The notes under the pieces: generated by a model
Databases searched by the model: none
Told to the model about the DNA's origin: nothing
What the model saw: the letters and a program-made list of their open reading frames with translations, nothing else
Assembly: GCF_001988955.1 (NCBI RefSeq)
Contig: NZ_CP014263.1
Span: forward strand, 1,798,001 to 1,862,000
Source of the DNA: Spirosoma montaniterrae
GTDB taxonomy: Bacteria > Bacteroidota > Bacteroidia > Cytophagales > Spirosomataceae
Length of the DNA: 64,000 bases
Direction of reading: 5' to 3'
Made by a program: the position numbers and the translations under genes
Shown: positions 1 to 64,000 of the stretch, piece by piece
Layout: each line of letters starts with the position of its first letter
How positions within the stretch are numbered: position 1 is the stretch's first letter

Positions 1-1691
1 AAAAGCGTGTCCCCAGCCGCCCCGCGCAATACCCAGCTACTGACCGCCAGCGGACGGCTACTTTCCGACCGCACCACCTGCGTGGGTGCCAGTGTCCGCA
101 CCTGCCGGAGGGCTTCATAGACGGGGAAGATGGAATTTTCGACGGTGAAACGCGGGTGTAGCTCGTCCTGCCCGCCCAGCAGAAACCCGGCCATGCCGTG
201 CGTTTCAAACACAGTCACACTGGCTACGTTACGCTCAGAAAGGTATTTTAAACAACCTAATAGCCAGGTGGCGGCAAAAGGCGTGGCCTGTCGATGATCG
301 ATGGCGTAGGGTAACTCGGCGGGGTCGGTGAGTGGCTCGGTCGTGGCGTCGGCGTTGACGCGGGGCCGTAGCGTTATGGGCGACATGTGCAGGGGGCGGT
401 CGCCAACAAATTGACGGGCACTCACGACGGTATCGGCCTGAGCAGCTATGTTTTCGACCAATGTCCGATCATCGAAGGCGTGAATCTGCGGGTTGATGGC
501 GTAGACGACGAAATCGACCTGGCGGGCATCGAAGCGGTTGCGGTTCAGGTCGGTGAAATGAATTGGCGACCCCGCCCCTATCCGCGCATTCGGAAACGTT
601 TGCCGAACGTGGGGCAACAGTTGATCGAGCAGGGTGTCGGGAGTGGCGCGGTGGTGGGCAGAGAACAGATTGAATGAGTGATTGACTGATTGAGTGATTG
701 ACTGATTGAATGAATGAGTGGGGTTCTGGAGGAAGGCCTGCCAGTCGGCTTCGGGATCAGGGCCAAAGGTTAGCGCGAGTTCGATGGGCAGATGCAGACG
801 CTGGGCTTCGGCAAAGCCATTGTGCAGGGTATTCTGCCAGTCGGGTTTTGTCAGGTTCAGGTCAAGGCGCAGATGATCGAAGGCCAGTTCGCGCAGCCGG
901 GCGGCTTCAGCGTCGGTCGGCAACGGCTGACCAGCGGCATGACCTGTACCAATCTTGGGAAACGGGGTTACGGCTGACTCATCAACGGTAATGCGTATCG
1001 GCTCGCTATCAGTGGGTTGCACTGGCAACGCTTCGATTCCTGACAGTCGGAGCGTAATCAGTTGGTCAACGCGGTCGCCGGGGTGCAGCGTCACCGGGAA
1101 CGGAATCGACAGCGGAGTGCAGTAGGTTTTAAACGACGCGTCGGTCCAGTTGCGCTGATCTTCGGTCTCGAACACGTCGCCGGCGAAGGTCAGTTCGGCC
1201 CAAACGCCCGGCTGCACGGGCCATCGCATCTGCTGAATGTCCAGAAACGGCTGGTGGGGGCTGATAAAAGGCGGAAATACAGCCTCGGTCTGCGTACCAT
1301 CGGGGTGAACGAGTGTAACGGGTTGGCCGACCGTTTCGCGGATGGGGTGCAGCACACAGAAGCCCGCCCGGTTGCGGCTGAACCGGGCCAATGCTTCGCC
1401 CTGAATCGCAAACGTCAGTTCGCCCGCTGTGTGGCCCGTAATCTGCACCTGCCAGCGAAATACGGGCTGATTGCCAACGGAATGATGGCAAACGTACCGA
1501 ATCGAAAACCCGTCGGGTGTTTCTTCGATATGCTCGTCGGTTATGGTTGGCTCCAGCGTACTCCAGTTCTGATCGCGCAGGGCGAAATAGAGCATTCGGA
1601 TAACCTCGCGTTCGCCCAACCGCAGGTAACGCAGAAAACCATTTTCATAGAGTACGGTGAGCGGACCGAGAGGGAGCTGGCGGGTTGTCAT
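1..1691 (-). CDS. apnL: D-apionate lactonase (ApnL), 3' end beyond the window
   Basis: Translating the minus strand from the ATG at 1691 gives one open frame of 563 codons that continues past position 1, so the C-terminus is missing. The N-terminus has the pattern of the ApnL family: a strand ending in a YENG..RY.R.G..E..R motif and then a RDQNW.TLEP motif (about residues 15-50). A beta-sandwich-like region is followed by a probable TIM-barrel region. ApnL hydrolyses D-apionolactone to D-apionate. The start lies 1 bp after the stop of the binding-protein gene, so translation is probably coupled. Residues about 324-342 are encoded by a tandem TGATTGA-type word repeat and read as low-complexity His/Ser/Asn/Gln; this looks like a repeat captured by the gene. 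The family call rests on remembered motifs plus the ApsD/ApnO neighbours. Confidence 0.75.
   Translation of the reverse strand, partial: MTTRQLPLGPLTVLYENGFLRYLRLGEREVIRMLYFALRDQNWSTLEPTITDEHIEETPDGFSIRYVCHHSVGNQPVFRWQVQITGHTAGELTFAIQGEALARFSRNRAGFCVLHPIRETVGQPVTLVHPDGTQTEAVFPPFISPHQPFLDIQQMRWPVQPGVWAELTFAGDVFETEDQRNWTDASFKTYCTPLSIPFPVTLHPGDRVDQLITLRLSGIEALPVQPTDSEPIRITVDESAVTPFPKIGTGHAAGQPLPTDAEAARLRELAFDHLRLDLNLTKPDWQNTLHNGFAEAQRLHLPIELALTFGPDPEADWQAFLQNPTHSFNQSITQSVNHSFNLFSAHHRATPDTLLDQLLPHVRQTFPNARIGAGSPIHFTDLNRNRFDARQVDFVVYAINPQIHAFDDRTLVENIAAQADTVVSARQFVGDRPLHMSPITLRPRVNADATTEPLTDPAELPYAIDHRQATPFAATWLLGCLKYLSERNVASVTVFETHGMAGFLLGGQDELHPRFTVENSIFPVYEALRQVRTLAPTQVVRSESSRPLAVSSWVLRGAAGDTL
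664..719. repeat. Tandem octamer-type repeat inside apnL
   Basis: About seven imperfect copies of an ATTGA(A/C/G)TG-type word lie in a row inside the apnL reading frame, with no stop on the coding strand. The same word builds the hairpin at 8184-8262 and the direct repeat at 25145-25178. Confidence 0.85.
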
Positions 1692-1692
1692 G

Positions 1693-2700
1693 TTAGTTGC
1701 GAACGCGAAAATTAGCAATGTTCTGCCGGTCGATTTCTACCGCGCCCGTGCTGATGGCCTGCGGAATGGGTGCGATACCCGCCCGCCGGTCGTTGGCCGA
1801 AAAGCGGTTGGTGCCGTGCGCCATGTCGAACAGAAACTGCGCGCCGTACCAGGTAAACAGCTCGCGCTTCTGCCCGACTAAATAATCGATCACGCCCTCG
1901 CGGACGAGTTTAAGGTGCTCCGGTTCAGCATCGACGGTTGTAATTTTCAGTTTTCCGGCCCGGCCTGCTTCTTTAACAGCCAGCCCGGCACCCGGCCCCG
2001 ACTGCGAATCGAAGCCGCAGAAACCGGCCAGATCGGGGTGTGCCGCAAGAATGTCGGCGGCTGTGCGGGCGGCTGTTTCAAAATTGCCTTTGTCGTCGTA
2101 CTTGCCAACGAACTGAATGCCGGGATGTTTTTTGAACACGTCGAGCATTCCCTGAAAACCAGCTTCCTGATTGGCCATGCCCAGAATACCCAGACAGGCC
2201 ACTTTTCCCCTGCCATTCAGGAGTTTAACCATGCGTTCGCCCTGCAACCGGCCCATGTCGTACCAATCGCTGCCGATGAAGCAGGGCGCACGCGAACCGG
2301 GTACTTCCGAATCATACACCACCGTCGGGATACCCGCATCGACGGCTTTGTTGATGGCCTGGGCAATGCCGGGGTCGGTGCCGTTGATGAGCAGGCCCGC
2401 CGGGCGGGTGCCAATGACCTGTTCGATAGTCTGAATCTGCGCCGGTACGTCCCAGTCCGACGGGCCGAGGATGCTGATGCGAACACCCGTTTTTTGTCCC
2501 CACGCGCGGAAAGCAGCCTGATCGTGGTTGACATAGAGCGGCAGGTTGATGGCCGTCGTTACCATCACGTATTCTTCATTGGGCGATGGTTCTGTATTCG
2601 ATAGCTGGACCGTGTCCGCGTCGGTCGCGGTTGTGTTGTCTGTGCGCGGGGGCGGCTCACAGGCAACGAGTAGCAGGAGAAAAAGGAATTGTAGTTTCAT
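1693..2700 (-). CDS. ABC sugar-binding lipoprotein (ribose/apiose type)
   Basis: A 335-residue periplasmic binding protein with a lipoprotein signal: a hydrophobic stretch ending in a lipobox Leu-Val-Ala-Cys with Cys14. The rest has the type-1 periplasmic-binding fold of the RbsB class (Peripla_BP_4-like), including an INGTDPG stretch and a TTVDAEPE stretch typical of the two-lobed sugar binders. It should catch a monosaccharide and pass it to the permease and ATPase encoded just upstream in the same operon. Known D-apiose binders belong to ABC systems of this kind, and the apiose enzymes around it suggest that ligand; this is inference from context. The stop is 1 bp from the apnL start. A long inverted repeat separates it from the permease gene. 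Confidence 0.85.
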   Translation of the reverse strand: MKLQFLFLLLLVACEPPPRTDNTTATDADTVQLSNTEPSPNEEYVMVTTAINLPLYVNHDQAAFRAWGQKTGVRISILGPSDWDVPAQIQTIEQVIGTRPAGLLINGTDPGIAQAINKAVDAGIPTVVYDSEVPGSRAPCFIGSDWYDMGRLQGERMVKLLNGRGKVACLGILGMANQEAGFQGMLDVFKKHPGIQFVGKYDDKGNFETAARTAADILAAHPDLAGFCGFDSQSGPGAGLAVKEAGRAGKLKITTVDAEPEHLKLVREGVIDYLVGQKRELFTWYGAQFLFDMAHGTNRFSANDRRAGIAPIPQAISTGAVEIDRQNIANFRVRN

Positions 2701-2708
2701 AATGTTTT

Positions 2709-2790
2709 AAACGCAGAGGGAACAGAGATTGCGCAGAGGGCGCAAAGAACGCTGTTTACTCTGCGCTATATCTCTGTGTTCTCTGCGTTT
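2709..2790. repeat. Imperfect inverted repeat between permease and binding-protein genes
   Basis: The left arm 2709-2738 pairs imperfectly with the right arm 2759-2790. Both arms are made of CAGAGA / CTCTGCG words. The same vocabulary builds the repeat at 5261-5370. It fills almost the whole gap between two operon genes and could attenuate or stabilise the transcript. Confidence 0.8.
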
Positions 2791-3773
2791 AAAGACGTTT
2801 TAACAACTCGTTGGCTCAGAACGCGCTCCGAACGACGCACAAACCACTGGTCTACCCCGACGGCGACAATCAGAATCAGCCCCAGAATTACCTCCTGCCA
2901 GTAGCCCGATACCCGGCTGATAATAAGCACGTTGTTGACAATTGCCATGAACAGCGCACCGAGGAAAGCCCCCCAGATGCGCCCCTGACCACCCGACAGA
3001 CTCGCCCCGCCCAGAATCACCGCCGTAATCACGCGCAGCTCCAGCCCACGCCCCGACGTGGACAGAGCCGCGCCCAGCCTTGACGACAGCAGGATACCCG
3101 CCAGCCCGGCCAGCCCCGCCGAAATAACGAATGCCCAGATTTTCATCCGGTCGACGTCGATGCCCGACAGCCGGGCCGCTTTTTCGTTGCCGCCGATGTA
3201 GTAGTATCGCCGGAAAAAGACCGTTCGGTTTACCAGAAACGCAAAAATCAGCAGCACGGCCAGCATCCACCAGACGGGGGCCTGAAGCTTGAACAGTTTC
3301 GATTGGCCGATGTAGATAAATTCATAGGGAAAATTCTGGATACCGGCTCCGCTGAGCATCAGCGCGAATCCCCGCACGATGCCCATCATCGCCAGCGTCT
3401 GAATCATGGGGTTGATACCCGCCCGCGCAATCAGCAGCCCGTTGACGTACCCCACCAGCAGCGCGGCCAGCAGCCCCGCCCCGATTGCTACCAGAAAATT
3501 CGTGTCGTGGTAGTACATCAGATAGCCCGACAACCCGCCCGACAACGCCACCACCGAGCCTACCGAGAGGTCGAACATGCCGCCGATGAGCAGAATCATC
3601 ATACCCACGGCCACAATGGCATCAATCGAGAGGTTCAGCAGTATCTGCGACGCGTTGCCGACCGTAGGAAACGTGGCCGGGTACACCCCCGACGTGATGA
3701 TACACAGCAGCCCAATGGTCAGGCCGAGCGTGACGACGCGGTTTTGCCAGTTTATCGAAAAAGGTTGGTTCAT
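2766..3773 (-). CDS. ABC sugar permease (RbsC type)
   Basis: A 335-residue, very hydrophobic inner-membrane protein with about eight to ten predicted transmembrane segments and the BPD_transp_2 pattern, including the GGMFDLSVGS and GGASLSGGQG stretches typical of ribose-family permeases. It forms the membrane channel of the importer with the ATPase at 3790-5250 and the binding protein at 1693-2700. The ATG at 3773 sits 16 bp downstream of the ATPase stop. The substrate cannot be read from the permease; D-apiose is inferred from the operon enzymes. Confidence 0.9.
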   Translation of the reverse strand: MNQPFSINWQNRVVTLGLTIGLLCIITSGVYPATFPTVGNASQILLNLSIDAIVAVGMMILLIGGMFDLSVGSVVALSGGLSGYLMYYHDTNFLVAIGAGLLAALLVGYVNGLLIARAGINPMIQTLAMMGIVRGFALMLSGAGIQNFPYEFIYIGQSKLFKLQAPVWWMLAVLLIFAFLVNRTVFFRRYYYIGGNEKAARLSGIDVDRMKIWAFVISAGLAGLAGILLSSRLGAALSTSGRGLELRVITAVILGGASLSGGQGRIWGAFLGALFMAIVNNVLIISRVSGYWQEVILGLILIVAVGVDQWFVRRSERVLSQRVVKTSLNAENTEI

Positions 3774-3789
3774 AGGTTAAGCCGGACTT

Positions 3790-5250
3790 TTAGCTGCCCG
3801 ATGCATGATACATAATTGTTTCTTCGGTGGCGTCGGCGCGGGGCAGGGTGGCACAAAGCCGCCCTTCGTGCAAAACCAAAACCCGGTCGGCCAGCCGGAG
3901 CAGTTCGGGCAATTCGCTTGAAATGAGCAGTATAGCCGTTCCATTGGCCGCTAACCGGCGCAGCAGGTCATAGATGTCAGCTTTAGCACCAACATCGACG
4001 CCGTGCGTTGGCTCATCGACCAGCAGCACGTCGGGCCGGAGGCTGAGCCAGCGGGCCAGCACCACTTTCTGCTGGTTGCCCCCGCTCAGTTTGCCCACAG
4101 GCTGGCGGATAGACGGCGTTCGGATACCGAGTTGCTGCACGAAATGAGTAGCTGTCTGGTGGGCTTCGGCGGTTCGGTGCCAGACCGTTGCCTGTTGCGC
4201 CACCACAATGTTTTCTTCCACACTCATCTCGGCAAAAATACCCTGACTTTTGCGCTCTTCGGGTACATAGGCAATGCCCAGCGCAACGGCTTCGGCAGGG
4301 TGTTTCGGCGCAATCGGCTGGCCGTTCTTGAGCAGTTGCCCGGCTGTAATGACCTCTTCGCCGAAAATAGCTTTCGCCAGTTCGGTGCGTCCCGCCCCAA
4401 CCAGCCCGGCCAAACCCAGTATTTCGCCCCGATGCAGTTGAAAGTCGATAGCATGAAATTTTCGCCCGCTCAGGTTCCGGGCTTCGAGCACAACCGTATC
4501 CGTCGCGAATGACTGATAATCAGCCGTTACCAGATCCCGCCCAACCATCAGTCGTACCAACTGTTCGATTGGGGTTGTGCGGGCATCGAAGGTGCCCTGC
4601 ATCCGGCCATCTTTCAGCACCGACACGCGGTCGGCTATCCGGGCAATTTCGGCCATGCGGTGCGAAATATAAATTATGCCCACACCCCGGTGTTGCAGAT
4701 CGCGGATGATGCCAAACAGCGTGTCGATTTCGCGATCGGTAATCGAAGCCGTGGGTTCGTCTAAAATCAGCAGCTTCGGATTGGTTGCCAGTGCTTTAGC
4801 CAGTTCAACCATCTGTTTTTGCCCCGGTGAGAGCCGCCCCACCAGCGTTTGCGGGCGCAGGTCGGTCAGGCGCAGGCGCGTGAGCAATTCGGCGGTCTGC
4901 CGATGCAGGGCCGGGTAGTCGATCAGCCCCCAGCGGCTGCGGGGCTGCTGGTCGGGAAACAGGTTTTCGGCCACGCTGAGCGTATCGACTAAGCTACGTT
5001 CCTGATACACAATGCCAATGCCCAACTGCCGCGCCTGCTGGGGCGACGTGATCCGTATCGACTCACCCTGCCAGATCAGTTCGCCCGTATCGGGCTGGAG
5101 GTTGCCCGCCAGCAGGTTCATAAGCGTACTTTTACCCGCCCCATTTTCGCCACATACCGCATGAACCTCCCCCGCTTCGACCGTCAGCGAGACATCGCTC
5201 AACGCCCGAACGCCGGGAAACGATTTCGATATTTGACTGATGATCAGCAT
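3790..5250 (-). CDS. ABC sugar importer ATPase, two nucleotide-binding domains (RbsA type)
   Basis: A 486-residue protein with two fused ABC domains, as in RbsA/XylG/MglA. Domain 1 has Walker A GENGAGKST (34-42), an LSPGQ signature (140-144) and Walker B with Asp164-Glu165. Domain 2 has the degenerate Walker A GLVGAGRTE (272-280) normal for this family, LSGGNQQK (378-385) and Walker B with Asp402-Glu403. It drives import through the permease at 2766-3773. The ATG at 5250 is preceded by a long inverted repeat that separates it from apsD. Confidence 0.92.
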   Translation of the reverse strand: MLIISQISKSFPGVRALSDVSLTVEAGEVHAVCGENGAGKSTLMNLLAGNLQPDTGELIWQGESIRITSPQQARQLGIGIVYQERSLVDTLSVAENLFPDQQPRSRWGLIDYPALHRQTAELLTRLRLTDLRPQTLVGRLSPGQKQMVELAKALATNPKLLILDEPTASITDREIDTLFGIIRDLQHRGVGIIYISHRMAEIARIADRVSVLKDGRMQGTFDARTTPIEQLVRLMVGRDLVTADYQSFATDTVVLEARNLSGRKFHAIDFQLHRGEILGLAGLVGAGRTELAKAIFGEEVITAGQLLKNGQPIAPKHPAEAVALGIAYVPEERKSQGIFAEMSVEENIVVAQQATVWHRTAEAHQTATHFVQQLGIRTPSIRQPVGKLSGGNQQKVVLARWLSLRPDVLLVDEPTHGVDVGAKADIYDLLRRLAANGTAILLISSELPELLRLADRVLVLHEGRLCATLPRADATEETIMYHASGS

Positions 5251-5260
5251 GTTATTTTTG

Positions 5261-5370
5261 TTACACAGAGATGCACTGTTACACAGAGATGCACAGAGCT
5301 ATCACGGAGATACACGGAGGGAATATACACTCTGCGTATCTCCGTGATAACTTTGTGCATCTCTGTGTAA
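5261..5370. repeat. Long inverted repeat with partial arm duplication
   Basis: The arm 5279-5319 pairs with 5330-5370 with only a few mismatches over about 41 bp, leaving a loop of about 10 bases. An extra copy of the outer 15 bases of the left arm lies at 5261-5275. The words (ACACAGAGATGCA, CACGGAGATAC) overlap those of the 2709-2790 repeat. It sits between apsD and the ATPase gene. Confidence 0.9.
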
Positions 5371-5397
5371 CAACTTATTCATTCTCCGTGAAATAAT

Positions 5398-6414
5398 TTA
5401 TCCTTTCAATAGAATCACTTCCCCCGTCCGGGCCGATTCGTAGGCGGCATGCACCATACGAACGGTTTGCAGATTATCGGCACCCGTGGTTTCGGCAGGG
5501 CCTTCATGCCGCAACCCGCTCAGTATGTTTCGGTTACAGTCGACGATGCTGGCGTGAACAACGGCGTAATCAGGGTTAGCCCAGGCATACAGGGGTGGCC
5601 GGGCATATTCGACGCGTGTACCGGAGCGGGTGGTAATCCGCAGGTCAAACCCTTTTCGCAGTTCGACCGACCCCGCGCTGCCTTCTACCGAAATCAGCGT
5701 TTCGGGAAATGCATCGCTTTCCAACACCGACGCATACGACATTTCGACGTAGCACGTTAGCCCCGAAACCATGTCGATCAGCGTATTCGCCACGTCTTCG
5801 CCCCGGATGCGCGGGTTAATGCGCTGCGTTCGGCAGAACAGCCGCGCAGGTTCTCCGAACAGAAAACGGGCCATGTCGAACGTATGCGAACCAACGTCCG
5901 AAATAATAAACTGCTCGATTTCAGCCAGAAACGGCTGGTTATCGAATACCGGAAAGCCAGAACAGAAATAAATCCGTCCTTTGAAGGGCGTGCCTATTTC
6001 GCCCGAATCCAGCACTGCTTTCAGGGCGCGGATCGGCGTTTGCCAGCGGAAGTTTTCGTGAACAAACAACGGCACGTCCGCCCGCTCACACGCGTCGACC
6101 ATCTGTCGACAGGTTTCCAGGTCGTTTGCCATTGGTTTCTGCGTGATCACCGGCACGCCATGTTCTGCCGCCAGGAGCACCAGCCCCGCGTGGGTGTTGG
6201 GGCTGGTAATAACGTCGAGCGCGTCGATGCGTTCGGCATCGAGCATCACGCGGGCATCGGTATACACACCGGCAACGCCAAACGTTTCAGCCAGTGTACG
6301 AGCTTTGGCCGCGTCGGCGTCGCACACGGCCACAACCGTCACGCCGGGCAGTTCGCGCCAGCCCGCAACCTGATAAGTCGCCCAGAAACCACACCCCACA
6401 ATGGCAATGTTCAT
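5398..6414 (-). CDS. apsD: D-apiose dehydrogenase (ApsD), Gfo/Idh/MocA family
   Basis: A 338-residue NAD(P)-dependent sugar dehydrogenase. The Rossmann glycine motif GCGFWA is at residues 7-12, the family Lys-Pro pair is K93-P94 in a TQKPMAND stretch, and the substrate-side Asp163...His167 pair is in ISDVGSH. ApsD oxidises D-apiose to D-apionolactone, the first step of apiose catabolism; characterised ApsD enzymes belong to this family. The identification over other Gfo/Idh/MocA dehydrogenases rests mainly on the neighbours ApnO, ApnL and the importer. The gene is flanked on both sides by inverted repeats. Confidence 0.72.
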   Translation of the reverse strand: MNIAIVGCGFWATYQVAGWRELPGVTVVAVCDADAAKARTLAETFGVAGVYTDARVMLDAERIDALDVITSPNTHAGLVLLAAEHGVPVITQKPMANDLETCRQMVDACERADVPLFVHENFRWQTPIRALKAVLDSGEIGTPFKGRIYFCSGFPVFDNQPFLAEIEQFIISDVGSHTFDMARFLFGEPARLFCRTQRINPRIRGEDVANTLIDMVSGLTCYVEMSYASVLESDAFPETLISVEGSAGSVELRKGFDLRITTRSGTRVEYARPPLYAWANPDYAVVHASIVDCNRNILSGLRHEGPAETTGADNLQTVRMVHAAYESARTGEVILLKG

Positions 6415-6422
6415 GGTTTTTT

Positions 6423-6501
6423 AGTGATGAGTGATGAACGATGAGTGATGAGTTTTTCAAGCGTCAGCAAACTCATCACTCATCGTTCATCACTCATCAC
6501 T
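6423..6501. repeat. Perfect 33-bp inverted repeat between apnO and apsD
   Basis: The left arm 6423-6455 and right arm 6469-6501 are exact reverse complements, with a 13-base loop. The arms are made of GTGATGA / GATGAGT words repeated in tandem. The right arm ends on the first base of the apnO stop codon (6501-6503). There is no T-tract, so this is not a standard intrinsic terminator. Confidence 0.95.
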
Positions 6502-7331
6502 CATTTAGTGGTAATGTCTTTCACCTGCTGGCGGATGTCGTCCATCTCGAAGATATGCTGCCAGCCGTCGCGGAACAGGATTGGTTTGGCGCGTTTGCTG
6601 ATTTTATAGGCCGCGTCGGAGAACGTGCCATTCACTTCCTTGAACAGCACGGCGATTTGAATGCGGAGGTGGCCCAGCACGAAATCGCGGGCGGCTGCTT
6701 CGGGAACGCCGAGCGCTACAATGCGGTCGTAGCCTTCTTTTACCACCTCCATGCAGGTCTGGGCCAGCGTTTCAACCATTGCCGGTTCCAGAATCGCCAT
6801 TTGTTCCAGCGTAATCCGGTGCGTGTCTTTGGTGGGCGCGTACATCTCCTGCGCTACCCGCTCGCCCAGGGCGTAATGGGTCTCGCTACCGTGCATGAGC
6901 GCGACCACAATCGATTGTTTAGCCGAGATACCGCCGTAGAAATCCCGGAAAGCCTCTTCGGTTGGCTCCCAGTTGAAAACCGACGGGTGGCAGGGATGGG
7001 CAATCACATAGCCGAGGTCGTCGCGGTGGGCAATAACCCCGTCGAGCGGAGCCGCCGGGTCGAGCGTAAGCACGAGCGCACCCGGTTTCATCTGCGGAAT
7101 CAGGTCGTCGGAGATGGCACCAATGGCTACGTCGGGAACAGCCAGAATCACGACGTCGGCGTCGGGAATGGCCTCGGTTCCTACCACAATGACTCCCCGC
7201 TGCCGGAGGTTGTCGATACCGCGTTCGCTGACTTCGAGATAGGCAACGTCATAGTGGGGGTACTTCAGAAAATTGTCGGTCAGGCGGCATCCCATTTTTC
7301 CACCGGCACCAACGAGGGCAATTTTGGTCAT
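6501..7331 (-). CDS. apnO: D-apionate oxidoisomerase (ApnO)
   Basis: A 276-residue NAD-dependent enzyme of the phosphogluconate/ketopantoate-reductase-like class. The nucleotide-binding motif GAGGKMG is at residues 8-14, followed by the AHPCHPSVF stretch and an all-helical C-terminal half typical of the ApnO family. ApnO oxidises D-apionate and moves its hydroxymethyl group to give 3-oxo-isoapionate. The start ATG overlaps the stop of the preceding TIM-barrel gene by 4 bp (ATGA), so the two are probably co-translated. Adjacent apsD and apnL support the call. Confidence 0.75.
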   Translation of the reverse strand: MTKIALVGAGGKMGCRLTDNFLKYPHYDVAYLEVSERGIDNLRQRGVIVVGTEAIPDADVVILAVPDVAIGAISDDLIPQMKPGALVLTLDPAAPLDGVIAHRDDLGYVIAHPCHPSVFNWEPTEEAFRDFYGGISAKQSIVVALMHGSETHYALGERVAQEMYAPTKDTHRITLEQMAILEPAMVETLAQTCMEVVKEGYDRIVALGVPEAAARDFVLGHLRIQIAVLFKEVNGTFSDAAYKISKRAKPILFRDGWQHIFEMDDIRQQVKDITTK

Positions 7332-8164
7332 TGTCGTTTTTGGTTAATCGCTATTTCTCGCAAATTTTGCTTAATCCAGTTTACGCCAGTCTCAGCCCAG
7401 TCGGCTTCAATAGCGATGGTTTCGGCGAGGGTGTCCCTAAAAGGCGGCCACTGTTCCAACGTTACTGTCTGGCAACGGCCAAACGGTGTCAGATGGCGCA
7501 GTGCGTCGGCCAAATCGAGCCTGCCCGTTCCTGGGCGGGTGCCTTCGACAACAAAACCCATTTTATGCGTAACCCGCTCACAAACAAAGTCTTTGGCGTG
7601 CAGATTGACCGTGTATGGCCCCAGCACCGACAGCACCGTATGCACGTCTTCAGCCGCGCCGAATGAGTTGGTGGTATCTAAACAAATTCCGACGCGCTCA
7701 ACGTTGGTCTGCTGAATAATTCGTTCGAGCGAGCGGGCAGCAAAGCGGTCGTGGTTTTCGAGAGCCAGCACCACGTTCGTGTCTGCCAGCACCGGCAGCA
7801 CAGCCCGAATCACGCTCACAACGTCCTGTTCTGAAGGCTTGTAATCGCCGTCGTCGATCACAACCCGCAAAAACGGTGAACCCGCTTCTGCCGCCAGCCC
7901 CAGATACGTCCTGAGGTTGTCTACCGTCAGTCGGCGCGTGCCCACTTCGATGTGCAGCCCCAACGCACGTGCCCGCGCCCGCAACGCCAGCCAGTCGTCT
8001 GCCGACAGCCTGTGCAAGGGCAGGTTGTCGCCGAACTGTACGGCCTGCGCACCCAGCCGGGCGGCCCGGTCGAGCAACTCCAAAGCAGTCAACGGGTGTT
8101 CGGGCCAATAACCCGGCACCCCTACCGCCCACGGGTAACTATATGTACTGATGCCAGTTTGCAT
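7328..8164 (-). CDS. Xylose-isomerase-like TIM-barrel enzyme, candidate 3-oxo-isoapionate decarboxylase (OiaC)
   Basis: A 278-residue sugar isomerase/epimerase-type TIM barrel. Candidate metal ligands fall at the usual strand ends: E136 (LALENHD), D163 (CLDTTNS), H189 (NLHAKD) and E237 (TLEQWP). In the RuBisCO-independent branch of apiose catabolism, OiaC decarboxylates 3-oxo-isoapionate to L-erythrulose, and a gene coupled to apnO fits that role. I recall OiaC as an enzyme of this fold but am not certain, so no symbol is given. The ATG at 8164 is preferred over an in-frame upstream start at 8236, because the upstream extension is only the translated arm of the inverted repeat. Confidence 0.6.
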   Translation of the reverse strand: MQTGISTYSYPWAVGVPGYWPEHPLTALELLDRAARLGAQAVQFGDNLPLHRLSADDWLALRARARALGLHIEVGTRRLTVDNLRTYLGLAAEAGSPFLRVVIDDGDYKPSEQDVVSVIRAVLPVLADTNVVLALENHDRFAARSLERIIQQTNVERVGICLDTTNSFGAAEDVHTVLSVLGPYTVNLHAKDFVCERVTHKMGFVVEGTRPGTGRLDLADALRHLTPFGRCQTVTLEQWPPFRDTLAETIAIEADWAETGVNWIKQNLREIAINQKRQ

Positions 8165-8183
8165 AGGCAGGGGGGGGTGAATA

Positions 8184-8262
8184 GTTGAATGGTTGAATGA
8201 TTGAATGATTGAATGAGCCTTGTCACAACCATTCAATCACTCAATCATTCAACCATTCAATC
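8184..8262. repeat. Inverted repeat of TTGAATGA words, one arm coding
   Basis: The left arm 8184-8215 pairs with 8230-8262 with very few mismatches. The right arm encodes the last six residues and stop of the FAH-family gene (stop 8241-8243). The arms are tandem TTGAATGA-type words, as in the repeat inside apnL. Confidence 0.92.
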
Positions 8263-9098
8263 TTGTTCTCCAATGCGCCAATTCCTTCGATTTCCAGTCT
8301 GACCGTGTCGCCTGCCTGCATAAAGTGCTGGGGCCGGGAGAAATAACCAACGCCCGCCGGGGTGCCGGTGGTCATCAGGTCGCCGGGGTGCATGGTCATC
8401 ACGCTCGTCAGCCACGATAGCAGGTGCGGCAACGAGTAAATCCAGTCGGCAGTAGAGCCGTTCTGTACGAGTTGCCCGTTGAGCAGTGTGCGTAGTTTTA
8501 CGTCCGACAAATCGGGCAGTTCGTCTTTGGTAACGATGCACGGCCCAACGGGAGCAAACGTCTCGAAGTTTTTGCCGAGTGTAATCTGATTATCAACAAA
8601 TTGCACGTCACGGGCCGAAACGTCGTGTAGAATTGTGTAGCCGAATACCGCATCCATCACCGATTCATCTTCGGGCAGGTGCCGCACTTTTTTGCCGAAC
8701 ACGAGCGTAAACTCTACCTCCCAGTCTAATTGCCGAATACCCGCCGGATGCAGAATAGCCTCGCCCGGCCCGATTACGTTCGACGGAAATTTGGGGAAGA
8801 AGAACGGTTTCTGCGGTAATTTAGCGGCTGGATTTTCGGCAAAATGTCCGTGATAGTTGATACCGCAGCACAAGATTTTTCCCGGTTTCAGCGGAGCTTT
8901 CAGGGTCACGTCGCCAAACGGAATCGTTGTTTCGGTAGTGGCAACGGCATGGAGCAGGGCTTCCCGCAAGTTATCGAACTGTTCGATTAGCGCGACCATA
9001 TCGTTTGTACCGGCAACGTCGGTTACGTCGACTAAGTTACCGTTTTTCTCAACCCCGATACGGGTTTGTTGCTGACGTTGGAAAGTGTATAGCTTCAT
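8241..9098 (-). CDS. Fumarylacetoacetate-hydrolase (FAH) family enzyme
   Basis: A 285-residue protein with an N-terminal small domain and the FAH catalytic domain from about residue 70. The metal ligands of the family are visible: E127 and E129 in LDWEVEF, and D159 in LHDVSARD. Members hydrolyse or cleave 2-keto or 2,4-diketo acids such as diketo-deoxy sugar acids. It is co-transcribed with the apiose genes and its ATG overlaps the stop of the zinc dehydrogenase by 4 bp. No step for an FAH enzyme is part of the known apiose routes, so its substrate is open. The C-terminal ENKIEWLND segment lies partly in the arm of the inverted repeat at 8230-8262. Confidence 0.82.
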   Translation of the reverse strand: MKLYTFQRQQQTRIGVEKNGNLVDVTDVAGTNDMVALIEQFDNLREALLHAVATTETTIPFGDVTLKAPLKPGKILCCGINYHGHFAENPAAKLPQKPFFFPKFPSNVIGPGEAILHPAGIRQLDWEVEFTLVFGKKVRHLPEDESVMDAVFGYTILHDVSARDVQFVDNQITLGKNFETFAPVGPCIVTKDELPDLSDVKLRTLLNGQLVQNGSTADWIYSLPHLLSWLTSVMTMHPGDLMTTGTPAGVGYFSRPQHFMQAGDTVRLEIEGIGALENKIEWLND

Positions 9099-10108
9099 CG
9101 TATCAATAATCCTTTATGCACGTTTTCAGGGTGGGCGGTTATGTCGGCAAAAACAGCGGGGGCCTCCCACATCGGGAACGCCGTTGCCCAGTCGGGAAAA
9201 CGAATTTTACCCTCGGCCAGCAACTGCATCGATGTTGGGAAACAGTCGGGCGTAGAGGTACGCGAGCCGTAAATGGTTGGCTCTTTCCGGGTAAAATCCA
9301 GCCCCTGAAACGGCACAGCCACCCCCTTCCCAACCAATCCGACAATAACGATGCGCCCGCCCGCTGCCACCAGATCGAGCGTTTGAGTCATCACCGCTGG
9401 TACGCCCGTAGCCTCGATCACCACCGGCATACCTTCGCCGTTGGTGCGTTCCAGGACGTTTTTTATCAGATTTCCGTCCGACAGCATCCCGTCGGCTCCT
9501 AACCGGGCGGCTGTTTCTACGCGTTGGGGCAGCACATCGACGGCCAGCACGCGTGCGCCGAAAGCCCGTGCCACGTCAATCGTCACCATACCGATGGGTC
9601 CGCAGCCCAGCACCAGCACGTCGTCGGCGGCTGTGACCCCGGCGCGTTGGCAGGCGTGGAGCGCTACGGTCACGGGTTCGGTAAAGGCCGCCTTTTCAAG
9701 AGACAGACCGTCGGGGATTTTGTAGGCGTGGGTAGCGGGCGTCAGCACAAAATCGGCATACCCGCCCGGCACGTGAACGCCCGTAATCCGCAGATTCACA
9801 CAGCAGTTCCGCTTACCGATACGGCACGGATAACACCGCCCGCAACTCACAAACGGATCGACCACCACCCGGTCGCCGATGGATAACTCTGCTACGTCTG
9901 GGCCAACCGCTTCAACATAACCCGACACTTCGTGTCCGCCAATATTCGGATAGGCAACATACGGGTTTTTGCCTGTATAAATGTACAGATCGCCCGCGCA
10001 GATACCCGCTGCGGCTACGGCCACGCGCACTTCGCCCGGCCCCGGCTGTGGCATGGCCCACGAGCCAACGGTCATGGTTTGCGGAGCGGAGATGATGAGG
10101 GCACGCAT
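9095..10108 (-). CDS. Zinc-dependent polyol/sugar dehydrogenase (MDR family)
   Basis: A 337-residue medium-chain zinc dehydrogenase of the sorbitol/threonine dehydrogenase branch. Catalytic zinc ligands C37, H59 and E60 and the structural-zinc cysteines C89, C92, C95 and C103 are intact. The NAD motif GCGPIG is at 168-173. It should oxidise or reduce a secondary alcohol or ketose. In this operon, L-erythrulose or a related polyol would be a sensible substrate, but that is inference. Its stop overlaps the start of the FAH gene (ATGA), which ties the two together. Confidence 0.85.
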   Translation of the reverse strand: MRALIISAPQTMTVGSWAMPQPGPGEVRVAVAAAGICAGDLYIYTGKNPYVAYPNIGGHEVSGYVEAVGPDVAELSIGDRVVVDPFVSCGRCYPCRIGKRNCCVNLRITGVHVPGGYADFVLTPATHAYKIPDGLSLEKAAFTEPVTVALHACQRAGVTAADDVLVLGCGPIGMVTIDVARAFGARVLAVDVLPQRVETAARLGADGMLSDGNLIKNVLERTNGEGMPVVIEATGVPAVMTQTLDLVAAGGRIVIVGLVGKGVAVPFQGLDFTRKEPTIYGSRTSTPDCFPTSMQLLAEGKIRFPDWATAFPMWEAPAVFADITAHPENVHKGLLIR

Positions 10109-10149
10109 GATAGAGGGAGAAGGGAAAAAAGGGTAAGTAGTATGAGACG

Positions 10150-10923
10150 TTAGTTTACGGGGTCGAGGTCGAACCAGTTACCGGGGGCAAGTAGAATCGA
10201 TTCGGGTAATGCATTACCGGCTTTGTAGTGCTCCAGTATGTAGTGTTGGAATGTGAGAACATCCTCGTGATCGGGGTTGATATAGTGGCAGGGAAACACC
10301 TGTCGGACGCCGAGCCACTGGGCAGCCAAAAAAGCTTCGTGGGGGTTCATCTCGCCGGTCAGTACCCGGTCGGGGCCTTCCATCAGGTGAATCACCTCCC
10401 AGGGCTGCGTAATGCCAATGGCTGCGTGGGTCGGTTTGTACAACTCGCCCTGTAGTTTCAAATCACTGAACAGGGCGGTATCGCCGTAGTGGTAGAACCG
10501 AATGCCTTCGTCAACGTGAATAATAAACGCCATCGGAACGCCCGTAATGAATTCACCCGTAGGCAGTTTGATATGCGACCAGTGATGGCATTCCAGCGGA
10601 TGCACCTGAATACCAGCGATTTCGACCCGAATATTCCAACAGGTCGCCGTTATCTGCGAACCGGGCAGGCCGAGTGCCATGAGGTGCTGCTTTACGTCGG
10701 CCCCGCACACGACCCGTGCGCCAGTACGTTTGGCAATGGCAAACGTATCGCCGTAATGGTCGGGAGCCGCGTGGGTCACGCAGATCAGGTCGACCCGCTC
10801 CAGGTCAGCCGATTTCACGGGCGAACCCGGATTGGCATCCAGAAACGGGTCAATCAGAATATGCTGCCCCCGCGAGTTGACGAGTTCGTAAGCGGCCACC
10901 CCAAAAAATCGCAACCGAGTCAT
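10150..10923 (-). CDS. Metallo-beta-lactamase-fold hydrolase, UlaG-like
   Basis: A 257-residue MBL-fold protein resembling the UlaG/UPF0173 group: IDPFLD near the N-terminus, the first metal motif THAAPDH (H51, D55, H56), a central HxW stretch and a YHYGDTALF motif carrying the bridging Asp. The second His of the canonical HxHxDH motif is Ala53, a variant I believe recurs in some UlaG-like proteins. UlaG itself opens a phosphorylated lactone, so a lactonase or phosphodiester-type activity is possible. It lies in the putative apiose operon, 41 bp upstream of the zinc dehydrogenase. Confidence 0.75.
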   Translation of the reverse strand: MTRLRFFGVAAYELVNSRGQHILIDPFLDANPGSPVKSADLERVDLICVTHAAPDHYGDTFAIAKRTGARVVCGADVKQHLMALGLPGSQITATCWNIRVEIAGIQVHPLECHHWSHIKLPTGEFITGVPMAFIIHVDEGIRFYHYGDTALFSDLKLQGELYKPTHAAIGITQPWEVIHLMEGPDRVLTGEMNPHEAFLAAQWLGVRQVFPCHYINPDHEDVLTFQHYILEHYKAGNALPESILLAPGNWFDLDPVN

Positions 10924-11045
10924 AAAAAAGGGATTTAGGGGATAAAGGGGGTAAGGGGTAGGGTTAGAAAGTGAATAAAGTTAAACAAAAGCTTTTCCAA
11001 CCTTTCCCTTACACCCTACCCCCTTTACCCCCTAAACCCCTTTTC
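10924..11045. repeat. G-rich/C-rich long inverted repeat
   Basis: The left arm 10924-10971 pairs with the right arm 11001-11045, with several mismatches and a short indel. The left arm is built of GGGGTAA/GGGGATAAA words. The vocabulary matches the repeat at 42480-42608. It fills the gap between the MBL-fold gene and the ketopantoate-reductase-like gene. Confidence 0.85.
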
Positions 11046-11968
11046 TAAAACGTACTTTCTAAGCCCCGGATGAGCCGGACCATTGTTTCGTTGACGGGTG
11101 TTGGAACGCCAGCCTGCTGCCCCATGCTGACAATGGCTCCGTTGATGACGTCGATTTCGGTCTGCCGTTTGGCTTCTACGTCCTGCAACATCGACCCGCG
11201 TGCACCAACTGCATTTTTCAGCAGATGATGGATGGCCGCCCGCCGTTCATCGAACAACATCGTAACGCCCCTCGTACTCACGACGGCAACCAGTTCGCGC
11301 AGCAGGTCGTCCATAAGCGCAATCGTGCTGTCATTCTCAATGAGTTGGTGTGCCTGCATACCCAGCAGAGCCGACGTGGGCAGGGTGGTAACATTGATCG
11401 CTAATTTACCGAATACTTCGTTTAGTATATTGTCAGAAACGGTAGTGGTAAATCCGGCAGCGTCGATAGCCTGCGCAATCAGGTGTACCGACGCATCGGC
11501 AGCGTGCCCGACCCGACCCATGTACACCAGCGGGTTGCCGACCTGCCGGGCGTGGCCGGGTGCCAGCGTCGTGCCACTTACATAGGTTACGCCCACCAGC
11601 ACCTGTTCGGGTGGAATAATGGCTGTGATGACGTCGTAGTTACCCCAGCCGTTTTGCAGACTCAGCACGGTAGTTTCCGGTCCGACGCAGGGCAGCGCAT
11701 TCAGCAACGCGCTTTCAGTCCAGTAGCATTTGGTAAAAACGATGAGCACGTCCGTCGTGTCGATGGTAGTGGCATCAGCCGTGGCCCGCAGGTTTGTAAC
11801 CGTCTCTACCTCACCTGTTTTGTTGGTTAGCCTGCCGCCGGCGCGGTTGACGGCATCAATAGCCACCGGGTTTACGTCGAGGAGCGTTACCGTGTGGCCC
11901 TGCTGTGCCAGTCGGATGCCAAAAATCAGGCCCATCGCGCCCGTGCCACCAACGATGGTTATAGTCAT
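11045..11968 (-). CDS. Ketopantoate reductase-family oxidoreductase (ApbA/PanE-like)
   Basis: A 307-residue protein with the N-terminal GGTGAMG nucleotide motif (7-13) and the C-terminal ketopantoate-reductase domain. The active-site lysine is K188 in FGKLAIN, with N192 following. It is the first gene of the minus-strand operon and is preceded by a TAnnTTTG promoter box at 11994-12001. A pantothenate role is possible by homology, but its place at the head of a sugar operon suggests reduction of a 2-keto acid or related intermediate instead. A misplaced panE cannot be excluded. Confidence 0.82.
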   Translation of the reverse strand: MTITIVGGTGAMGLIFGIRLAQQGHTVTLLDVNPVAIDAVNRAGGRLTNKTGEVETVTNLRATADATTIDTTDVLIVFTKCYWTESALLNALPCVGPETTVLSLQNGWGNYDVITAIIPPEQVLVGVTYVSGTTLAPGHARQVGNPLVYMGRVGHAADASVHLIAQAIDAAGFTTTVSDNILNEVFGKLAINVTTLPTSALLGMQAHQLIENDSTIALMDDLLRELVAVVSTRGVTMLFDERRAAIHHLLKNAVGARGSMLQDVEAKRQTEIDVINGAIVSMGQQAGVPTPVNETMVRLIRGLESTF

Positions 11969-11993
11969 AAGAGGAGTGTTCAGAAAAGTCCGT

Positions 11994-12001
11994 CAAATGT
12001 A
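11994..12001 (-). promoter_or_regulatory. -7 box of the apiose operon promoter
   Basis: TACATTTG on the minus strand is an exact match to the Bacteroidota -7 consensus TAnnTTTG. It lies 26 bp upstream of the first operon ATG. No clear -33 TTG is visible, as expected for an activator-dependent promoter. Confidence 0.55.
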
Positions 12002-12011
12002 AAGCAAATTT

Positions 12012-12019
12012 TATCTTTG
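12012..12019 (+). promoter_or_regulatory. -7 box of the araC-type regulator promoter
   Basis: TATCTTTG is an exact TAnnTTTG match, 82 bp upstream of the regulator ATG. It is back to back with the operon promoter, with 10 bp between the two boxes. Confidence 0.5.
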
Positions 12020-12100
12020 CATTATACCATGTTTTGCTGAATTGCGTACTATCTTCACATTACACCGTCGACAGGCTTAATTTAGCCTCTTCACCCGTTT

Positions 12101-12958
12101 ATGGCCCCTCGTTTCGTCAAAATCATCCCTGCCGCAGCCCACTCCTACGTATATAAAGTTGACCGGATGCAAAACCCGACCGGCTGGCATTCGCACCCTG
12201 AAATTGAACTTTTGTGGGTTGTATCCGGATCGGGCACGCGCTTTGTTGGCGATAGTATCGAGCCGTTTCAAGAGCAGGAACTGGTGCTGCTGGGCGAAAA
12301 CCTACCGCATTCGTGGCAGGCCGAAAACCTGACGGATGAGCGGCCCGAAGCCGTTGTCATTCAGTTTCAACGGACTTTTCTGGGGAACGAGTTTTTTCAG
12401 ACGCCCGAATTTGCTCACATCGACCGGCTGCTCGACCGGGCCGACCGTGGCCTGCTCTTTTCGGGCGAAACCCTTTCGCCCGTAACTGCCCTACTGACTC
12501 AGTTGCCTACGCAATCTGCTCTTGAACAGGTCTTTACAATTCTGCGCGTTCTTGACCGGCTGTCGACCATTGACGCATACCGGACGCTGGCCCGGCCCAG
12601 TTTCAGTGCCGATTACCACCGCTCGACCGACGGGCGCATCGACCGGGTGTACGAGTTTACGATTGCCCAATTTGGGCAGAACATCACCTTACGGCAGGCT
12701 GCGGAAGTGGCCGGACTGACCGAGGCATCGTTTTGTCGGTATTTCAAACTCCACACCCGCCGAACCTACGTCGAGTTTCTGAACGAAATCAGGGTTGGTT
12801 ATGCCTGTAAACTGCTGATTACTACGAATCGTGACATTACCCAAATCTGCTACGAGTGTGGGTTTCTGACGCTGTCGAACTTCAACCGACGCTTTAAGCG
12901 CGTTACGGGCCTGACGCCCACGCACTACCGCGAACGCATCAGTCAGAATCAGGGGTAG
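12101..12958 (+). CDS. AraC-family transcriptional regulator with cupin sensor domain
   Basis: A 285-residue regulator. The N-terminal half is a cupin-type ligand-sensing domain (GWHSHPEIEL near residue 26, then ENLPHSW). The C-terminal 100 residues form the AraC/XylS double helix-turn-helix, with a DITQICYECGF recognition region and an NRRFKRVTG.TP motif. It is transcribed away from the 11-gene sugar operon from a shared 132-bp control region, so it is the natural candidate regulator of that operon, probably responding to the sugar or an intermediate. Its stop directly abuts the stop of the convergent lipase gene. Confidence 0.9.
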   Translation: MAPRFVKIIPAAAHSYVYKVDRMQNPTGWHSHPEIELLWVVSGSGTRFVGDSIEPFQEQELVLLGENLPHSWQAENLTDERPEAVVIQFQRTFLGNEFFQTPEFAHIDRLLDRADRGLLFSGETLSPVTALLTQLPTQSALEQVFTILRVLDRLSTIDAYRTLARPSFSADYHRSTDGRIDRVYEFTIAQFGQNITLRQAAEVAGLTEASFCRYFKLHTRRTYVEFLNEIRVGYACKLLITTNRDITQICYECGFLTLSNFNRRFKRVTGLTPTHYRERISQNQG

Positions 12959-15181
12959 TTAGGGAAGCATCTGCTGCACTGCCGAAAAATCGGTGTAATT
13001 TAAACTACCCGGCATGGCCATACGGTCTACCTGCTGGTCAATCAATCCGCGTGCGGCCTTCGACAAATACCAGCCCAGCGGTAGTACTTCATTGCGCCGA
13101 CGTTCTAACACAAACCGGTGAAATTTAACCGGTTGCTTTGAGTTAACAACAAAATACCGCAGATCGCCAACCGTGGCCGGGGTTTTACGATCCCAGGCGT
13201 TATAAAAAGCCGCCAATGGGGCAAAGGCATTACCGGCCTGTACAGACCCGCTCGTAGCTGACGCTCCATTCTGAATGAACACAATAACAGGGCAAACTGA
13301 GCGATTGCCAATTTGTCGCAGTAATGTGCTGTCTTTCAAACGACTGTTTACCAATTGAAGCATCTGGTAGGCGGTTTGCAGCCCGGTATTTTCGTAATAG
13401 CCACCATCAACCAATCGGTATGCAATGGGTTTATCATCGGCGTTATGCAACAAGCCCGCCGGGGTCACGACCGGGAAACGGGCACTCAAGCTCATTGCGG
13501 TCTTCAGCGGCACATCGCGCCCCAAGTCGGCCAGTGCATCGTGTGCATGATAAAATGATGGAGCATCAAGGGTGACGGGCGATAAAATAGCCTTTTGTCC
13601 CAATTCAACAATTGTGCTGTTAAGCAAAAGCAGCGGCAGGTCGGTGCGGTTCTGATACAATGTAGTCAGGCCCGCGTCGAGCCGGTCTGATTGGCTTATG
13701 GCGCGGTATCGGTTCCGAAAACTATCTTCCAGCCAGCGGGCACGGTCGAAATACGGTGTAAAAAAGCACAAACCGCCCAGCGTTGGGTCGGGGTAGCAAA
13801 ACGCTCCCACCAATGGCGATAGAAAATCACCGGCGGCAATGCTGTCTAACGTGGGCCGTATGGTCGTTGTCCGCTGCCCTCGGTCGTGGAGTTGGGCTAC
13901 ATAAAACGCTCCACCGACGGTGCCGCCCGATACGCCCGAAATAGCCAGTATATGCTGGCGGAAACCCGGAATGTCATCGGTCAATTGCCCCAGCACCCCG
14001 GCAGTCCAATAAGCGCTGCGGCTCCCTCCCCCTTCTGCAGCAACGATAAATACCGGTAGCGGCTTCGCACTGCCGGGCTTGCTGGTTCGTACCAGATTGA
14101 TCAACCAGTTGTCGACATACGTGACCATCGACTGCCGGGCAAGGGGCTTATCGCTCACGGTTCGGATGGCCCGCCGGGTCACATCGACACCGGAGAAATA
14201 GATTAACAGTGCAGCGGCAATCAGGAAGCCCAGCAGCGAAATAGTCCGACGACGCAGTTGGTAATTTGCCCACATACCCAGCAGACTCCAACCCGCAAAA
14301 GCACTAATCGTGATGGCTCCGAAGCCAAACCAGTGAGCCGGTTCGAGAGTGTGGTTGGGCAAACAAAACAAGATAATCATGGCCGCGTTCACACCAATAA
14401 TAACCCGTACAATTCGCTGAAACAGCGGAAATTGATCGGTTTGAACGGCCTGCCGCGTCAGGATAGCCACTTCATAGTCTGACGTAGGTGTTAAGACCGA
14501 AGCCATTGGTTGCTGTGGCATGCCGGGCGTTGGCGAGAGGGCCACCATACCCTGCCGTTTCAGACTTCTATGAATTCGGTTAAAGCTATACCACACCAGA
14601 CCACCTACCGTTAGCACCACGCCTACCCATAGCCACGATTGGGCGTTATGATACTGCACGCCCCGGTAGTTCATCACAAACGCCAGACTAATCACGACGA
14701 AAGGAAGCAGGCCGAGGGTGCGGGGCGCGTAAAACAGCAAGGCATCCTGAAACCGGTTTACCCGGTTGCGCAGGTAAGCAAACGACTCCCGAATCATGAC
14801 GGGCGGTATCCGCGACTTAAACAAACACCAGCGGGCCGTGAACGCCAGCGTAAACGCCCACAACACCAAAGCCGCCAGAAACGACGCGTCACGCACCAGT
14901 ATGTCCATAATGTCCTGAGACGAAGGGCCTTTGCCAGCCGGATGCCGCCATACAGTGGCCCAGTCGGAGATCATGGCGATAAACAAATCCTGAAACTGAT
15001 CGACCCGCGTCAGCCCGTAAATCAGCAGTACCGCCAGCAGCCCGACGCCTACTACGGCGGTGATACTAAGCAGGGCCTGTAGGTATTTGAACGCTTCATA
15101 CGCAAATACCCACCAGGGTCGACGGGGGTGGTTGGTATCGGCCCGATTCGGTGCGGAGTGTACGGGGGGTGAAGTTTCCAT
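12959..15181 (-). CDS. Membrane-anchored patatin-like phospholipase
   Basis: A 740-residue protein from the ATG at 15181; an in-frame ATG at 15241 is the alternative. The N-terminal half (about 30-360) has roughly eight predicted transmembrane segments. The C-terminal half is a patatin-type hydrolase domain: an oxyanion Gly-rich AEGGGSRS stretch near residue 378, nucleophile S418 in SGVSGG, and catalytic D592 in VDGGYYENTG. Patatins use a Ser-Asp dyad to hydrolyse acyl lipids. The active domain is probably at the membrane surface. It is convergent with and abuts the AraC gene; no functional partner is evident. Confidence 0.82.
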   Translation of the reverse strand: METSPPVHSAPNRADTNHPRRPWWVFAYEAFKYLQALLSITAVVGVGLLAVLLIYGLTRVDQFQDLFIAMISDWATVWRHPAGKGPSSQDIMDILVRDASFLAALVLWAFTLAFTARWCLFKSRIPPVMIRESFAYLRNRVNRFQDALLFYAPRTLGLLPFVVISLAFVMNYRGVQYHNAQSWLWVGVVLTVGGLVWYSFNRIHRSLKRQGMVALSPTPGMPQQPMASVLTPTSDYEVAILTRQAVQTDQFPLFQRIVRVIIGVNAAMIILFCLPNHTLEPAHWFGFGAITISAFAGWSLLGMWANYQLRRRTISLLGFLIAAALLIYFSGVDVTRRAIRTVSDKPLARQSMVTYVDNWLINLVRTSKPGSAKPLPVFIVAAEGGGSRSAYWTAGVLGQLTDDIPGFRQHILAISGVSGGTVGGAFYVAQLHDRGQRTTTIRPTLDSIAAGDFLSPLVGAFCYPDPTLGGLCFFTPYFDRARWLEDSFRNRYRAISQSDRLDAGLTTLYQNRTDLPLLLLNSTIVELGQKAILSPVTLDAPSFYHAHDALADLGRDVPLKTAMSLSARFPVVTPAGLLHNADDKPIAYRLVDGGYYENTGLQTAYQMLQLVNSRLKDSTLLRQIGNRSVCPVIVFIQNGASATSGSVQAGNAFAPLAAFYNAWDRKTPATVGDLRYFVVNSKQPVKFHRFVLERRRNEVLPLGWYLSKAARGLIDQQVDRMAMPGSLNYTDFSAVQQMLP

Positions 15182-15399
15182 GAAAAAGGGGGTTGGTTTG
15201 GTAACGTAGATAGTCGTAAAACTCGCTAACGTCCGAACCATTTACAACGGGTTATTTACGGATTTCGCCCCGTATTAACCCGGTAATGCACTGGTCATCA
15301 AATACTATTTATTACCCGGTGTGGAGTCATTTATAGCGAGTTGGGTAATTATCGCCCTGAGTTTACTTCTACGTTCTGAACCCTTAATTTGTCTTTTCG

Positions 15400-16590
15400 A
15401 TGTGTACCAACAGAGGAGTAGCCTACATCCAGCCCGGTGTGGTTGAGGTGCAGGAGATCGCCTATCCTGAATTGGCTCTGGGCAGTCGCAAATGCGAACA
15501 CGGCGTCATTCTCAAAATTGTTTCGACCAACATCTGCGGCTCCGACCAGCACATGGTACGGGGGCGCACAACGGCCCCGGCTGGTCTTATTCTGGGGCAT
15601 GAAATTACAGGGCTTGTCGTTGAGGCCGGGCGCGACGTAGAGTTTATTCAGGTAGGCGATCTGGTATCCGTACCGTTCAACATTGCCTGCGGGCGGTGCC
15701 GTAACTGCAAGGTGGGACAAACCGGTATCTGCCTCAACGTAAATCCGGCGCGGCCCGGTGCGGCCTACGGCTACGTCGACATGGGCGGCTGGGTTGGCGG
15801 ACAGGCTGAGTACGTGATGGTTCCATACGCCGATTTCAACCTGCTCAAATTCCCCGACTCGGATCAGGCTATGGCTAAAATCCGCGACCTTACCCTACTC
15901 TCCGACATCTTCCCGACGGGTTTTCACGGGGCCGTAACGGCGGGCGTGGGGCCGGGTTCCATTGTATACGTAGCCGGGGCCGGGCCGGTGGGGCTGGCTT
16001 GTGCGGCCTCGTGCCATTTGCTCGGCGCAGCAGTCGTGATTGTGGGCGACCTGATTCCCGAACGGCTGGAGCAGGCCAGAACATTCGGCTGCGAAACGGT
16101 TGATTTGCGTTCAGAAACGCCATTGGCCGACCAAATCGCGGCCATTGTGGGCGTGCCGGAAGTCGATTGTGCCGTCGACTGCGTAGGCTTTGAAGCACGC
16201 GGACACGGTCATGACGCAGTCACCGAACGGCCTGCCACTGTGCTCAATGCGGTGATGGAAGTGACGCGGGCAGGCGGTGGCATTGGTATTCCCGGTCTCT
16301 ACGTTACGGGCGACCCCGGTGCCAGCGACGAAGCGGCCAAAGTGGGTAGCCTGAGCATTCGTATCGGACTGGGCTGGGCTAAATCGCACTCCTTCATGAC
16401 CGGCCAATGCCCCGTAATGAAATACCATCGGCAACTGATGAACGCCATTCTGTACGACAAAATCCAGATAGCCAAAGCCGTAAATGTAGAGGTAATCCGG
16501 CTTGACGATGCAGTACGTGGTTATCAGGACTTCGACCGGGGGGCGGCCAAGAAGTTTGTTATTGACCCACATGGCCTGATTGCGGCTTGA
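15400..16590 (+). CDS. fdhA: Glutathione-independent formaldehyde dehydrogenase
   Basis: A 396-residue zinc MDR dehydrogenase of the Pseudomonas FdhA type. Catalytic zinc ligands C46, H67 and E68 and structural cysteines C97, C100, C103 and C111 are present, with the NAD motif GAGPVG following. The long insertion around residues 260-300 (EARGHGHDA..) is characteristic of this class. The enzyme oxidises formaldehyde to formate with tightly bound NAD and can dismutate aldehydes. It stands alone between two minus-strand genes, so formaldehyde detoxification is likely but not shown by context. Confidence 0.87.
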   Translation: MCTNRGVAYIQPGVVEVQEIAYPELALGSRKCEHGVILKIVSTNICGSDQHMVRGRTTAPAGLILGHEITGLVVEAGRDVEFIQVGDLVSVPFNIACGRCRNCKVGQTGICLNVNPARPGAAYGYVDMGGWVGGQAEYVMVPYADFNLLKFPDSDQAMAKIRDLTLLSDIFPTGFHGAVTAGVGPGSIVYVAGAGPVGLACAASCHLLGAAVVIVGDLIPERLEQARTFGCETVDLRSETPLADQIAAIVGVPEVDCAVDCVGFEARGHGHDAVTERPATVLNAVMEVTRAGGGIGIPGLYVTGDPGASDEAAKVGSLSIRIGLGWAKSHSFMTGQCPVMKYHRQLMNAILYDKIQIAKAVNVEVIRLDDAVRGYQDFDRGAAKKFVIDPHGLIAA

Positions 16591-16631
16591 GTAATCGGTC
16601 AGCAACTGGTTTATGAACGCGATAACGCACA

Positions 16632-16667
16632 ACAAAAAAGGGACTCCGGCTTGTGCGGGAGTCCCTT
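16632..16667 (-). terminator. Intrinsic terminator of rpoD
   Basis: A 10-bp perfect stem (16638-16647 with 16658-16667) has a 10-base loop. It is followed on the minus strand by a T-rich tract (A-run 16632-16639 on the plus strand), as expected for the end of rpoD. Confidence 0.85.
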
Positions 16668-16686
16668 CTCAAAAAGTACTCAGGAA

Positions 16687-17550
16687 TTAACCCAGATACG
16701 TCTTTAGGGCTTTCGACCGCGACGTATGGCGTAGTCGCCGAATGGCTTTTTCCTTTATCTGCCGAACCCGTTCGCGGGTCAGGTTAAACTTCTCGCCGAT
16801 CTCTTCAAGCGTCATGGCGTGTTCGCCGTTCAGACCGAAATACAGCGTAATCACGTCGGCTTCGCGCTGGGTGAGCGTCGACAGGGCGCGTTGCACTTCT
16901 TTCCGCAGCGAGTCGTTGATCAGGCCCGAATCGGGTTTGTCTTCGCCATCGTTTTCGAGCACGTCGAGCAGGCTGTTTTCTTCACCCTGCACAAACGGCG
17001 CGTCCATCGACACGTGTCGACCCGAAATTTTCAGGGTATCCACTACTTCGGCGGCTGAAATTTCCAGCACGGCAGCCAACTCTTCGGGCGACGGTTCGCG
17101 CTCGAACTTCTGTTCGAGGTCGGAGAACGTCTTCGAGATTTTGTTCAGCGAACCAACCCGGTTGAGCGGCAATCGCACAATCCGCGACTGCTCGGCCAAT
17201 GCCTGAAGAATTGACTGGCGAATCCACCAAACGGCGTAGGAAATAAATTTAAATCCGCGCGTTTCATCGAAACGTTGAGCGGCTTTGATCAGACCCAGGT
17301 TGCCTTCATTAATTAAGTCTCCCAACGACAGCCCCTGATTCTGGTACTGCTTAGCCACCGACACCACGAAGCGCAGGTTGGCTTTCGTGAGTCGTTCGAG
17401 CGAGAGTTGGTCGCCTTCACGTATTTTCTGGGCGAGCGTTACCTCTTCGTCGGGGGTAAGCAAGTCCACTTTACCAATTTCCTGCAAGTACTTGTCTAAC
17501 GACTGGCTCTCGCGGTTGGTAATCTGTTTTGAAATTTTTAGCTGTCTCAT
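16687..17550 (-). CDS. rpoD: Primary RNA polymerase sigma factor RpoD/SigA
   Basis: A 287-residue sigma-70 factor of the short form usual for Bacteroidota. Region 1.2 ([10 protein letters not shown]), region 2 with the [11 protein letters not shown] core motif and [12 protein letters not shown], region 3, and region 4 ([13 protein letters not shown]..) ending in the helix-turn-helix [11 protein letters not shown] are all intact. It directs housekeeping transcription from TAnnTTTG promoters, several of which are visible in this window. It is followed by a strong intrinsic terminator and lies downstream of pnp. Confidence 0.97.
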
Positions 17551-17625
17551 TTTACGTTTCCCCCGTTGGGGTGACTATATAACGCACAGTTTTGACGTTG
17601 CATTACACGAAAAAGTAACAAAGCC

Positions 17626-19752
17626 TTACGCATTTTTGTTCTCCGGCTTCGGGAGCAACACTTTGCGCGACAGCCGGTATTTTCCGGTCTTTTTGTCAAT
17701 GTCAACCAATTTGACAGTAACTTCTTCGCCGACCTGCAACACCCCGTCCATGGTCTCTAAGCGTTCCCACTTGATCTCGGAAATGTGCAAAAGACCGTCT
17801 TTCCCTGGCATGAACTCAACAAAGGCACCGAACGGCTGAATAGTCTTCACTTTACCGACGTAGGTTTCCCCTACTTCAGGTACGGCAACGATCCCTTTCA
17901 CCCGCGACACGGCCCGGTCCATGCTTTCTTTATTGGTCGCAAAAATGCTGACCCAACCAGCATTATCGTGTTCGTCAATATTGACTACAGCACCCGAATC
18001 TTTCTGAATATCCTGTACGACCTTACCACCTGGCCCAATAACGGCACCAATCTGATTCGTATCAATCCGGATCACGGTAGCCCGTGGTGCGTGTGGCTTC
18101 AGATCGTCACGGACGGCGTCGATGCCTTTCGCCATTTCGCCGAGGATGTGCAAACGGCCACGGCGTGCCTGCTCCAGTGCCTGTGCAAGCACGTCATACG
18201 AAAGCCCGTCTACCTTCAGGTCCATCTGACAGGCGACAATGCCCTTTTCAGTACCCGTCACTTTGAAATCCATATCGCCGAGGTGATCTTCATCCCCCAG
18301 GATGTCGGACAACACGGCATATTTTTCCCCGTCTGAGATCAAACCCATCGCAATACCGGCAACGGGAGCTTTGATTTTGATACCGGCATCCATCAGTGCC
18401 ATCGTTCCGGCGCAAACCGTCGCCATTGACGATGAGCCGTTCGATTCCAGAATATCCGAAACCACCCGAATCGTATACGGATTTTCGGCTTCCGGCGGCA
18501 GCACCTTCTTCAGCGAACGGTGAGCCAGGTTGCCATGACCAATCTCGCGCCGACCGGCACCCCGGTTAGGCTTCACTTCGCCCGTTGAGAAACCGGGGAA
18601 GTTATAATGCAACAGAAACTTGCTGTAGCCCTGGTACATCGCCTGATCGACAATCTGCTCGTCAACTTTTGTACCGAGCGTCACGGTCGTCAGCGACTGG
18701 GTTTCGCCCCGCGTAAACAGAGCCGACCCGTGCGGACCGGGCAGGTATCCGGCTTCGGCCAGAATAGGGCGGATTTCATCGAGTTGCCGACCGTCTAAGC
18801 GGGTGCGTTCGTCCAGTACCAGCCGGCGCGACGCTTCCCAGACTAAATCGCTGAAATACGTTTTCACTAAAGCCACGTTCACCTCACTGCCTTCGGGGAA
18901 CGATGCCAGATAAGCTTCACGAACCTCCCGGAAGCCTTCGCTACGGTTCTTTTTGTTGGGATTCTGCTGACGCGCTACGTCATAAATTTTATCGTAGCAG
19001 GCCGCACGCACTGCTGCCCGTAACTCCTCATCGTGGGTTTCGTGGCTATACTGCCGCTTTTCGGTCTTGCCAACTTTGGCTTCGAGTTCTTTCTGAGCCT
19101 GACACTGTACTTTAATGGCTTCGTGGGCGACTTTTAGAGCGTCAATTACTTCGATCTCTGAACACTCGCTCATTTCGCCTTCCACCATGCAGATGTCGCG
19201 TTCGGTGGCCGCTACGATCAGGTCGAGCGTAGCCCGTTCGAGGTCGGCGGTTTTAGGATTGATGTGATATTCACCGTCGATTTTGGCGACGCGTACTTCG
19301 GAGATCGGGCCGTTGAATGGAATGTCGGAAACGGCCAGGGCTGCCGAAGCCGCCAAAGCTGCCAGCGCGTCGGGCTGTACCTCAGGGTCTGCTGAAATCA
19401 GCGTAATCATCACCTGAGTATCGGCGTGATAATCTTCGGGGAAAATAGGCCGCAGGGCACGGTCGACTAAGCGGCTGATCAGGATTTCGTGATCGCCCAG
19501 GCGACCTTCGCGCCGTTGGAAGCTGCCGGGGATGCGGCCTGCCGAGGCAAATTTCTCCTGATAATCAACGGATAAGGGCAAAAAATCGACCCCTTCTTTA
19601 GCTTCTTTACTGGATACGACCGTGGCTAACAGCATCGCGTTACCCAGTTTTACGACCACCGCCCCGTCGGCCTGACGGGCCAGTTTGCCGGTTTCGATGG
19701 TAATTTCCCGCCCGTCGGGCAGCGCAACGGATTGCGTGGTGATTTGAAACAT
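17626..19752 (-). CDS. pnp: Polyribonucleotide nucleotidyltransferase (PNPase)
   Basis: A 708-residue protein with the full PNPase architecture: two RNase PH domains separated by a helical linker, then a KH domain ([10 protein letters not shown] near residue 570) and a C-terminal S1 domain ([16 protein letters not shown]). It degrades RNA 3' to 5' phosphorolytically. It lies downstream of rpsO, the common bacterial pairing, separated here by a terminator hairpin. Confidence 0.98.
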
Positions 19753-19838
19753 ATAACAGATTTTAACTTCGTCTTCTCGTACAGCTTTACTACCAACTCG
19801 TCACCGCAACAATCCTCTTTTTTTCAGGAACAAAACTC

Positions 19839-19888
19839 AAAAAATGAGGGAATCTACTCAACCGACGTGGCTGAATGGTAGATTCCCT
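19839..19888 (-). terminator. Intrinsic terminator between rpsO and pnp
   Basis: An 11-bp perfect stem, 19847-19857 with 19878-19888, is followed on the minus strand by a T-tract (A-run around 19839-19844). It ends the rpsO transcript. Confidence 0.8.
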
Positions 19889-19903
19889 TCGGGCATAAAT
19901 GGC

Positions 19904-20179
19904 TTATTTACGCAGACCAAGTGCGGCAATAATAGCCCGGTAACGCATAATGTCTTTACGCTGAAGGTAATTCAGCAGACGACGGCGTTTACCGACTAAT
20001 TTCAAAAGCCCCAGTTGTGTGCCGTAATCGTGCTTGTGTTTCTTCAGGTGGTCGGTCAGGTGACTGATCCGGTACGTGAACAGCGCGATCTGGGATTCGG
20101 CCGACCCGGTGTCCGTTGCACTTTTGGCAAAGCCCGAGGTGGAGAAGATCTCCTGCTTTTTTTCGGTCGTTAGATACAT
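19904..20179 (-). CDS. rpsO: 30S ribosomal protein S15
   Basis: A 91-residue S15 of normal length, with the [13 protein letters not shown] and [25 protein letters not shown] motifs that contact 16S rRNA and S6/S18. A TAnnTTTG promoter box lies about 40 bp upstream and a terminator directly downstream, so it is probably monocistronic. Confidence 0.98.
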
Positions 20180-20218
20180 CTTCAGACAGCTAAAATGAAT
20201 AAAAAATTAATTTGGGTG

Positions 20219-20226
20219 CAAAGGTA
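20219..20226 (-). promoter_or_regulatory. -7 box upstream of rpsO
   Basis: TACCTTTG on the minus strand is an exact TAnnTTTG match, 39 bp upstream of the rpsO ATG. Confidence 0.6.
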
Positions 20227-20231
20227 GTGAA

Positions 20232-20338
20232 AAACAGCGAACACTTAACAGCCAACAACCAACAGTTTTATCGAGAGTGCATCCGTCACTTAAGCCATAT
20301 GCTTACTGTTGGCTGTTGACTGCTGGTTGATAGCTGTT
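20232..20338. repeat. Imperfect inverted repeat of CAACAGCCAACAG words
   Basis: The left arm 20232-20265 pairs partly with 20306-20338; the best core is a 13-bp match. The right arm encodes part of the C-terminal tail of the LptF/G-type gene (stop 20290-20292). Confidence 0.65.
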
Positions 20339-21795
20339 TTCAGCCGCTCCCAGGCTATGATATACAGGTCTTTATCGAATAGACGCGAATCGTGACGGGC
20401 GCGTTGCATTAAAAACAAACCCACCGGGAATAAGACAATATTTGCCAGCCATGCACCCACCGGCACCCACACTAATCCATCTTTGGCGTATTTATCGCCT
20501 ACAATGGTCAGAATGTAAAGGAAGATAAAGAAGACGATGGCAATCAGCACCGGTACGCCAAAACCGCCCTTTTTGATGATGGCCCCCATCGACGCGCCAA
20601 TCAGAAACATGACAAAAATAGAGATCGACTGCGTGAACTTGTGGTGGCTTTCCAGCTCGTATTTCCAGACGGTTTTCTGCTTCTCATTCAGATAGGCTAC
20701 GTTCGACGTGGCATAACTCAGCATATTCTGCGCCTGACTGAGCGCGAGTTGAGCCATGTCGCGTTCGGTCATTTTCTGCTTTGTCAGCAGCGAATCAATC
20801 CATTTGCCTTCCTTGATGGGTTTGGGTTTCTGCCCCTGATTCTGCTCGGTTTTGAACTGATAATTGTAATACTGCCGCGACGTGCTGGCAACGCTCAGGC
20901 TGGTTTGCCTGAAGTCTTTCTTCAGCGAGTCGGTCAGTGTCGATAATTCATTAAGGTTTTTCATGTACTCGTGGTACTCAAACTGGTTTTCGTCGGTGCG
21001 CTTCAACCCGAACGATTCCATGCTGATGACGAGTTTGTAATCCTTGAATCCGTTCCGAATAAACTGCCCGCCCTGCGTTCCGGTGCTGGCGTAATTCACA
21101 GTACTGTTGTCGGAATATTCCTGGTAATTGTTGCCGTTGAAGAGTTCAAAAACCAAATACGTCCGGTCTTTATCGGTATACATCCGCCCCGAATCGGCCA
21201 GAATAATCTCGCGGTTGCCCGTTTCGATACCATTGGTCGGGTGTTTGTAGATGACCAACCCCTTCAGCAAATCGCCGGTAGTGCTTTCTTTGGCGGCTTT
21301 GATTTTCTTGTCGACTTTAATGCTGTAGCCGGGCAGGTCGTTATAAAAAATACCTTCTTTAAGATTCAGGGCAGCTTTTGCCGTTTTAATGTCGTACAGC
21401 AGGCTATACCCTTTTAGATTGGCCCAGGGCGAGACTTCGTTGTTGAACCAGAATGAAAACGCGCTGATTAGCACCGCCACCACCAGCAGCGGACGCATGG
21501 CCCGCGTGAGCGAAATACCAGCACTTTTAAGAGCGGTTAGTTCAAAAAATTCGCCCAGATTTCCGAACGTCATCAGCGACGACAGCAGCACGGCGAGGGG
21601 GAGCGCGGTTGGAACGGTCAGCAGGGCAAAATAGAACAGCAATCGACCGAAGGTAGCCAGGTCGAGGTCTTTGGATACGAATTCTTCGATGTAGAACATC
21701 AGCAGCCGCATCAGAAAGATAAAGATGACAACGGCCAGCGTCAGGAAAAACGGCCCCCAAAAGGAGCCAAGTACTAATTTATCTATTTTCTTCAT
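20290..21795 (-). CDS. LptF/LptG family LPS-export permease (YjgP/YjgQ)
   Basis: A 501-residue protein from the ATG at 21795 (MKKIDKLV..). It shows three N-terminal transmembrane segments, a large periplasmic beta-jellyroll-like region (about 130-300), a charged helical insertion and three C-terminal transmembrane segments. This layout matches LptF/LptG, the permease that extracts LPS from the inner membrane and passes it to LptC/LptA. Bacteroidota proteins of this family carry the longer middle region seen here. Which of LptF or LptG it represents is not decidable from the sequence. The C-terminal tail of about 10 residues is encoded by a repeat arm. Confidence 0.88.
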   Translation of the reverse strand: MKKIDKLVLGSFWGPFFLTLAVVIFIFLMRLLMFYIEEFVSKDLDLATFGRLLFYFALLTVPTALPLAVLLSSLMTFGNLGEFFELTALKSAGISLTRAMRPLLVVAVLISAFSFWFNNEVSPWANLKGYSLLYDIKTAKAALNLKEGIFYNDLPGYSIKVDKKIKAAKESTTGDLLKGLVIYKHPTNGIETGNREIILADSGRMYTDKDRTYLVFELFNGNNYQEYSDNSTVNYASTGTQGGQFIRNGFKDYKLVISMESFGLKRTDENQFEYHEYMKNLNELSTLTDSLKKDFRQTSLSVASTSRQYYNYQFKTEQNQGQKPKPIKEGKWIDSLLTKQKMTERDMAQLALSQAQNMLSYATSNVAYLNEKQKTVWKYELESHHKFTQSISIFVMFLIGASMGAIIKKGGFGVPVLIAIVFFIFLYILTIVGDKYAKDGLVWVPVGAWLANIVLFPVGLFLMQRARHDSRLFDKDLYIIAWERLKTAINQQSTANSKHMA

Positions 21796-21876
21796 TCCAA
21801 TGAATACGGTACGTTGGTGGTGCTGCCTTCTACTAAAACGCACCGCTGCCCACTATTCATTCCCGATTAACCATTT

Positions 21877-22269
21877 TTAACTGCCTACAATTTCTTTAAG
21901 CTTATCGATCAGGCCATCCCAAAGGTCCTGTAATTCTTCTTCGTCGGTTGTGCTGGAATAGTCGGTAACGCGCAAAAAAGTCGATTGTGTCAGTTCCGAC
22001 TGATCGACCCGGAAATCGACGTAGTTATTATCATGCCCGTTTTCGCCGGTATCTAAAAACTCGAAGCGCACGCCTTTGTTCTGCCGCAGCGATACCTGCC
22101 GGGCAAAGTGGCTTTCATTGTCCCACTGAAAATCGAATCGTTGTTCGGGTAATGTATTGACTTTACTGGCAAACCACTGCGACAGCCCTGAGGCCGTACT
22201 GATGTACGGGAACAGCATTTTGGGGGATGCCCGCAGCTCATATTCGGCTACAAATTTTACTTTGTCCAT
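21877..22269 (-). CDS. START-like (SRPBCC) domain protein
   Basis: A 130-residue single-domain protein of the Bacteroidota START-like/AHSA1 type: ELRASPKMLFPYIST at the N-terminus, a WFASKV turn and a C-terminal helix EELQDLWDGLIDKLKEIV. Such domains form a hydrophobic pocket, but this subgroup has no established function. It has its own promoter (22318-22325 with a -33 TTG at 22347-22349) and is divergent from tRNA-Met. Confidence 0.8.
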   Translation of the reverse strand: MDKVKFVAEYELRASPKMLFPYISTASGLSQWFASKVNTLPEQRFDFQWDNESHFARQVSLRQNKGVRFEFLDTGENGHDNNYVDFRVDQSELTQSTFLRVTDYSSTTDEEELQDLWDGLIDKLKEIVGS

Positions 22270-22317
22270 AGTTATTCAACAGAAAAGCATCCGGCCCGTC
22301 ACCGAATGGGGTATGGG

Positions 22318-22349
22318 CAAAGGTAAACGAATTTTTTCGCGAAAGTCAA
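22318..22349 (-). promoter_or_regulatory. Promoter of the START-like gene
   Basis: On the minus strand, -33 TTG (22347-22349) is followed after 21 bp by TACCTTTG (22318-22325), an exact -7 match, 49 bp upstream of the ATG. Confidence 0.65.
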
Positions 22350-22358
22350 CGTATGATT

Positions 22359-22388
22359 TTGCATCGGCGGGAAAAATACGTACTTTTG
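22359..22388 (+). promoter_or_regulatory. Promoter of tRNA-Met
   Basis: -33 TTG at 22359-22361, a 19-bp spacer, then TACTTTTG at 22381-22388, an exact TAnnTTTG box ending 13 bp before the mature tRNA. It is one of the best matches to the Bacteroidota consensus in the window. Confidence 0.8.
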
Positions 22389-22401
22389 TGGCATCAAACC
22401 C

Positions 22402-22475
22402 GGCGGGGTAGCTCAGATGGTTAGAGCGTAGGATTCATAACCCTAAGGTCGGCAGTTCGATCCTGCTCCCCGCTA
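22402..22475 (+). tRNA. tRNA-Met (CAT)
   Basis: A complete 74-base cloverleaf: 7-bp acceptor stem closed by a G-U pair, D arm, anticodon loop TTCATAA with anticodon CAT, and T loop TTCGATC. CCA is not encoded. The lack of the three G-C pairs of an initiator anticodon stem makes it elongator Met; a lysidine-type tRNA-Ile(CAT) is a remaining alternative. Confidence 0.93.
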
Positions 22476-22489
22476 CTATAGTTGTCAGG

Positions 22490-22521
22490 CCGTTACCCAC
22501 GTTGTGTGTAACGGTTTTTTT
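22490..22521 (+). terminator. Intrinsic terminator of tRNA-Met
   Basis: A CCGTTAC/GTAACGG 7-bp stem with an 11-base loop is followed directly by seven T residues. Confidence 0.9.
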
Positions 22522-22551
22522 ATGTGCAACCAACGCTTAGGAAAATGCCCG

Positions 22552-23733
22552 CTACCGAACAGCGCGCAATTCCTGCATCATCTCGACCAATGGTATCGCG
22601 GTAACATCTTTGGCAATTGGGTAACGCTCGCTGCCCGGATAAACCACAAACCGGCCCGTTGCACCAATGTCATCACAGCCTGAATAAAAACCTTTGGAGA
22701 TTGAGGGGGTAAATGAACGTTTGATCTCGATAGCGTATAGCTGTTGTCGGTTTCGTTCGATAACGAGGTCAATCTCCGCACCCGCTGAGGTTCGGTAAAA
22801 CCAGGGCGTAACACCGGATGGAAGACAGGTTAATAGGTTTTCTATCACGAACCCTTCCCAACTGGCCCCAGCGACCGGATGCCCCAATAGATCATCTAAC
22901 GTTGTGAGGTTCAGCAACGCATGGGTAATGCCACTATCGCGGATGTAGACCTTTGGCACTTTGACTAATCGTTTCCCAATATTACCAGACCACGGACGCA
23001 ATGTGCGGGTCAGCAACAGATCATCGAGCAGGTCAATATAGCGTTTGGTCGTTGGTATGCTAACGCCAAGAGCGGCCCCTACTTGCGCCATATTCAACTG
23101 CGTTCCCTGATTGTGAGCAAGCATTGTCCATAGAGAACGTAAGGTAGTGGCTGGAATACGTGGTCCAAACTGTGGCACATCCCGTTCCAGGTAGGTACTG
23201 ATAAAGTTCAGCCGCCAGCGCAGGCTTGCGATGTCGGTTTTGGCTAAAAAGCTGTCAGGAAAGCCTCCACGCAGCCAAAGCCTGCTTTGATCACTCGTTG
23301 TTTGGGCGATGATTTCGGCAGCAGTTAACCCTGGCAGTTCTTTGTAGGCAATGCGTCCTGCCAAAGACTCAGATGCCTGCTTCAGCAAATCCAGCGATGC
23401 CGACCCCAAGATAAGAAACTGTCCGGTCTTAAAACCTTGCCTGCGTCGTCGGTCGATAACACCGCGTAGCACGGCAAATAACTCGGGTACGCGCTGAATT
23501 TCATCCAATATAATAAGCTGTCCCTGATGCAAATCGAAATAGGCTTCTGGTTCTTGCAGTTTGGCAAGATTGCTCGGACTTTCCAGGTCAAGATAAATCG
23601 GATCAGGGCTAACCGATGCGGCAATGTCCTGGGCCAACGTAGTTTTGCCCACCTGGCGAGGGCCAAGAACGGCAACGGCGGGGAACTCGTCCAAGAGTTG
23701 GGCGATTTCGAGTTGAGTATCGCGAAGTATCAT
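22552..23733 (-). CDS. AAA-family ATPase with DUF4143 domain
   Basis: A 393-residue protein. The N-terminal AAA_14 domain has Walker A GPRQVGKT (24-31) and Walker B with D77-E78 (LIILDEIQ). The C-terminal DUF4143 domain carries a nuclease-like YAIEIKRSF stretch near residue 335. Such proteins are common, scattered accessory genes of unknown function, often gained by transfer. It stands alone beside a tRNA gene, has no operon partners, and is the gene here most likely to be acquired. Confidence 0.85.
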   Translation of the reverse strand: MILRDTQLEIAQLLDEFPAVAVLGPRQVGKTTLAQDIAASVSPDPIYLDLESPSNLAKLQEPEAYFDLHQGQLIILDEIQRVPELFAVLRGVIDRRRRQGFKTGQFLILGSASLDLLKQASESLAGRIAYKELPGLTAAEIIAQTTSDQSRLWLRGGFPDSFLAKTDIASLRWRLNFISTYLERDVPQFGPRIPATTLRSLWTMLAHNQGTQLNMAQVGAALGVSIPTTKRYIDLLDDLLLTRTLRPWSGNIGKRLVKVPKVYIRDSGITHALLNLTTLDDLLGHPVAGASWEGFVIENLLTCLPSGVTPWFYRTSAGAEIDLVIERNRQQLYAIEIKRSFTPSISKGFYSGCDDIGATGRFVVYPGSERYPIAKDVTAIPLVEMMQELRAVR

Positions 23734-23846
23734 CCTTGCAATTATAACACAAAATGTTATATTTACAAGGATAAATCAACAGTTTCAACGAAGAAACACC
23801 TTGTTCGCCAACGCGTGTAGTTGCTCATTTTGAGGAGAGATTACGT

Positions 23847-25142
23847 TCAAAAATTCACGGGCTGCGACGATACCGGCTCCGGAACCCGCTCGATCTTGCC
23901 GACGATAAACATGTACGACAACGCCCCGACCAGCCCCAACGCCCCGACAAACAGCAGCGCGGGCCGAAAATCGCCCCCTTTGGCCAAGTAGCCAATCACA
24001 ATCGGCACCACAATCGACGCCAGATTGCCCATAAAATTAAACACGCCCCCCGTTAGGCCGATCAGCGGTTTGGGCGACAGCAGCGATACAAACACCCACG
24101 AAATCAGAGCCATGCCCGCGCCGAAAAACGCGAGGGCCATAAAGAAAATAATCAGTGCCGTATCGTTGGTGTAGTTGGCCCCTACAATGCTCACCGACAG
24201 CAACATACCGATAATAATGGGGGTTTTTCGGGCCACGCTCACCGACCGGCCCTGCTGCACGAGCCGGTCTGATACAAAGCCCGACAGCAGCAGTCCGACG
24301 CAGGCCGCCAGAAACGGCACAGAGGCCAAGTAGCCCGATTTGATAAAGTCAAGCCCCCGGTAAGTAACTAAATAGGTTGGAAACCAGGTCAGAAAAAACC
24401 AGAGCAGCGCGTTGACCGAGAACTGCCCGATATAGACGCCCCACAGCGTTCGGTTCGATAGTACGTGTTTCAGATTAGCCCACCGCCAGACGGTTGGTTT
24501 GGCCGGTTGCCGACCGCTGACCAGCCCGCCCCCGGCTTCGATATGCGTCAGTTCGGCTTCGTTCACACCCGGATGATCGAGCGGGTCGCGGTAGAACAGA
24601 TACCAGATAACGCCCCAGACCAGCCCCACCAGCCCCGTTACGAAAAACAGCCCCGGCCAGCCTGCATACGCCTGTATCGTCACTAAAACGGGCGTCAGAA
24701 AGGCCAGCCCGATAAACTGCCCCGACACATACAGGGCGATGGCCGATGCCCGCTCGTTTTCGGGAAACCAGTTGGTAACGATTCGGTTGTTGATTGGATA
24801 CGACGGAGCCTCGAACGTGCCGGTTGCGAGCCGCAGCGCGAACAGAGCCGCAAAACTGCGGGCAAACCCCTGCAAAACAGTGACCAATGACCAGCTTATC
24901 AGGCAAACGGCGTACAGCACACGCGGCACGAAACGGTCGGCCAGCAACCCGCCCGGAATTTGCAGCAGCGCATACGTCCAGCCGAAGGCCGAGAAGATAT
25001 AGCCCAACTGCACCGACGTCAGATTGAGGTCTTTGCTTAGTGCGGCCCCGGCCACGGAGATATTGGTTCGGTCGATGTAGTTGATGACTACGTTGACAAA
25101 CACCAACGCCAACATGCCATAACGAACGCGGGTTCTTTTCAT
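23847..25142 (-). CDS. MFS transporter, anion/sugar-acid (ACS) type
   Basis: A 431-residue protein with 12 predicted transmembrane segments and the MFS motifs between segments 2 and 3 (GGLLADRFVPR). It resembles the hexuronate/galactonate transporters of the anion:cation symporter family. The ATG at 25142 is preferred over a TTG at 25154 that begins inside a repeat. It lies last in a three-gene cluster after an SDR and a TIM-barrel enzyme, which suggests uptake of a sugar acid processed by them. Confidence 0.87.
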   Translation of the reverse strand: MKRTRVRYGMLALVFVNVVINYIDRTNISVAGAALSKDLNLTSVQLGYIFSAFGWTYALLQIPGGLLADRFVPRVLYAVCLISWSLVTVLQGFARSFAALFALRLATGTFEAPSYPINNRIVTNWFPENERASAIALYVSGQFIGLAFLTPVLVTIQAYAGWPGLFFVTGLVGLVWGVIWYLFYRDPLDHPGVNEAELTHIEAGGGLVSGRQPAKPTVWRWANLKHVLSNRTLWGVYIGQFSVNALLWFFLTWFPTYLVTYRGLDFIKSGYLASVPFLAACVGLLLSGFVSDRLVQQGRSVSVARKTPIIIGMLLSVSIVGANYTNDTALIIFFMALAFFGAGMALISWVFVSLLSPKPLIGLTGGVFNFMGNLASIVVPIVIGYLAKGGDFRPALLFVGALGLVGALSYMFIVGKIERVPEPVSSQPVNF

Positions 25143-25144
25143 AT

Positions 25145-25178
25145 TGACAGTCAATCATTCTATCAGTCAATCACTCTA
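25145..25178. repeat. Direct repeat of an AGTCAATCA-type word
   Basis: Two copies of a roughly 17-base unit fill the gap between the MFS and SDR genes. The word is the same family as the repeats at 664-719 and 8184-8262, but here there is no inverted copy. Confidence 0.7.
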
Positions 25179-25186
25179 TGACTCCG

Positions 25187-25972
25187 TTACTTCGCCGTCC
25201 AGCCGCCATCGACGGTGAGCATCGAGCCGATCATGTAGCTGGCCGCATCGCTGGCGAGGAAAATGGCGGCTCCCTGAATTTCACGCAGTTCGCCCCAGCG
25301 GCCCAGTGCTGTTGCACCCACCACAAACTTTTTACCCTCTTCGGTGTCAGCAATGGATACGTTCATATCGGTCAGGAAAGGTCCGGGGCAAATGGCGTTC
25401 ACTGTGATATTGAATGGTGCCAGTTCCAGAGCGAGGGCGCGGGTCAGTTGCACCACGGCTCCTTTGCTGGCCGTATAAGGAGTGCGATTCGCCAGCCCCA
25501 CCAGCCCCAGCGTACTGGCGAGATTGATGATCCGCCCCTGCCCTGCCTGTTTCATGTACGGCGTTACGGCCCGGCAACAGAGCCACGTGCCCGTCACGTT
25601 CACCGACATTACCTGGTTGAAATCGTCGGGGCTGAGTTCGTCAATTGGCCCCCGAATGTTGATACCGGCACTGTTAATCAGACTATCGATGCGCCCGTAA
25701 GTATCCATCGCTGCGGTGGCTGCGGCTGCGGCATCGGCAGGGTTGGTTACGTCGGCGGCAAAAGCAACGGCCTGTACGCCGAAATCCTGCCGGAGTTGGC
25801 TGGCAGCCCGTTCGCCCTCGGCAATGTTTCGATTCACGAGCATCAGGTTCGCGCCCGCCGAAGCCAGTCCAGCAGCCATTGCCAGGCCCAGCCCTTTGGA
25901 GCCGCCCGTAACGATAGCCGTTCGGCCAGTCAGGTTAAATTGGTTGATACCGGGTAGGGGTTGTTCTGTCAT
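25187..25972 (-). CDS. Short-chain dehydrogenase (gluconate-5-dehydrogenase-like SDR)
   Basis: A 261-residue classical SDR: cofactor motif TGGSKGLG (22-29), NSAG near 110 and catalytic S153, Y166 and K170. It is closest in pattern to gluconate 5-dehydrogenase and related sugar-acid oxidoreductases. It starts 1 bp after the stop of the TIM-barrel gene and precedes the MFS transporter gene, so the three probably act on one substrate. The substrate is unknown. Confidence 0.87.
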   Translation of the reverse strand: MTEQPLPGINQFNLTGRTAIVTGGSKGLGLAMAAGLASAGANLMLVNRNIAEGERAASQLRQDFGVQAVAFAADVTNPADAAAAATAAMDTYGRIDSLINSAGINIRGPIDELSPDDFNQVMSVNVTGTWLCCRAVTPYMKQAGQGRIINLASTLGLVGLANRTPYTASKGAVVQLTRALALELAPFNITVNAICPGPFLTDMNVSIADTEEGKKFVVGATALGRWGELREIQGAAIFLASDAASYMIGSMLTVDGGWTAK

Positions 25973-25973
25973 A

Positions 25974-27044
25974 TCAAAGTCCTAATTTTTCGCGCCCGTA
26001 GGCCAGGCAAAGCCGAATGTTGCGATCTTCTGCGGCCAGCCGGTCGTTGGGGCTGCGTTGCATAACGGTGGGCAGGCCATCGGCAGGTTTATGCTGACGA
26101 ACCAGGCGGAGCGTCCGGGCCAGGTCGCGCCCGCCCGTACCGGCTTCAGCCGTATCGGCAAACGTAGTCCAGTACTTATCGGTCAGGCAGGGAATAGTCA
26201 GTGGGTCGCGGGTAATCATTTCCAAACTGAACGTGACCGCCGGGTTGTGTTGCCGACACAGCGCAATCATAGCAGGCAGGTCTAAAATACCCTGCCCGAG
26301 CGGTACTTCCGACAGCCGGAACCCATCGGCGTATTCTTCCACGGCCATGTCTTTGATGTGTGTACTGACCACATACGGAGCCAGCGTTCGGACCATGTCC
26401 AGCGGGTCGTCGAGCAGGGCGACGTTATTCCCGAAATCGAGCGTAACGCCAATCCATTTGCTACTCAACTGCTTCATTACCAACGCCATTTCATGCGCCC
26501 GCCAGTCTTTGTGGTTTTCGACACCCAGGCGCATAGTATGCCGTTGCAGTATTGGCTCGACGGCCTGTAAAATGGCAACGGCGTTTTTCTGAAATGTTTG
26601 CCAGGCTTCCAGCGATGTAAAGGTTTCGTAGCGACGGCCCGGCGAACATACGGTTCGGACGATGCCAACACCAGCTTCTTTGGCCCGTACTAACTGCTGC
26701 TCGAAGGCAACCGTGTCGTCTGGTTTTTTAGGCAGGGCAATGGAGCCTTCGAGATACAGCCCCCATTTGTCGCATTTGTCGCGTATCTGCCGGGCAAAAT
26801 CGCTGGTCCAGCCATCTACGCCTACCTGTATGCCACCCGCACCGAGTTCGTGGCAGTGGGTCAGCAGGTCGAGCGCGTTCGTAAAACGTGGATAAGCCGG
26901 ACTGTCGGTTTTGGCCTGCCACCGCTGCCAGTACGAATGCACGACGATACCCATGCGCGTGGCGGGTGCCGGGCGGGCGAGTCCCGGCCACGACAGAGCC
27001 AGCGCACCAGCGGCTGTTTGGGCTAAAAAATGGCGTCTGTTCAT
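25974..27044 (-). CDS. Exported sugar phosphate isomerase/epimerase-like TIM barrel
   Basis: A 356-residue protein from the ATG at 27044. The N-terminus has a Tat-like pattern (NRRHFL then a hydrophobic run and an Ala-rich cleavage region near residue 24). The body is a xylose-isomerase-like TIM barrel with candidate metal ligands in GVENHKDW, VTLDFGNN, STHIKD and SLEMITRD. It is probably folded in the cytoplasm with its metal and exported. It is first gene of the cluster with the SDR and MFS genes and is divergent from a second SDR. The substrate is not recognisable. Confidence 0.8.
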   Translation of the reverse strand: MNRRHFLAQTAAGALALSWPGLARPAPATRMGIVVHSYWQRWQAKTDSPAYPRFTNALDLLTHCHELGAGGIQVGVDGWTSDFARQIRDKCDKWGLYLEGSIALPKKPDDTVAFEQQLVRAKEAGVGIVRTVCSPGRRYETFTSLEAWQTFQKNAVAILQAVEPILQRHTMRLGVENHKDWRAHEMALVMKQLSSKWIGVTLDFGNNVALLDDPLDMVRTLAPYVVSTHIKDMAVEEYADGFRLSEVPLGQGILDLPAMIALCRQHNPAVTFSLEMITRDPLTIPCLTDKYWTTFADTAEAGTGGRDLARTLRLVRQHKPADGLPTVMQRSPNDRLAAEDRNIRLCLAYGREKLGL

Positions 27045-27168
27045 CGAGGTGATTATAACCGAAAAGAGCAACGCCCCCGGCAAATACTCCTATATCGACT
27101 ATCAAATTTGCGCTTCAGAAGAAAGTAAATCCTGCCCGTGTGCCGCTTACTTTGCCTAAACCATCCGC

Positions 27169-27924
27169 ATGAGCAACCGTTTCGCGCAGCAAATCGCCAT
27201 CGTCACCGGCGGAGCCGAAGGCATTGGCAAAGGTATTGCCCAACGGCTGGCTACTGAGGGGGCAACGGTAGCCCTGTTCGACCGTAACGGGCCGTTGCTC
27301 AGCCAAACCGTTGCCGAACTGACCGACCTGGGATTATCAGTGTCGGGATATACACTCGATATTTCGGACGAAGAACCGGTTGCCGAAGCCGTACAGGCGG
27401 TTTTAGACACGCATGGTCGCTTGGATATTATGGTCAACTCGGCGGGCATCGTCGGGCCGACCAATACCCGTATCACCGACTATTCAGCCGCTGATTTCGA
27501 CCGGCTGTATGCCGTGAATCTGCGCGGGGCTTTTTTGATGACCAAGTGGGCAGTAAAGGCAATGGAGCCGCGCCAGTATGGGCGAATTTTGCACATGGCT
27601 TCCATTGCAGGCAAAGAAGGAAATCCGCTCATGGTTGGCTATTCGGCAACAAAAGCGGGGCTGATTGGCCTGATAAAAGGCATTGGAAAAGAGTATGCCG
27701 AAGCGGGTATTACCGTAAACGGCATGGCTCCCGCCGTAATCCGAACGGCTATGAACGCCAACACCGCCCCCGAACAGTTGGCCTATATGACGGCTAAAAT
27801 ACCCATGAGTCGTTTGGGTACGGTCGAGGAAGTAGCTGCTTTGGCTGCGTGGATCGTTTCGCCCGAAGCGAGCTTCACCACCGGCTTTATTTTCGACTTA
27901 TCCGGTGGCCGGGCCACGTATTAG
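27169..27924 (+). CDS. Short-chain dehydrogenase/reductase
   Basis: A 251-residue classical SDR with TGGAEGIG (13-20), NSAG (90-93) and catalytic S145, Y158 and K162. It resembles FabG-like sugar dehydrogenases of deoxy-sugar oxidation routes. It is transcribed away from the TIM-barrel/SDR/MFS cluster across a 124-bp gap, so co-regulation is possible. It ends at a strong bidirectional hairpin. Confidence 0.87.
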   Translation: MSNRFAQQIAIVTGGAEGIGKGIAQRLATEGATVALFDRNGPLLSQTVAELTDLGLSVSGYTLDISDEEPVAEAVQAVLDTHGRLDIMVNSAGIVGPTNTRITDYSAADFDRLYAVNLRGAFLMTKWAVKAMEPRQYGRILHMASIAGKEGNPLMVGYSATKAGLIGLIKGIGKEYAEAGITVNGMAPAVIRTAMNANTAPEQLAYMTAKIPMSRLGTVEEVAALAAWIVSPEASFTTGFIFDLSGGRATY

Positions 27925-27951
27925 TTACGCGGCTACGCTACTGCCTTATAA

Positions 27952-27988
27952 CGAAACTGCCTGACTTGCTGTAAGTCAGGCAGTTTCG
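27952..27988. terminator. Bidirectional hairpin between convergent genes
   Basis: A perfect 16-bp stem (27952-27967 with 27973-27988) has a 5-base loop. It lies between the stop of the plus-strand SDR and the stop of the minus-strand lipoprotein gene. Confidence 0.85.
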
Positions 27989-28006
27989 ACAAACAAAATG
28001 ATGCGA

Positions 28007-28588
28007 TTACTGAATCACAACGTTGAAATCGGTATCGAGGTCAGAGCTACCCGGCGTAGGGGTTCCGTTTTTGGTATTGGGCTGGTGCCGGAGCACAACT
28101 TTGAGTCGGCCACTGCCTGCTACACCCGTGCGCACCTGCGTGGCTAATCCGATGGGATACGGCCCCGGCGCGGGGTTAGTATCGCGGTCAGTTGCTGTAA
28201 CGGTCATCGACGCGGGCGAGCCGGTAGCGGGCGTGAACGTGTAAACCAACAGGTGTTCGTTGGCTTCTTCGGCTACTTCTTTCGACACGTCGAGCGTAGG
28301 CGATTTGGTTTTGTCGAGCAGCGTAATCGAGCCGGTATAGGTTGTGTTGGCCCGCAGGTTGAGCGTGGCCCGGCTGAAATCGGCGGTGGTATGCAGGTTT
28401 TCGACCGTAGCCGTTACCGTCTGCACGGGCGTTGTCTGACTGGTAAGCGTCAGCGTAGCCGTAGTAATGGCTTCGTTATCATCGGTTGGGGCCGGGTCTT
28501 CTTCATCTCTATTACAGGCCGAGATCAGAACAGCCATAGAAAGAATCAACAACAGCGATTTACGAACGAGATTCATACGAATGAACAT
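28007..28588 (-). CDS. Lipoprotein partner of the TonB receptor
   Basis: A 193-residue lipoprotein (signal ending at Cys25 in LISAC). The C-terminal KVVLRHQPNTKNG...DTDFNVVIQ pattern recurs in small lipoproteins found beside metal-type TonB receptors in this phylum, sometimes labelled type 1 periplasmic binding fold proteins. It starts 31 bp after the stop of the TonB receptor gene, so they form an operon. A role in presenting a ligand, perhaps a metal complex, at the cell surface is inference. An in-frame ATG at 28576 is an equally good start. Confidence 0.7.
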   Translation of the reverse strand: MFIRMNLVRKSLLLILSMAVLISACNRDEEDPAPTDDNEAITTATLTLTSQTTPVQTVTATVENLHTTADFSRATLNLRANTTYTGSITLLDKTKSPTLDVSKEVAEEANEHLLVYTFTPATGSPASMTVTATDRDTNPAPGPYPIGLATQVRTGVAGSGRLKVVLRHQPNTKNGTPTPGSSDLDTDFNVVIQ

Positions 28589-28619
28589 TTATTGTGAAAC
28601 ATCAGGTTGATAAAGATTT

Positions 28620-31061
28620 TTAGGATTCAGAATCATTCCAGACTAATTCGGTGCGGTTTTGCCCAAACGAGAGGGGTAGTTTCAGTTTGAGCATAACATT
28701 TCGGCCCGGCTCATCGGCGAAGTAGCGGAACCTGTCTAAATAATCGCGGTAGGCCCGGTTCAGCAGGTTTGTACCCGTCAGGATGAGGCTGATCGGCTGC
28801 CGGCCAATCCGCGACCTGAAACCCAGTTCAGCCCCGAAGAGCGTGTAGGCGGGTGGTGGCGGAGCAAAATCGCCGGTAAAGATGATCCGGCCCCCTTCTT
28901 CGCGTTGCGTCACGGTTGGCACCCGGTTCTGCCGAGACACGTACTGACTGCTCACGCTCACGTACATACCCGAAAATCGCCCCCGGTCAGGCAGGGTATA
29001 GCGCAGACCATTATCCGTTCGATTGGGCGGGATGTATACGAGATAATCGCGGTTGGTGTGGTCGTAGGCAAACAAAAGCGAGGTCTTCGACACCAGCGTA
29101 AGCCCTTCGGCGAGTTTGTAGCGCAGGGTAGCGTCGATACCCCGGAACGTAGCCCGTACCTGATTGTAGGTAAACGACGGAAACGCGCCCCGCTGCCGCA
29201 CAATAGGCACTGAGTCGGGTTTGAGGTAGATGTAATTATTGATCCAGTTGTTATACAACGTCAGGTCGGCATAAAGCCGTTTGCCGGTGTACTCGACCGA
29301 CAGGTTCAGGTTGCGGGCCTGTTCGGGCTGTAAATTCGGATTGCCGCGCTCGTAGGCTACGGCACTCTGGTGCAGGCCATTAGAATACAGATCGTTGACG
29401 TTTGGTGCCCGCCAGGCCGTGCCGAGGTTGCCCGTGATGGTCAGTTGTGGACTAAGTTGGTAGGTCACGCCGAATGAGCCGGTCAGGTTCTGCCATTGTC
29501 GGGTGGTATTGGTAACGGCGTTGGTGATTTCGTCCAGGAAAAAGGCCCGCAGCCAGCGGTAATCGTAGCGAATGCCACCCTCCACTGTCCAGTTGTTGTA
29601 GGCGTAACGCTGGAGAGCAAACAGCCCCGCCCCGTAATTGCGGTAATTGGGAATCAGAAACAGGAATTTCCGAACGTTGCCCTGCGTAATGCCGTTGGCC
29701 CCAACGCTGCCCGAAAACTGCCCGCCATTAGCTGTTTTTACGGGTTTCTGCTCCCAGATCAGGTCGGCAGTCTGCGTTACTAATTTCAGATACAGTTCGG
29801 GGTCGGTTACGCGGCTGAACGACAAAAAGTCATATTCACGCCGAACGTTCTGCTGCCGCCCATAGGTAAACGTCAGATTCCCCAGCCGGTCGGAGCGCAG
29901 GAAAGCCCGCAGCCGCAGCAAGCCGTGCTGTACGTGCTGATAAGGTCGGTCGAGGGCGTAGGAGAAGCCGGGTTGTCGCAGCGGTTCGGGCCGGGCAATA
30001 GCCGCGTAAAAATCAGACAAACTCCCTACCTGCGCTCCCGTGAACAACCCTACTTTGGTATTAAACTGGCTGTAAAACAGATCGATACCCGCCGTTCCGC
30101 CTGTGCGCAGTGAGCGGGTGTAAGCTACTGCGCCCGAAAAATTAGTTTCGTGGTAGCTGCTGTTTTCGAGGAAATAATTGGGTGTCCGGGCGTATCCAAC
30201 CCGTTTGAGCGTACTCTGTACCCGCCAGCTCAGGCCGGTCAGGTTGCCACCAACTGCCTGTTCGAGCAGTGCCGACGCCGTTCCCTGCCGCCCGTTGGTG
30301 CCACCCACAACGTTTATCTCGCCCCCCAGGCCGGGGGTTGTGGGCATAGGTTTTGGCTCTACCAGAATAACCCCGCCGATGGCGTCGGAGCCGTAGCGAA
30401 TACTGGCCGCGCCTTTGATAACTGTGATACGCGAGGCCAGAAACGGGTCGATCATGGGCGCGTGTTCGCTGCCCCACTGCTGATCTTCCTGCCGAACCCC
30501 ATTGTTGAGCGTCAGAATCCGGTTGCTGTACAACCCATGAATCACTGGCTTCGAAATGCTCGGCCCGGTCTGCACTGAATACAGCCCCGGCAGCGTTTTC
30601 AGACTCTCGCCCAGCGACAGCCCCCGCGATGCGTCGAGCGCGTGGCCGCTTAGTTCGGCCTGTGTTTGCAAAAGCTGTTTTGCTTCGGAGCGGTGTTCCG
30701 TAACAGTTATTTCCTGCAACGTCTGGCTATCGGGCCTTAGTTGTGCGGGCGATACAATCTGGGCCAGATCAGTTTGAATCGTTACAATCTGCTCAATGGG
30801 CTTGTAGCCAATCGATTGATAGACAAGCGTATATTTCCCCCTGCAAAGCGTTGACAGGCGAAATGTGCCGGTCGTATCGGCCACGGCACCGATGCTCAGT
30901 TCACGAACATAGACGGTGGCACCGGGCAAAGGCTGACGTGTCGTTTGGGCCAGAATCTGGCCTGTCAGTACGGTTGAGCAGGGTGTCTGGGCATGAATAG
31001 CTGCGCTTGCCCACAGGCACAGCCCAACTGCGATTCCCCTTTTTAGCCAACCGTTCTGCAT
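28620..31061 (-). CDS. TonB-dependent outer-membrane receptor, probably for metal
   Basis: An 813-residue protein from the ATG at 31061, chosen over a TTG at 31118 that lies inside the operator palindrome. A signal peptide is followed by a carboxypeptidase-like domain (about 30-110), a plug domain with the SNRILTLNNGVRQEDQQWGS stretch, and a beta-barrel ending in an aromatic-rich C-terminus. The plug pattern resembles zinc/heme-class receptors such as ZnuD rather than SusC. The palindromic operator over its -7 box suggests control by a Fur/Zur-type repressor. It is followed by a lipoprotein gene. Confidence 0.88.
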   Translation of the reverse strand: MQNGWLKRGIAVGLCLWASAAIHAQTPCSTVLTGQILAQTTRQPLPGATVYVRELSIGAVADTTGTFRLSTLCRGKYTLVYQSIGYKPIEQIVTIQTDLAQIVSPAQLRPDSQTLQEITVTEHRSEAKQLLQTQAELSGHALDASRGLSLGESLKTLPGLYSVQTGPSISKPVIHGLYSNRILTLNNGVRQEDQQWGSEHAPMIDPFLASRITVIKGAASIRYGSDAIGGVILVEPKPMPTTPGLGGEINVVGGTNGRQGTASALLEQAVGGNLTGLSWRVQSTLKRVGYARTPNYFLENSSYHETNFSGAVAYTRSLRTGGTAGIDLFYSQFNTKVGLFTGAQVGSLSDFYAAIARPEPLRQPGFSYALDRPYQHVQHGLLRLRAFLRSDRLGNLTFTYGRQQNVRREYDFLSFSRVTDPELYLKLVTQTADLIWEQKPVKTANGGQFSGSVGANGITQGNVRKFLFLIPNYRNYGAGLFALQRYAYNNWTVEGGIRYDYRWLRAFFLDEITNAVTNTTRQWQNLTGSFGVTYQLSPQLTITGNLGTAWRAPNVNDLYSNGLHQSAVAYERGNPNLQPEQARNLNLSVEYTGKRLYADLTLYNNWINNYIYLKPDSVPIVRQRGAFPSFTYNQVRATFRGIDATLRYKLAEGLTLVSKTSLLFAYDHTNRDYLVYIPPNRTDNGLRYTLPDRGRFSGMYVSVSSQYVSRQNRVPTVTQREEGGRIIFTGDFAPPPPAYTLFGAELGFRSRIGRQPISLILTGTNLLNRAYRDYLDRFRYFADEPGRNVMLKLKLPLSFGQNRTELVWNDSES

Positions 31062-31110
31062 CAATGCTTTTTGTTCCCACCAGATTTCTACGAAAAGGGA
31101 ACCTATTTCA

Positions 31111-31131
31111 TGCAACAATGTTGCAAAATTA
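31111..31131 (-). promoter_or_regulatory. Palindromic operator overlapping the -7 box of the TonB receptor gene
   Basis: TGCAACAATGTTGCA (31111-31125) is a near-perfect dyad with 6-bp arms. On the minus strand it overlaps TAATTTTG (31124-31131), an exact TAnnTTTG box. A repressor bound here would cover the transcription start. Dyads of this size suit Fur/Zur-family regulators. Confidence 0.5.
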
Positions 31132-31175
31132 CAAAAAGCCGCAGTAGAAAGCTATATGTCGCGGTAAAATAAGGC

Positions 31176-31206
31176 ACAAAAAAGCCGCTCCTGAACGGGA
31201 ACGGCT
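31176..31206 (-). terminator. Terminator after the two small membrane-protein genes
   Basis: An AGCCG/CGGCT stem extended by further pairs after one mismatch is followed on the minus strand by a T-tract (A-run 31178-31183). Confidence 0.65.
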
Positions 31207-31228
31207 GGCTATCAGACTAATGAGTTCG

Positions 31229-31369
31229 TCACATGTTATGACGTTTGTACCAGTCTTTGTTAATCTCACGGTCATCTTTCTGAATGCCGCGCAGGAACCA
31301 TAAAATAATTCCCGCCATCGTGAGTAAGCCGCTAACGCCCACTATCTGTCCGATTATCAGTTCATTCAT
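31229..31369 (-). CDS. Small single-span membrane protein, 46 residues
   Basis: A minus-strand frame of 46 codons with one hydrophobic segment (about residues 4-26) and a charged tail (KDDREINKDWYKRHN). Its ATG overlaps the stop of the upstream small gene by 4 bp (ATGA), and a terminator follows the stop, both good signs that it is real. I do not recognise a family. Confidence 0.6.
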   Translation of the reverse strand: MNELIIGQIVGVSGLLTMAGIILWFLRGIQKDDREINKDWYKRHNM

Positions 31370-31632
31370 GGTTCTGTCCGATTAAGGTCATTAATAAGTT
31401 TATAAATAACTTTATGTTTTTGGCGCAAAACGGCAATGATAGCAGCCGAAACAATTATCCCCGTAAGAATAACTAAACCATCAAGCCAGTTTACATTATT
31501 CACAAATCTTACAAAGATAGTCGTCGTCCCAGAAGCGACTAATAAAAACAAAGTGGCTAATTGTTTGAAAAACTCAGTCTCAAACTTAATCCGTTCTTTA
31601 ATGTAATCAGGTTTATCGACGGTGGGTTCCAT
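31366..31632 (-). CDS. Small membrane protein, 88 residues
   Basis: An 88-residue protein with two predicted transmembrane segments (about 25-45 and 50-70) between charged ends. The N-terminal part (KPDYIKERIKFETEFFKQLA) is amphipathic. It is translationally coupled to the 46-residue protein downstream. The family is not recognised; the pair may form one small membrane complex. It lies just outside the left end of the TnpB element. Confidence 0.6.
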   Translation of the reverse strand: MEPTVDKPDYIKERIKFETEFFKQLATLFLLVASGTTTIFVRFVNNVNWLDGLVILTGIIVSAAIIAVLRQKHKVIYKLINDLNRTEP

Positions 31633-31689
31633 ATTCGCCCGGCAATATAACGCAAAAAGCCGTCTTTGCGTTTAGGAAAAATGACCGTA

Positions 31690-32998
31690 AACCCCCGTGC
31701 CTTCAGGCCGGGGATATAAGGTCAGCCTGTCAGGGCAAACTATATTAACCGAAAACAAGGGTAGTCCTGAACTAAACTTATAGAGTCTGAATTACATCTA
31801 TAACCATGCTCAGGGCTTACAGATACTGCATATTGCCGGACGACCAACAGAAAAGCCAACTGGCGCAGATGTTTGGCTGTACTCGTTTTGTGTATAATCT
31901 GGGCTTGGAAACCAAGATTTCAGCCTACAAACAGTATGGCAAAACACTCAACTATTTTGAGTTGAACAAGCAGCTCACCGACCTCAAAGCCGGTACGCAG
32001 TGGTTGAGCGATTGCCCCTCGCAGGCGTTACAGATGGCCCTTCGCAATCTGGACAATGCTTACACCGCTTTCTTCAAAGGGGCGGGTTTCCCTAAGTTCA
32101 AAAGCAAGCGGGGTAAGCAGTCGTTTCAGTTGCCACAGGGCGTAAAGGTTGACCTTGAAAACGGGAAAGTGTTTCTGCCTAAACTCAAATGGGTTGATTG
32201 TGTATTCAGCCGTGCGTTTACAGGCAACATCAAAACCGTTACTGTGAGCCGGGTTCCCTCCGGCAAGCATTACATTTCCTTTCTGATTGACACTCAACAG
32301 TCTAAGCCCATCAGGCAACCTATCAGCCGAGACACCGCAGTAGGTATCGACCTCGGTGTTAAGACGTTTGCTACTTTGTCGGATGGTCAAGTATTGGCCA
32401 ATCACAAATTTTTGGGCAAGTCGCTCAACCGCCTTCGTGTCGAACAACGCACGTTGGCGCGTCGATTTAAGAAGGGGCGGTCCGGCGATCCGGCTAAAGA
32501 GCAGTCGAAGAATTGGCACAAGCAAAAGTTGGTTGTTGCCAAACTTCACGAAACCATTACCAACCAGCGTCGGGATTTTCTGCACAAAGCCTCAACTCAG
32601 ATAATCAAGGAGTATGATACGGTGTGTCTGGAAACGCTCAACACGTCGGGTATGATGCAGAACCGCAAGCTGAGCCGGGCCATTGGTGAGATGGGCTGGG
32701 CCGAGTTCAACCAGATGTTGGACTACAAAGCCGACTGGTACGGCAAGAACATCCTGCGCATCGGTCGCTTTGCACCAAGTTCACGAATCTGTTCGATATG
32801 CGGTTGGCATAACAAGGCATTAACGTTGTCAGACCGTGTTTGGACGTGTGCGAACGGTCATACGGTGGAGCGTGACCAGAACGCGGCTCTGAATATTTTG
32901 GACTTTGGGCTGAGGACTCAGCCTTTACTCGGTAACGTAAGGCAAGTAGCCTAAGCGTTGGGTAAGAATCCCCCTGCTTTAGTAGGGGGAGTGTCAAT
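31690..32998 (+). mobile_element. IS200/IS605-type element with tnpB only (IS1341-like)
   Basis: The element spans the tnpB gene and a hairpin at each end: left 31693-31713 (CCCCG...CGGGG with an inner GCC/GGC) and right 32970-32989 (an 8-bp stem with one G-U pair and loop TTTA). No tnpA is present. The right end runs into the holA stop codon. The exact left boundary is uncertain by some tens of bases, and no target duplication is expected for this family. Confidence 0.78.
31806..32954 (+). CDS. tnpB: RNA-guided endonuclease TnpB
   Basis: A 382-residue TnpB with an N-terminal helix-turn-helix domain and RuvC-like nuclease domain. Catalytic residues D182 (VGIDLGVK), E276 (CLETLN) and D357 (ERDQNAA) are intact. 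The zinc ribbon has C329, C332 and C348, but the fourth position is Gly351-His352 in place of Cys, so His may be the ligand. TnpB uses an RNA from the element's right end as guide to cut the empty donor or target site. The frame is intact. Base composition is slightly more AT-rich than its neighbours, consistent with transfer. Confidence 0.93.
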   Translation: MLRAYRYCILPDDQQKSQLAQMFGCTRFVYNLGLETKISAYKQYGKTLNYFELNKQLTDLKAGTQWLSDCPSQALQMALRNLDNAYTAFFKGAGFPKFKSKRGKQSFQLPQGVKVDLENGKVFLPKLKWVDCVFSRAFTGNIKTVTVSRVPSGKHYISFLIDTQQSKPIRQPISRDTAVGIDLGVKTFATLSDGQVLANHKFLGKSLNRLRVEQRTLARRFKKGRSGDPAKEQSKNWHKQKLVVAKLHETITNQRRDFLHKASTQIIKEYDTVCLETLNTSGMMQNRKLSRAIGEMGWAEFNQMLDYKADWYGKNILRIGRFAPSSRICSICGWHNKALTLSDRVWTCANGHTVERDQNAALNILDFGLRTQPLLGNVRQVA

Positions 32999-34028
32999 GG
33001 AGTACGTCAAAAACCAACTCGCGCAGAATGTCGCCCTCGGTGAGCGTGGGGGTATCGATGCCTTTGCTGCGGGCATCGGCCCGGCGAATGGCATGGATGA
33101 TGTCGGCAACTTTGGGCAGTGGAAACGTGCGGGCCGCCGACAGATAATCTTTCACAAAAAACGGGCTTACACCCAGGAGCGGAGCCAGCCCTTTCTCCGA
33201 CTGATCGGGCGAATGTTGCACTAAGATTACTTTGCTGAAATAGCCGAACAACTGCGCCAGAATCACGACTAACGGGTTGTCTTTCGGATTGCGGGCGAAA
33301 TAGTCGACAATGCGGTTAGCCTTTACCACATCGCGGGCTACGAGTGCTTTCTGCAACTCGAATACGTTGTACTCTTTACTGATACCCACCAACCGTTCGA
33401 CCGTGGCGGCTGAAATTTCTTCGCCTACGTGCAGGTTAATCAGGATTTTGTCGATTTCGCCCGCCAGCCGTTTCAGGTCGTTGCCAATGTGGTCGGCTAA
33501 GAGCTGGCAGGCTTTGGGCGATACTTTGGCCCCCTGTTCGCGGCAGTACTCTCCTACCCAATCGGGCACTTTATTATCGTACAATTTCTTAACAGCCAGC
33601 AGCTTGCCCTTGGCACCGAAGGCTTTCACCCAAGCTTTGCGCTCGTCTAAGCCTGGCTTGCCATCTTCTTTCACGTGGCACAGCATCAGGATAGTACTGG
33701 GCAGCGGATTCAGGGCGTAATCTTCGAGTAGTGTCTGCGCCGACTTGTCGTTGATACCCGCCAATTGCTGGGCTTCTTTCACTAATACCAGTTGCCGTTC
33801 GGCCATGAACGGATACCGACGGGCGTAGTTCAGCACCGCACCGACGTCGGCGTCTTTACCAAACAGTACGAACTGGTTAAAGCCACGCTCGGCCACGGGC
33901 ACGGCTACTTTTTCGAGTTCGTCGGCGATGCGGTCGAGGTAAAACGGCTCATCGCCGTGAATGAGATAAACGGGCGCAATCCGCTTGTTGCGGATGTCTT
34001 TCAGCAGAGAATCAACGGCGGCAATCAA
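32994..34028 (-). CDS. holA: DNA polymerase III subunit delta
   Basis: A 344-residue clamp-loader delta subunit of normal length. The N-terminal domain has the PVYLIHGDEPFYLDRI motif, and the remaining two domains follow the family, ending in LRELVFDVLH. It opens the sliding clamp. The best start is TTG at 34028, because no in-frame ATG lies nearby upstream. Its stop TGA (32994-32996) is shared with the very end of the TnpB element. Confidence 0.92.
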   Translation of the reverse strand: MIAAVDSLLKDIRNKRIAPVYLIHGDEPFYLDRIADELEKVAVPVAERGFNQFVLFGKDADVGAVLNYARRYPFMAERQLVLVKEAQQLAGINDKSAQTLLEDYALNPLPSTILMLCHVKEDGKPGLDERKAWVKAFGAKGKLLAVKKLYDNKVPDWVGEYCREQGAKVSPKACQLLADHIGNDLKRLAGEIDKILINLHVGEEISAATVERLVGISKEYNVFELQKALVARDVVKANRIVDYFARNPKDNPLVVILAQLFGYFSKVILVQHSPDQSEKGLAPLLGVSPFFVKDYLSAARTFPLPKVADIIHAIRRADARSKGIDTPTLTEGDILRELVFDVLH

Positions 34029-34082
34029 CTGATTTACGAAGTACGATGTACGATTTAACGACCAGCAATGTCTTAACTGGCC

Positions 34083-35060
34083 TCAAATATCGCACGTTGC
34101 TGTCTCACTTCGTAATTTGTAGTGTGCCCTTCGTATATCTTCAGCGGTCTGGCCGGGGCCGTCGTGTCGCCAGCCGGGTGGTTTGTAAAGATACCGAAGC
34201 TTATCGGGCCAGCGGTCGGCAGATTGCATTTGCAGCCAGAGCCAGCGAAACCCCGCCACCTGCACCCGCATCGGATTGTACGTATTGATGTTGGTAATCA
34301 GGCCATAATCAGGTTCCTCTTCCTCGCGCTGGTAAGTGCCGAACAGTTTATCCCACACCACCAGCACCTGCCCGTAGTTGCGGTCGAGGTAGTGGGGATT
34401 GGTGCCGTGGTGGACGCGATGATTCGACGGAGTTTCGAGAATATGCTCGAAAAAGCCCATCTTTTTAACCAGACGCGTGTGATTAAAAATACCGAACAGG
34501 CTGGTCAGGATATTGATCACCACCATCTGAAACGGCGATACACCCAGCAAGGGCATCAGGGCGTAGAAAGGTGCCTGCTGCGCTTCGTCTAAGAACGTTC
34601 CCCGTGCGGCTACCGTAAAGTTAAACTCCCGCGAGGAGTGATGAACGGAATGAAAGGCCCATAACAACCCCGTGCGGTGCGAAAGCCAGTGATTGGCGTA
34701 GTAGATGAAATCGTGCAGCAGAAAGGCCAGCAGCCAGCCCCAGCCCGTTTCGGGCAGCGTAAACAACCGCCATTCGCTGTATATATAATAAAAGACGGCA
34801 AACGGCAGCAGCACCCCCGAAACAACCGAAAACACCATGTTCATCGACGATATGGCCACGTTGCTCCAGGCGTCGCGCCCGTTCCATTCGTCCCGATGCC
34901 GATACATGTACACCGCCCATTCGCCAACAATCATCAGCACGTAGAGTGGCAACATGACCCGGAAAAAGATCGACCCATCGTTCACCATACCGCGCAGGCT
35001 ACCCAGCCAGTTTCCGACTGCGTCCAGGATAATGTTTATGTCGTCTTGAATGATGTCCAT
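34083..35060 (-). CDS. Sterol desaturase / fatty-acid hydroxylase family protein
   Basis: A 325-residue membrane di-iron enzyme from the ATG at 35060 (a TTG at 35075 is less likely). Several transmembrane segments and the histidine clusters HDFIYYANHWLSHR, HSVHHSS and NHRVHHGTNPHYLD are complete. The family hydroxylates or desaturates lipids with O2. The substrate cannot be told. It is divergent from the Crp-like regulator. Confidence 0.9.
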   Translation of the reverse strand: MDIIQDDINIILDAVGNWLGSLRGMVNDGSIFFRVMLPLYVLMIVGEWAVYMYRHRDEWNGRDAWSNVAISSMNMVFSVVSGVLLPFAVFYYIYSEWRLFTLPETGWGWLLAFLLHDFIYYANHWLSHRTGLLWAFHSVHHSSREFNFTVAARGTFLDEAQQAPFYALMPLLGVSPFQMVVINILTSLFGIFNHTRLVKKMGFFEHILETPSNHRVHHGTNPHYLDRNYGQVLVVWDKLFGTYQREEEEPDYGLITNINTYNPMRVQVAGFRWLWLQMQSADRWPDKLRYLYKPPGWRHDGPGQTAEDIRRAHYKLRSETATCDI

Positions 35061-35129
35061 GCGCGCTGTAATCAAAAAAATGTAATATTATACAGCTTTT
35101 AGGCTAATTCCCTTCAAATTTTTTAAGAA

Positions 35130-35696
35130 ATGACGCACCCGCTCCTCGCCTACTTCGCGCAATTCATTCCGCTATCGCCGGTAATCGAAGACGCCGTAGC
35201 AGCCAGTTTCATGCATCAGTCGCTGAAACGGGGCGATTATCTGCTGGAAGCCGGGCAAACGGCCAGCTACGCGCATTTCGTTGTGTCGGGGGCGTTGCGT
35301 GTGTTTACCCACACAGAACGGGCTGACATTACCATCTGGCTCGGCCTGGCCGGATCGATGGTGGTGTCGCTACCGAGTTTTATTGAGCGTAAACCCAGCC
35401 CTGAATGGATTCAGGCCATTGACGATACCCGCGTTTATTCGGTTCACTACAACGCGCTGCAACAACTCTACGACGCCCATCCCGAACTCGACCGGCTGGG
35501 GCGGTTGCTCATCGAACGTTACGCCATTCAGTTGCGTGAACATGGCTTTTCGCTCCGCTGCCATACCACCACCGAACGCTACGAAAACCTGCTTCGACAA
35601 CGCCCTGAACTTTTCGAGCAGGTGCCACTTACCCACATCGCATCGTTTCTGGGCATGACCCCGCAAGCCATGAGTTTGGCGCGGGCTAAACGCTAA
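35130..35696 (+). CDS. Crp/Fnr-family regulator
   Basis: A 188-residue protein: a cyclic-nucleotide-binding-like jelly roll (about 20-125, with GDYLLEAGQTA and the RVF strand) and a C-terminal winged helix (LTHIASFLGMTPQAMSLAR). The recognition helix has QAMSLARAK where the family usually shows a TLSR-type sequence. It is divergent from the desaturase-family gene and may regulate it. The last 11 bp overlap the convergent AcpH-like gene. Confidence 0.85.
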   Translation: MTHPLLAYFAQFIPLSPVIEDAVAASFMHQSLKRGDYLLEAGQTASYAHFVVSGALRVFTHTERADITIWLGLAGSMVVSLPSFIERKPSPEWIQAIDDTRVYSVHYNALQQLYDAHPELDRLGRLLIERYAIQLREHGFSLRCHTTTERYENLLRQRPELFEQVPLTHIASFLGMTPQAMSLARAKR

Positions 35697-36285
35697 GCCG
35701 CTGCTTTACAGCCTCGATGTGCGCCACCAACGCCGGCCAGTAGTGCGCGAATCGGTCGCCAATGGCCGTATAATGCGTCTCCAAATCAATAATGGCCGTA
35801 TCTAACCCCGATGCAAAGGCGGTTCGGCGCGACAATCCTTTCAGTGACCGGTCGATACCTTCGAGCGTTTGATAGTTGGTTAACCAGTTTTGCCGGATCA
35901 TATAGTCGGCCATGTGGGTGGCTCCGGCGGGCAGGCGGTGCTGGTTTGTTTGCACAACGTCGTAAAAATACGGCACAAACTCAAGCAGCGAGTCAGTCGT
36001 AAAAAATTGGAAATCAGCCGCTAAGTAGTGATCAAAAAAAATATCGACGGCGGCACCGGCGTATTTGTGGCAGCGCGGGCGAAGGATGTCGCGGATGGCG
36101 GCTACGTCGGGATGGGCGTCGGTAAAGCTGTCGATGGCCCGATGGAGCCGAACGCCTGCCAGTTCGCCTGAAGTCAGGCCGTGGCGCGGGTGAGCCGGAT
36201 CGCCTTTGATGAAATCGCCGATAAAGTTACCGATCATCAGCCCCTCGTCGCGGCCCGACAGCCAGGCGTGTGCCAGCAAATTCAT
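35686..36285 (-). CDS. Acyl-carrier-protein phosphodiesterase-like protein (AcpH/DUF479)
   Basis: A 199-residue HD-like all-helical protein beginning MNLLAHAWLSGRDEGLMIGN, with the G..LHR.ID.FTD motif and FFDHYLA metal-binding region of AcpH. AcpH removes the phosphopantetheine arm from ACP. Its start overlaps the dCMP deaminase stop by 4 bp, so the two are co-transcribed. Confidence 0.85.
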   Translation of the reverse strand: MNLLAHAWLSGRDEGLMIGNFIGDFIKGDPAHPRHGLTSGELAGVRLHRAIDSFTDAHPDVAAIRDILRPRCHKYAGAAVDIFFDHYLAADFQFFTTDSLLEFVPYFYDVVQTNQHRLPAGATHMADYMIRQNWLTNYQTLEGIDRSLKGLSRRTAFASGLDTAIIDLETHYTAIGDRFAHYWPALVAHIEAVKQRLSV

Positions 36286-36803
36286 GGCACCGTCGGCAGG
36301 GCCGCTTTTCGGGGAATGGGCGGTTCGGAGTGCAGCACAAAGCCATCGCTCGGCACGTAACGGTCTACTTTTACGCCAAAACGGCGCAAAAAATCAACAC
36401 CTTCGTCGGAGCCAATGCCTTTGTATTCAGCGTAAGAATGGAGGTAGATGACATGGGCAATTTTCATGCTGTAGATAATCCGGGCGCAGGCAATGCAGGG
36501 CGACAGTGTTACGTAGATAGTAGCCCCCTCTATCTCCGAACCGTTTTTAGCTGCATACAAAATGGCATTTTCTTCGGCGTGCAGAGCCAGCGAACAGGAG
36601 CCTTTCGAATCGCGCGGGCAACCTACGCCGGGAAATTCGTCGTCGCAGTTGTGCGTACCGGCGGGTGGGCCGTTGTAGCCGATGCTAATGATGCGGGTGT
36701 CGCGGGTCAGTACGGCCCCCACCTGCGCCTTTATGCAGTGCGACCGTTTGGCCAGGTTAACGGCCAGTTCCATAAAAATATCGTCGAAGCGGGGGCGAGA
36801 CAT
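36282..36803 (-). CDS. dCMP deaminase
   Basis: A 173-residue cytidine/deoxycytidylate deaminase-family protein from the ATG at 36803 (MSRPRFDD..). Zinc ligands H75, C103 and C106 and catalytic E77 are in HAEENA and SPCIACA. It makes dUMP from dCMP for thymidylate synthesis. A possible upstream extension to 36890 would read the inverted-repeat region and is rejected. The ATG lies at the end of the left repeat arm. Confidence 0.92.
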   Translation of the reverse strand: MSRPRFDDIFMELAVNLAKRSHCIKAQVGAVLTRDTRIISIGYNGPPAGTHNCDDEFPGVGCPRDSKGSCSLALHAEENAILYAAKNGSEIEGATIYVTLSPCIACARIIYSMKIAHVIYLHSYAEYKGIGSDEGVDFLRRFGVKVDRYVPSDGFVLHSEPPIPRKAALPTVP

Positions 36804-36951
36804 GTCTGAACCAGGATTAGCCAGGATTATCAAGATTAAACAAGATTGGGCTGGCGCGTCACAAAAATCCTGATTAATCTGGAAAATCAAGATAATCCTG
36901 GTTCAGAATCCTGTTTAATCTGGAAAATCCCGACTAATCCTGGTTCAGACA
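36803..36951. repeat. Inverted repeat with a tandem third copy upstream of the dCMP deaminase gene
   Basis: The left arm 36803-36847 pairs with 36908-36951 with few mismatches, and an additional inverted copy lies at 36866-36908. The shared word is CTGAACCAGGATTA. The remaining 112 bases before the next gene show nothing recognisable. Confidence 0.85.
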
Positions 36952-37063
36952 TCCGGTTCAGACCGATTCGGCACCCAAAAACCGGCATTCAGCAAGATAA
37001 ATTTCGTAGCCATAGCTGGTGGCGGCAACTTTGAACCATCAATTAGACGCATGGTCAACCACT

Positions 37064-39694
37064 ATGAAATCGCTCCTACTTTCTATACTTATCGTCAGTG
37101 CAGCCAGCGCATTCGCTCAGGGTCCGGGTGGCCCCGGCGGGTTTGGTGCGCCGACGGACGAACGGTCCCGGCGTAACTCAGCCGTTGTCGATGCTGAGCC
37201 TACGCCACGCGGCAATGGCAAAATTTCGGGCGTTCTGATCGACTCCACCAGCCAGAAACCCGTCGAATTTGCCACGGTTGCCCTGCTTAATTCCCAAACC
37301 AACAAACCTATCGATGGTACTACCAGCGACGATAAGGGCAAGTTTAGCCTCACCAAACTCGCACCCGGTCAGTATCGGCTGCTGTATTCGTTTATTGGCT
37401 ATAAAGACAAACGCTCGGCTCTCGTTACCATTGAAAAAGGCACCGAACTAAACGTCGGCTCGGTGACACTCGCGCCCGACGTGCGCACGCTCAGCGAAGT
37501 AAACGTAGTGGGTCAGGCGGCCATCATCGAAGAAAAAGTAGACCGTCTGGTGTACAACGCCGACAAAGATATTGCCGCCAAAGGGGGCGACGCCACCGAA
37601 ATCATGCGAAAAGTACCGATGCTATCGGTCGACCTCGATGGCAACGTAAGTCTGCGCGGCAGCAGCAATGTAACGGTGCTGATCAACAATAAGCCCAGCA
37701 CAATTATGGCGCAAAGTGTGGCCGATGCGTTGCGCCAGATTCCGGCTGATATGATTAAGACCGTAGAGGTAATTACCAGCCCATCAGCCAAATACGACGC
37801 CGAAGGCTCAGCCGGAATCATCAACATCGTCACCAAAAAAACAACGTTGCAGGGCATGACCCTCGACCTGAACACGGCTGCGGGCAACCGGGGGTCGATG
37901 CTGGGGCTGAACGGCAACTACCGCACTGGCAAGATGGGCTTTTCGCTCAGCGGGTTTGGCCGGGCCGAATACAACGTGCGGGGCGCGTTTGAAAACGAAC
38001 AAACGACGGCCTCGCCCACGGGCAACGTTCGCACCCTGCAAACGGCCAGTACGCTCAACCAGCGGCTGCATGGCAACTACCAATTCGGCTGGGATTACGA
38101 CATCGACAAAAATACCTCGCTCACGGCCAGCGTACGCTACGGGGCCAGAAATGGCATCATCAACCAGAGCAACCTGCTTACACAGACGTTTTTACCGACG
38201 AGCCTTTCGCCCCTGCTCAACAACCGGAACGTGAAAACCACCGACCTGTCGGGCACGGTCGATGCCAACGTGACGTACACGAAAATCTACAAGCCGCAGC
38301 AGGAATTCAGCATTCTGGCTCTGTACAGCCGCAATGACCGCACCAATGATTTCGTGGCCGACATTCTGGGCGGTACTGACTTCCAGACGATTACGGCCCG
38401 GCAGAAAAACCTCAACCCCAGCTACAACCAGGAATCGACCCTGCAAATCGACTATCAGACACCCATCGGCAAAAACCAGTTGATCGAGTTTGGCGGGAAG
38501 GGCATTCTCCGGCAGGTGAACAGCGAATTTCAGTACCTGACGGCCACGGGTGCCAACGGCCCGTTCGTGACCGACGACAGCCGCCCGGCCAATACGCTGA
38601 ACTATGACCAGGAAATTGCGGCCACGTATTTTTCCTACACGCTGTCGACCAAACAAAAGTATACCATCAAGGCGGGTGCCCGCTACGAATACACATTCAT
38701 CAATGCCCGCTTCTCCAACGAAGCCAACGGCCCGGCGGCTTCCATTCCGAACTACGGTGTATTTGTGCCAAGCATCAACGTGTCGAAAAATCTCGGTGGT
38801 GGCAAAATCGTCAAAGTAGCCTATAACCGACGGGTACAGCGTCCGGGCATTCAGTTTCTGAACCCTAACCTGAACGCAGCCAACCCCACCAACATCAGCG
38901 TTGGCAACCCGTACCTCGCCCCCGAACTGACCGATAATATTGAGTTGGGGACAAGTGCGAACATTAAAGGGCTGTATATCAACGCTTCACTCTTTGCCCG
39001 GCGCACCAACAACTCGATCACGGCAGTTCGCGACACGGCTACGCAGGCTTTTGGCGACGCAGCGAACCCGGTTTTACAGCAGGTCATTCGGACCACGTTT
39101 CAGAACGTAGGCCGCGAAGAGGCTGTGGGGCTAAACCTCTTCGCCAACGGCACACTGTTTTCAAAATGGCAGATTGGCGGGGGAGTCGACGTGTTCCGGG
39201 TCAGTTTGACCAATAATAATCCGAATCCGATTTATTCGGCTTCCAATTCGGGATGGGTAGTGGCCGGGCGTATGATGAGCAGCCTGACACTCAAAAAAGG
39301 CTGGGGCGTTCAGGCATTCGGGGGCATACGCGGGCGGCAGGTACAGTTGCAGGGCTATCAAACGCCGATGTATTTCTACAGCCTCGGCGTTCGGCACGAT
39401 TTCAACCAGAAGAAAGGCAGCATCGGATTAGCCGCCGAAAACTTCTTCAACCACCCGTTTGTGCAAACCACCGAACTGCGCTCGCCCATTCTGAGCCAAA
39501 GCAGCCGCAACAGTTTCTATAATGCTGGTGTGCGGGTAACGTTCAGCTATAAAATTGGCAAAATGAGCTTCGACGCTCCGCAGAAAAGACGCAAGTCGAT
39601 TGAAAACGACGACGTGAAAGGCGAAGGCGGTGGCGGCAACGATGGTCAGCAGCAGGCGGCCCCGTCGGGTGGCGGTGGACGGCCACGGTCATAA
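37064..39694 (+). CDS. Outer-membrane TonB-receptor-like beta-barrel protein
   Basis: An 876-residue protein from the ATG at 37064 (MKSLLLSIL.., signal peptide to about residue 20). After a Gly/Pro-rich linker come a carboxypeptidase-like domain (about 55-135), a plug domain (about 140-235) and an outer-membrane beta-barrel of the OMP_b-brl_3 type. The C-terminal 40 residues are hydrophilic and Gly-rich (GEGGGGNDGQQQ), after the usual last barrel strand, which is unusual. The ligand is unknown. A terminator hairpin follows. Confidence 0.87.
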   Translation: MKSLLLSILIVSAASAFAQGPGGPGGFGAPTDERSRRNSAVVDAEPTPRGNGKISGVLIDSTSQKPVEFATVALLNSQTNKPIDGTTSDDKGKFSLTKLAPGQYRLLYSFIGYKDKRSALVTIEKGTELNVGSVTLAPDVRTLSEVNVVGQAAIIEEKVDRLVYNADKDIAAKGGDATEIMRKVPMLSVDLDGNVSLRGSSNVTVLINNKPSTIMAQSVADALRQIPADMIKTVEVITSPSAKYDAEGSAGIINIVTKKTTLQGMTLDLNTAAGNRGSMLGLNGNYRTGKMGFSLSGFGRAEYNVRGAFENEQTTASPTGNVRTLQTASTLNQRLHGNYQFGWDYDIDKNTSLTASVRYGARNGIINQSNLLTQTFLPTSLSPLLNNRNVKTTDLSGTVDANVTYTKIYKPQQEFSILALYSRNDRTNDFVADILGGTDFQTITARQKNLNPSYNQESTLQIDYQTPIGKNQLIEFGGKGILRQVNSEFQYLTATGANGPFVTDDSRPANTLNYDQEIAATYFSYTLSTKQKYTIKAGARYEYTFINARFSNEANGPAASIPNYGVFVPSINVSKNLGGGKIVKVAYNRRVQRPGIQFLNPNLNAANPTNISVGNPYLAPELTDNIELGTSANIKGLYINASLFARRTNNSITAVRDTATQAFGDAANPVLQQVIRTTFQNVGREEAVGLNLFANGTLFSKWQIGGGVDVFRVSLTNNNPNPIYSASNSGWVVAGRMMSSLTLKKGWGVQAFGGIRGRQVQLQGYQTPMYFYSLGVRHDFNQKKGSIGLAAENFFNHPFVQTTELRSPILSQSSRNSFYNAGVRVTFSYKIGKMSFDAPQKRRKSIENDDVKGEGGGGNDGQQQAAPSGGGGRPRS

Positions 39695-39720
39695 AACATG
39701 TATTAGATAGGTTGACGGGT

Positions 39721-39754
39721 AAACCCTTTCGCTTTGCGGGAGGGTTTCCTTTTA
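39721..39754 (+). terminator. Intrinsic terminator after the TonB-type gene
   Basis: An AAACCCT/AGGGTTT stem with an extended inner GC part (39721-39747) is followed by a T-rich stretch. From here to 39948 no gene is evident. Confidence 0.7.
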
Positions 39755-39948
39755 TACTTGACAATCAGTTATCTATTGTTATCAGGCTGCAACGAATCCC
39801 GCCCTTTTCACGTACCGATAGTAAGAACGGGCTGGCAAATGGTCTCTTACGAGGAAGTTCTATTACTTTTTTTGGTTTACGATAAAGAGGTAAACCTAAT
39901 TGACTACGTGCGGGTTACGTCAGCAATCACGGTAGGTTCAAAGGCTGC

Positions 39949-42480
39949 ATGAAACACACGCTACGCCTTCTCTTTCTGGTTTCGGTATGGCTTCTGTACG
40001 CGTTGGCTCCGGCCTCGGCGCAGTCCGGCTATACCATTTCGGGCCGCGTGACCGATGCCGCTACGGGCGAAGGGCTTCCGTTCGCCAGCATTGCAGCGAA
40101 GGGCGTTACCACCGGCACCACCGCCGACGTGGAGGGGCGGTATACGCTCCGGCTCCGGCAACGGGCCGACTCGCTGCTGGTGCAAAGTCTGGGCTATCAG
40201 ACAGGCCGCTACGCCATTGCTAACCAATCGAGCCAAACAATTAACGCCCGGCTGCTTTCAGCGGCAACGCGTTTGCAGGAAGTAAAAGTCTATGCCAAAG
40301 GGGGCGACCCGGCGTACCGCATCATGCGCGAAGCCATCCGGCGGAGCGATCAGTTTAACCCGGCCCGGATGCCCGCCTATCAGTACGACAGCTACACCAA
40401 GATTGAAGGTTATATCAATAATTTTTCGCAGAAACGCCGGAATCAGAAACGGCCCGGTCCGGTTGGGCGGCTGCTTGGCAAGCTGCCCGCCATTACCGAC
40501 GAGAACGGGCAACCCGCAGTGCCGGTGTTTATTTCCGAAACGTTTTCGGCGTTTTTCGCCCGCACGAAGCCCGATAAAACCAAAGAGCAGGTGCTGAAAT
40601 CGCACGTTACGGGGGTGGGCGTTAGCGATGGCGGGCTGATTGCACAGCTTACGGGCGCGTCGTTTCAGCAATATAATTTTTACCGCAACTCGCTGCTGAT
40701 TTTGCAGAAAGACATTCCCTCGCCCGTTGGAGCGCAATGGGAAACGGTATATACGTTCCGGCTGAAAGATACGGTGCTGCTGGGCACAACTCCCTGCTAC
40801 GAAATCGACTTCACACCCAAACGTGCCAGCGATCTGGCGTTTTCGGGTACGGTCTGGATCGATACGCTGCAACTGGGCCTGTCGCAAATCGACGCGCTGG
40901 TGGAGAAACGGGCCAATATCAATTTTGTAGACGAACTGCGAATCGAGCAGGAATGGGAGTTACTGGCATCGGGCGTCCGGTTTCCGACGCAGACGCGCGT
41001 TATGATCGACTCCGATGAACCAACGCCCCGTGCGCCCGGCGTGCTGGTCCGGTTTCTGACGTCGGCCAGCAATGTGGCGAAAACCGAACCCAAGGAAGTC
41101 GGCTTTTACAACCCATCCATCGAACTCGCCGACGATTACCGAAAAACCGATTCCACGTTCTGGCAGCGGGTTCGGCCCGCGTCGCTGGGAGCCAGCGAGT
41201 GGCAGGCCATGCGCGTCGTTGATTCGGTGCGTAACGTGCCGTTTATGAAAGTGGCCGGGGAAGTTATCAGGCTGGGCGTGCTGGGCTACAAGCCGCTGGG
41301 CAAACTGAATGTCGATCTGGGGCCGCTCTTGTATTCGTATGCCAACAACAACATAGAGGGTCATCGGTTTCGGCTGGGGCTACGTACCAACACCGGTTTC
41401 AGCCGCAAATGGCTGCTGAGTGGCTACGTGGCTTACGGTACGCTGGACCGGCAGCTAAAGTACAGTGCCAGTGCCGAATACATTCTGAACCGCAAACCCT
41501 GGACGGTCATCGGCGTTCGGCGCAGCCACGACCTCGAACGGGTGGGCATTTCGGCAGATAACATCGGCGGCAACTCGTTTTTCGCGGCCTATTCGCGTTT
41601 CGGCACCATCCGGCGACCCTATTTTCAGGATGAACGACTGGTGTATTTCCAGCGCGAGTTGGGCCGGGGTTTTACGCAAACGCTGGCACTCCGCAACCGC
41701 AGCTTCGACCCACTGTTCTCATTTGCGTACCTCCCTCCCGCTGGTGATATCGACCAGACGATTCGCAGCGCGTATAAGCTGACGGAATTTATTTCCGAAA
41801 CCCGATTCGCTCCTGACGAGGTGATGTTACAGAACGACAACGTACGCGTTAGTGCCGGAGCCGTTCGGAAACCCATTTATACGTTTCGCTACGCCGTCGG
41901 GCTGCGGCACGTGCTGGGTAGCGATTTCACCTACCACCGCCTGTCGGCCAGCATGAAACATTCATTCCGAATGGGCGTGCTGGGCCGGACCTATTACACG
42001 CTGAACGCGGGTATCATTCCATCGACGGTGCCCTACCCGCTGCTGTACACTCCCCTCGGCAACGAATCGTCGTTCTACGTCGGCAACGCGTTCAACATGA
42101 TGAACTTCTTCGAGTTCGTCTGCGACCGCTGGGCAACGGTGCAGGTCGAACACAACTTTAACGGGCTGTTGTTCAACCGAATACCGCTGTTGCGTAGGCT
42201 GAAATGGCGCGAACTCGTCACGGGGAAAGTGCTGGAGGGCAACGTATCGACCAGCAACATGGCTCTGATTCCGGCTACCAACGCAACCGGGCAGGCTGTT
42301 GACGGTTTCCAGTCGCTGAGTCGCGTCCCTTACGTGGAAGTGGGGTATGGCATCGATAACATTTTTAAAGTCCTGCGCGTCGATGCCATCCACCGCTTGA
42401 CCTACCGCAACAACATCAGCCCGGCAGGTATTCCCGTCACGCCGTTTGCCATTAAAGTATCAGGTTGGCTGGCGTTTTAG
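39949..42480 (+). CDS. DUF5686 / carboxypeptidase-like regulatory domain protein
   Basis: An 843-residue exported protein (signal peptide to about residue 25, ..APASAQ). The N-terminal carboxypeptidase-like domain (about 28-108) is followed by the DUF5686 region with the KGGDPAYRIMREAIRRSDQF signature and a long C-terminal part likely to be a beta-barrel. This family is common in Bacteroidota outer membranes and lacks a known function. It ends just before a long inverted repeat. Confidence 0.87.
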   Translation: MKHTLRLLFLVSVWLLYALAPASAQSGYTISGRVTDAATGEGLPFASIAAKGVTTGTTADVEGRYTLRLRQRADSLLVQSLGYQTGRYAIANQSSQTINARLLSAATRLQEVKVYAKGGDPAYRIMREAIRRSDQFNPARMPAYQYDSYTKIEGYINNFSQKRRNQKRPGPVGRLLGKLPAITDENGQPAVPVFISETFSAFFARTKPDKTKEQVLKSHVTGVGVSDGGLIAQLTGASFQQYNFYRNSLLILQKDIPSPVGAQWETVYTFRLKDTVLLGTTPCYEIDFTPKRASDLAFSGTVWIDTLQLGLSQIDALVEKRANINFVDELRIEQEWELLASGVRFPTQTRVMIDSDEPTPRAPGVLVRFLTSASNVAKTEPKEVGFYNPSIELADDYRKTDSTFWQRVRPASLGASEWQAMRVVDSVRNVPFMKVAGEVIRLGVLGYKPLGKLNVDLGPLLYSYANNNIEGHRFRLGLRTNTGFSRKWLLSGYVAYGTLDRQLKYSASAEYILNRKPWTVIGVRRSHDLERVGISADNIGGNSFFAAYSRFGTIRRPYFQDERLVYFQRELGRGFTQTLALRNRSFDPLFSFAYLPPAGDIDQTIRSAYKLTEFISETRFAPDEVMLQNDNVRVSAGAVRKPIYTFRYAVGLRHVLGSDFTYHRLSASMKHSFRMGVLGRTYYTLNAGIIPSTVPYPLLYTPLGNESSFYVGNAFNMMNFFEFVCDRWATVQVEHNFNGLLFNRIPLLRRLKWRELVTGKVLEGNVSTSNMALIPATNATGQAVDGFQSLSRVPYVEVGYGIDNIFKVLRVDAIHRLTYRNNISPAGIPVTPFAIKVSGWLAF

Positions 42481-42608
42481 GTTAGAAGGGTAAAGAGGGT
42501 TGGAAGGGGGTAAGGGGTAAGGTTGGAAAGGTCATTGGTATTAGTAAAACCTCTTCACCTTTACCCCTTCTAACCTTACCCCTTTACCCCTTACACCCTT
42601 CTAACCTT
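42480..42608. repeat. G-rich/C-rich long inverted repeat between convergent genes
   Basis: The left arm 42480-42531 pairs with 42557-42608, with mismatches. The vocabulary GGGGTAAGG / CTAACCTTACCCC matches the repeat at 10924-11045, although the two loci are 31 kb apart. Confidence 0.82.
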
Positions 42609-42615
42609 ATACCTT

Positions 42616-43278
42616 TTACCCTTCCCCCTGAAATCTCGCCAGCACCTCGTCTACGGTCAGGGTTTCGAGCGACGGGGCTACCAGATCGGCCTGCGTCAGC
42701 ACGTCGGGTGAGCCGAGGCCCACAACGTACATACCACCCCGTTTGCCCGCTTCTACGCCCGCTACGGCATCTTCAAACACCACGCACTCGGCTGGGCTAA
42801 CCTCAAGTTCGGCAGCACCTTTGGTGAACACCTCCGGATCAGGTTTGCCTTTGCTGATTTTATTGCCGTCGATGATGGCGTCGAATACATTGTTCATACC
42901 AATGCGTTCCAGAATCAGCGGGGCGTTTTTACTAACCGAACCAAGTGCCGTTTGCAAACCGGCTTTGCGCACCTGCGAAAAGAAATTCGGTACGCCGGGC
43001 AAAATATCGTCGGAGGTCATGCGACTCACCAATTCGAGATACCACTCATTTTTCTGGGTTGCCAGTTCAGTTTTCCGGGCCTCCGACAGGGTCAGGCCAC
43101 CGTGGGCCAGGATGATATCGAGCGAATCGGTTCGGCTAACCCCTTTCAGCCGCTCGTTGAATTCTTCCGAAATATCGAATCCCAACTCGTTTGCCAGCCG
43201 ACGCCAGGCTTGATAATGATAAATGGCCGTGTCGACGATTACGCCGTCGAGATCAAACAGAAACGCCTTAATGGGCAT
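42616..43278 (-). CDS. pgmB: Beta-phosphoglucomutase
   Basis: A 220-residue HAD-family phosphomutase: nucleophile and acid D9 and D11 in DLDGVIVDT, a helical cap, the lysine motif SKGKPDPEVF and the EDAVAGVEAG metal motif. It interconverts beta-glucose 1-phosphate and glucose 6-phosphate in maltose/trehalose breakdown. The two alpha-amylases 11-15 kb away could feed the same route. It stands alone. Confidence 0.88.
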   Translation of the reverse strand: MPIKAFLFDLDGVIVDTAIYHYQAWRRLANELGFDISEEFNERLKGVSRTDSLDIILAHGGLTLSEARKTELATQKNEWYLELVSRMTSDDILPGVPNFFSQVRKAGLQTALGSVSKNAPLILERIGMNNVFDAIIDGNKISKGKPDPEVFTKGAAELEVSPAECVVFEDAVAGVEAGKRGGMYVVGLGSPDVLTQADLVAPSLETLTVDEVLARFQGEG

Positions 43279-43344
43279 AATTACTCGTTTTTCAGGTTAT
43301 ACGAGTGGCAAAAATACGGGTTTGGTTCGGCTTTCCGGCAGCCT

Positions 43345-44472
43345 TCATAAATCAGCTATTAACTGGTTTAGCTGAGTCGTAGTTACGGTTGTTCCAACTA
43401 TCTTGCCAATCACCCGGCGTTGCCTGAAGGCCAGCACGGTTGTTATAGCGTCGGGGTGAATGTTGTAAAGAAAAGTGCTGGCTTTATCGTTTGGCCCCGG
43501 CACGTACAGCACCGATACATCGCGCAAACCGGCCTGCAAGGCGAAAGCTTTAAGTTTTGGTTTTATCATCGGCAGAAGCGTTCGGTCAGAATTCGTGTAG
43601 ATAATAAAAGCTTTAAATGCCTGCGCCCCACGTTGCCGACTTACCTGCTCCAACCGTCGGGCGTTTTGAAGGGCCTGCTCGGAGGTCAAATCCGACGTCC
43701 AGACCATTAGCCCCTGCCGCTTTCCGTAAGCACACATCGGGCAGGTGCGTTTATCCTGGTCAGGCCCCCAAACGTGCTGCGGATCGAAAGCTGGGCAATC
43801 ATCGCCCACGCGTAGGCCCGACTGGTCCGGTACTCTGTCGAACTGTGGCAGCAACACAATATCACGCTGCCCCACCAGCAGACCATCTTTGTGCAGGAGT
43901 GCGACACCGCCGTAGCGCAGAAAACCTTCCGTTTGCTCAACCTTATACCAATACGAATCGGTCACGAGCGGATCGTTTTGAAACACAAAATCGCTTAGGT
44001 AATAACAGCTACGTTGTGAAGGCGCATTTACGTAGAAATGAATATGCGCCGGAATGTTTTGGCCCGGATAGGCTCCGGGCCTGATGGTATTGATTTCGTA
44101 GCGGCCCCGGTCGTCAGTGCGGAGCCAGCCCCGGCAGTATCCGTGCCACCACGCATGACTGGTGCGGGGTTCGGTGCCAAGTTTGGCGTAGTAACCCTGC
44201 GCATTGGTATGGTAAAAATATATGGCTGTGTTTGAAGAAGGCGTTTTACCATCCGATTCGTAGACTGTACCTGAAATGCGCAGGGGTTGGCCTTTGGCCG
44301 AATCGGGAGCTAGCCGGGTTTGCCAATGACGGGATTTTGTTTCGTCGAACACGCAGCAGTCGCAGGTGGGCGGATCGTTGGTACGAGCCACAGATGAAGC
44401 AACGTTAGCCGGTTGCGTGGCTGATTGACAGGCCATCAGCACCAGAAGCAGAAGCAGAGCGGGTGAAAACAT
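43345..44472 (-). CDS. Intradiol-dioxygenase-like domain fused to a thioredoxin-like domain (lipoprotein)
   Basis: A 375-residue lipoprotein from the ATG at 44472 (signal ending LVLMAC; a TTG at 44493 is less likely). Residues about 35-215 form an intradiol dioxygenase-type beta-sandwich with the INTIRPGAYPG and IPAHIHF (HxH) iron-site motifs. Residues about 225-375 look like a redoxin domain: VGDDCPAFDP, then a TCPMCAYG CxxC motif. A TCDCCVF cysteine cluster follows the lipid anchor. Aromatic ring cleavage on the cell surface or periplasm, with a coupled redox domain, is conceivable; the substrate is unknown. Confidence 0.75.
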   Translation of the reverse strand: MFSPALLLLLVLMACQSATQPANVASSVARTNDPPTCDCCVFDETKSRHWQTRLAPDSAKGQPLRISGTVYESDGKTPSSNTAIYFYHTNAQGYYAKLGTEPRTSHAWWHGYCRGWLRTDDRGRYEINTIRPGAYPGQNIPAHIHFYVNAPSQRSCYYLSDFVFQNDPLVTDSYWYKVEQTEGFLRYGGVALLHKDGLLVGQRDIVLLPQFDRVPDQSGLRVGDDCPAFDPQHVWGPDQDKRTCPMCAYGKRQGLMVWTSDLTSEQALQNARRLEQVSRQRGAQAFKAFIIYTNSDRTLLPMIKPKLKAFALQAGLRDVSVLYVPGPNDKASTFLYNIHPDAITTVLAFRQRRVIGKIVGTTVTTTQLNQLIADL

Positions 44473-44652
44473 GTGATTTGACGTTTTTCGCAAATCAGCT
44501 TTTTATTACCAACTCAGGCAAAAAAAGTAGAGCAACGACGCTGAAAATAGATGAACCGTTCGGGGTCATTGGTCGATTCTCGCGGTTGTTCATCGATTTT
44601 GTTACCCGATTCAGTCAGACCTCTGTAATTTTAACCGACTTACACTCAAGCC

Positions 44653-45447
44653 ATGCAACTGACTTATTCTGCGTTTAAACGACCTGTGTTTTCGGCCATG
44701 TGGCTACTCTGGATTGCCATTACGGTGCTGTTTCTATATGAACGCACGTACCTGATTCAAAAAGCCGGATTGCCGTACTTTGTGCAATGTGCGGTGATAC
44801 GGGTGGGTCTATTGTTGCTTCTCTGCCAAATTCACCTACGGGTGCTGGTTGCTGGTTTTCTGGCTCATCGGCGGTTTCTGGCATATGGCGTACTAACGGC
44901 CCTGAGCATCGTGGCTTATCTGCTACTGCAAGGGGCGTATGATCGTTATTTGTTTGGGTTTGTTATCGGCGATCAGCAGAGGCAGGGCTGGCTATCCAAT
45001 ACCCCCTACAACACCGTGTCTACTATATGGTATCTATTAATCACCTACCTCATTCAGCGCGGAATGACTCTGGCAGTTCGACCCCAAATTACCACGCCCC
45101 CACCTACAGTTTCATCTGATATAGTCTTAGATGCTTTCAACATTAAAACTGGTACTACTCACGTTAGGCTTCCGTTTGCCGCCGTTACTTATGCAAAAGG
45201 GTTAAAAGACTATACGCTGATTCATACAGAAACCAACCGGTACGTTATGAAAGGTTCTATTGGCAAAATTGCCGATGTCTTACCAGCCGATCAGTTTGTA
45301 CGGATACACAAGTCCTACATCATTGCCCAGTGTTTTATTGACGGCGTTACCCGACAACGTGTGATTGTAGCCGGTAAATCTATCCCGGTTGGCCGGGCTT
45401 ACGCCAACAAATTGCAACAATTAGGATTTACCGGACGAAAGTTTTGA
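44653..45447 (+). CDS. Membrane LytTR-type transcriptional regulator
   Basis: A 264-residue protein: four predicted transmembrane segments in the first 145 residues and a C-terminal LytTR DNA-binding domain (about 160-264, with YAKGLKDYTLIHT and RIHKSYII motifs). There is no receiver domain, so it may sense a membrane signal directly. It is divergent from the dioxygenase-fusion gene (180 bp), which it may control. A hairpin follows it. Confidence 0.87.
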   Translation: MQLTYSAFKRPVFSAMWLLWIAITVLFLYERTYLIQKAGLPYFVQCAVIRVGLLLLLCQIHLRVLVAGFLAHRRFLAYGVLTALSIVAYLLLQGAYDRYLFGFVIGDQQRQGWLSNTPYNTVSTIWYLLITYLIQRGMTLAVRPQITTPPPTVSSDIVLDAFNIKTGTTHVRLPFAAVTYAKGLKDYTLIHTETNRYVMKGSIGKIADVLPADQFVRIHKSYIIAQCFIDGVTRQRVIVAGKSIPVGRAYANKLQQLGFTGRKF

Positions 45448-45452
45448 GCATA

Positions 45453-45480
45453 GTTGTCTGACATTTTCGGGTCAGACAAC
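45453..45480. terminator. Hairpin after the LytTR gene
   Basis: A perfect 10-bp stem (45453-45462 with 45471-45480) with an 8-base loop lies between convergent genes. It has no T-tract. Confidence 0.6.
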
Positions 45481-45498
45481 GCCAGCCTGAAAGAAACG

Positions 45499-45705
45499 TT
45501 AATAGGCCGAAATCTCGCCGTTGGTCCTGATCGTTAGTTCGTCGTCAAATGGAATAACTCGCACACTGGTATCCCGTGCATTAGGATAGTCGCGCAGAAA
45601 TCGTTGCCGGGCGGCTTCCTCATCGCTGTTGAGATACGCTTTTCGGAAAGGCTTAGCCGAAACGGAGCCGTATCCCGTGATGATGAGTAAGGTGTTGGTA
45701 GCCAT
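45499..45705 (-). CDS. Small hypothetical protein, 68 residues
   Basis: A compact soluble protein starting MATNTLLIITGYGSVSAKPF. It contains an AARQRFLRDYPNARDTSVRVI segment and no signal or transmembrane segment. The pattern of alternating strands and a central helix looks like a small alpha/beta fold. No family is recognised. It shares its strand with the Lys-rich gene upstream, 23 bp away. Confidence 0.6.
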   Translation of the reverse strand: MATNTLLIITGYGSVSAKPFRKAYLNSDEEAARQRFLRDYPNARDTSVRVIPFDDELTIRTNGEISAY

Positions 45706-45727
45706 GATGGAGATAATGGTTAGACAT

Positions 45728-45883
45728 TTATTTCTTGCCTTTCTTTGCCTGGGGAAATGAATCGGGGGGCGTCAGGGCCGACTCTTTCTGTGCATACTTG
45801 GGCAGATTAGGTTGTCCGGCAATTTTAGCGGGCTTAGTGGCCTCTTTCTTCGCGTTCTTATTTTTCTTATCCTGATTAGCCAT
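45728..45883 (-). CDS. Small Lys-rich protein, 51 residues
   Basis: A 51-residue highly basic protein (MANQDKKNKNAKKEATK.. at the start, QAKKGKK at the end). It is probably disordered. It lies 22 bp upstream of the 68-residue gene and is read in the same direction, so they may form a small operon. It resembles short basic proteins seen in this phylum; the function is unknown. Confidence 0.55.
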   Translation of the reverse strand: MANQDKKNKNAKKEATKPAKIAGQPNLPKYAQKESALTPPDSFPQAKKGKK

Positions 45884-45981
45884 AGGTTTTATATTGATAA
45901 CACCGCTGGCGTGAAAACGCTTTAATTAGTTTTGGCTGATTCGCTGCTTGATAAACATACATTCGCATACGTTAAGCTATT

Positions 45982-46908
45982 ATGTCTCTCCATCCGGTAC
46001 AATCCATATTATTCGCAAGCCTGTTGAGCCTGCTGCTGTGCTGCACTGGCAGCTCTGAAACCAGTACCAACCAAACAGACGTACTTCTGACGCCAACGGT
46101 TACGTATTTGGTCAATCATCCATCGAAGCTAACACCGTTAACCAGCTTACAGTCAACCAATTCAAAGAACGCTATTTTTGTACCGGGTGGCGAAACAGAG
46201 ATCGGTGCCGCCGACGGCCTGGACCAGGAAAAGCCGATGTTCTGGGTGCGGGTGAAACCGTTCTGGATGGATCAGCATCCGGTTACGGTGGCCGAATTTC
46301 GGGCGTTTGTGCAGGCTGCGAATTACAAAACCCAGGCCGAAATTTTTGGCGACGGTGGCACATTTGACGAAGCTACCAAGGAGTGGACGCTGACCAAAGG
46401 AGCCTGCTGGCATCACCCGCAAGGCCCCAACCAGCCAGCCGCACCCGATAATCACCCCGTTACGCAGGTATCGTGGAACGATGCCACGGCCTACGCCACC
46501 TGGGCGGGCAAACGGCTACCAACCGAGATGGAGTGGGAACATGCCGCCCGCAATGCCCGCAACACCCGCTCGATATATCCGTTCGGCAACTCGCTTGAGC
46601 GAAATGGCAAAGCCCTTGCCAACACCTGGAATGGCCGCTTCCCCGACTACAATGCCAATACCGACGGGTTTAAAAACACCTCGCCCGTGGGCTACTTTGG
46701 AAAAACGCCCCTCGGTCTCGCCGACATGACCGGCAACGTCTGGGAATGGTGCGCCAACTGGAAGTTCAACTACGCCGATATAGCGAACGGATTGCCCCAA
46801 AACGGACAGGAACGAGCCATGCGGGGTGGCTCGTTCCTGTGTGAACCGGGCTGGTGCCACGGCTACCGGGTGTCGGGGCGGTCGTTCAGCACCCCGAAAC
46901 CGCGCTGA
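45982..46908 (+). CDS. Formylglycine-generating-enzyme-like lipoprotein (SUMF1 family), frameshifted near the 3' end
   Basis: A 308-residue protein with a lipoprotein-type signal (SLLLCC near residue 20) and the FGE-sulfatase domain from about 65 to the end, with [26 protein letters not shown] and MTGNVWEWC motifs. The family normally ends in a GFRC-type motif. Here the frame stops at TGA (46906-46908) after STPKPR. In the +2 frame from 46893 the text reads [16 protein letters not shown] then TGA at 46941-46943, which is the expected end, so one base too many lies in the CCCC run near 46892-46895. Either sequencing error or true mutation. Confidence 0.75.
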
Positions 46909-46948
46909 TGCACGTTGGCTTTCGGTGCGTAAAAGACCTTTGACCCGG

Positions 46949-48472
46949 TTACTGCGAATAGCCCGGATTTTGGCTGATGGCGGTATTCTGGCGCAGTTCA
47001 TCGAGCGGAATCGGCAACAGCAGCCGGTTATCGTCGGGCAGTTTGTTGCCCAGCAGTACCTTAGCCGTACCGGGCGTTTGCCGGTTATAGCGCAGAATAT
47101 CGAACCAGCGTTTGCCGCCTTCAAAAAATAGTTCGATGCGTCGTTCCCGGCGCACGGCCTCGCGAAAAGCCGCCTGATTAGGCGTATTGGCAGGGGTAAG
47201 GTCGGGCAGCAGCACCCGACGCCGAACCTGATTTATAGCCTCAAACGCCTGGGCATTGCCATACGCTGCTTCGTTGAGGGCTTCGGCTTTGAACAACAGA
47301 ATTTCGGCCAGCCGGAATATGTGGTAATTGTCGGGGTTGGGCGTACCGAAAATCCCGTATACGTTGTTGTAGCGGCCATCGAAGTAAAACTCGCGGTATT
47401 TAGTGGCATAGCGCACGGTTGGGCTGGCAATACCCACGCTCGTAACTTTGCGGATGCTGTCGGCCTGTTGCGCGGGCGTGGCTCCCTGGTCGGGGTAGAT
47501 GAAATTAGACAATTCGGGCGAGACACCGAAAAAAGGCGGAAACCCGTCGAGAAAGAAAAACATCTGCCCGCCGGTAGCATCGGAGCCGGGAATGGCCTGG
47601 ACTTCCATAATGCTCTCAACCGTATTCTGATACACCGACAAATCACGGTTGAACGTAGTGCGCGGCCCCCGGAAATTCGTCCGAAAATCGGGCGTGAGCT
47701 GATACAGGCCGCTGTTGATAATCAGGTCGGCTTTCTCCACAACGCGGGTGTAGTTGCGCTGCGTCAACGCCACGTCGGCCTGCAACGCCCGCACCGATGC
47801 CAGCGTAAACCGCCCCTTGCTCTCGATTACCGGCACCGACAGCGTGAGGCCCTGCGTGGGCAAAACCGGGTAACTGGCGGGCACACTCGCTTCGGCAGCG
47901 TTGAGGTCTTCGTTGATCTGAGCATAGAGTTGCTCTTCGGTGGCGCGGGCTACGGCATTTCCCGACGAGGTGGCCGAAGTTGGGTATCGGAGAATCAGCG
48001 GCACACCCCCATACAACCGCACTAAGTGGTAGTACGTGAAGGCCCGTAACGCCCGCAACTCGCCCAGAATCTGGGCTTTTCGGCTACCAATAAACAGGTT
48101 GTCGGGCATGGCGGTGATGCGTTCCAGCCCTAAATTGATATTCGCCAGCAGGAAGTACGACCGTTGCCAGATGCTGCGGACACCCCCATCGTCGGGGCGC
48201 ATGAGCGTGCGGTCGTCGAAAGCATCCGGCCCCGACCGAATCGGGATGATATCGTCGGACGAGCGATTGCCCGCAAACATGATATCGGTATAAAACCCGG
48301 CATTGACGAACAGCCGCGAGTAGCAGCCAATGAGCAGCGTTTCGGCGTCGTTGGCTGTCTGGAAATAACGGGGCAGGTCGATTTCGCTGGCGGGTGGTTT
48401 GTCGAGTACGCGTTCGCAACTCAACAGCATCAACGCCCAGCCACATAGCAAATAGGTGAAAATGAATTTCAT
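46949..48472 (-). CDS. SusD/RagB-type glycan-binding lipoprotein
   Basis: A 507-residue lipoprotein (signal ending LLSC), with the SusD N-terminal region (NDAETLLIGCYSRLF) and a C-terminal SusD/RagB domain with the RLAEILLFKAEALNE helix and RRERRIELFFEGGKRWFDILRY motif. It partners SusC to bind and hand over oligosaccharides or other nutrients. It starts 6 bp after the SusC stop. The ligand may be an oligosaccharide, given nearby GH13 genes; not proven. Confidence 0.94.
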   Translation of the reverse strand: MKFIFTYLLCGWALMLLSCERVLDKPPASEIDLPRYFQTANDAETLLIGCYSRLFVNAGFYTDIMFAGNRSSDDIIPIRSGPDAFDDRTLMRPDDGGVRSIWQRSYFLLANINLGLERITAMPDNLFIGSRKAQILGELRALRAFTYYHLVRLYGGVPLILRYPTSATSSGNAVARATEEQLYAQINEDLNAAEASVPASYPVLPTQGLTLSVPVIESKGRFTLASVRALQADVALTQRNYTRVVEKADLIINSGLYQLTPDFRTNFRGPRTTFNRDLSVYQNTVESIMEVQAIPGSDATGGQMFFFLDGFPPFFGVSPELSNFIYPDQGATPAQQADSIRKVTSVGIASPTVRYATKYREFYFDGRYNNVYGIFGTPNPDNYHIFRLAEILLFKAEALNEAAYGNAQAFEAINQVRRRVLLPDLTPANTPNQAAFREAVRRERRIELFFEGGKRWFDILRYNRQTPGTAKVLLGNKLPDDNRLLLPIPLDELRQNTAISQNPGYSQ

Positions 48473-48478
48473 GGTGTC

Positions 48479-51400
48479 TTAAAAGTTTATATTGAGTCCG
48501 GCCAGAAACGTGCGTGTTTGCGGGAATGAGCCATTATCGACCCCAATCAGCAGGTTGTTGTTCAGGCGGGCACCCAGCCCCCCTACCGTACTTTGCTGCG
48601 TTTGGGTGCTGCCGCCGAAATTGGCACTCACTTCAGGATCGTAGCCTTTGTAGTTCGTGAAGGTGAGCAGATTGTTGGCCGTCACGTATACGCGCACCGA
48701 ACTCATTTTCAACTTATTAGTCAGTTTTCCAGGAATTGTATAGCCGAAATTCAGGTTTTTGAGCCGTAGAAACGACCCATCTTCCACGTAGCGCGTGGAG
48801 GCATAGCCGAGGTTGGCGCGGGCTGCTGCCGCATCATACGACACCCGGTGCTGCGCCGTTACATCGCCCACCTGCCGCCAGCGGGTGAGTGCCTCCGTCG
48901 AGCTATTATTGAACGAGCCAACGGTGCCGTTAAACGTCAGTTCTTCGATAATCTGGCGGGTGGTGTTGTAGATTTTGTTGCCATACGACCACTGGAAAAA
49001 TATACTCAGGTCGAAGCCAGCGTAGTTGAACGTGTTTGTAATACCGCCAAAATGCACCGGTAACGGGCTACCGGCATTAATCAGGTCGCGGTCGTCAAAA
49101 ATGGGCGTACCATCGTTGCCCCGGTCGTTATTGATATTCCGGCGTACCACAAAACCCGTGGCCGGGTCAACGTTGGGTTCGCGGTCAAATACGGCGAAAT
49201 ACATGCCGCTGCCCACCTGAAACGTATTGGCCCCCGCCCGAATGGGCAGCGAATCGGCCAGCGTCAGCACCTTGTTTTCAATAAAGGCGATGTTAAAATT
49301 AGTTTCCCATTTGAACTTGCCAGTCGTGTTGCGGGTGGTCAGGGCCAGTTCGAGGCCCCGGTTCTGCATCCGCCCCACGTTGCTGAACACGCTGCCAAAA
49401 CCCGAACTCAGCGGCAGTGCCACGCTCAGCAGCATATCGCGCGACTGCTTGTTGAACCAGTCGGCAGTAAACTGAATCCGGTTGCTGAGCAACGATACGT
49501 CCAGACCAATGTCGGTTTGCAGATTGCTCTCCCACGACAGACTGGGGTTTGCCAGCCGGGCCACCGAGCCACCCAGCCGCCCGAGGTAGTTGTTGTCGCC
49601 ACCGCCAAGAGCAAACGTCCCGCGCCACTGCGAATTCGGAATTTCCTGATTCCCCGTCACACCCACACTGGCCCGAATTTTCATCTCGCTAATCCAGGGA
49701 ACACCCTTCAGAAAAGCTTCTTCCGACAGGCGATAACCGACCGAACCGGACGGAAAAAAGCCGTATTGCCGGTCGGGTCCGAAGCGCGACGACCCATCGA
49801 CGCGGGCGTTGGCCGTGAGCAGAAATTTATCCCGGAACGAATAGTTGACCCGCCCGAAGTACGACAGAATCCCCCACCCCTGTACGTCGTTGAAGGGGTT
49901 GACGTTGAACTGCGATGCCCCGTTGAGCGTACTGACCAACGGCGTAGTGAAGTTGCTGCCCTGCGCCGTGAGGTAGTTGCTGTTGTTGTTCTGTATGCTG
50001 AAACCCGCCAGCGCATCGAGCGTATGCTCTTTGGCAAACCGGGTGGCATAGCTCAGGTAGTTCTCGTTCAGAAACGACCGGCTGGTGCTGTTGCTGTAAA
50101 TGGCCGTGCCGCCCGGTCGGCCCGCATTGGGGTCGGGTGGGAAGAAGAAATCTTCGTTAAACGCCGAAAAATCGCCCCCGACATTGCTGCGGAATTTCAA
50201 GCCTTTGAGAATGTCCCACTCGGCATATACATTGCCGATAAAGCGCAGGTCGCGCCCCAGCAGCCGCGAGTTCAGGGCCAGTTGAACGGGGTTATTGCCG
50301 CCAGCCAGCGAATCGCGCCCAAATGAACCATCGGCGTTATAAACCGGAAAGGCCGGGCTTGCCACCAATGCCGACGAAATAATGTTGGGGCCGAAGGCTA
50401 CGTTGCCCACGTCCTGCACGTTCGCCCCGCCACTGTTGCGTTGCCGGTTGGTGATCGATGAGGCTCCCGTCAGCGAAACGCCAACTTTCACTTTCTGGCT
50501 CAGCCGGTGGTCGATGTTGGCCCGAAAGCTGCCCCGGCTAAATCCCGAATTGATGATAACGCCCTGCTGATTGAAATAACCTGCCGAAATCAGAAACTGC
50601 GTCTTCTCATCGCCCCCTGTCACGGATAAGTTCACGCTGTTGAGCGGTGCCGTCCGAAAAATCTCGCGCTGCCAGTCGGTGTTCTGCGTGGGCGTGGTGG
50701 TAAACCGGGGCGGACGCCCGGCGTATTGGCTCCCTTCGTTCACCAGTTCGGCAAACTGCCGGGCATTGAGCATCGGGTAGAAGTTATTGAAGTTCTGAAG
50801 ACCCGTGAAGGTGTTCAGGCTCACGCGGGTTTTGCCGGTTTTGCCGCGTTTGGTTGTAATCAGCACTACCCCGTTGGCGGCTCGTGCGCCGTAAATAGCA
50901 GTGGCCGAGGCATCTTTCAGAATCTCCATGCTCTCAATGTCGGCAGGATTGATACTGGCTAAACCGTTTGCCAGATCATTACCACCGGCAGCCGAGCCGT
51001 TGAGGGTATTGTTGATCGGTACGCCATCGACCACGTAAAGCGGGTCGTTGCCGCCGTAAATGGAGCCTGTGCCACGCACCCGAATCTGAACCGCACCGCC
51101 CGGTGCTCCGCTGTTGTTAACGACCTGCACGCCCGCAGCCCGGCCCTGCAACGCCTGGTCGAGGCTTACGACCGGGACTTTTTCGATGTCCCGCGCCGTT
51201 ACGGTCGAGATGGCTCCGGTCAGGTCGCGCCGTTGCTGCGTGCCATAGCCAACTACCACCACTTCGCTCAGATTGCCCACCTGCGGCTGGAGCGACACGC
51301 TGATTTGCGTGCGGTTGCCAATGGCTACTTCCTGCGTGATGTAGCCAACCGAACTGATAACCAGCGTACCTCGCGTGGCATTGTCGGGTATTCGAAGCGT

Positions 51401-51940
51401 GAACTCGCCATTGGCGTTGGTACTGGTGCCAACCGACGTTCCTTTCAGCAGGATGGTGGCACCCGGCAACGGCGTATTGTTTTCGTCGAGTATCTGGCCT
51501 GATACCGCCACGTCGGCCACGGCTTCCGCCAAATTATCGGCGGGAAGTGCTGGCCCATCCAGCCCCGACTGGTCGGGGCGTTGTCGGCTGATAACGATCT
51601 GACGGCCAACCACGTCGTACCGAAGCTGCCGGGGTAGCAGCAGTTGATCGAGCAGCGCACCCAGCGTTTCGTTGGAGGCCGACAGCGACAGGCGCGGATT
51701 GTCGCCAATTACTTTGGCCTGATACATGAAACTGATTTGCGCCGTTTTTTCGATGCGCTGCAAAACCGACCGCATCCGTTCGTTATCGACGCGCAGCGTA
51801 ATGCGCTGACTCAGAATTTCCTGTGCATTGCCATCTCGGGCAAAAGCAATGCTACTGAGCAGAAGTGTAAATAAAGCCTGTACCAGCGAGAAGCGCATAA
51901 GTTGGTAAAGGAACGAGCGATTGTACACCCATTTTTCCAT
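48479..51940 (-). CDS. SusC/RagA-type TonB-dependent transporter with STN domain
   Basis: A 1153-residue receptor: signal peptide, an STN domain (about 45-120) for contact with the FecR anti-sigma factor, a carboxypeptidase-like domain (about 150-230), a plug with the GARAANGVVLITTKRGK motif, and a large beta-barrel. The STN domain means ligand binding is signalled to the FecR/ECF pair encoded upstream. It is co-transcribed with susD. Confidence 0.95.
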   Translation of the reverse strand: MEKWVYNRSFLYQLMRFSLVQALFTLLLSSIAFARDGNAQEILSQRITLRVDNERMRSVLQRIEKTAQISFMYQAKVIGDNPRLSLSASNETLGALLDQLLLPRQLRYDVVGRQIVISRQRPDQSGLDGPALPADNLAEAVADVAVSGQILDENNTPLPGATILLKGTSVGTSTNANGEFTLRIPDNATRGTLVISSVGYITQEVAIGNRTQISVSLQPQVGNLSEVVVVGYGTQQRRDLTGAISTVTARDIEKVPVVSLDQALQGRAAGVQVVNNSGAPGGAVQIRVRGTGSIYGGNDPLYVVDGVPINNTLNGSAAGGNDLANGLASINPADIESMEILKDASATAIYGARAANGVVLITTKRGKTGKTRVSLNTFTGLQNFNNFYPMLNARQFAELVNEGSQYAGRPPRFTTTPTQNTDWQREIFRTAPLNSVNLSVTGGDEKTQFLISAGYFNQQGVIINSGFSRGSFRANIDHRLSQKVKVGVSLTGASSITNRQRNSGGANVQDVGNVAFGPNIISSALVASPAFPVYNADGSFGRDSLAGGNNPVQLALNSRLLGRDLRFIGNVYAEWDILKGLKFRSNVGGDFSAFNEDFFFPPDPNAGRPGGTAIYSNSTSRSFLNENYLSYATRFAKEHTLDALAGFSIQNNNSNYLTAQGSNFTTPLVSTLNGASQFNVNPFNDVQGWGILSYFGRVNYSFRDKFLLTANARVDGSSRFGPDRQYGFFPSGSVGYRLSEEAFLKGVPWISEMKIRASVGVTGNQEIPNSQWRGTFALGGGDNNYLGRLGGSVARLANPSLSWESNLQTDIGLDVSLLSNRIQFTADWFNKQSRDMLLSVALPLSSGFGSVFSNVGRMQNRGLELALTTRNTTGKFKWETNFNIAFIENKVLTLADSLPIRAGANTFQVGSGMYFAVFDREPNVDPATGFVVRRNINNDRGNDGTPIFDDRDLINAGSPLPVHFGGITNTFNYAGFDLSIFFQWSYGNKIYNTTRQIIEELTFNGTVGSFNNSSTEALTRWRQVGDVTAQHRVSYDAAAARANLGYASTRYVEDGSFLRLKNLNFGYTIPGKLTNKLKMSSVRVYVTANNLLTFTNYKGYDPEVSANFGGSTQTQQSTVGGLGARLNNNLLIGVDNGSFPQTRTFLAGLNINF

Positions 51941-52126
51941 AAATTGGGCTGTTTTTGAGGTTTAGACGACTTTGAAAACGAGTATGTACTCCGCCAGACC
52001 TGCCAGGGTCGACGCGGAGGTGCCCGATTGGGCCGGAGAGCCGGATGTATGCCAGTACGTCCGGTTTCTTTTTGTTAAGGTGCTTTGTGTTTTCCGGTGA
52101 TAGGGGTTTAGGGTTAATGAACTGAA

Positions 52127-53239
52127 CTACTGGCAACCTCCGCCTGTGAGTACAATGCGTCCGTCGGTTACGGCGTAGGTAGCCCCCACGCTTTTACAGA
52201 GCAGACTAATTTGTTCCAGCAGCGGTTCGTCGTACAGGCGGGCGGTCAGCAGGCACTCGCGCAGGGCGATTTCGTCGTACACAATCTCGATACCATACGA
52301 ATCTTCCAGCTTTTGCAGAATCTGGCTCAGCGGCACGTCCGTGTACACCGTACCGGCATGAACCACGTCTGGATTCAGCAAGACCGGCTTGGGCACTATC
52401 GACTTCACCAGCGTTTCTTCGGGCGTGAGTACCACCTGCTGGTTGGGCGTCAGTATGATGCCATCGACCAGATTAGTGAAAAGCGAGGCTGCATTTTTGG
52501 CGCGGGTGCTGGCAAAGACCGACACCCGCCCCGTGCGCACCTGCACCGTAACGTCGGGAACGTTGTCGTAGGCTTTGATGCGAAAGCTGGTGCCCAGCAC
52601 TTTCGTTACTATGCCGTGGGCATACACCTGAAAAGGCCGGGCCGGGTCTTTGACAACCTCAAAAAAGGCTTCGCCCGACAGGTACACGGTTCGGTTTTTT
52701 TGCTGTGCCAGAGTCGGCTCGTAGCTGATTTTACTGTTTGGCGACAGCGTTACCACGCTACCGTCGGGCAGTGCGATTCGGCGGGGCTGCCGGGCTGGAT
52801 TCTGCTGTTCAACGGGTTTAGCGTCGCCAATGTGGTCCAATACCTGCTCGTAGCTGATTCGCTGCGACCTGCCGGTATCGGTTGGTTGCAACTGGTTGTA
52901 GGCCAGCCAGCCCAGCCCGCACACCAGCACTATTGCTGCCGCTGCGGCCCATCCACGCCAGCCCCCCAGCCGACGCACTACCGGCTGCCGAAACCGGGCA
53001 GCACGAGCCAGTTTGATACGGGCAACCCGGTCGACCCGCTCGGCTTCGGGCAAATCGTCGAACTCTGTCCAGATAGCCAGCAACCACTCGCGGGCCTGTT
53101 GCACGGTTTCATTTTTCTCCGGATGTGTCCGAAGCCAGCCCTCCCAGAACGCCGACGCATCGGCCCGGCCCGCTACCCAGTCGCGAAACGAGGGGTCGTG
53201 CATGAAATCGTGCGCGTCGAACTGCTGGTAATCCTTCAT
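52127..53239 (-). CDS. FecR-family anti-sigma factor
   Basis: A 370-residue single-span protein: a cytoplasmic N-terminal region of about 95 residues, a transmembrane segment near 96-113, the FecR domain (about 155-250) and a C-terminal DUF4974-type domain (about 300-370). It should hold the ECF sigma factor until SusC's STN domain signals ligand. The 186-bp gap to the SusC gene holds no evident gene and is where the sigma factor probably acts. Confidence 0.93.
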   Translation of the reverse strand: MKDYQQFDAHDFMHDPSFRDWVAGRADASAFWEGWLRTHPEKNETVQQAREWLLAIWTEFDDLPEAERVDRVARIKLARAARFRQPVVRRLGGWRGWAAAAAIVLVCGLGWLAYNQLQPTDTGRSQRISYEQVLDHIGDAKPVEQQNPARQPRRIALPDGSVVTLSPNSKISYEPTLAQQKNRTVYLSGEAFFEVVKDPARPFQVYAHGIVTKVLGTSFRIKAYDNVPDVTVQVRTGRVSVFASTRAKNAASLFTNLVDGIILTPNQQVVLTPEETLVKSIVPKPVLLNPDVVHAGTVYTDVPLSQILQKLEDSYGIEIVYDEIALRECLLTARLYDEPLLEQISLLCKSVGATYAVTDGRIVLTGGGCQ

Positions 53240-53363
53240 TATCAGTATGTGCGTTAGAGCCGTTTGCCGTAAGGGACAAAAGCAACGATACCATACTGTA
53301 TTTTTCTTGAAAAAATTATTTCTATTTGACGAAATCGAGCATGCTCTGCGTCACGAACTCAGA

Positions 53364-53978
53364 TCACGAGAGCCACCAGCGCAGGGCAATTGCCCATAGT
53401 GCAAGACCCGAACTGATGCCCCACAGGCTACGCAGCCGTTGCAGGGCGGTATGCAGCAGATTCGCCACTGACTGCTGCTGGAGGTGCATCAGCTCGGCTA
53501 CTTGTTTATTGCTCAGGTTGGCGTAGAATTTCAGGTAGATAGCCTCCTGCTGGCGGGCAGGCAACGTAGTCAGTAACCCTTTCAGACGCAGCCCGTTATA
53601 GCGTATGGTTTCTTCGCTGATGAGCCAGTCTTCGGCGGGCGTTTCCTGCAAATGTTCCGTAGTGATCTCGTTCAGTTCCTGATGTGTTCGTTCGTGCTGT
53701 TTCTCGCGAATCAGTTTATTACGAAAGGCCCGTAGCAGATAGAACGATACGTTATCAAGCGTCGCGTTTAGCCGTTGCCGCCCGTCCCACAAGTCCAGAA
53801 ACAGATCATGCACACAATCATGGCTTCGCTCCCGGTCAATCCCGAAGCGAAGCCCATAATTGAATAAAATGTGGTAGTGAGCATCCAGCAGCGTTCCCCA
53901 TGCCGTTACGCTGCCTTCGAGGAACTGGGTCCACAGCAGAAGATCATCGTGGGCGTTGCGGGAAGTCAGCCGGGCCAT
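53364..53978 (-). CDS. ECF sigma factor (FecI-like)
   Basis: A 204-residue Bacteroidota-type ECF sigma-70 factor: region 2 (about 25-95, DCVHDLFLDLW) and region 4 (about 130-190, LPARQQEAIYLKFYANLSNKQ). The C-terminal 20 residues are hydrophobic and Trp-rich (LALWAIALRWWL), an unusual tail that could touch the membrane. It is the first gene of the sigma/FecR/SusC/SusD module. Confidence 0.92.
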   Translation of the reverse strand: MARLTSRNAHDDLLLWTQFLEGSVTAWGTLLDAHYHILFNYGLRFGIDRERSHDCVHDLFLDLWDGRQRLNATLDNVSFYLLRAFRNKLIREKQHERTHQELNEITTEHLQETPAEDWLISEETIRYNGLRLKGLLTTLPARQQEAIYLKFYANLSNKQVAELMHLQQQSVANLLHTALQRLRSLWGISSGLALWAIALRWWLS

Positions 53979-54065
53979 TAGCAGCTACGAGAGAGTGAGA
54001 ACGTTGATAACGTATAAAAAGCTAAATTTTAACCAAAATGTTGCTTATCTCCGCAACTTGTAGCT

Positions 54066-54190
54066 GGTAGCTGTTCGGGACATAAGTCCCGAACTCATTA
54101 ACAGCGGACATCCGTCCGCATACATTACTTGTTTAGGCGGATGCATATCCGCTGCTATTAGGTTCGGGACTTATGTCCCGAATAGCTACC
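54066..54190. repeat. Nested palindromic element downstream of the alpha-amylase gene
   Basis: Two outer arms (54066-54120 and 54136-54190) are inverted copies of each other. Each arm contains a perfect 20-base palindrome (TTCGGGACATAAGTCCCGAA on the left) and a second hairpin of the GCGGA...TCCGC type. The element could fold as a multi-branched cruciform. The right arm ends at the amylase stop codon. Confidence 0.92.
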
Positions 54191-56062
54191 TTACCGCAGT
54201 TCCAGCACTACTGCCGTTTTAGCCGGTAATTTAATCAGTTTCAGATCGCTGACCGTGGCGTCGGTCAGCACGTTACGGGCCGAGGTGTACCCGCTCATAC
54301 GCTCGGCAAAACGGGCCGTATCGAGCGAAATTTCTTTGTCGCTTGTGTTCGTGGCAACCATCACGGTCTTTTTACCATCGTAACGAAAATACACATAGGT
54401 GCCGTCCTGCGGTAGAAACTGCATCAATTTGCCCGTATGCATTACCGGATTGTCGCGCCGGTAGGTGGCTAACTTCCGCACGAACAGATGCGCGTCGTTT
54501 TCGCGGTCGGTGCGTCCGGCGGCTTCAAACTTGTTCTCCTTATCGCCGGGGAACCCGCCGGGAAAATCGCGCCGGACTTCCGCATCGGACGGATTTTTGA
54601 AATTCTTCATCAGAATTTCGGTACCATAATACATGCTGGGAATGCCGCGCGTTGTCAGCAGCCACGTCATTCCGATTTTGTACTTGTCGAAATCCTCGCC
54701 AATCACCGACAGGTAACGGTCGGTATCGTGGTTGTCTAAGAACGTCACAAGTTTGTTGGGGTCGGCGTAGACGGCATCCTGCGCCAGAGCCTGATAGAAT
54801 TTATTTACGCCATCGTCCCAGCTAAAATTGGTTTTCAGCGCGTCGAGCATAGCCTGATACACCACAAAATCCAACGCACCGGGCTGGTTCGACTTGAACG
54901 GAAAATCAATCTTGTTTCGTGTATAATACGCCTGATCGACAACATTGTTGACCCACGATTCGCCGAAGATGTGAATGGCGGGATACTGCTCCAGCAGGGC
55001 CGCGTTGCATCGGTTCATAAACGGCTGATCGTTATACATGTACGTATCCACCCGCCACGCATCGACACCAAACTCCTCGACGCTCCAGATGGCGTGCTGA
55101 ATCAGGAAATTCGACACAAACGGGTTACTCTGATTCAGGTCGGGCAGAAACGGTACAAACCAGCCGTCGAGGGTTACGCGCCGGTCGCTTTCGGCCCCGT
55201 GCGGGTCGGTAATGGGCTGGTATTTGTACGATGTGTTGGTATACGTCGGCCACTGATGGAGCCAGCTTTTCATGGGCATGTCTTTCAAAAACCAGTGATT
55301 GATGCCGCAGTGATTATAGACCGCATCCTGCACCACCTTGATGCCTGCCGCGTGGGCTTTCCGAACAAACTCTTTGTAGGCTGCATTGCCACCCATTCGC
55401 CTGTCAACGGCATAATGATCGGTGAAGCCGTAGCCATGATAGGCCGAGCGCATGTTGCCGCCTTCGTTGGTCAGGGGCTGGTTGTTTTCCAGCACGGGCG
55501 TAAACCAGATGGCCGTAACGCCGAGGTCTTTCAGGTAATTGAGCCGCTCGCCAGCCCCGGCCAGATCGCCCCCGTGCCGGTAAAACGGATTGTTGCGGTC
55601 GGCGTTGGGGTCGGCCATGTCGGCAAATTTGTCGTTGCTTTCGTCGCCGTTGGCGAAGCGGTCGGGCATGGCAAGGTAGATAAAGTCGGCGGCTGACACG
55701 CCCTGCCCTTTGGGGCTGTTATCGCGGGCTTTCAGCTCAAACGTCTGGGTCAGGGTCTGACTGCCGCGTTTGCCCGTAAACCGCAGCGTACCGGGTTTGG
55801 CCGAGGGCGAAATAACTAAATCCAGAAAGGCGTAATTCGGATTTTCGACGGTATGCGTTTTTGCCAGCCGAACGCCGGGGTAGCTGAGCGTATAGGTCAG
55901 CGAACCGGCATTTGGGCCGTAAATCATCAGTTGCAGGTTAGGGTTTTTCATACCTGTCCACCAGTGCGTTGGGTTTACGCGCTGAATAGAGGCTGGTTGT
56001 GCCAGCACCGGCAGACTCATCAGCAGGGTGCAGAGCGCAGGAAGCAGTAATCGCTTTAGCAT
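54191..56062 (-). CDS. Exported GH13 alpha-amylase / neopullulanase (SusA-like)
   Basis: A 623-residue exported enzyme from the ATG at 56062 (MLKRLLLPALC.., signal to about residue 22). An N-terminal cyclomaltodextrinase-type domain (about 25-110) precedes the GH13 barrel. Catalytic residues are nucleophile D339 (WRVDTY), acid E368 (FGESW) and D446 (DNHDTD). It hydrolyses starch or pullulan in the periplasm, giving maltooligosaccharides. It is divergent from the second amylase. Confidence 0.92.
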   Translation of the reverse strand: MLKRLLLPALCTLLMSLPVLAQPASIQRVNPTHWWTGMKNPNLQLMIYGPNAGSLTYTLSYPGVRLAKTHTVENPNYAFLDLVISPSAKPGTLRFTGKRGSQTLTQTFELKARDNSPKGQGVSAADFIYLAMPDRFANGDESNDKFADMADPNADRNNPFYRHGGDLAGAGERLNYLKDLGVTAIWFTPVLENNQPLTNEGGNMRSAYHGYGFTDHYAVDRRMGGNAAYKEFVRKAHAAGIKVVQDAVYNHCGINHWFLKDMPMKSWLHQWPTYTNTSYKYQPITDPHGAESDRRVTLDGWFVPFLPDLNQSNPFVSNFLIQHAIWSVEEFGVDAWRVDTYMYNDQPFMNRCNAALLEQYPAIHIFGESWVNNVVDQAYYTRNKIDFPFKSNQPGALDFVVYQAMLDALKTNFSWDDGVNKFYQALAQDAVYADPNKLVTFLDNHDTDRYLSVIGEDFDKYKIGMTWLLTTRGIPSMYYGTEILMKNFKNPSDAEVRRDFPGGFPGDKENKFEAAGRTDRENDAHLFVRKLATYRRDNPVMHTGKLMQFLPQDGTYVYFRYDGKKTVMVATNTSDKEISLDTARFAERMSGYTSARNVLTDATVSDLKLIKLPAKTAVVLELR

Positions 56063-56084
56063 AGATCGGTTGGTTTCAATTCGG

Positions 56085-56092
56085 CAAAAATA
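56085..56092 (-). promoter_or_regulatory. -7 box upstream of the exported amylase
   Basis: TATTTTTG on the minus strand, an exact TAnnTTTG match, 22 bp upstream of the amylase ATG. Confidence 0.5.
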
Positions 56093-56119
56093 ACCCAAGT
56101 TTTTCGGCAAAAAAGAACA

Positions 56120-56127
56120 TAGTTTTG
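56120..56127 (+). promoter_or_regulatory. -7 box upstream of the second amylase
   Basis: TAGTTTTG, an exact TAnnTTTG match, 45 bp upstream of the ATG. With the box at 56085-56092 it makes a divergent promoter pair. Confidence 0.5.
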
Positions 56128-56172
56128 CGAACCCATTTTTAGCGCATACCGTAACAAACGACCCGCAACGCT

Positions 56173-57990
56173 ATGAACACCACATCGGCCATGCCTGTGA
56201 TGAATAAACTCATCATCTATCAGATTTTCACCCGGCTGTTTGGCAACCAGAATACAACCAACGCCCTCAACGGTTCACGCGGGGAGAATGGCGTTGGCAC
56301 GTTCAACGATATCAACGACGCGGCTTTGCGGGCCATTCGGCAGTTTGGGGCTACGCACGTCTGGTATACAGGCATACTCGAACACGCTACCGAAACCAAT
56401 TATTCAGCCTTCGGTATCCGGCCCGACGACCCGTCGGTTGTGAAAGGCCGCGCCGGGTCGCCCTATGCAGTAAAAGACTACTACGACGTTGACCCCGACT
56501 TAGCCGTTGACGTGCCAAAGCGCATGGCCGAGTTTGACGCACTTATTCGGCGAACGCACGCGCACAAACTGAAGGTTATCATCGACTTCGTGCCCAACCA
56601 CGTCGCCCGCCAATACCACTCCGACGCCAAACCAGACGGCGTTGCTGACCTCGGCGAATACGACGACACGACCGTCAACTTCGCACCCAACAACAATTTT
56701 TATTACCTGCCCGGCGAAACGTTTGTGTCGCCAAACCCCACCGAAACGTCGGACCGCCCCGGCCCCTCCCCAGAAGGGAGGGGAGCAACCCATTCGGAGC
56801 ATTCACCCCTCCCTTCTGGGGAGGGGCCGGGGCGGTCCGACGTTTCGGTGGGGTTTGGCTTTCACGAACACCCTGCTAAAGTGACCGGCTCCGGCTCTAT
56901 TACGGCCTCACCCGACGTGAACGACTGGTATGAGACAGTGAAACTGAACTACGGGCTGAACATCTTCGACGGTAGCCAGCATTTTAACCCCGTTCCGGCA
57001 ACTTGGCAGCAAATGCTCGATATTCTGCTGTTCTGGGCTAAAAAAGGCGTCGACGGGTTCCGCTGCGACATGGCTTATTATGTGCCCATCGAATTCTGGC
57101 AGTGGGCTGTGTATCAGGTTAAAAAGGCATATCCGAAGGTTCTTTTCATTGCTGAAATCTACGACCCCGGACTGTACCGACCGTTTATTTTTCAGGGTGG
57201 ATTTGATTACCTCTACGATAAAGTGGGCCTCTACGACGCCGTGCGGGCACTTACCGAAGGCCACGGCTCCTGCTATGATCTTACGCGCGTGTGGCAGCAA
57301 CAGTCGGGCGATTATGCCCAGCATATGCTCCGGTTCATGGAAACCCATGACGAACAGCGGATTGCATCGCGCTTTTTTGCCAGCGACCCCTGGGCGGCTG
57401 TGCCGGGCATGACACTATCAGCCACCATGCACACGGGTCCGTTTCTGCTCTATTTCGGGCAGGAAGTTGGGGTTCGGGCCGACGGTGCGTCGGGCTTCAG
57501 TGGCGACGATGGGCGCACGACCATTTTCGATTACTGGGGCATTACCGAATGGCAGGGCTACCTGAACAAAGGCCGCTACGACGGAGCAGGACTAAGCGAC
57601 GATCAGCAGCGGCTGCGGGCGTTTTACCACCAGCTCAATCACCTCGTCAGCGGTTCCGACGCTGTTCAGAACGGCTATTTTTATGACCTCCAATGGGCCA
57701 ACGACAACGGCCAAAGCCCCGGCTATGATGCCCACCGGATTTACAGTTACCTGCGCTACACCGAACGGCAAAAACTACTGATTGTCTGCAATTTCTCGAA
57801 TGAACGCACCTATGAAACTACGGTTCGGATTCCAAATCATGCGTTTGAAACGCTGAATCTGAATTCGGCACGAACGTATCGCTTTATCGACATTTTTCTG
57901 ACCGATACACAGGTAGAAGCCGTTGGACGTGAGGGTGTTCCGCTACTGCTGCCGCCCCGCGCCGTTCGCGTGTTCGAAATTAAAGCGTAA
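56173..57990 (+). CDS. Cytoplasmic GH13 alpha-amylase with in-frame palindromic insertion
   Basis: A 605-residue GH13 enzyme without a signal peptide. Catalytic residues are D299 (GFRCDMAYY), E328 (FIAEIYD) and D393 (ETHDEQR), all intact. It probably acts on imported maltooligosaccharides inside the cell. Residues about 186-229, between the conserved LPGETFV and FHEHPAKVTGSG segments, are encoded by a perfect inverted repeat and read as a Pro/Gly/Ser-rich low-complexity loop with no stop. The rest is of normal family length, so the loop is an insertion. Whether the enzyme is active is unknown. Confidence 0.9.
   Translation: MNTTSAMPVMNKLIIYQIFTRLFGNQNTTNALNGSRGENGVGTFNDINDAALRAIRQFGATHVWYTGILEHATETNYSAFGIRPDDPSVVKGRAGSPYAVKDYYDVDPDLAVDVPKRMAEFDALIRRTHAHKLKVIIDFVPNHVARQYHSDAKPDGVADLGEYDDTTVNFAPNNNFYYLPGETFVSPNPTETSDRPGPSPEGRGATHSEHSPLPSGEGPGRSDVSVGFGFHEHPAKVTGSGSITASPDVNDWYETVKLNYGLNIFDGSQHFNPVPATWQQMLDILLFWAKKGVDGFRCDMAYYVPIEFWQWAVYQVKKAYPKVLFIAEIYDPGLYRPFIFQGGFDYLYDKVGLYDAVRALTEGHGSCYDLTRVWQQQSGDYAQHMLRFMETHDEQRIASRFFASDPWAAVPGMTLSATMHTGPFLLYFGQEVGVRADGASGFSGDDGRTTIFDYWGITEWQGYLNKGRYDGAGLSDDQQRLRAFYHQLNHLVSGSDAVQNGYFYDLQWANDNGQSPGYDAHRIYSYLRYTERQKLLIVCNFSNERTYETTVRIPNHAFETLNLNSARTYRFIDIFLTDTQVEAVGREGVPLLLPPRAVRVFEIKA
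56730..56859. repeat. Perfect inverted repeat within an amylase coding sequence
   Basis: The arms 56730-56783 and 56806-56859 are exact reverse complements (54 bp each) around a 22-base loop. Each arm has an inner CCCCTCCC...GGGAGGGG sub-hairpin. The inner core is shared with the element at 62566-62660. Confidence 0.97.
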
Positions 57991-58051
57991 GTTTGTGGTA
58001 CTTTCTGGCTGGTAATGCGTCAGAATCGTTTATTAACCCATTCGCTGTACT

Positions 58052-58933
58052 ATGACGAAACGTTTTACGGTTTTTTTTCTGTCACTTGTTTCGCATCTGT
58101 CTTTAGCGCAGGACCTCGCATCGATCGATCTGCATCCGTTCTATAGTGCGGGTGAAAAAACTCCCGGCAAAACCGCCGTGTCGATTGGCAGGCAACTACT
58201 GGCGAAGCCCTACGTGCCGCATACGCTCGACGTAAACCCGACGGAACAGTTGGTCGTCAATCTGCGCGAATTCGATTGTACTACGTATTTGGAAACGGTA
58301 TTGGCCCTAACCCTCGCAAACCACGAATTACGGGGCAAAACCAACGCAACCGCCCTGTTTGAAGCAACGTTTCGGCGGCTGCTCACCCAGTTACGCTACC
58401 GAAATGGCAAAATCGACGGCTATGCCAGCCGGTTGCACTACTTCTCTGACTGGCTATACGACAATGAACGGAAGGGACTGCTGACCGATATTACCCGCGA
58501 ATTGCCGGGCAGTATGTCGGTAGCCAAACCCGTGACGTACATGACCACCGCCACCTGGAAGTACCCCGCCCTGCGCGACCCGGCAGTGCTGAAACAGATG
58601 GCCCTCACCGAAGCGGCTCTGAGTCAGCAGTCGTTCGCGTTTGTGCCGAAGAAGCATGTCCGGCAGGCCGAAGCCGCCCTGCGCGAAGGCGACATTATTA
58701 TGCTGACAGCCGCCCGGCCCGGTCTCGACATGAAACACGTTGGTCTTGCCGTGCGCCAGCCTAACGGGCGGATGCACCTGCTACATGCCTCGTCGGAGCA
58801 GGGTCAGGTAGTGATTACCCCCTACCCGATCAGCGATTATATACTGAACAACAGGCGATTGTCGGGCATTCGGGTAGCCCGGCTGCGAGACGCTACCACT
58901 GGGCTGGCAACGGCGTTTACGAAGGCTGACTGA
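58052..58933 (+). CDS. DUF1460 N-acetylmuramoyl-L-alanine amidase-like protein
   Basis: A 293-residue exported protein (signal to about residue 20) of the DUF1460 family, an NlpC/P60-like cysteine hydrolase fold. The probable nucleophile is C76 in REFDCTTYLETV, with the later KHVGLAV carrying the His. Structural members act on cell-wall fragments. It stands alone and ends in a strong terminator shared with the convergent peptidase. Confidence 0.87.
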   Translation: MTKRFTVFFLSLVSHLSLAQDLASIDLHPFYSAGEKTPGKTAVSIGRQLLAKPYVPHTLDVNPTEQLVVNLREFDCTTYLETVLALTLANHELRGKTNATALFEATFRRLLTQLRYRNGKIDGYASRLHYFSDWLYDNERKGLLTDITRELPGSMSVAKPVTYMTTATWKYPALRDPAVLKQMALTEAALSQQSFAFVPKKHVRQAEAALREGDIIMLTAARPGLDMKHVGLAVRQPNGRMHLLHASSEQGQVVITPYPISDYILNNRRLSGIRVARLRDATTGLATAFTKAD

Positions 58934-58946
58934 TGTAGGCAGAACA

Positions 58947-58997
58947 AAAAATATCGGATAATTTTAACAAAGTCAGTTAAAATTATCCGATATTTTT
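58947..58997. terminator. Bidirectional intrinsic terminator
   Basis: A perfect 22-bp stem (58947-58968 with 58976-58997) with a 7-base loop, with A and T runs at its outer ends, so it serves both convergent genes. Confidence 0.92.
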
Positions 58998-59008
58998 ATG
59001 GAAAGCCA

Positions 59009-61843
59009 TCAATCCTCACTCACCACATCAACACTCTGCGAACCGCTGCGGCCCGTGTTGTAGAGTTGATTGAAGAGCAGCTTGAACGTACCGTGTGCCT
59101 GCGCCCGGAACGTGATTTCGGGGCCGAAGGCGTAGAATTTACCGGCTCCTACCGGTGCCATAAAAGCGGCAACGCCACCCTGCAAATACGATTGCCCCCA
59201 GGCCCAGCCGCTACGGAGGGGTTTCTCGCTGCCAAACCACGCCAGTGGCATAATGCTGCCTTTGGCAATGGCATCGGGAGCCAGTTTAAACACCGGGCTG
59301 GCATCGAAATACACGTCGGTGCGACTTGGCAGACCCCATGTGGCCTGTTGGGTCGAATCGATCTGCACCTGCAACACGCTGCCCGGAATGTAGTATTTCT
59401 CACCGGGGAGTGGTTTTTCCTGACCGCTGGCGGTCATTTCGGTGAGGGCACTTTTCACAGGCAGTTTCAGGTGATACGCCAGGTTGGTGCTGCTGCCGAT
59501 GGTGATGATGGTGCCGCCCGCTTCGAGGAACGTTTTCAACTGCGGAATCGACTTGTCGGGGGTAATTTTGCCAAGCCACGGGCGGTACTCGGCGGGTGTG
59601 TTTTCTTCTTTCGGTTCACGCTCCATAGCCCGCCAGATGTCTTCGTCACCGCCACCCACGGGCGGAATGGCGCGGGTTACGAACACGATGGCGTCGTATT
59701 TTTTACGCAAATCGCCCCCGTCGATTTCCTGCGGGTAGATGACTTTCATCGGGAAGTGATACTGCTCCATCAGCCAGCGTACCCAGCCCGACGGCATCGA
59801 GCCACCGTAGGTGTCCCAGAGCGCAATGCGCATCGGTGCTACTTTGACCATCGAACCTGCCGGTTTTTTCGATACGCCCGTCACGACTAACCCTAAGTCT
59901 TTCACCGACTTATCGAGCAGCGATTTGGCTTTTGCCGACGCTGGCACATAGAACGAACCGGCTTCGACGGTCGATTTGCTGCCCATGCCGCCCGGTAGCC
60001 GGAACACGTCGATGCCCGCTGCCAGCAGGTCGTTCACGGCAATAAACGCGTCGTTGACCCGCGCACTCAGCACATAGCCCGCGCTGCCTCCGCCGTCGAT
60101 GCGGCCATCGGGTAACTGGAGTTCGCCAATGGGCAGTTTTTTGAACGGGCCATCGAAACTGTCGAGAATCCGGTCGAATTTAACGTGCATCAGGTAAGCC
60201 AGCGTCCAGCCAGCGGCATCGTAGGGGCGCACGGGCGGGCCACCGGGGTACTGGAAATCGTTGGGGTGATCCTGCGGTTCAAACATGTCGAGCAGGTGGG
60301 GCCGGAATGCCTGATCGGTTTTTACCACATACGACCCCGCCGGGTAGTTGCGGCCCGCTACCGTAAAGTCAGCCGTGGCCTGCTGTACCTGAATACCGGT
60401 GCGGATGAGCGCGTTCACGAACTTCACCGCCGAGCCAAAATCAGGCTGGTTGACCGGGATGATAAAGCCGCGTGGGTCGCGCATGACCGGGGCTTTCATG
60501 ACGGTATCGTAATACTTCACCGGCATACCGCCCCCGCGTGGCAACATACCATACTGCGCCAGAGCCGCAGCCCCCGCGCTGGTAGTCGATACGGGCTTCT
60601 TCGGATCATTCTTGAAAGCGTCGTTGATGGCCTCAATTTTCTTCGGCGACAAGGCCCAGAAGTCTTTGCTACCCCGCTCGATGGAGTTCTTGCCCATCCG
60701 GTAAATGTTGTACAGCAACTGGTCGCGGTGGCGGGCGGCATAATCCAGCACGGCATAGTTCAGCGACAGCGAGTAATCAATCGACTGCTTGAAATACCAC
60801 TTCTGGGGCGTCACCGGAAAAGGCGTGTTGCCGTTGGGAATCAGCCGGTTCGGCACCAACGGTACGTCTTCGGGCGTAGGGCCACCCACAATCTCGGTCA
60901 GCAGCCCGATCATGTTGTGGAAGTGCGTGGTAGTCCGCAAACCGCCGTTGTACCAGGTCGAAAATACCGACCCGCCCAGCCGCGTAAAGCCGGGCTTGTT
61001 TTCAACGTTGAGCCGGTTCACCATAGCCGCGCCGAGGGCGTCGATGCCCGTCACCATCAGTGGGTCGAAGACGTAGTTGAACGGGTCGCGGTAGGGCGGG
61101 CCAGCCAGAATCGACCCCGCCGGGCCGCGCTGGTGGTGATTGTACATAATCTGCGGGATCCACTCCACAAACAGTTGCCGACCGATGTTGCGGGTTTCTT
61201 TCATGTTCATGATGAAGAAATCGCGGTTGTTGTCGTGGCCGATGTATTTCTGATACAGGCGCGGCAGGTTGTCGAGTACGCGCTTGTTGGCAACGGGTTC
61301 GCGCATGTACCAGTTGGTCACGATTTCCTGCCCGTCGGGGTTGGCGTGGGTAAGCAGAATCACGTCCTGGTCGAGAATCCGCATCGTTTCGGGGTCGTTG
61401 CGGCTTACGAGTTGCCAAATCGTTTCAATCAGTTGCATCATGCCTACCGTTTCGGTGGAGTGCAGCCCCCCGTCGATCCAGACAATGGCGCGGCCTTCTT
61501 CGGCCAGCGCACGGGCCTGTTCGTCGGTCAGCCCTTCGGCGCGGGCCATCTTCTGCGAAATCTCTTTGTAGCGGTCTACTTTTTTCAGGTTCGCGGGCGA
61601 CGATACGATGAGCATGTACTGGTGCCGCCCTTCTTCGGTCATGCCAATATCGACCAACTTAACCCGGTCGGAGGCAGCGGCTACTTTCTTGAAATAATCT
61701 TCGGTTTTGGTATACGTAACCAACTGGTAATCGTCGCCGATGTTGAAGCCAAAGTGTTCTTTGGGCGAAGGGATTTTCTGGGCCAGCGTGGTGTTCAGCA
61801 CCAGCAGCAGCACGGCCAGCAGGGAATGAGTAGCGTAACGCAT
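59009..61843 (-). CDS. M14-family zinc carboxypeptidase
   Basis: A 944-residue exported protein (signal to about residue 22) with an M14 carboxypeptidase domain (about 40-400). Metal ligands H128 and E131 are in the GGLHSTET motif, and a GGPTPED segment follows. The large C-terminal part, around residues 660-800, has a glutamine-amidotransferase-like look (AYDAIVFVTRAIPP). It probably trims peptides in the periplasm or outside. It follows the lipoprotein and SusD-like genes on the same strand, suggesting a peptide- or protein-use locus. Confidence 0.87.
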   Translation of the reverse strand: MRYATHSLLAVLLLVLNTTLAQKIPSPKEHFGFNIGDDYQLVTYTKTEDYFKKVAAASDRVKLVDIGMTEEGRHQYMLIVSSPANLKKVDRYKEISQKMARAEGLTDEQARALAEEGRAIVWIDGGLHSTETVGMMQLIETIWQLVSRNDPETMRILDQDVILLTHANPDGQEIVTNWYMREPVANKRVLDNLPRLYQKYIGHDNNRDFFIMNMKETRNIGRQLFVEWIPQIMYNHHQRGPAGSILAGPPYRDPFNYVFDPLMVTGIDALGAAMVNRLNVENKPGFTRLGGSVFSTWYNGGLRTTTHFHNMIGLLTEIVGGPTPEDVPLVPNRLIPNGNTPFPVTPQKWYFKQSIDYSLSLNYAVLDYAARHRDQLLYNIYRMGKNSIERGSKDFWALSPKKIEAINDAFKNDPKKPVSTTSAGAAALAQYGMLPRGGGMPVKYYDTVMKAPVMRDPRGFIIPVNQPDFGSAVKFVNALIRTGIQVQQATADFTVAGRNYPAGSYVVKTDQAFRPHLLDMFEPQDHPNDFQYPGGPPVRPYDAAGWTLAYLMHVKFDRILDSFDGPFKKLPIGELQLPDGRIDGGGSAGYVLSARVNDAFIAVNDLLAAGIDVFRLPGGMGSKSTVEAGSFYVPASAKAKSLLDKSVKDLGLVVTGVSKKPAGSMVKVAPMRIALWDTYGGSMPSGWVRWLMEQYHFPMKVIYPQEIDGGDLRKKYDAIVFVTRAIPPVGGGDEDIWRAMEREPKEENTPAEYRPWLGKITPDKSIPQLKTFLEAGGTIITIGSSTNLAYHLKLPVKSALTEMTASGQEKPLPGEKYYIPGSVLQVQIDSTQQATWGLPSRTDVYFDASPVFKLAPDAIAKGSIMPLAWFGSEKPLRSGWAWGQSYLQGGVAAFMAPVGAGKFYAFGPEITFRAQAHGTFKLLFNQLYNTGRSGSQSVDVVSED

Positions 61844-61923
61844 TGTTGAGAGGTTCGTTTAAATGGTATATACTTGGTTATTCATCAGCAAACCGGCACG
61901 GGCGTTGGCTCGTGCCTTTCCTG

Positions 61924-62550
61924 TCAGCGTCGGCGAAAACGAACGCCCACGCGGCAGTCACCCACTTCGCCACGGGCTTCGTCACAGACGTTTTCCTGAA
62001 AGCCTGCAATCTGGCGACCATCTTTCAGCAGGAGGGTGAATTTGAATACGAAATAATCGTTCTGGGCCACCGTCGCCAGATTAGTACCGGTAAAAGCCGC
62101 CAACTGGGCCGCAGTTACCGTAAACGTTTTTGGGAACTCGGTTACGGTGGCGTAAAGCTTGTCGGTCGTGCCTACGCGGCTCGGCAGTGGGTACTGCGTT
62201 ACGCTCGGATACACCCCGCCCGGCTGCGACAGTACAATCGGATAAGCCGGGTTGCCCGTAGCAGGAGCTTTTACGAAGCCCAGAAACACATTAATGGATT
62301 GCACCTCGGCTTTCCCGAAGCCTTCCCAGCGCAGCGTGTACTCAAACACCTGATCGGCCATATTGGCCGCACTCAGGTCGAAAAACGAGGTGTTGGCCGT
62401 GGCTACCGTAGGCAGGGCCGATTTGCTGGTGTTGACCGCTACCAGCGGCACGGCAGTGTATGCCCAGTTTTCCCAGACGTATTCTTCGGTTTTGCAGGCA
62501 TCGAGCACTACCGGCAACGTCAGTAAGAGGTATAAAAACAGTTTTTTCAT
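61924..62550 (-). CDS. Hypothetical lipoprotein of a SusCD locus
   Basis: A 208-residue lipoprotein (Cys19 in VVLDAC, after a signal peptide). The body is beta-rich with no family I recognise, but accessory lipoproteins of this size follow SusD genes at many loci. It lies between the SusD-like gene and the M14 peptidase on one strand; a palindromic element separates it from SusD. Confidence 0.7.
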   Translation of the reverse strand: MKKLFLYLLLTLPVVLDACKTEEYVWENWAYTAVPLVAVNTSKSALPTVATANTSFFDLSAANMADQVFEYTLRWEGFGKAEVQSINVFLGFVKAPATGNPAYPIVLSQPGGVYPSVTQYPLPSRVGTTDKLYATVTEFPKTFTVTAAQLAAFTGTNLATVAQNDYFVFKFTLLLKDGRQIAGFQENVCDEARGEVGDCRVGVRFRRR

Positions 62551-62565
62551 GGCGATTGATTGTTA

Positions 62566-62660
62566 ACCCCACCCCAACCCTCCCCGTTAGGGAGGGGCTT
62601 ACTTCTAAAGAAGCTTACGCGAGTAAGTCCCTCCCTAACGGGGAGGGGTTGGGGTGGGGT
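62566..62660. repeat. Palindromic element between the SusD-like and lipoprotein genes
   Basis: The left arm 62566-62603 pairs with 62622-62660 with one mismatch and one single-base gap. Each arm carries an inner CCCTCCC...GGGAGGG hairpin like the element inside the amylase gene. Confidence 0.93.
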
Positions 62661-62661
62661 G

Positions 62662-64000
62662 CTATTTGTCCCAGAATACGGGGGTGATTTGCTGGGCGGT
62701 CTGTACCTGATCGGCTTTGCCCGATACAGTGGCGTTGGTTGCCAGTTCGGTGATGGAATAGGCTAACCGGAGCGGGAACGAGTTCAGGGGTGCAATGGGC
62801 GCGGCCAGAGTGGGCAGGTTTGTTCGGCGGTAGTCCGTATAGGCTTCGATGCCGTTGCCATAGAGAGCAATGTATTTCTGCGTCATCACGGCGGCTAATT
62901 TACCCCCCGCGTCAGCCGCGTCGTACTGCGCCGTTCGGTTTGCCACAAAAGCCGTAATCGTGGCCGTGGGCAGCACCGGAGCCGAGTTACCCGACGTTGT
63001 GGCGATGGTGTTGATGCTGTTCAGACTCGCCGTTATACCTTCCTGAAACAGTTGTTTCGGGTCGCCCGCCGTACCCATAGTCAGCGCGGCTTCGGCCAGT
63101 ATGAACTTCATCATGGCGTTGGTGATAAACGGGAACACACCCGCCCCCGACCCGTCGATATTGGTCACGACTTTAGGCGCACCCGTGGCCCCGCTGTTGG
63201 TAACAAACACATTAGCCGCCGTCAGGTTGTTGATCGGGCTGGCGTCGTACAGCCCACCCGCCGGATATACACCCACTGTGGCTTTCAGGGCATTGTCGTT
63301 GGGAGCCGCCGTAGCATCGCCCGTGTAGCGGCCAAAGTAGCCGTTGCCGGTGGGCGTAAACCCAACCGTATAGTTCGACGTTTGCCGGAAGAAATAATAC
63401 CGGATGCGCGGGTCGTCGGTGCCAAACAGTCGCTCCATAAAATTCTGGCTCATGTAATAACTCTTCCCCGCCTGGTATTCGGTACGGTGCCAGGGGTGGC
63501 GATTGGCCGGGGTTTCGGTGGTGCCGAAGCGGAACGAGAAATCCTGCGCGTTGGTGCTGATGAGGGGCGCATTGGCACTCAGGAGCGCGGCAATACCCGC
63601 CTTCGCCTTGTCGGGCTGCACCAGCCGAATCTGGTTAAAGAGCTTTATTTTGAGCGAGTTAGCCATCCGAATCCAGGCCGCTTTGTCGCCCCGGTAAATC
63701 AGGTCGGCGGTGGTAGGTTGAATGGCGAAGTTGCCTTTATTGGCATCGGCCAGCCCTTCATCAATGAGCAGAAACAGCTTGTCGTAGATGGCGGCTCCGC
63801 TTTCAAAGGTCGGGTCCGACACGGTCAGGCCCTTCGAGGCATCGGCGTAGGGAATGTCGCCCCAGAGGTCAACCATCAGGCTGTAGACATACGCTTTTTG
63901 CAGTTTGGCAATAGCAACGTAATCCCAGCGTTGCAGGCGGGTGCCTTCGCGGATAATGATTTCCAGGTCGTTCAGCACCTGCGTGTACAGCGAATTCCAC
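62662..64000 (-). CDS. SusD/RagB-like nutrient-binding lipoprotein, 5' end beyond the window
   Basis: The open frame continues past position 64000, so the N-terminus and signal are missing; about 446 residues are visible. The pattern (LNDLEIIIREGT.., KLQKAYVYSLMVDLWGDIPY, GDKAAWIRMANSLKIKLFNQI, MMKFILAEAAL) is that of the SusD-like_2 group. The likely SusC partner lies outside the window. With the lipoprotein and M14 peptidase downstream, it suggests uptake of peptides or glycopeptides. Confidence 0.9.
   Translation of the reverse strand, partial: WNSLYTQVLNDLEIIIREGTRLQRWDYVAIAKLQKAYVYSLMVDLWGDIPYADASKGLTVSDPTFESGAAIYDKLFLLIDEGLADANKGNFAIQPTTADLIYRGDKAAWIRMANSLKIKLFNQIRLVQPDKAKAGIAALLSANAPLISTNAQDFSFRFGTTETPANRHPWHRTEYQAGKSYYMSQNFMERLFGTDDPRIRYYFFRQTSNYTVGFTPTGNGYFGRYTGDATAAPNDNALKATVGVYPAGGLYDASPINNLTAANVFVTNSGATGAPKVVTNIDGSGAGVFPFITNAMMKFILAEAALTMGTAGDPKQLFQEGITASLNSINTIATTSGNSAPVLPTATITAFVANRTAQYDAADAGGKLAAVMTQKYIALYGNGIEAYTDYRRTNLPTLAAPIAPLNSFPLRLAYSITELATNATVSGKADQVQTAQQITPVFWDK

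Follow-up and report, generated by a model that had tools for sequence, protein, structure and literature searches.

The window analysed here, a 64,000-nucleotide stretch of the Spirosoma montaniterrae genome, contains a gene for a GH13 (alpha-amylase family) protein with a long palindrome inside its open reading frame. A second copy of the same repeat family lies between genes of the window. The features are listed below, with the evidence for each in parentheses.

56173..57990, plus strand: host gene, GH13 (alpha-amylase family) protein, 605 aa (open reading frame, Pfam)
56730..56783, plus strand: left arm of the palindrome (inverted-repeat scan)
56784..56805, plus strand: 22-nt loop separating the arms (sequence, inverted-repeat scan)
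56806..56859, plus strand: right arm, the exact reverse complement of the left arm (inverted-repeat scan)
56757..56832, no strand: repeat core common to other genome copies, hairpin type AGAA (genome comparison, query 36-111)
56743..56756, no strand: additional 14 nt of the left arm, missing from most family copies (read from the sequence and the copy alignment)
56833..56846, no strand: mirror image of the 14-nt stretch in the right arm (read from the sequence and the copy alignment)
62566..62660, no strand: second family copy in the window, intergenic, hairpin type GTTA (inverted-repeat scan and pattern match)

The palindrome of the amylase gene

The 605-aa protein matches the Pfam Alpha-amylase family with an E value of 1.7e-18. 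Our inverted-repeat scan of the window recovered the exact inverted repeat reported in the preliminary description, at the same coordinates, with 54-nt arms that are 100% complementary and lie 22 nt apart. The frame runs through the palindrome without a stop, and the 130 nt, corresponding to about residues 186-229, translate as a Pro/Gly/Ser/Glu-rich stretch. Because the insert contains no stop and leaves the frame unchanged, translation should continue through the still open amylase gene. When the window was searched with the core hairpin pattern (up to 3 mismatches), we obtained four matches, two of which are the copy at 62566-62660; shuffled windows gave a mean of 0.43 and a maximum of 3, and none of 100 shuffles reached 4. 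The pattern matches and the inverted-repeat scan confirm the earlier view that the two copies share a core.

We aligned the window's own gene (L019) with 75 relatives (76 rows, including paralogues and, for some species, two entries); the motif filter left 34 of 109 other amylase loci without a row. The nearest named relatives, from S. sordidisoli and S. lacussanchae, share 80% identity over the aligned protein. Reading the alignment by eye, we found the palindrome peptide in none of the 75 aligned relatives. The refuting outcome named in the preliminary description, a loop conserved among the orthologues, was therefore not observed. Between the conserved motifs FV.P and E.PAK.TG, the loop measures about 7-23 residues in the Spirosoma relatives and about 43 here. 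Since the loop varies in length among relatives, the element sits where the amylase tolerates a change of length, and since the relatives already have residues there, the net gain is smaller than the approximately 44 residues first proposed. Judged from these comparisons, insertion of the palindrome into the amylase gene is well supported.

A predicted structure of the amylase had a mean pLDDT of 72.1 and a pTM of 0.77, and some stretches outside the insert also fell below 50. As its overall quality is moderate, we used the model for the predicted disorder of residues 190-228 alone. These residues have pLDDT values below 50, matching the expectation for a disordered loop, and the insert is accordingly predicted to be a flexible, disordered segment. 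The RNA of positions 56710-56880 folds at −147.3 kcal/mol (z −16.9), and none of 200 shuffles was equally low. So strong an RNA hairpin might attract RNase III cleavage or slow down ribosomes, and the amylase protein may be scarce as a result.

The amylase copy belongs to the AGAA type, and each of its outer arms contains about 14 additional nucleotides in mirrored arrangement. A degenerate copy at genome position 2597119 (L170) has a similar 14-nt-like stretch at the same place. Long perfect arms had been taken to imply recent insertion or selection. This now has to be qualified, as the recurrence of the 14-nt stretch in the degenerate copy means that such arms need not reflect one recent event. 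The L170 copy also contains a second resemblance to the 14-nt stretch, inside a hairpin, and the stretch is perhaps a small unit that inserts into palindromes.

Paired hairpins across the genome and in other genes

The genome, a single contig of 5.80 Mb, contains 127 instances of the half hairpin CCCTCCC-N3-7-GGGAGGG and none of a reversed control pattern. A slightly wider expression, applied to the copies listed, found 126 halves, forming 56 pairs and 14 single halves. The fetched copies are part of the genome's set, so that the family comprises at least 56 pairs and at least 14 in-frame hosts. Most pairs share the ends ACCCC(A/G)CCCC...GGGGTGGGGT. Fifty-two of the 56 listed pairs are short and lack DUF559, the domain described below, and in these 52 the hairpin loop is GTTA in both arms in 25 cases and AGAA in 9. 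Terminal inverted repeats, shortness, and high copy number are thus all present in the family.

The flanks and arms of the copies were compared as well. Four or more additional inverted nucleotides in the host flanks were present in 6 of 49 copies (12.2%, compared with 2.7% of mismatched flank pairs), which may reflect target choice or later arm-to-arm copying. The outermost nucleotides of the amylase copy, which is outside the scored flank set, are GCCAAA/TTTGGC and are also inverted. No target-site duplication was evident by eye in the copy flanks compared. The likeness of the two arms was 0.933 within a copy and 0.823 between copies (52 copies).

Among the copies listed, 18 of the 55 pairs with enough flank sit in a spanning open frame. 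We counted 14 in-frame insertions in 14 genes with Pfam support, 13 of them besides the amylase, which bears out the proposal that a palindromic family enters genes in frame. Named from Pfam matches and sequence, the hosts are an MFS transporter, MiaB, a phosphoesterase-type protein, leucyl-tRNA synthetase (LeuRS), an ABC transporter, the amylase, an alpha-glucosidase, a B12-binding/MeaB/mutase fusion, MetH, an FG-GAP/ASPIC protein, an OPT transporter, an FAD-linked oxidase, PurH, and methylmalonyl-CoA mutase (MCM); some of these are essential genes. The peptide PTPxPSPLGRGEx...PLPNGEGxGVG recurs, and other copies are read in another phase. Copies at 2541819 (in a 120-aa frame), 3354979 (in a 253-aa frame antisense to a longer one), and 4127508 (in a frame extension upstream of the likely start) were not counted as intragenic.

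A fifteenth intragenic copy, at genome position 1881228 (L167), is the second in the B12-binding/MeaB/mutase fusion; it is of the CCCTCTCCC type and shifts the frame. Behind it, coding continues in another frame, stop-free over the stretch read, and a recent break, a sequencing error, and a recoding event are all candidate explanations. Intragenic copies are consequently in frame in 14 of 15 cases, compared with the one third expected if the frame were ignored (p = 2e-6). This bias reflects what survives and does not show a choice of frame by insertion. Broken genes among the non-spanning copies were sought by frame ends alone, so that the number of frame-breaking copies is at least one.

Long perfect palindromes are hard to sequence, and the shift at 1881228 could be a single-base error, which would suit an artefact of assembly or sequencing. 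We consider such an artefact highly improbable, since the one-contig genome holds many copies that end alike, 14 genes carry them in frame, and similar arrangements recur in other genomes and in proteins of other origin.

Absence from orthologues was examined for MetH and LeuRS in addition to the amylase. All 19 aligned genus loci of LeuRS are short between GRAE.W and ELSTMPGW, where this genome has a palindrome peptide of ~30 residues. The MetH insertion is longer and includes a DUF559 domain at residues 214-367 of the fused frame. Wherever another genus genome gave a match (34 of 34), it covered MetH on either side of this domain and not the domain itself (one incomplete genome has no match, and the matches of genome G019 contain stops). 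The MiaB insert lies in a loop of variable length over 19 loci, two of which, L274 and L290, have palindrome-like peptides of their own. Downstream of GQNVDSYKW, both the length of this loop and its repeat-like peptides differ by species (L274, L276, L286, L289, L290, and L291), as if several repeat families had entered it. Aligned with solved structures, the MiaB insert falls in a gap between chain residues 223 and 227 of 7mjv, the MetH insert in a gap at residue 221 of 9ssp, and the alpha-glucosidase insert in a gap at about residues 131-132 of 5do8. For PurH and LeuRS, the alignment to solved structures is less sharp at the place of the insert.

The segments might alternatively be kept for use by the host, as a regulatory hairpin (an RNase III site or an intergenic terminator) or as a useful peptide. 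The very stable RNA hairpin would suit such a role, as would several intergenic copies within a few nucleotides of neighboring frame ends, and the greater likeness of arms within a copy; recent copying would also produce that likeness. We regard host use as improbable, given that relatives lack the insert in the amylase, LeuRS, and MetH, that the 14 hosts are unrelated, and that the insert is predicted to be disordered. At positions 1060163 (L138) and 2827343 (L146), the space between two converging frames is filled by a copy, with no more than about 3 nt between the frame ends and the estimated element edges; copies between converging frames could act as terminators.

DUF559 genes between inverted palindromes

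All three DUF559 genes found in the genome (PF04480; Vsr-like endonuclease) lie between inverted palindromes. Two of the listed pairs span 476 and 455 nt, with an open DUF559 frame between the halves. These elements are the MetH and MCM insertions, where host domains precede and follow an in-frame nuclease; no Hint/intein splicing domain appeared in Pfam scans of the two fusions. The third DUF559 gene is intergenic, between inverted palindromes of another loop type. The ends are of the GTTA type in the MetH element and of the AGAA type in the MCM element, and no other hairpin types are as common as these two. The amylase copy shares an identical stretch of 27 nt with one end of the MCM element, as well as the end hairpin. 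These data indicate that the repeat family first described is real, and that its description was incomplete, because longer copies carry DUF559 between the same palindromes.

Positions E20, D49, E60, D62, and H66 of the domain, which we take to be the catalytic positions, are conserved in at least 97% of the 79 long-frame and of the 36 free-standing domains. As these acidic and histidine positions are kept, the embedded nuclease does not look decayed. A DUF559 protein of Caulobacter has been named VsrA and described as a Vsr-like protein (PMC12907096).

We found a DUF559 match in 23 of 36 genus genomes and in 222 of 395 genomes of the phylum sample. For 60 DUF559 loci (L181-L240), inverted repeats were scored in the 330-nt flanks against 60 shuffles per locus, the domain being located with phmmer. 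Fifty-five loci were tested, L204, L205, L209, and L211 being without a domain and L234 having too short a flank. Flanking inverted repeats exceeded all shuffles in 43 of the 55 loci, compared with 3 of 80 random control blocks in other loci. By source, the positive loci were 3 of 3 in this genome, 21 of 24 in the genus, and 19 of 28 in the phylum, where the best-scoring loci make up a non-random sample; by form, they were 32 of 37 free-standing domains and 11 of 18 in longer frames. The 12 failing loci include 7 of the 18 in long frames. This test supersedes our scans with a narrower motif (3 loci, and 14 loci with 11 over control).

Hairpin type follows DUF559 clade. On 20 labeled loci it changes 4 times, which is the minimum, and none of 500 shuffles was as low, although near relatives may share a flank by descent. 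The label of L194 came from an earlier reading, the flank test having picked another repeat there, and seven genus loci (L191, L192, L197, L199, L201, L203, and L210) were unlabeled; L191 has a different repeat type from the rest of its clade. Over the 36 genomes, hairpin number was associated with DUF559 presence at p = 0.002, and at p = 0.066 after subtraction of two hairpins per DUF559 match. In view of the corrected value, we do not rely on this correlation.

The palindromes could instead spread by other means, such as another transposase or replication or repair acting on hairpins, with DUF559 as a passenger. The predominance of short pairs without DUF559 (52 of the 56 listed), the 19 and 20 hairpins in two genus genomes that have no DUF559 match (one of them 84% complete), and the weakening of the correlation upon correction are all in agreement with a passenger role. 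Against it stand the flanking of all three DUF559 genes of this genome, the tracking of clade by hairpin type, and three Y1/RAYT loci (about 3.3 kb each) that have no family hairpin, at least two of them ringed by other repeats. On balance, we find a passenger role unlikely, while giving it real weight.

DUF559 also occurs inside long proteins elsewhere. Among 150 listed phylum rows, the 3 of this genome included, 39 frames have at least 600 aa and 11 have 300-599. A search with the MetH-embedded domain, restricted to long proteins, returned 61 carriers. The hosts, named from accessions and motifs and in a few cases from source records, include MetH (at three or more places), MCM, LeuRS (at two places), IleRS, a MurF-alanine racemase fusion, RecG, XseA, and type I restriction subunits. 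Many of the inserts both start and end with peptides of the same style, e.g. LTPGPSPKERG and PLPTGEGxGV, and three proteins (P0015, P0016, and P0018) have a DUF559 insert in the same LeuRS loop that holds a short palindrome here. The MCM, LeuRS, and MetH sites are each occupied in several proteins, a pattern in which inheritance and homing are not separated. In another Spirosoma genome (L192, G017), DUF559 is in frame elsewhere in MetH, in the linker before the B12 domain, with inverted-repeat flanks.

In a quick tree of 115 domains, one starred branch separates 51 long-frame rows from 64 rows that include all 36 free-standing domains. The tree rests on few columns and leaves 49 forks open, L199 and L210 were left out as too short, and its long proteins were collected by likeness to the MetH copy of this genome itself. 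This MetH copy clusters with copies from MCM (SH-aLRT 84), as would be expected after a jump from one host gene to another.

A candidate mobile element and its known counterparts

Together, these data suggest, with a probability of roughly 0.6, that the palindrome in the amylase gene represents a short and non-autonomous member of a mobile palindromic family whose longer kin carry DUF559 between inverted hairpin ends. The element would have entered an amylase loop that already varied in length. As the insert is stop-free and preserves the frame, the amylase would be read through with an added flexible segment, without splicing. For movement, we infer that DUF559 would cut the hairpin ends and targets, that repair would copy the element in, and that short copies would borrow the nuclease in trans. 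Selection would remove insertions that break genes, the amylase insert would be nearly neutral with the protein presumably made, and an element whose palindromes are open to translation would be able to persist within coding DNA. The lack of an evident target duplication, the lack of observed movement, the corrected correlation, and the strong RNA hairpin, which may lower expression, count against a firm claim.

A broader proposal is that these elements form a widespread class that is open throughout, carries DUF559 between translated palindromes, enters essential proteins without splicing, jumps between hosts, and spawns short derivatives that lengthen loops. We hold this tentatively, at a little below even odds. 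If this holds, translation would be what keeps such an intein-like parasite alive, and the element would serve as a model of how protein-coding palindromes move.

Several known systems share parts of this arrangement. Like MITEs, the family is short and many-copied with inverted ends, and has a longer coding element with the same ends as candidate autonomous form; it differs in having no evident target-site duplication, an endonuclease domain and no known transposase, and copies that are open in the host frame. REP/REPIN systems consist of paired inverted hairpins in many copies, together with a linked enzyme gene that has hairpins of its own type on either side. The Spirosoma family shares the paired inverted hairpins, the copy number, and the flanked enzyme gene, but here the linked gene is DUF559. 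A RAYT was rejected as the mover, there being no family hairpin around any of the three Y1_Tnp genes of the genome (about 3.3 kb each). With inteins and homing endonucleases, the elements have in common a nuclease in frame in conserved proteins, recurring sites, a patchy distribution in relatives, and conserved residues that are kept; unlike those, the Spirosoma fusions have no Hint domain and are bounded by translated palindromes.

The closest likeness is to the palindromic elements of Rickettsia (RPE). Palindromes translated inside conserved proteins were reported there in 2000. According to two reviews, RPEs are about 105-150 bp long, have inverted ends and a stem-loop, occur between genes as well as in the reading frames of unrelated conserved genes, where one peptide recurs, and include an RPE-bearing guanylate kinase shown to be made and active; a 2007 review left the movement of such small elements as a question for future work (PMC2229807, PMC10969869). 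Protein-coding palindromes are also reported from Wolbachia. The Spirosoma family is similarly many-copied, intergenic as well as in frame, with a recurring peptide, and is absent from the orthologues tested. It belongs to another phylum and differs in sequence by eye, and the likeness is one of working principle. Its longer members have an endonuclease gene enclosed by the family's ends; the RPE texts consulted name no mover. By this analogy, our best reading is that the short form resembles an RPE with a candidate mobilizer. The literature searched, which covered few subscription papers and preprints, yielded no paper whose title or opening abstract lines describe palindrome-flanked or in-frame DUF559 elements.

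The present family thus places translated palindromes, in another phylum, beside a physically linked endonuclease that is found both free-standing and in frame and whose clades match hairpin types. If DUF559 is the mover, how such elements move becomes testable in the laboratory. The elements also show a route for the growth of protein loops, as in MiaB, where loop length varies in the genus and L274 and L290 have palindrome-like peptides too.

Other repeats and matches were noted in passing. Two of the genome's own Y1/RAYT genes (L129 and L130) each lie among other short repeats, of the GTCGCTAACGCGAC and GTCCCTACGGGAC types, which indicates at least two further palindromic repeat systems in the genome. 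A phage origin of the amylase gene was considered and set aside; two phage records match the protein, both unannotated fecal sequence, one of them with 93% coverage and 51% identity. Finally, positions 54066-54190 of the window hold another long imperfect inverted repeat, which is intergenic and has 57-nt arms (84%) with GTTCGGGACATAAGTCCCGAA units.
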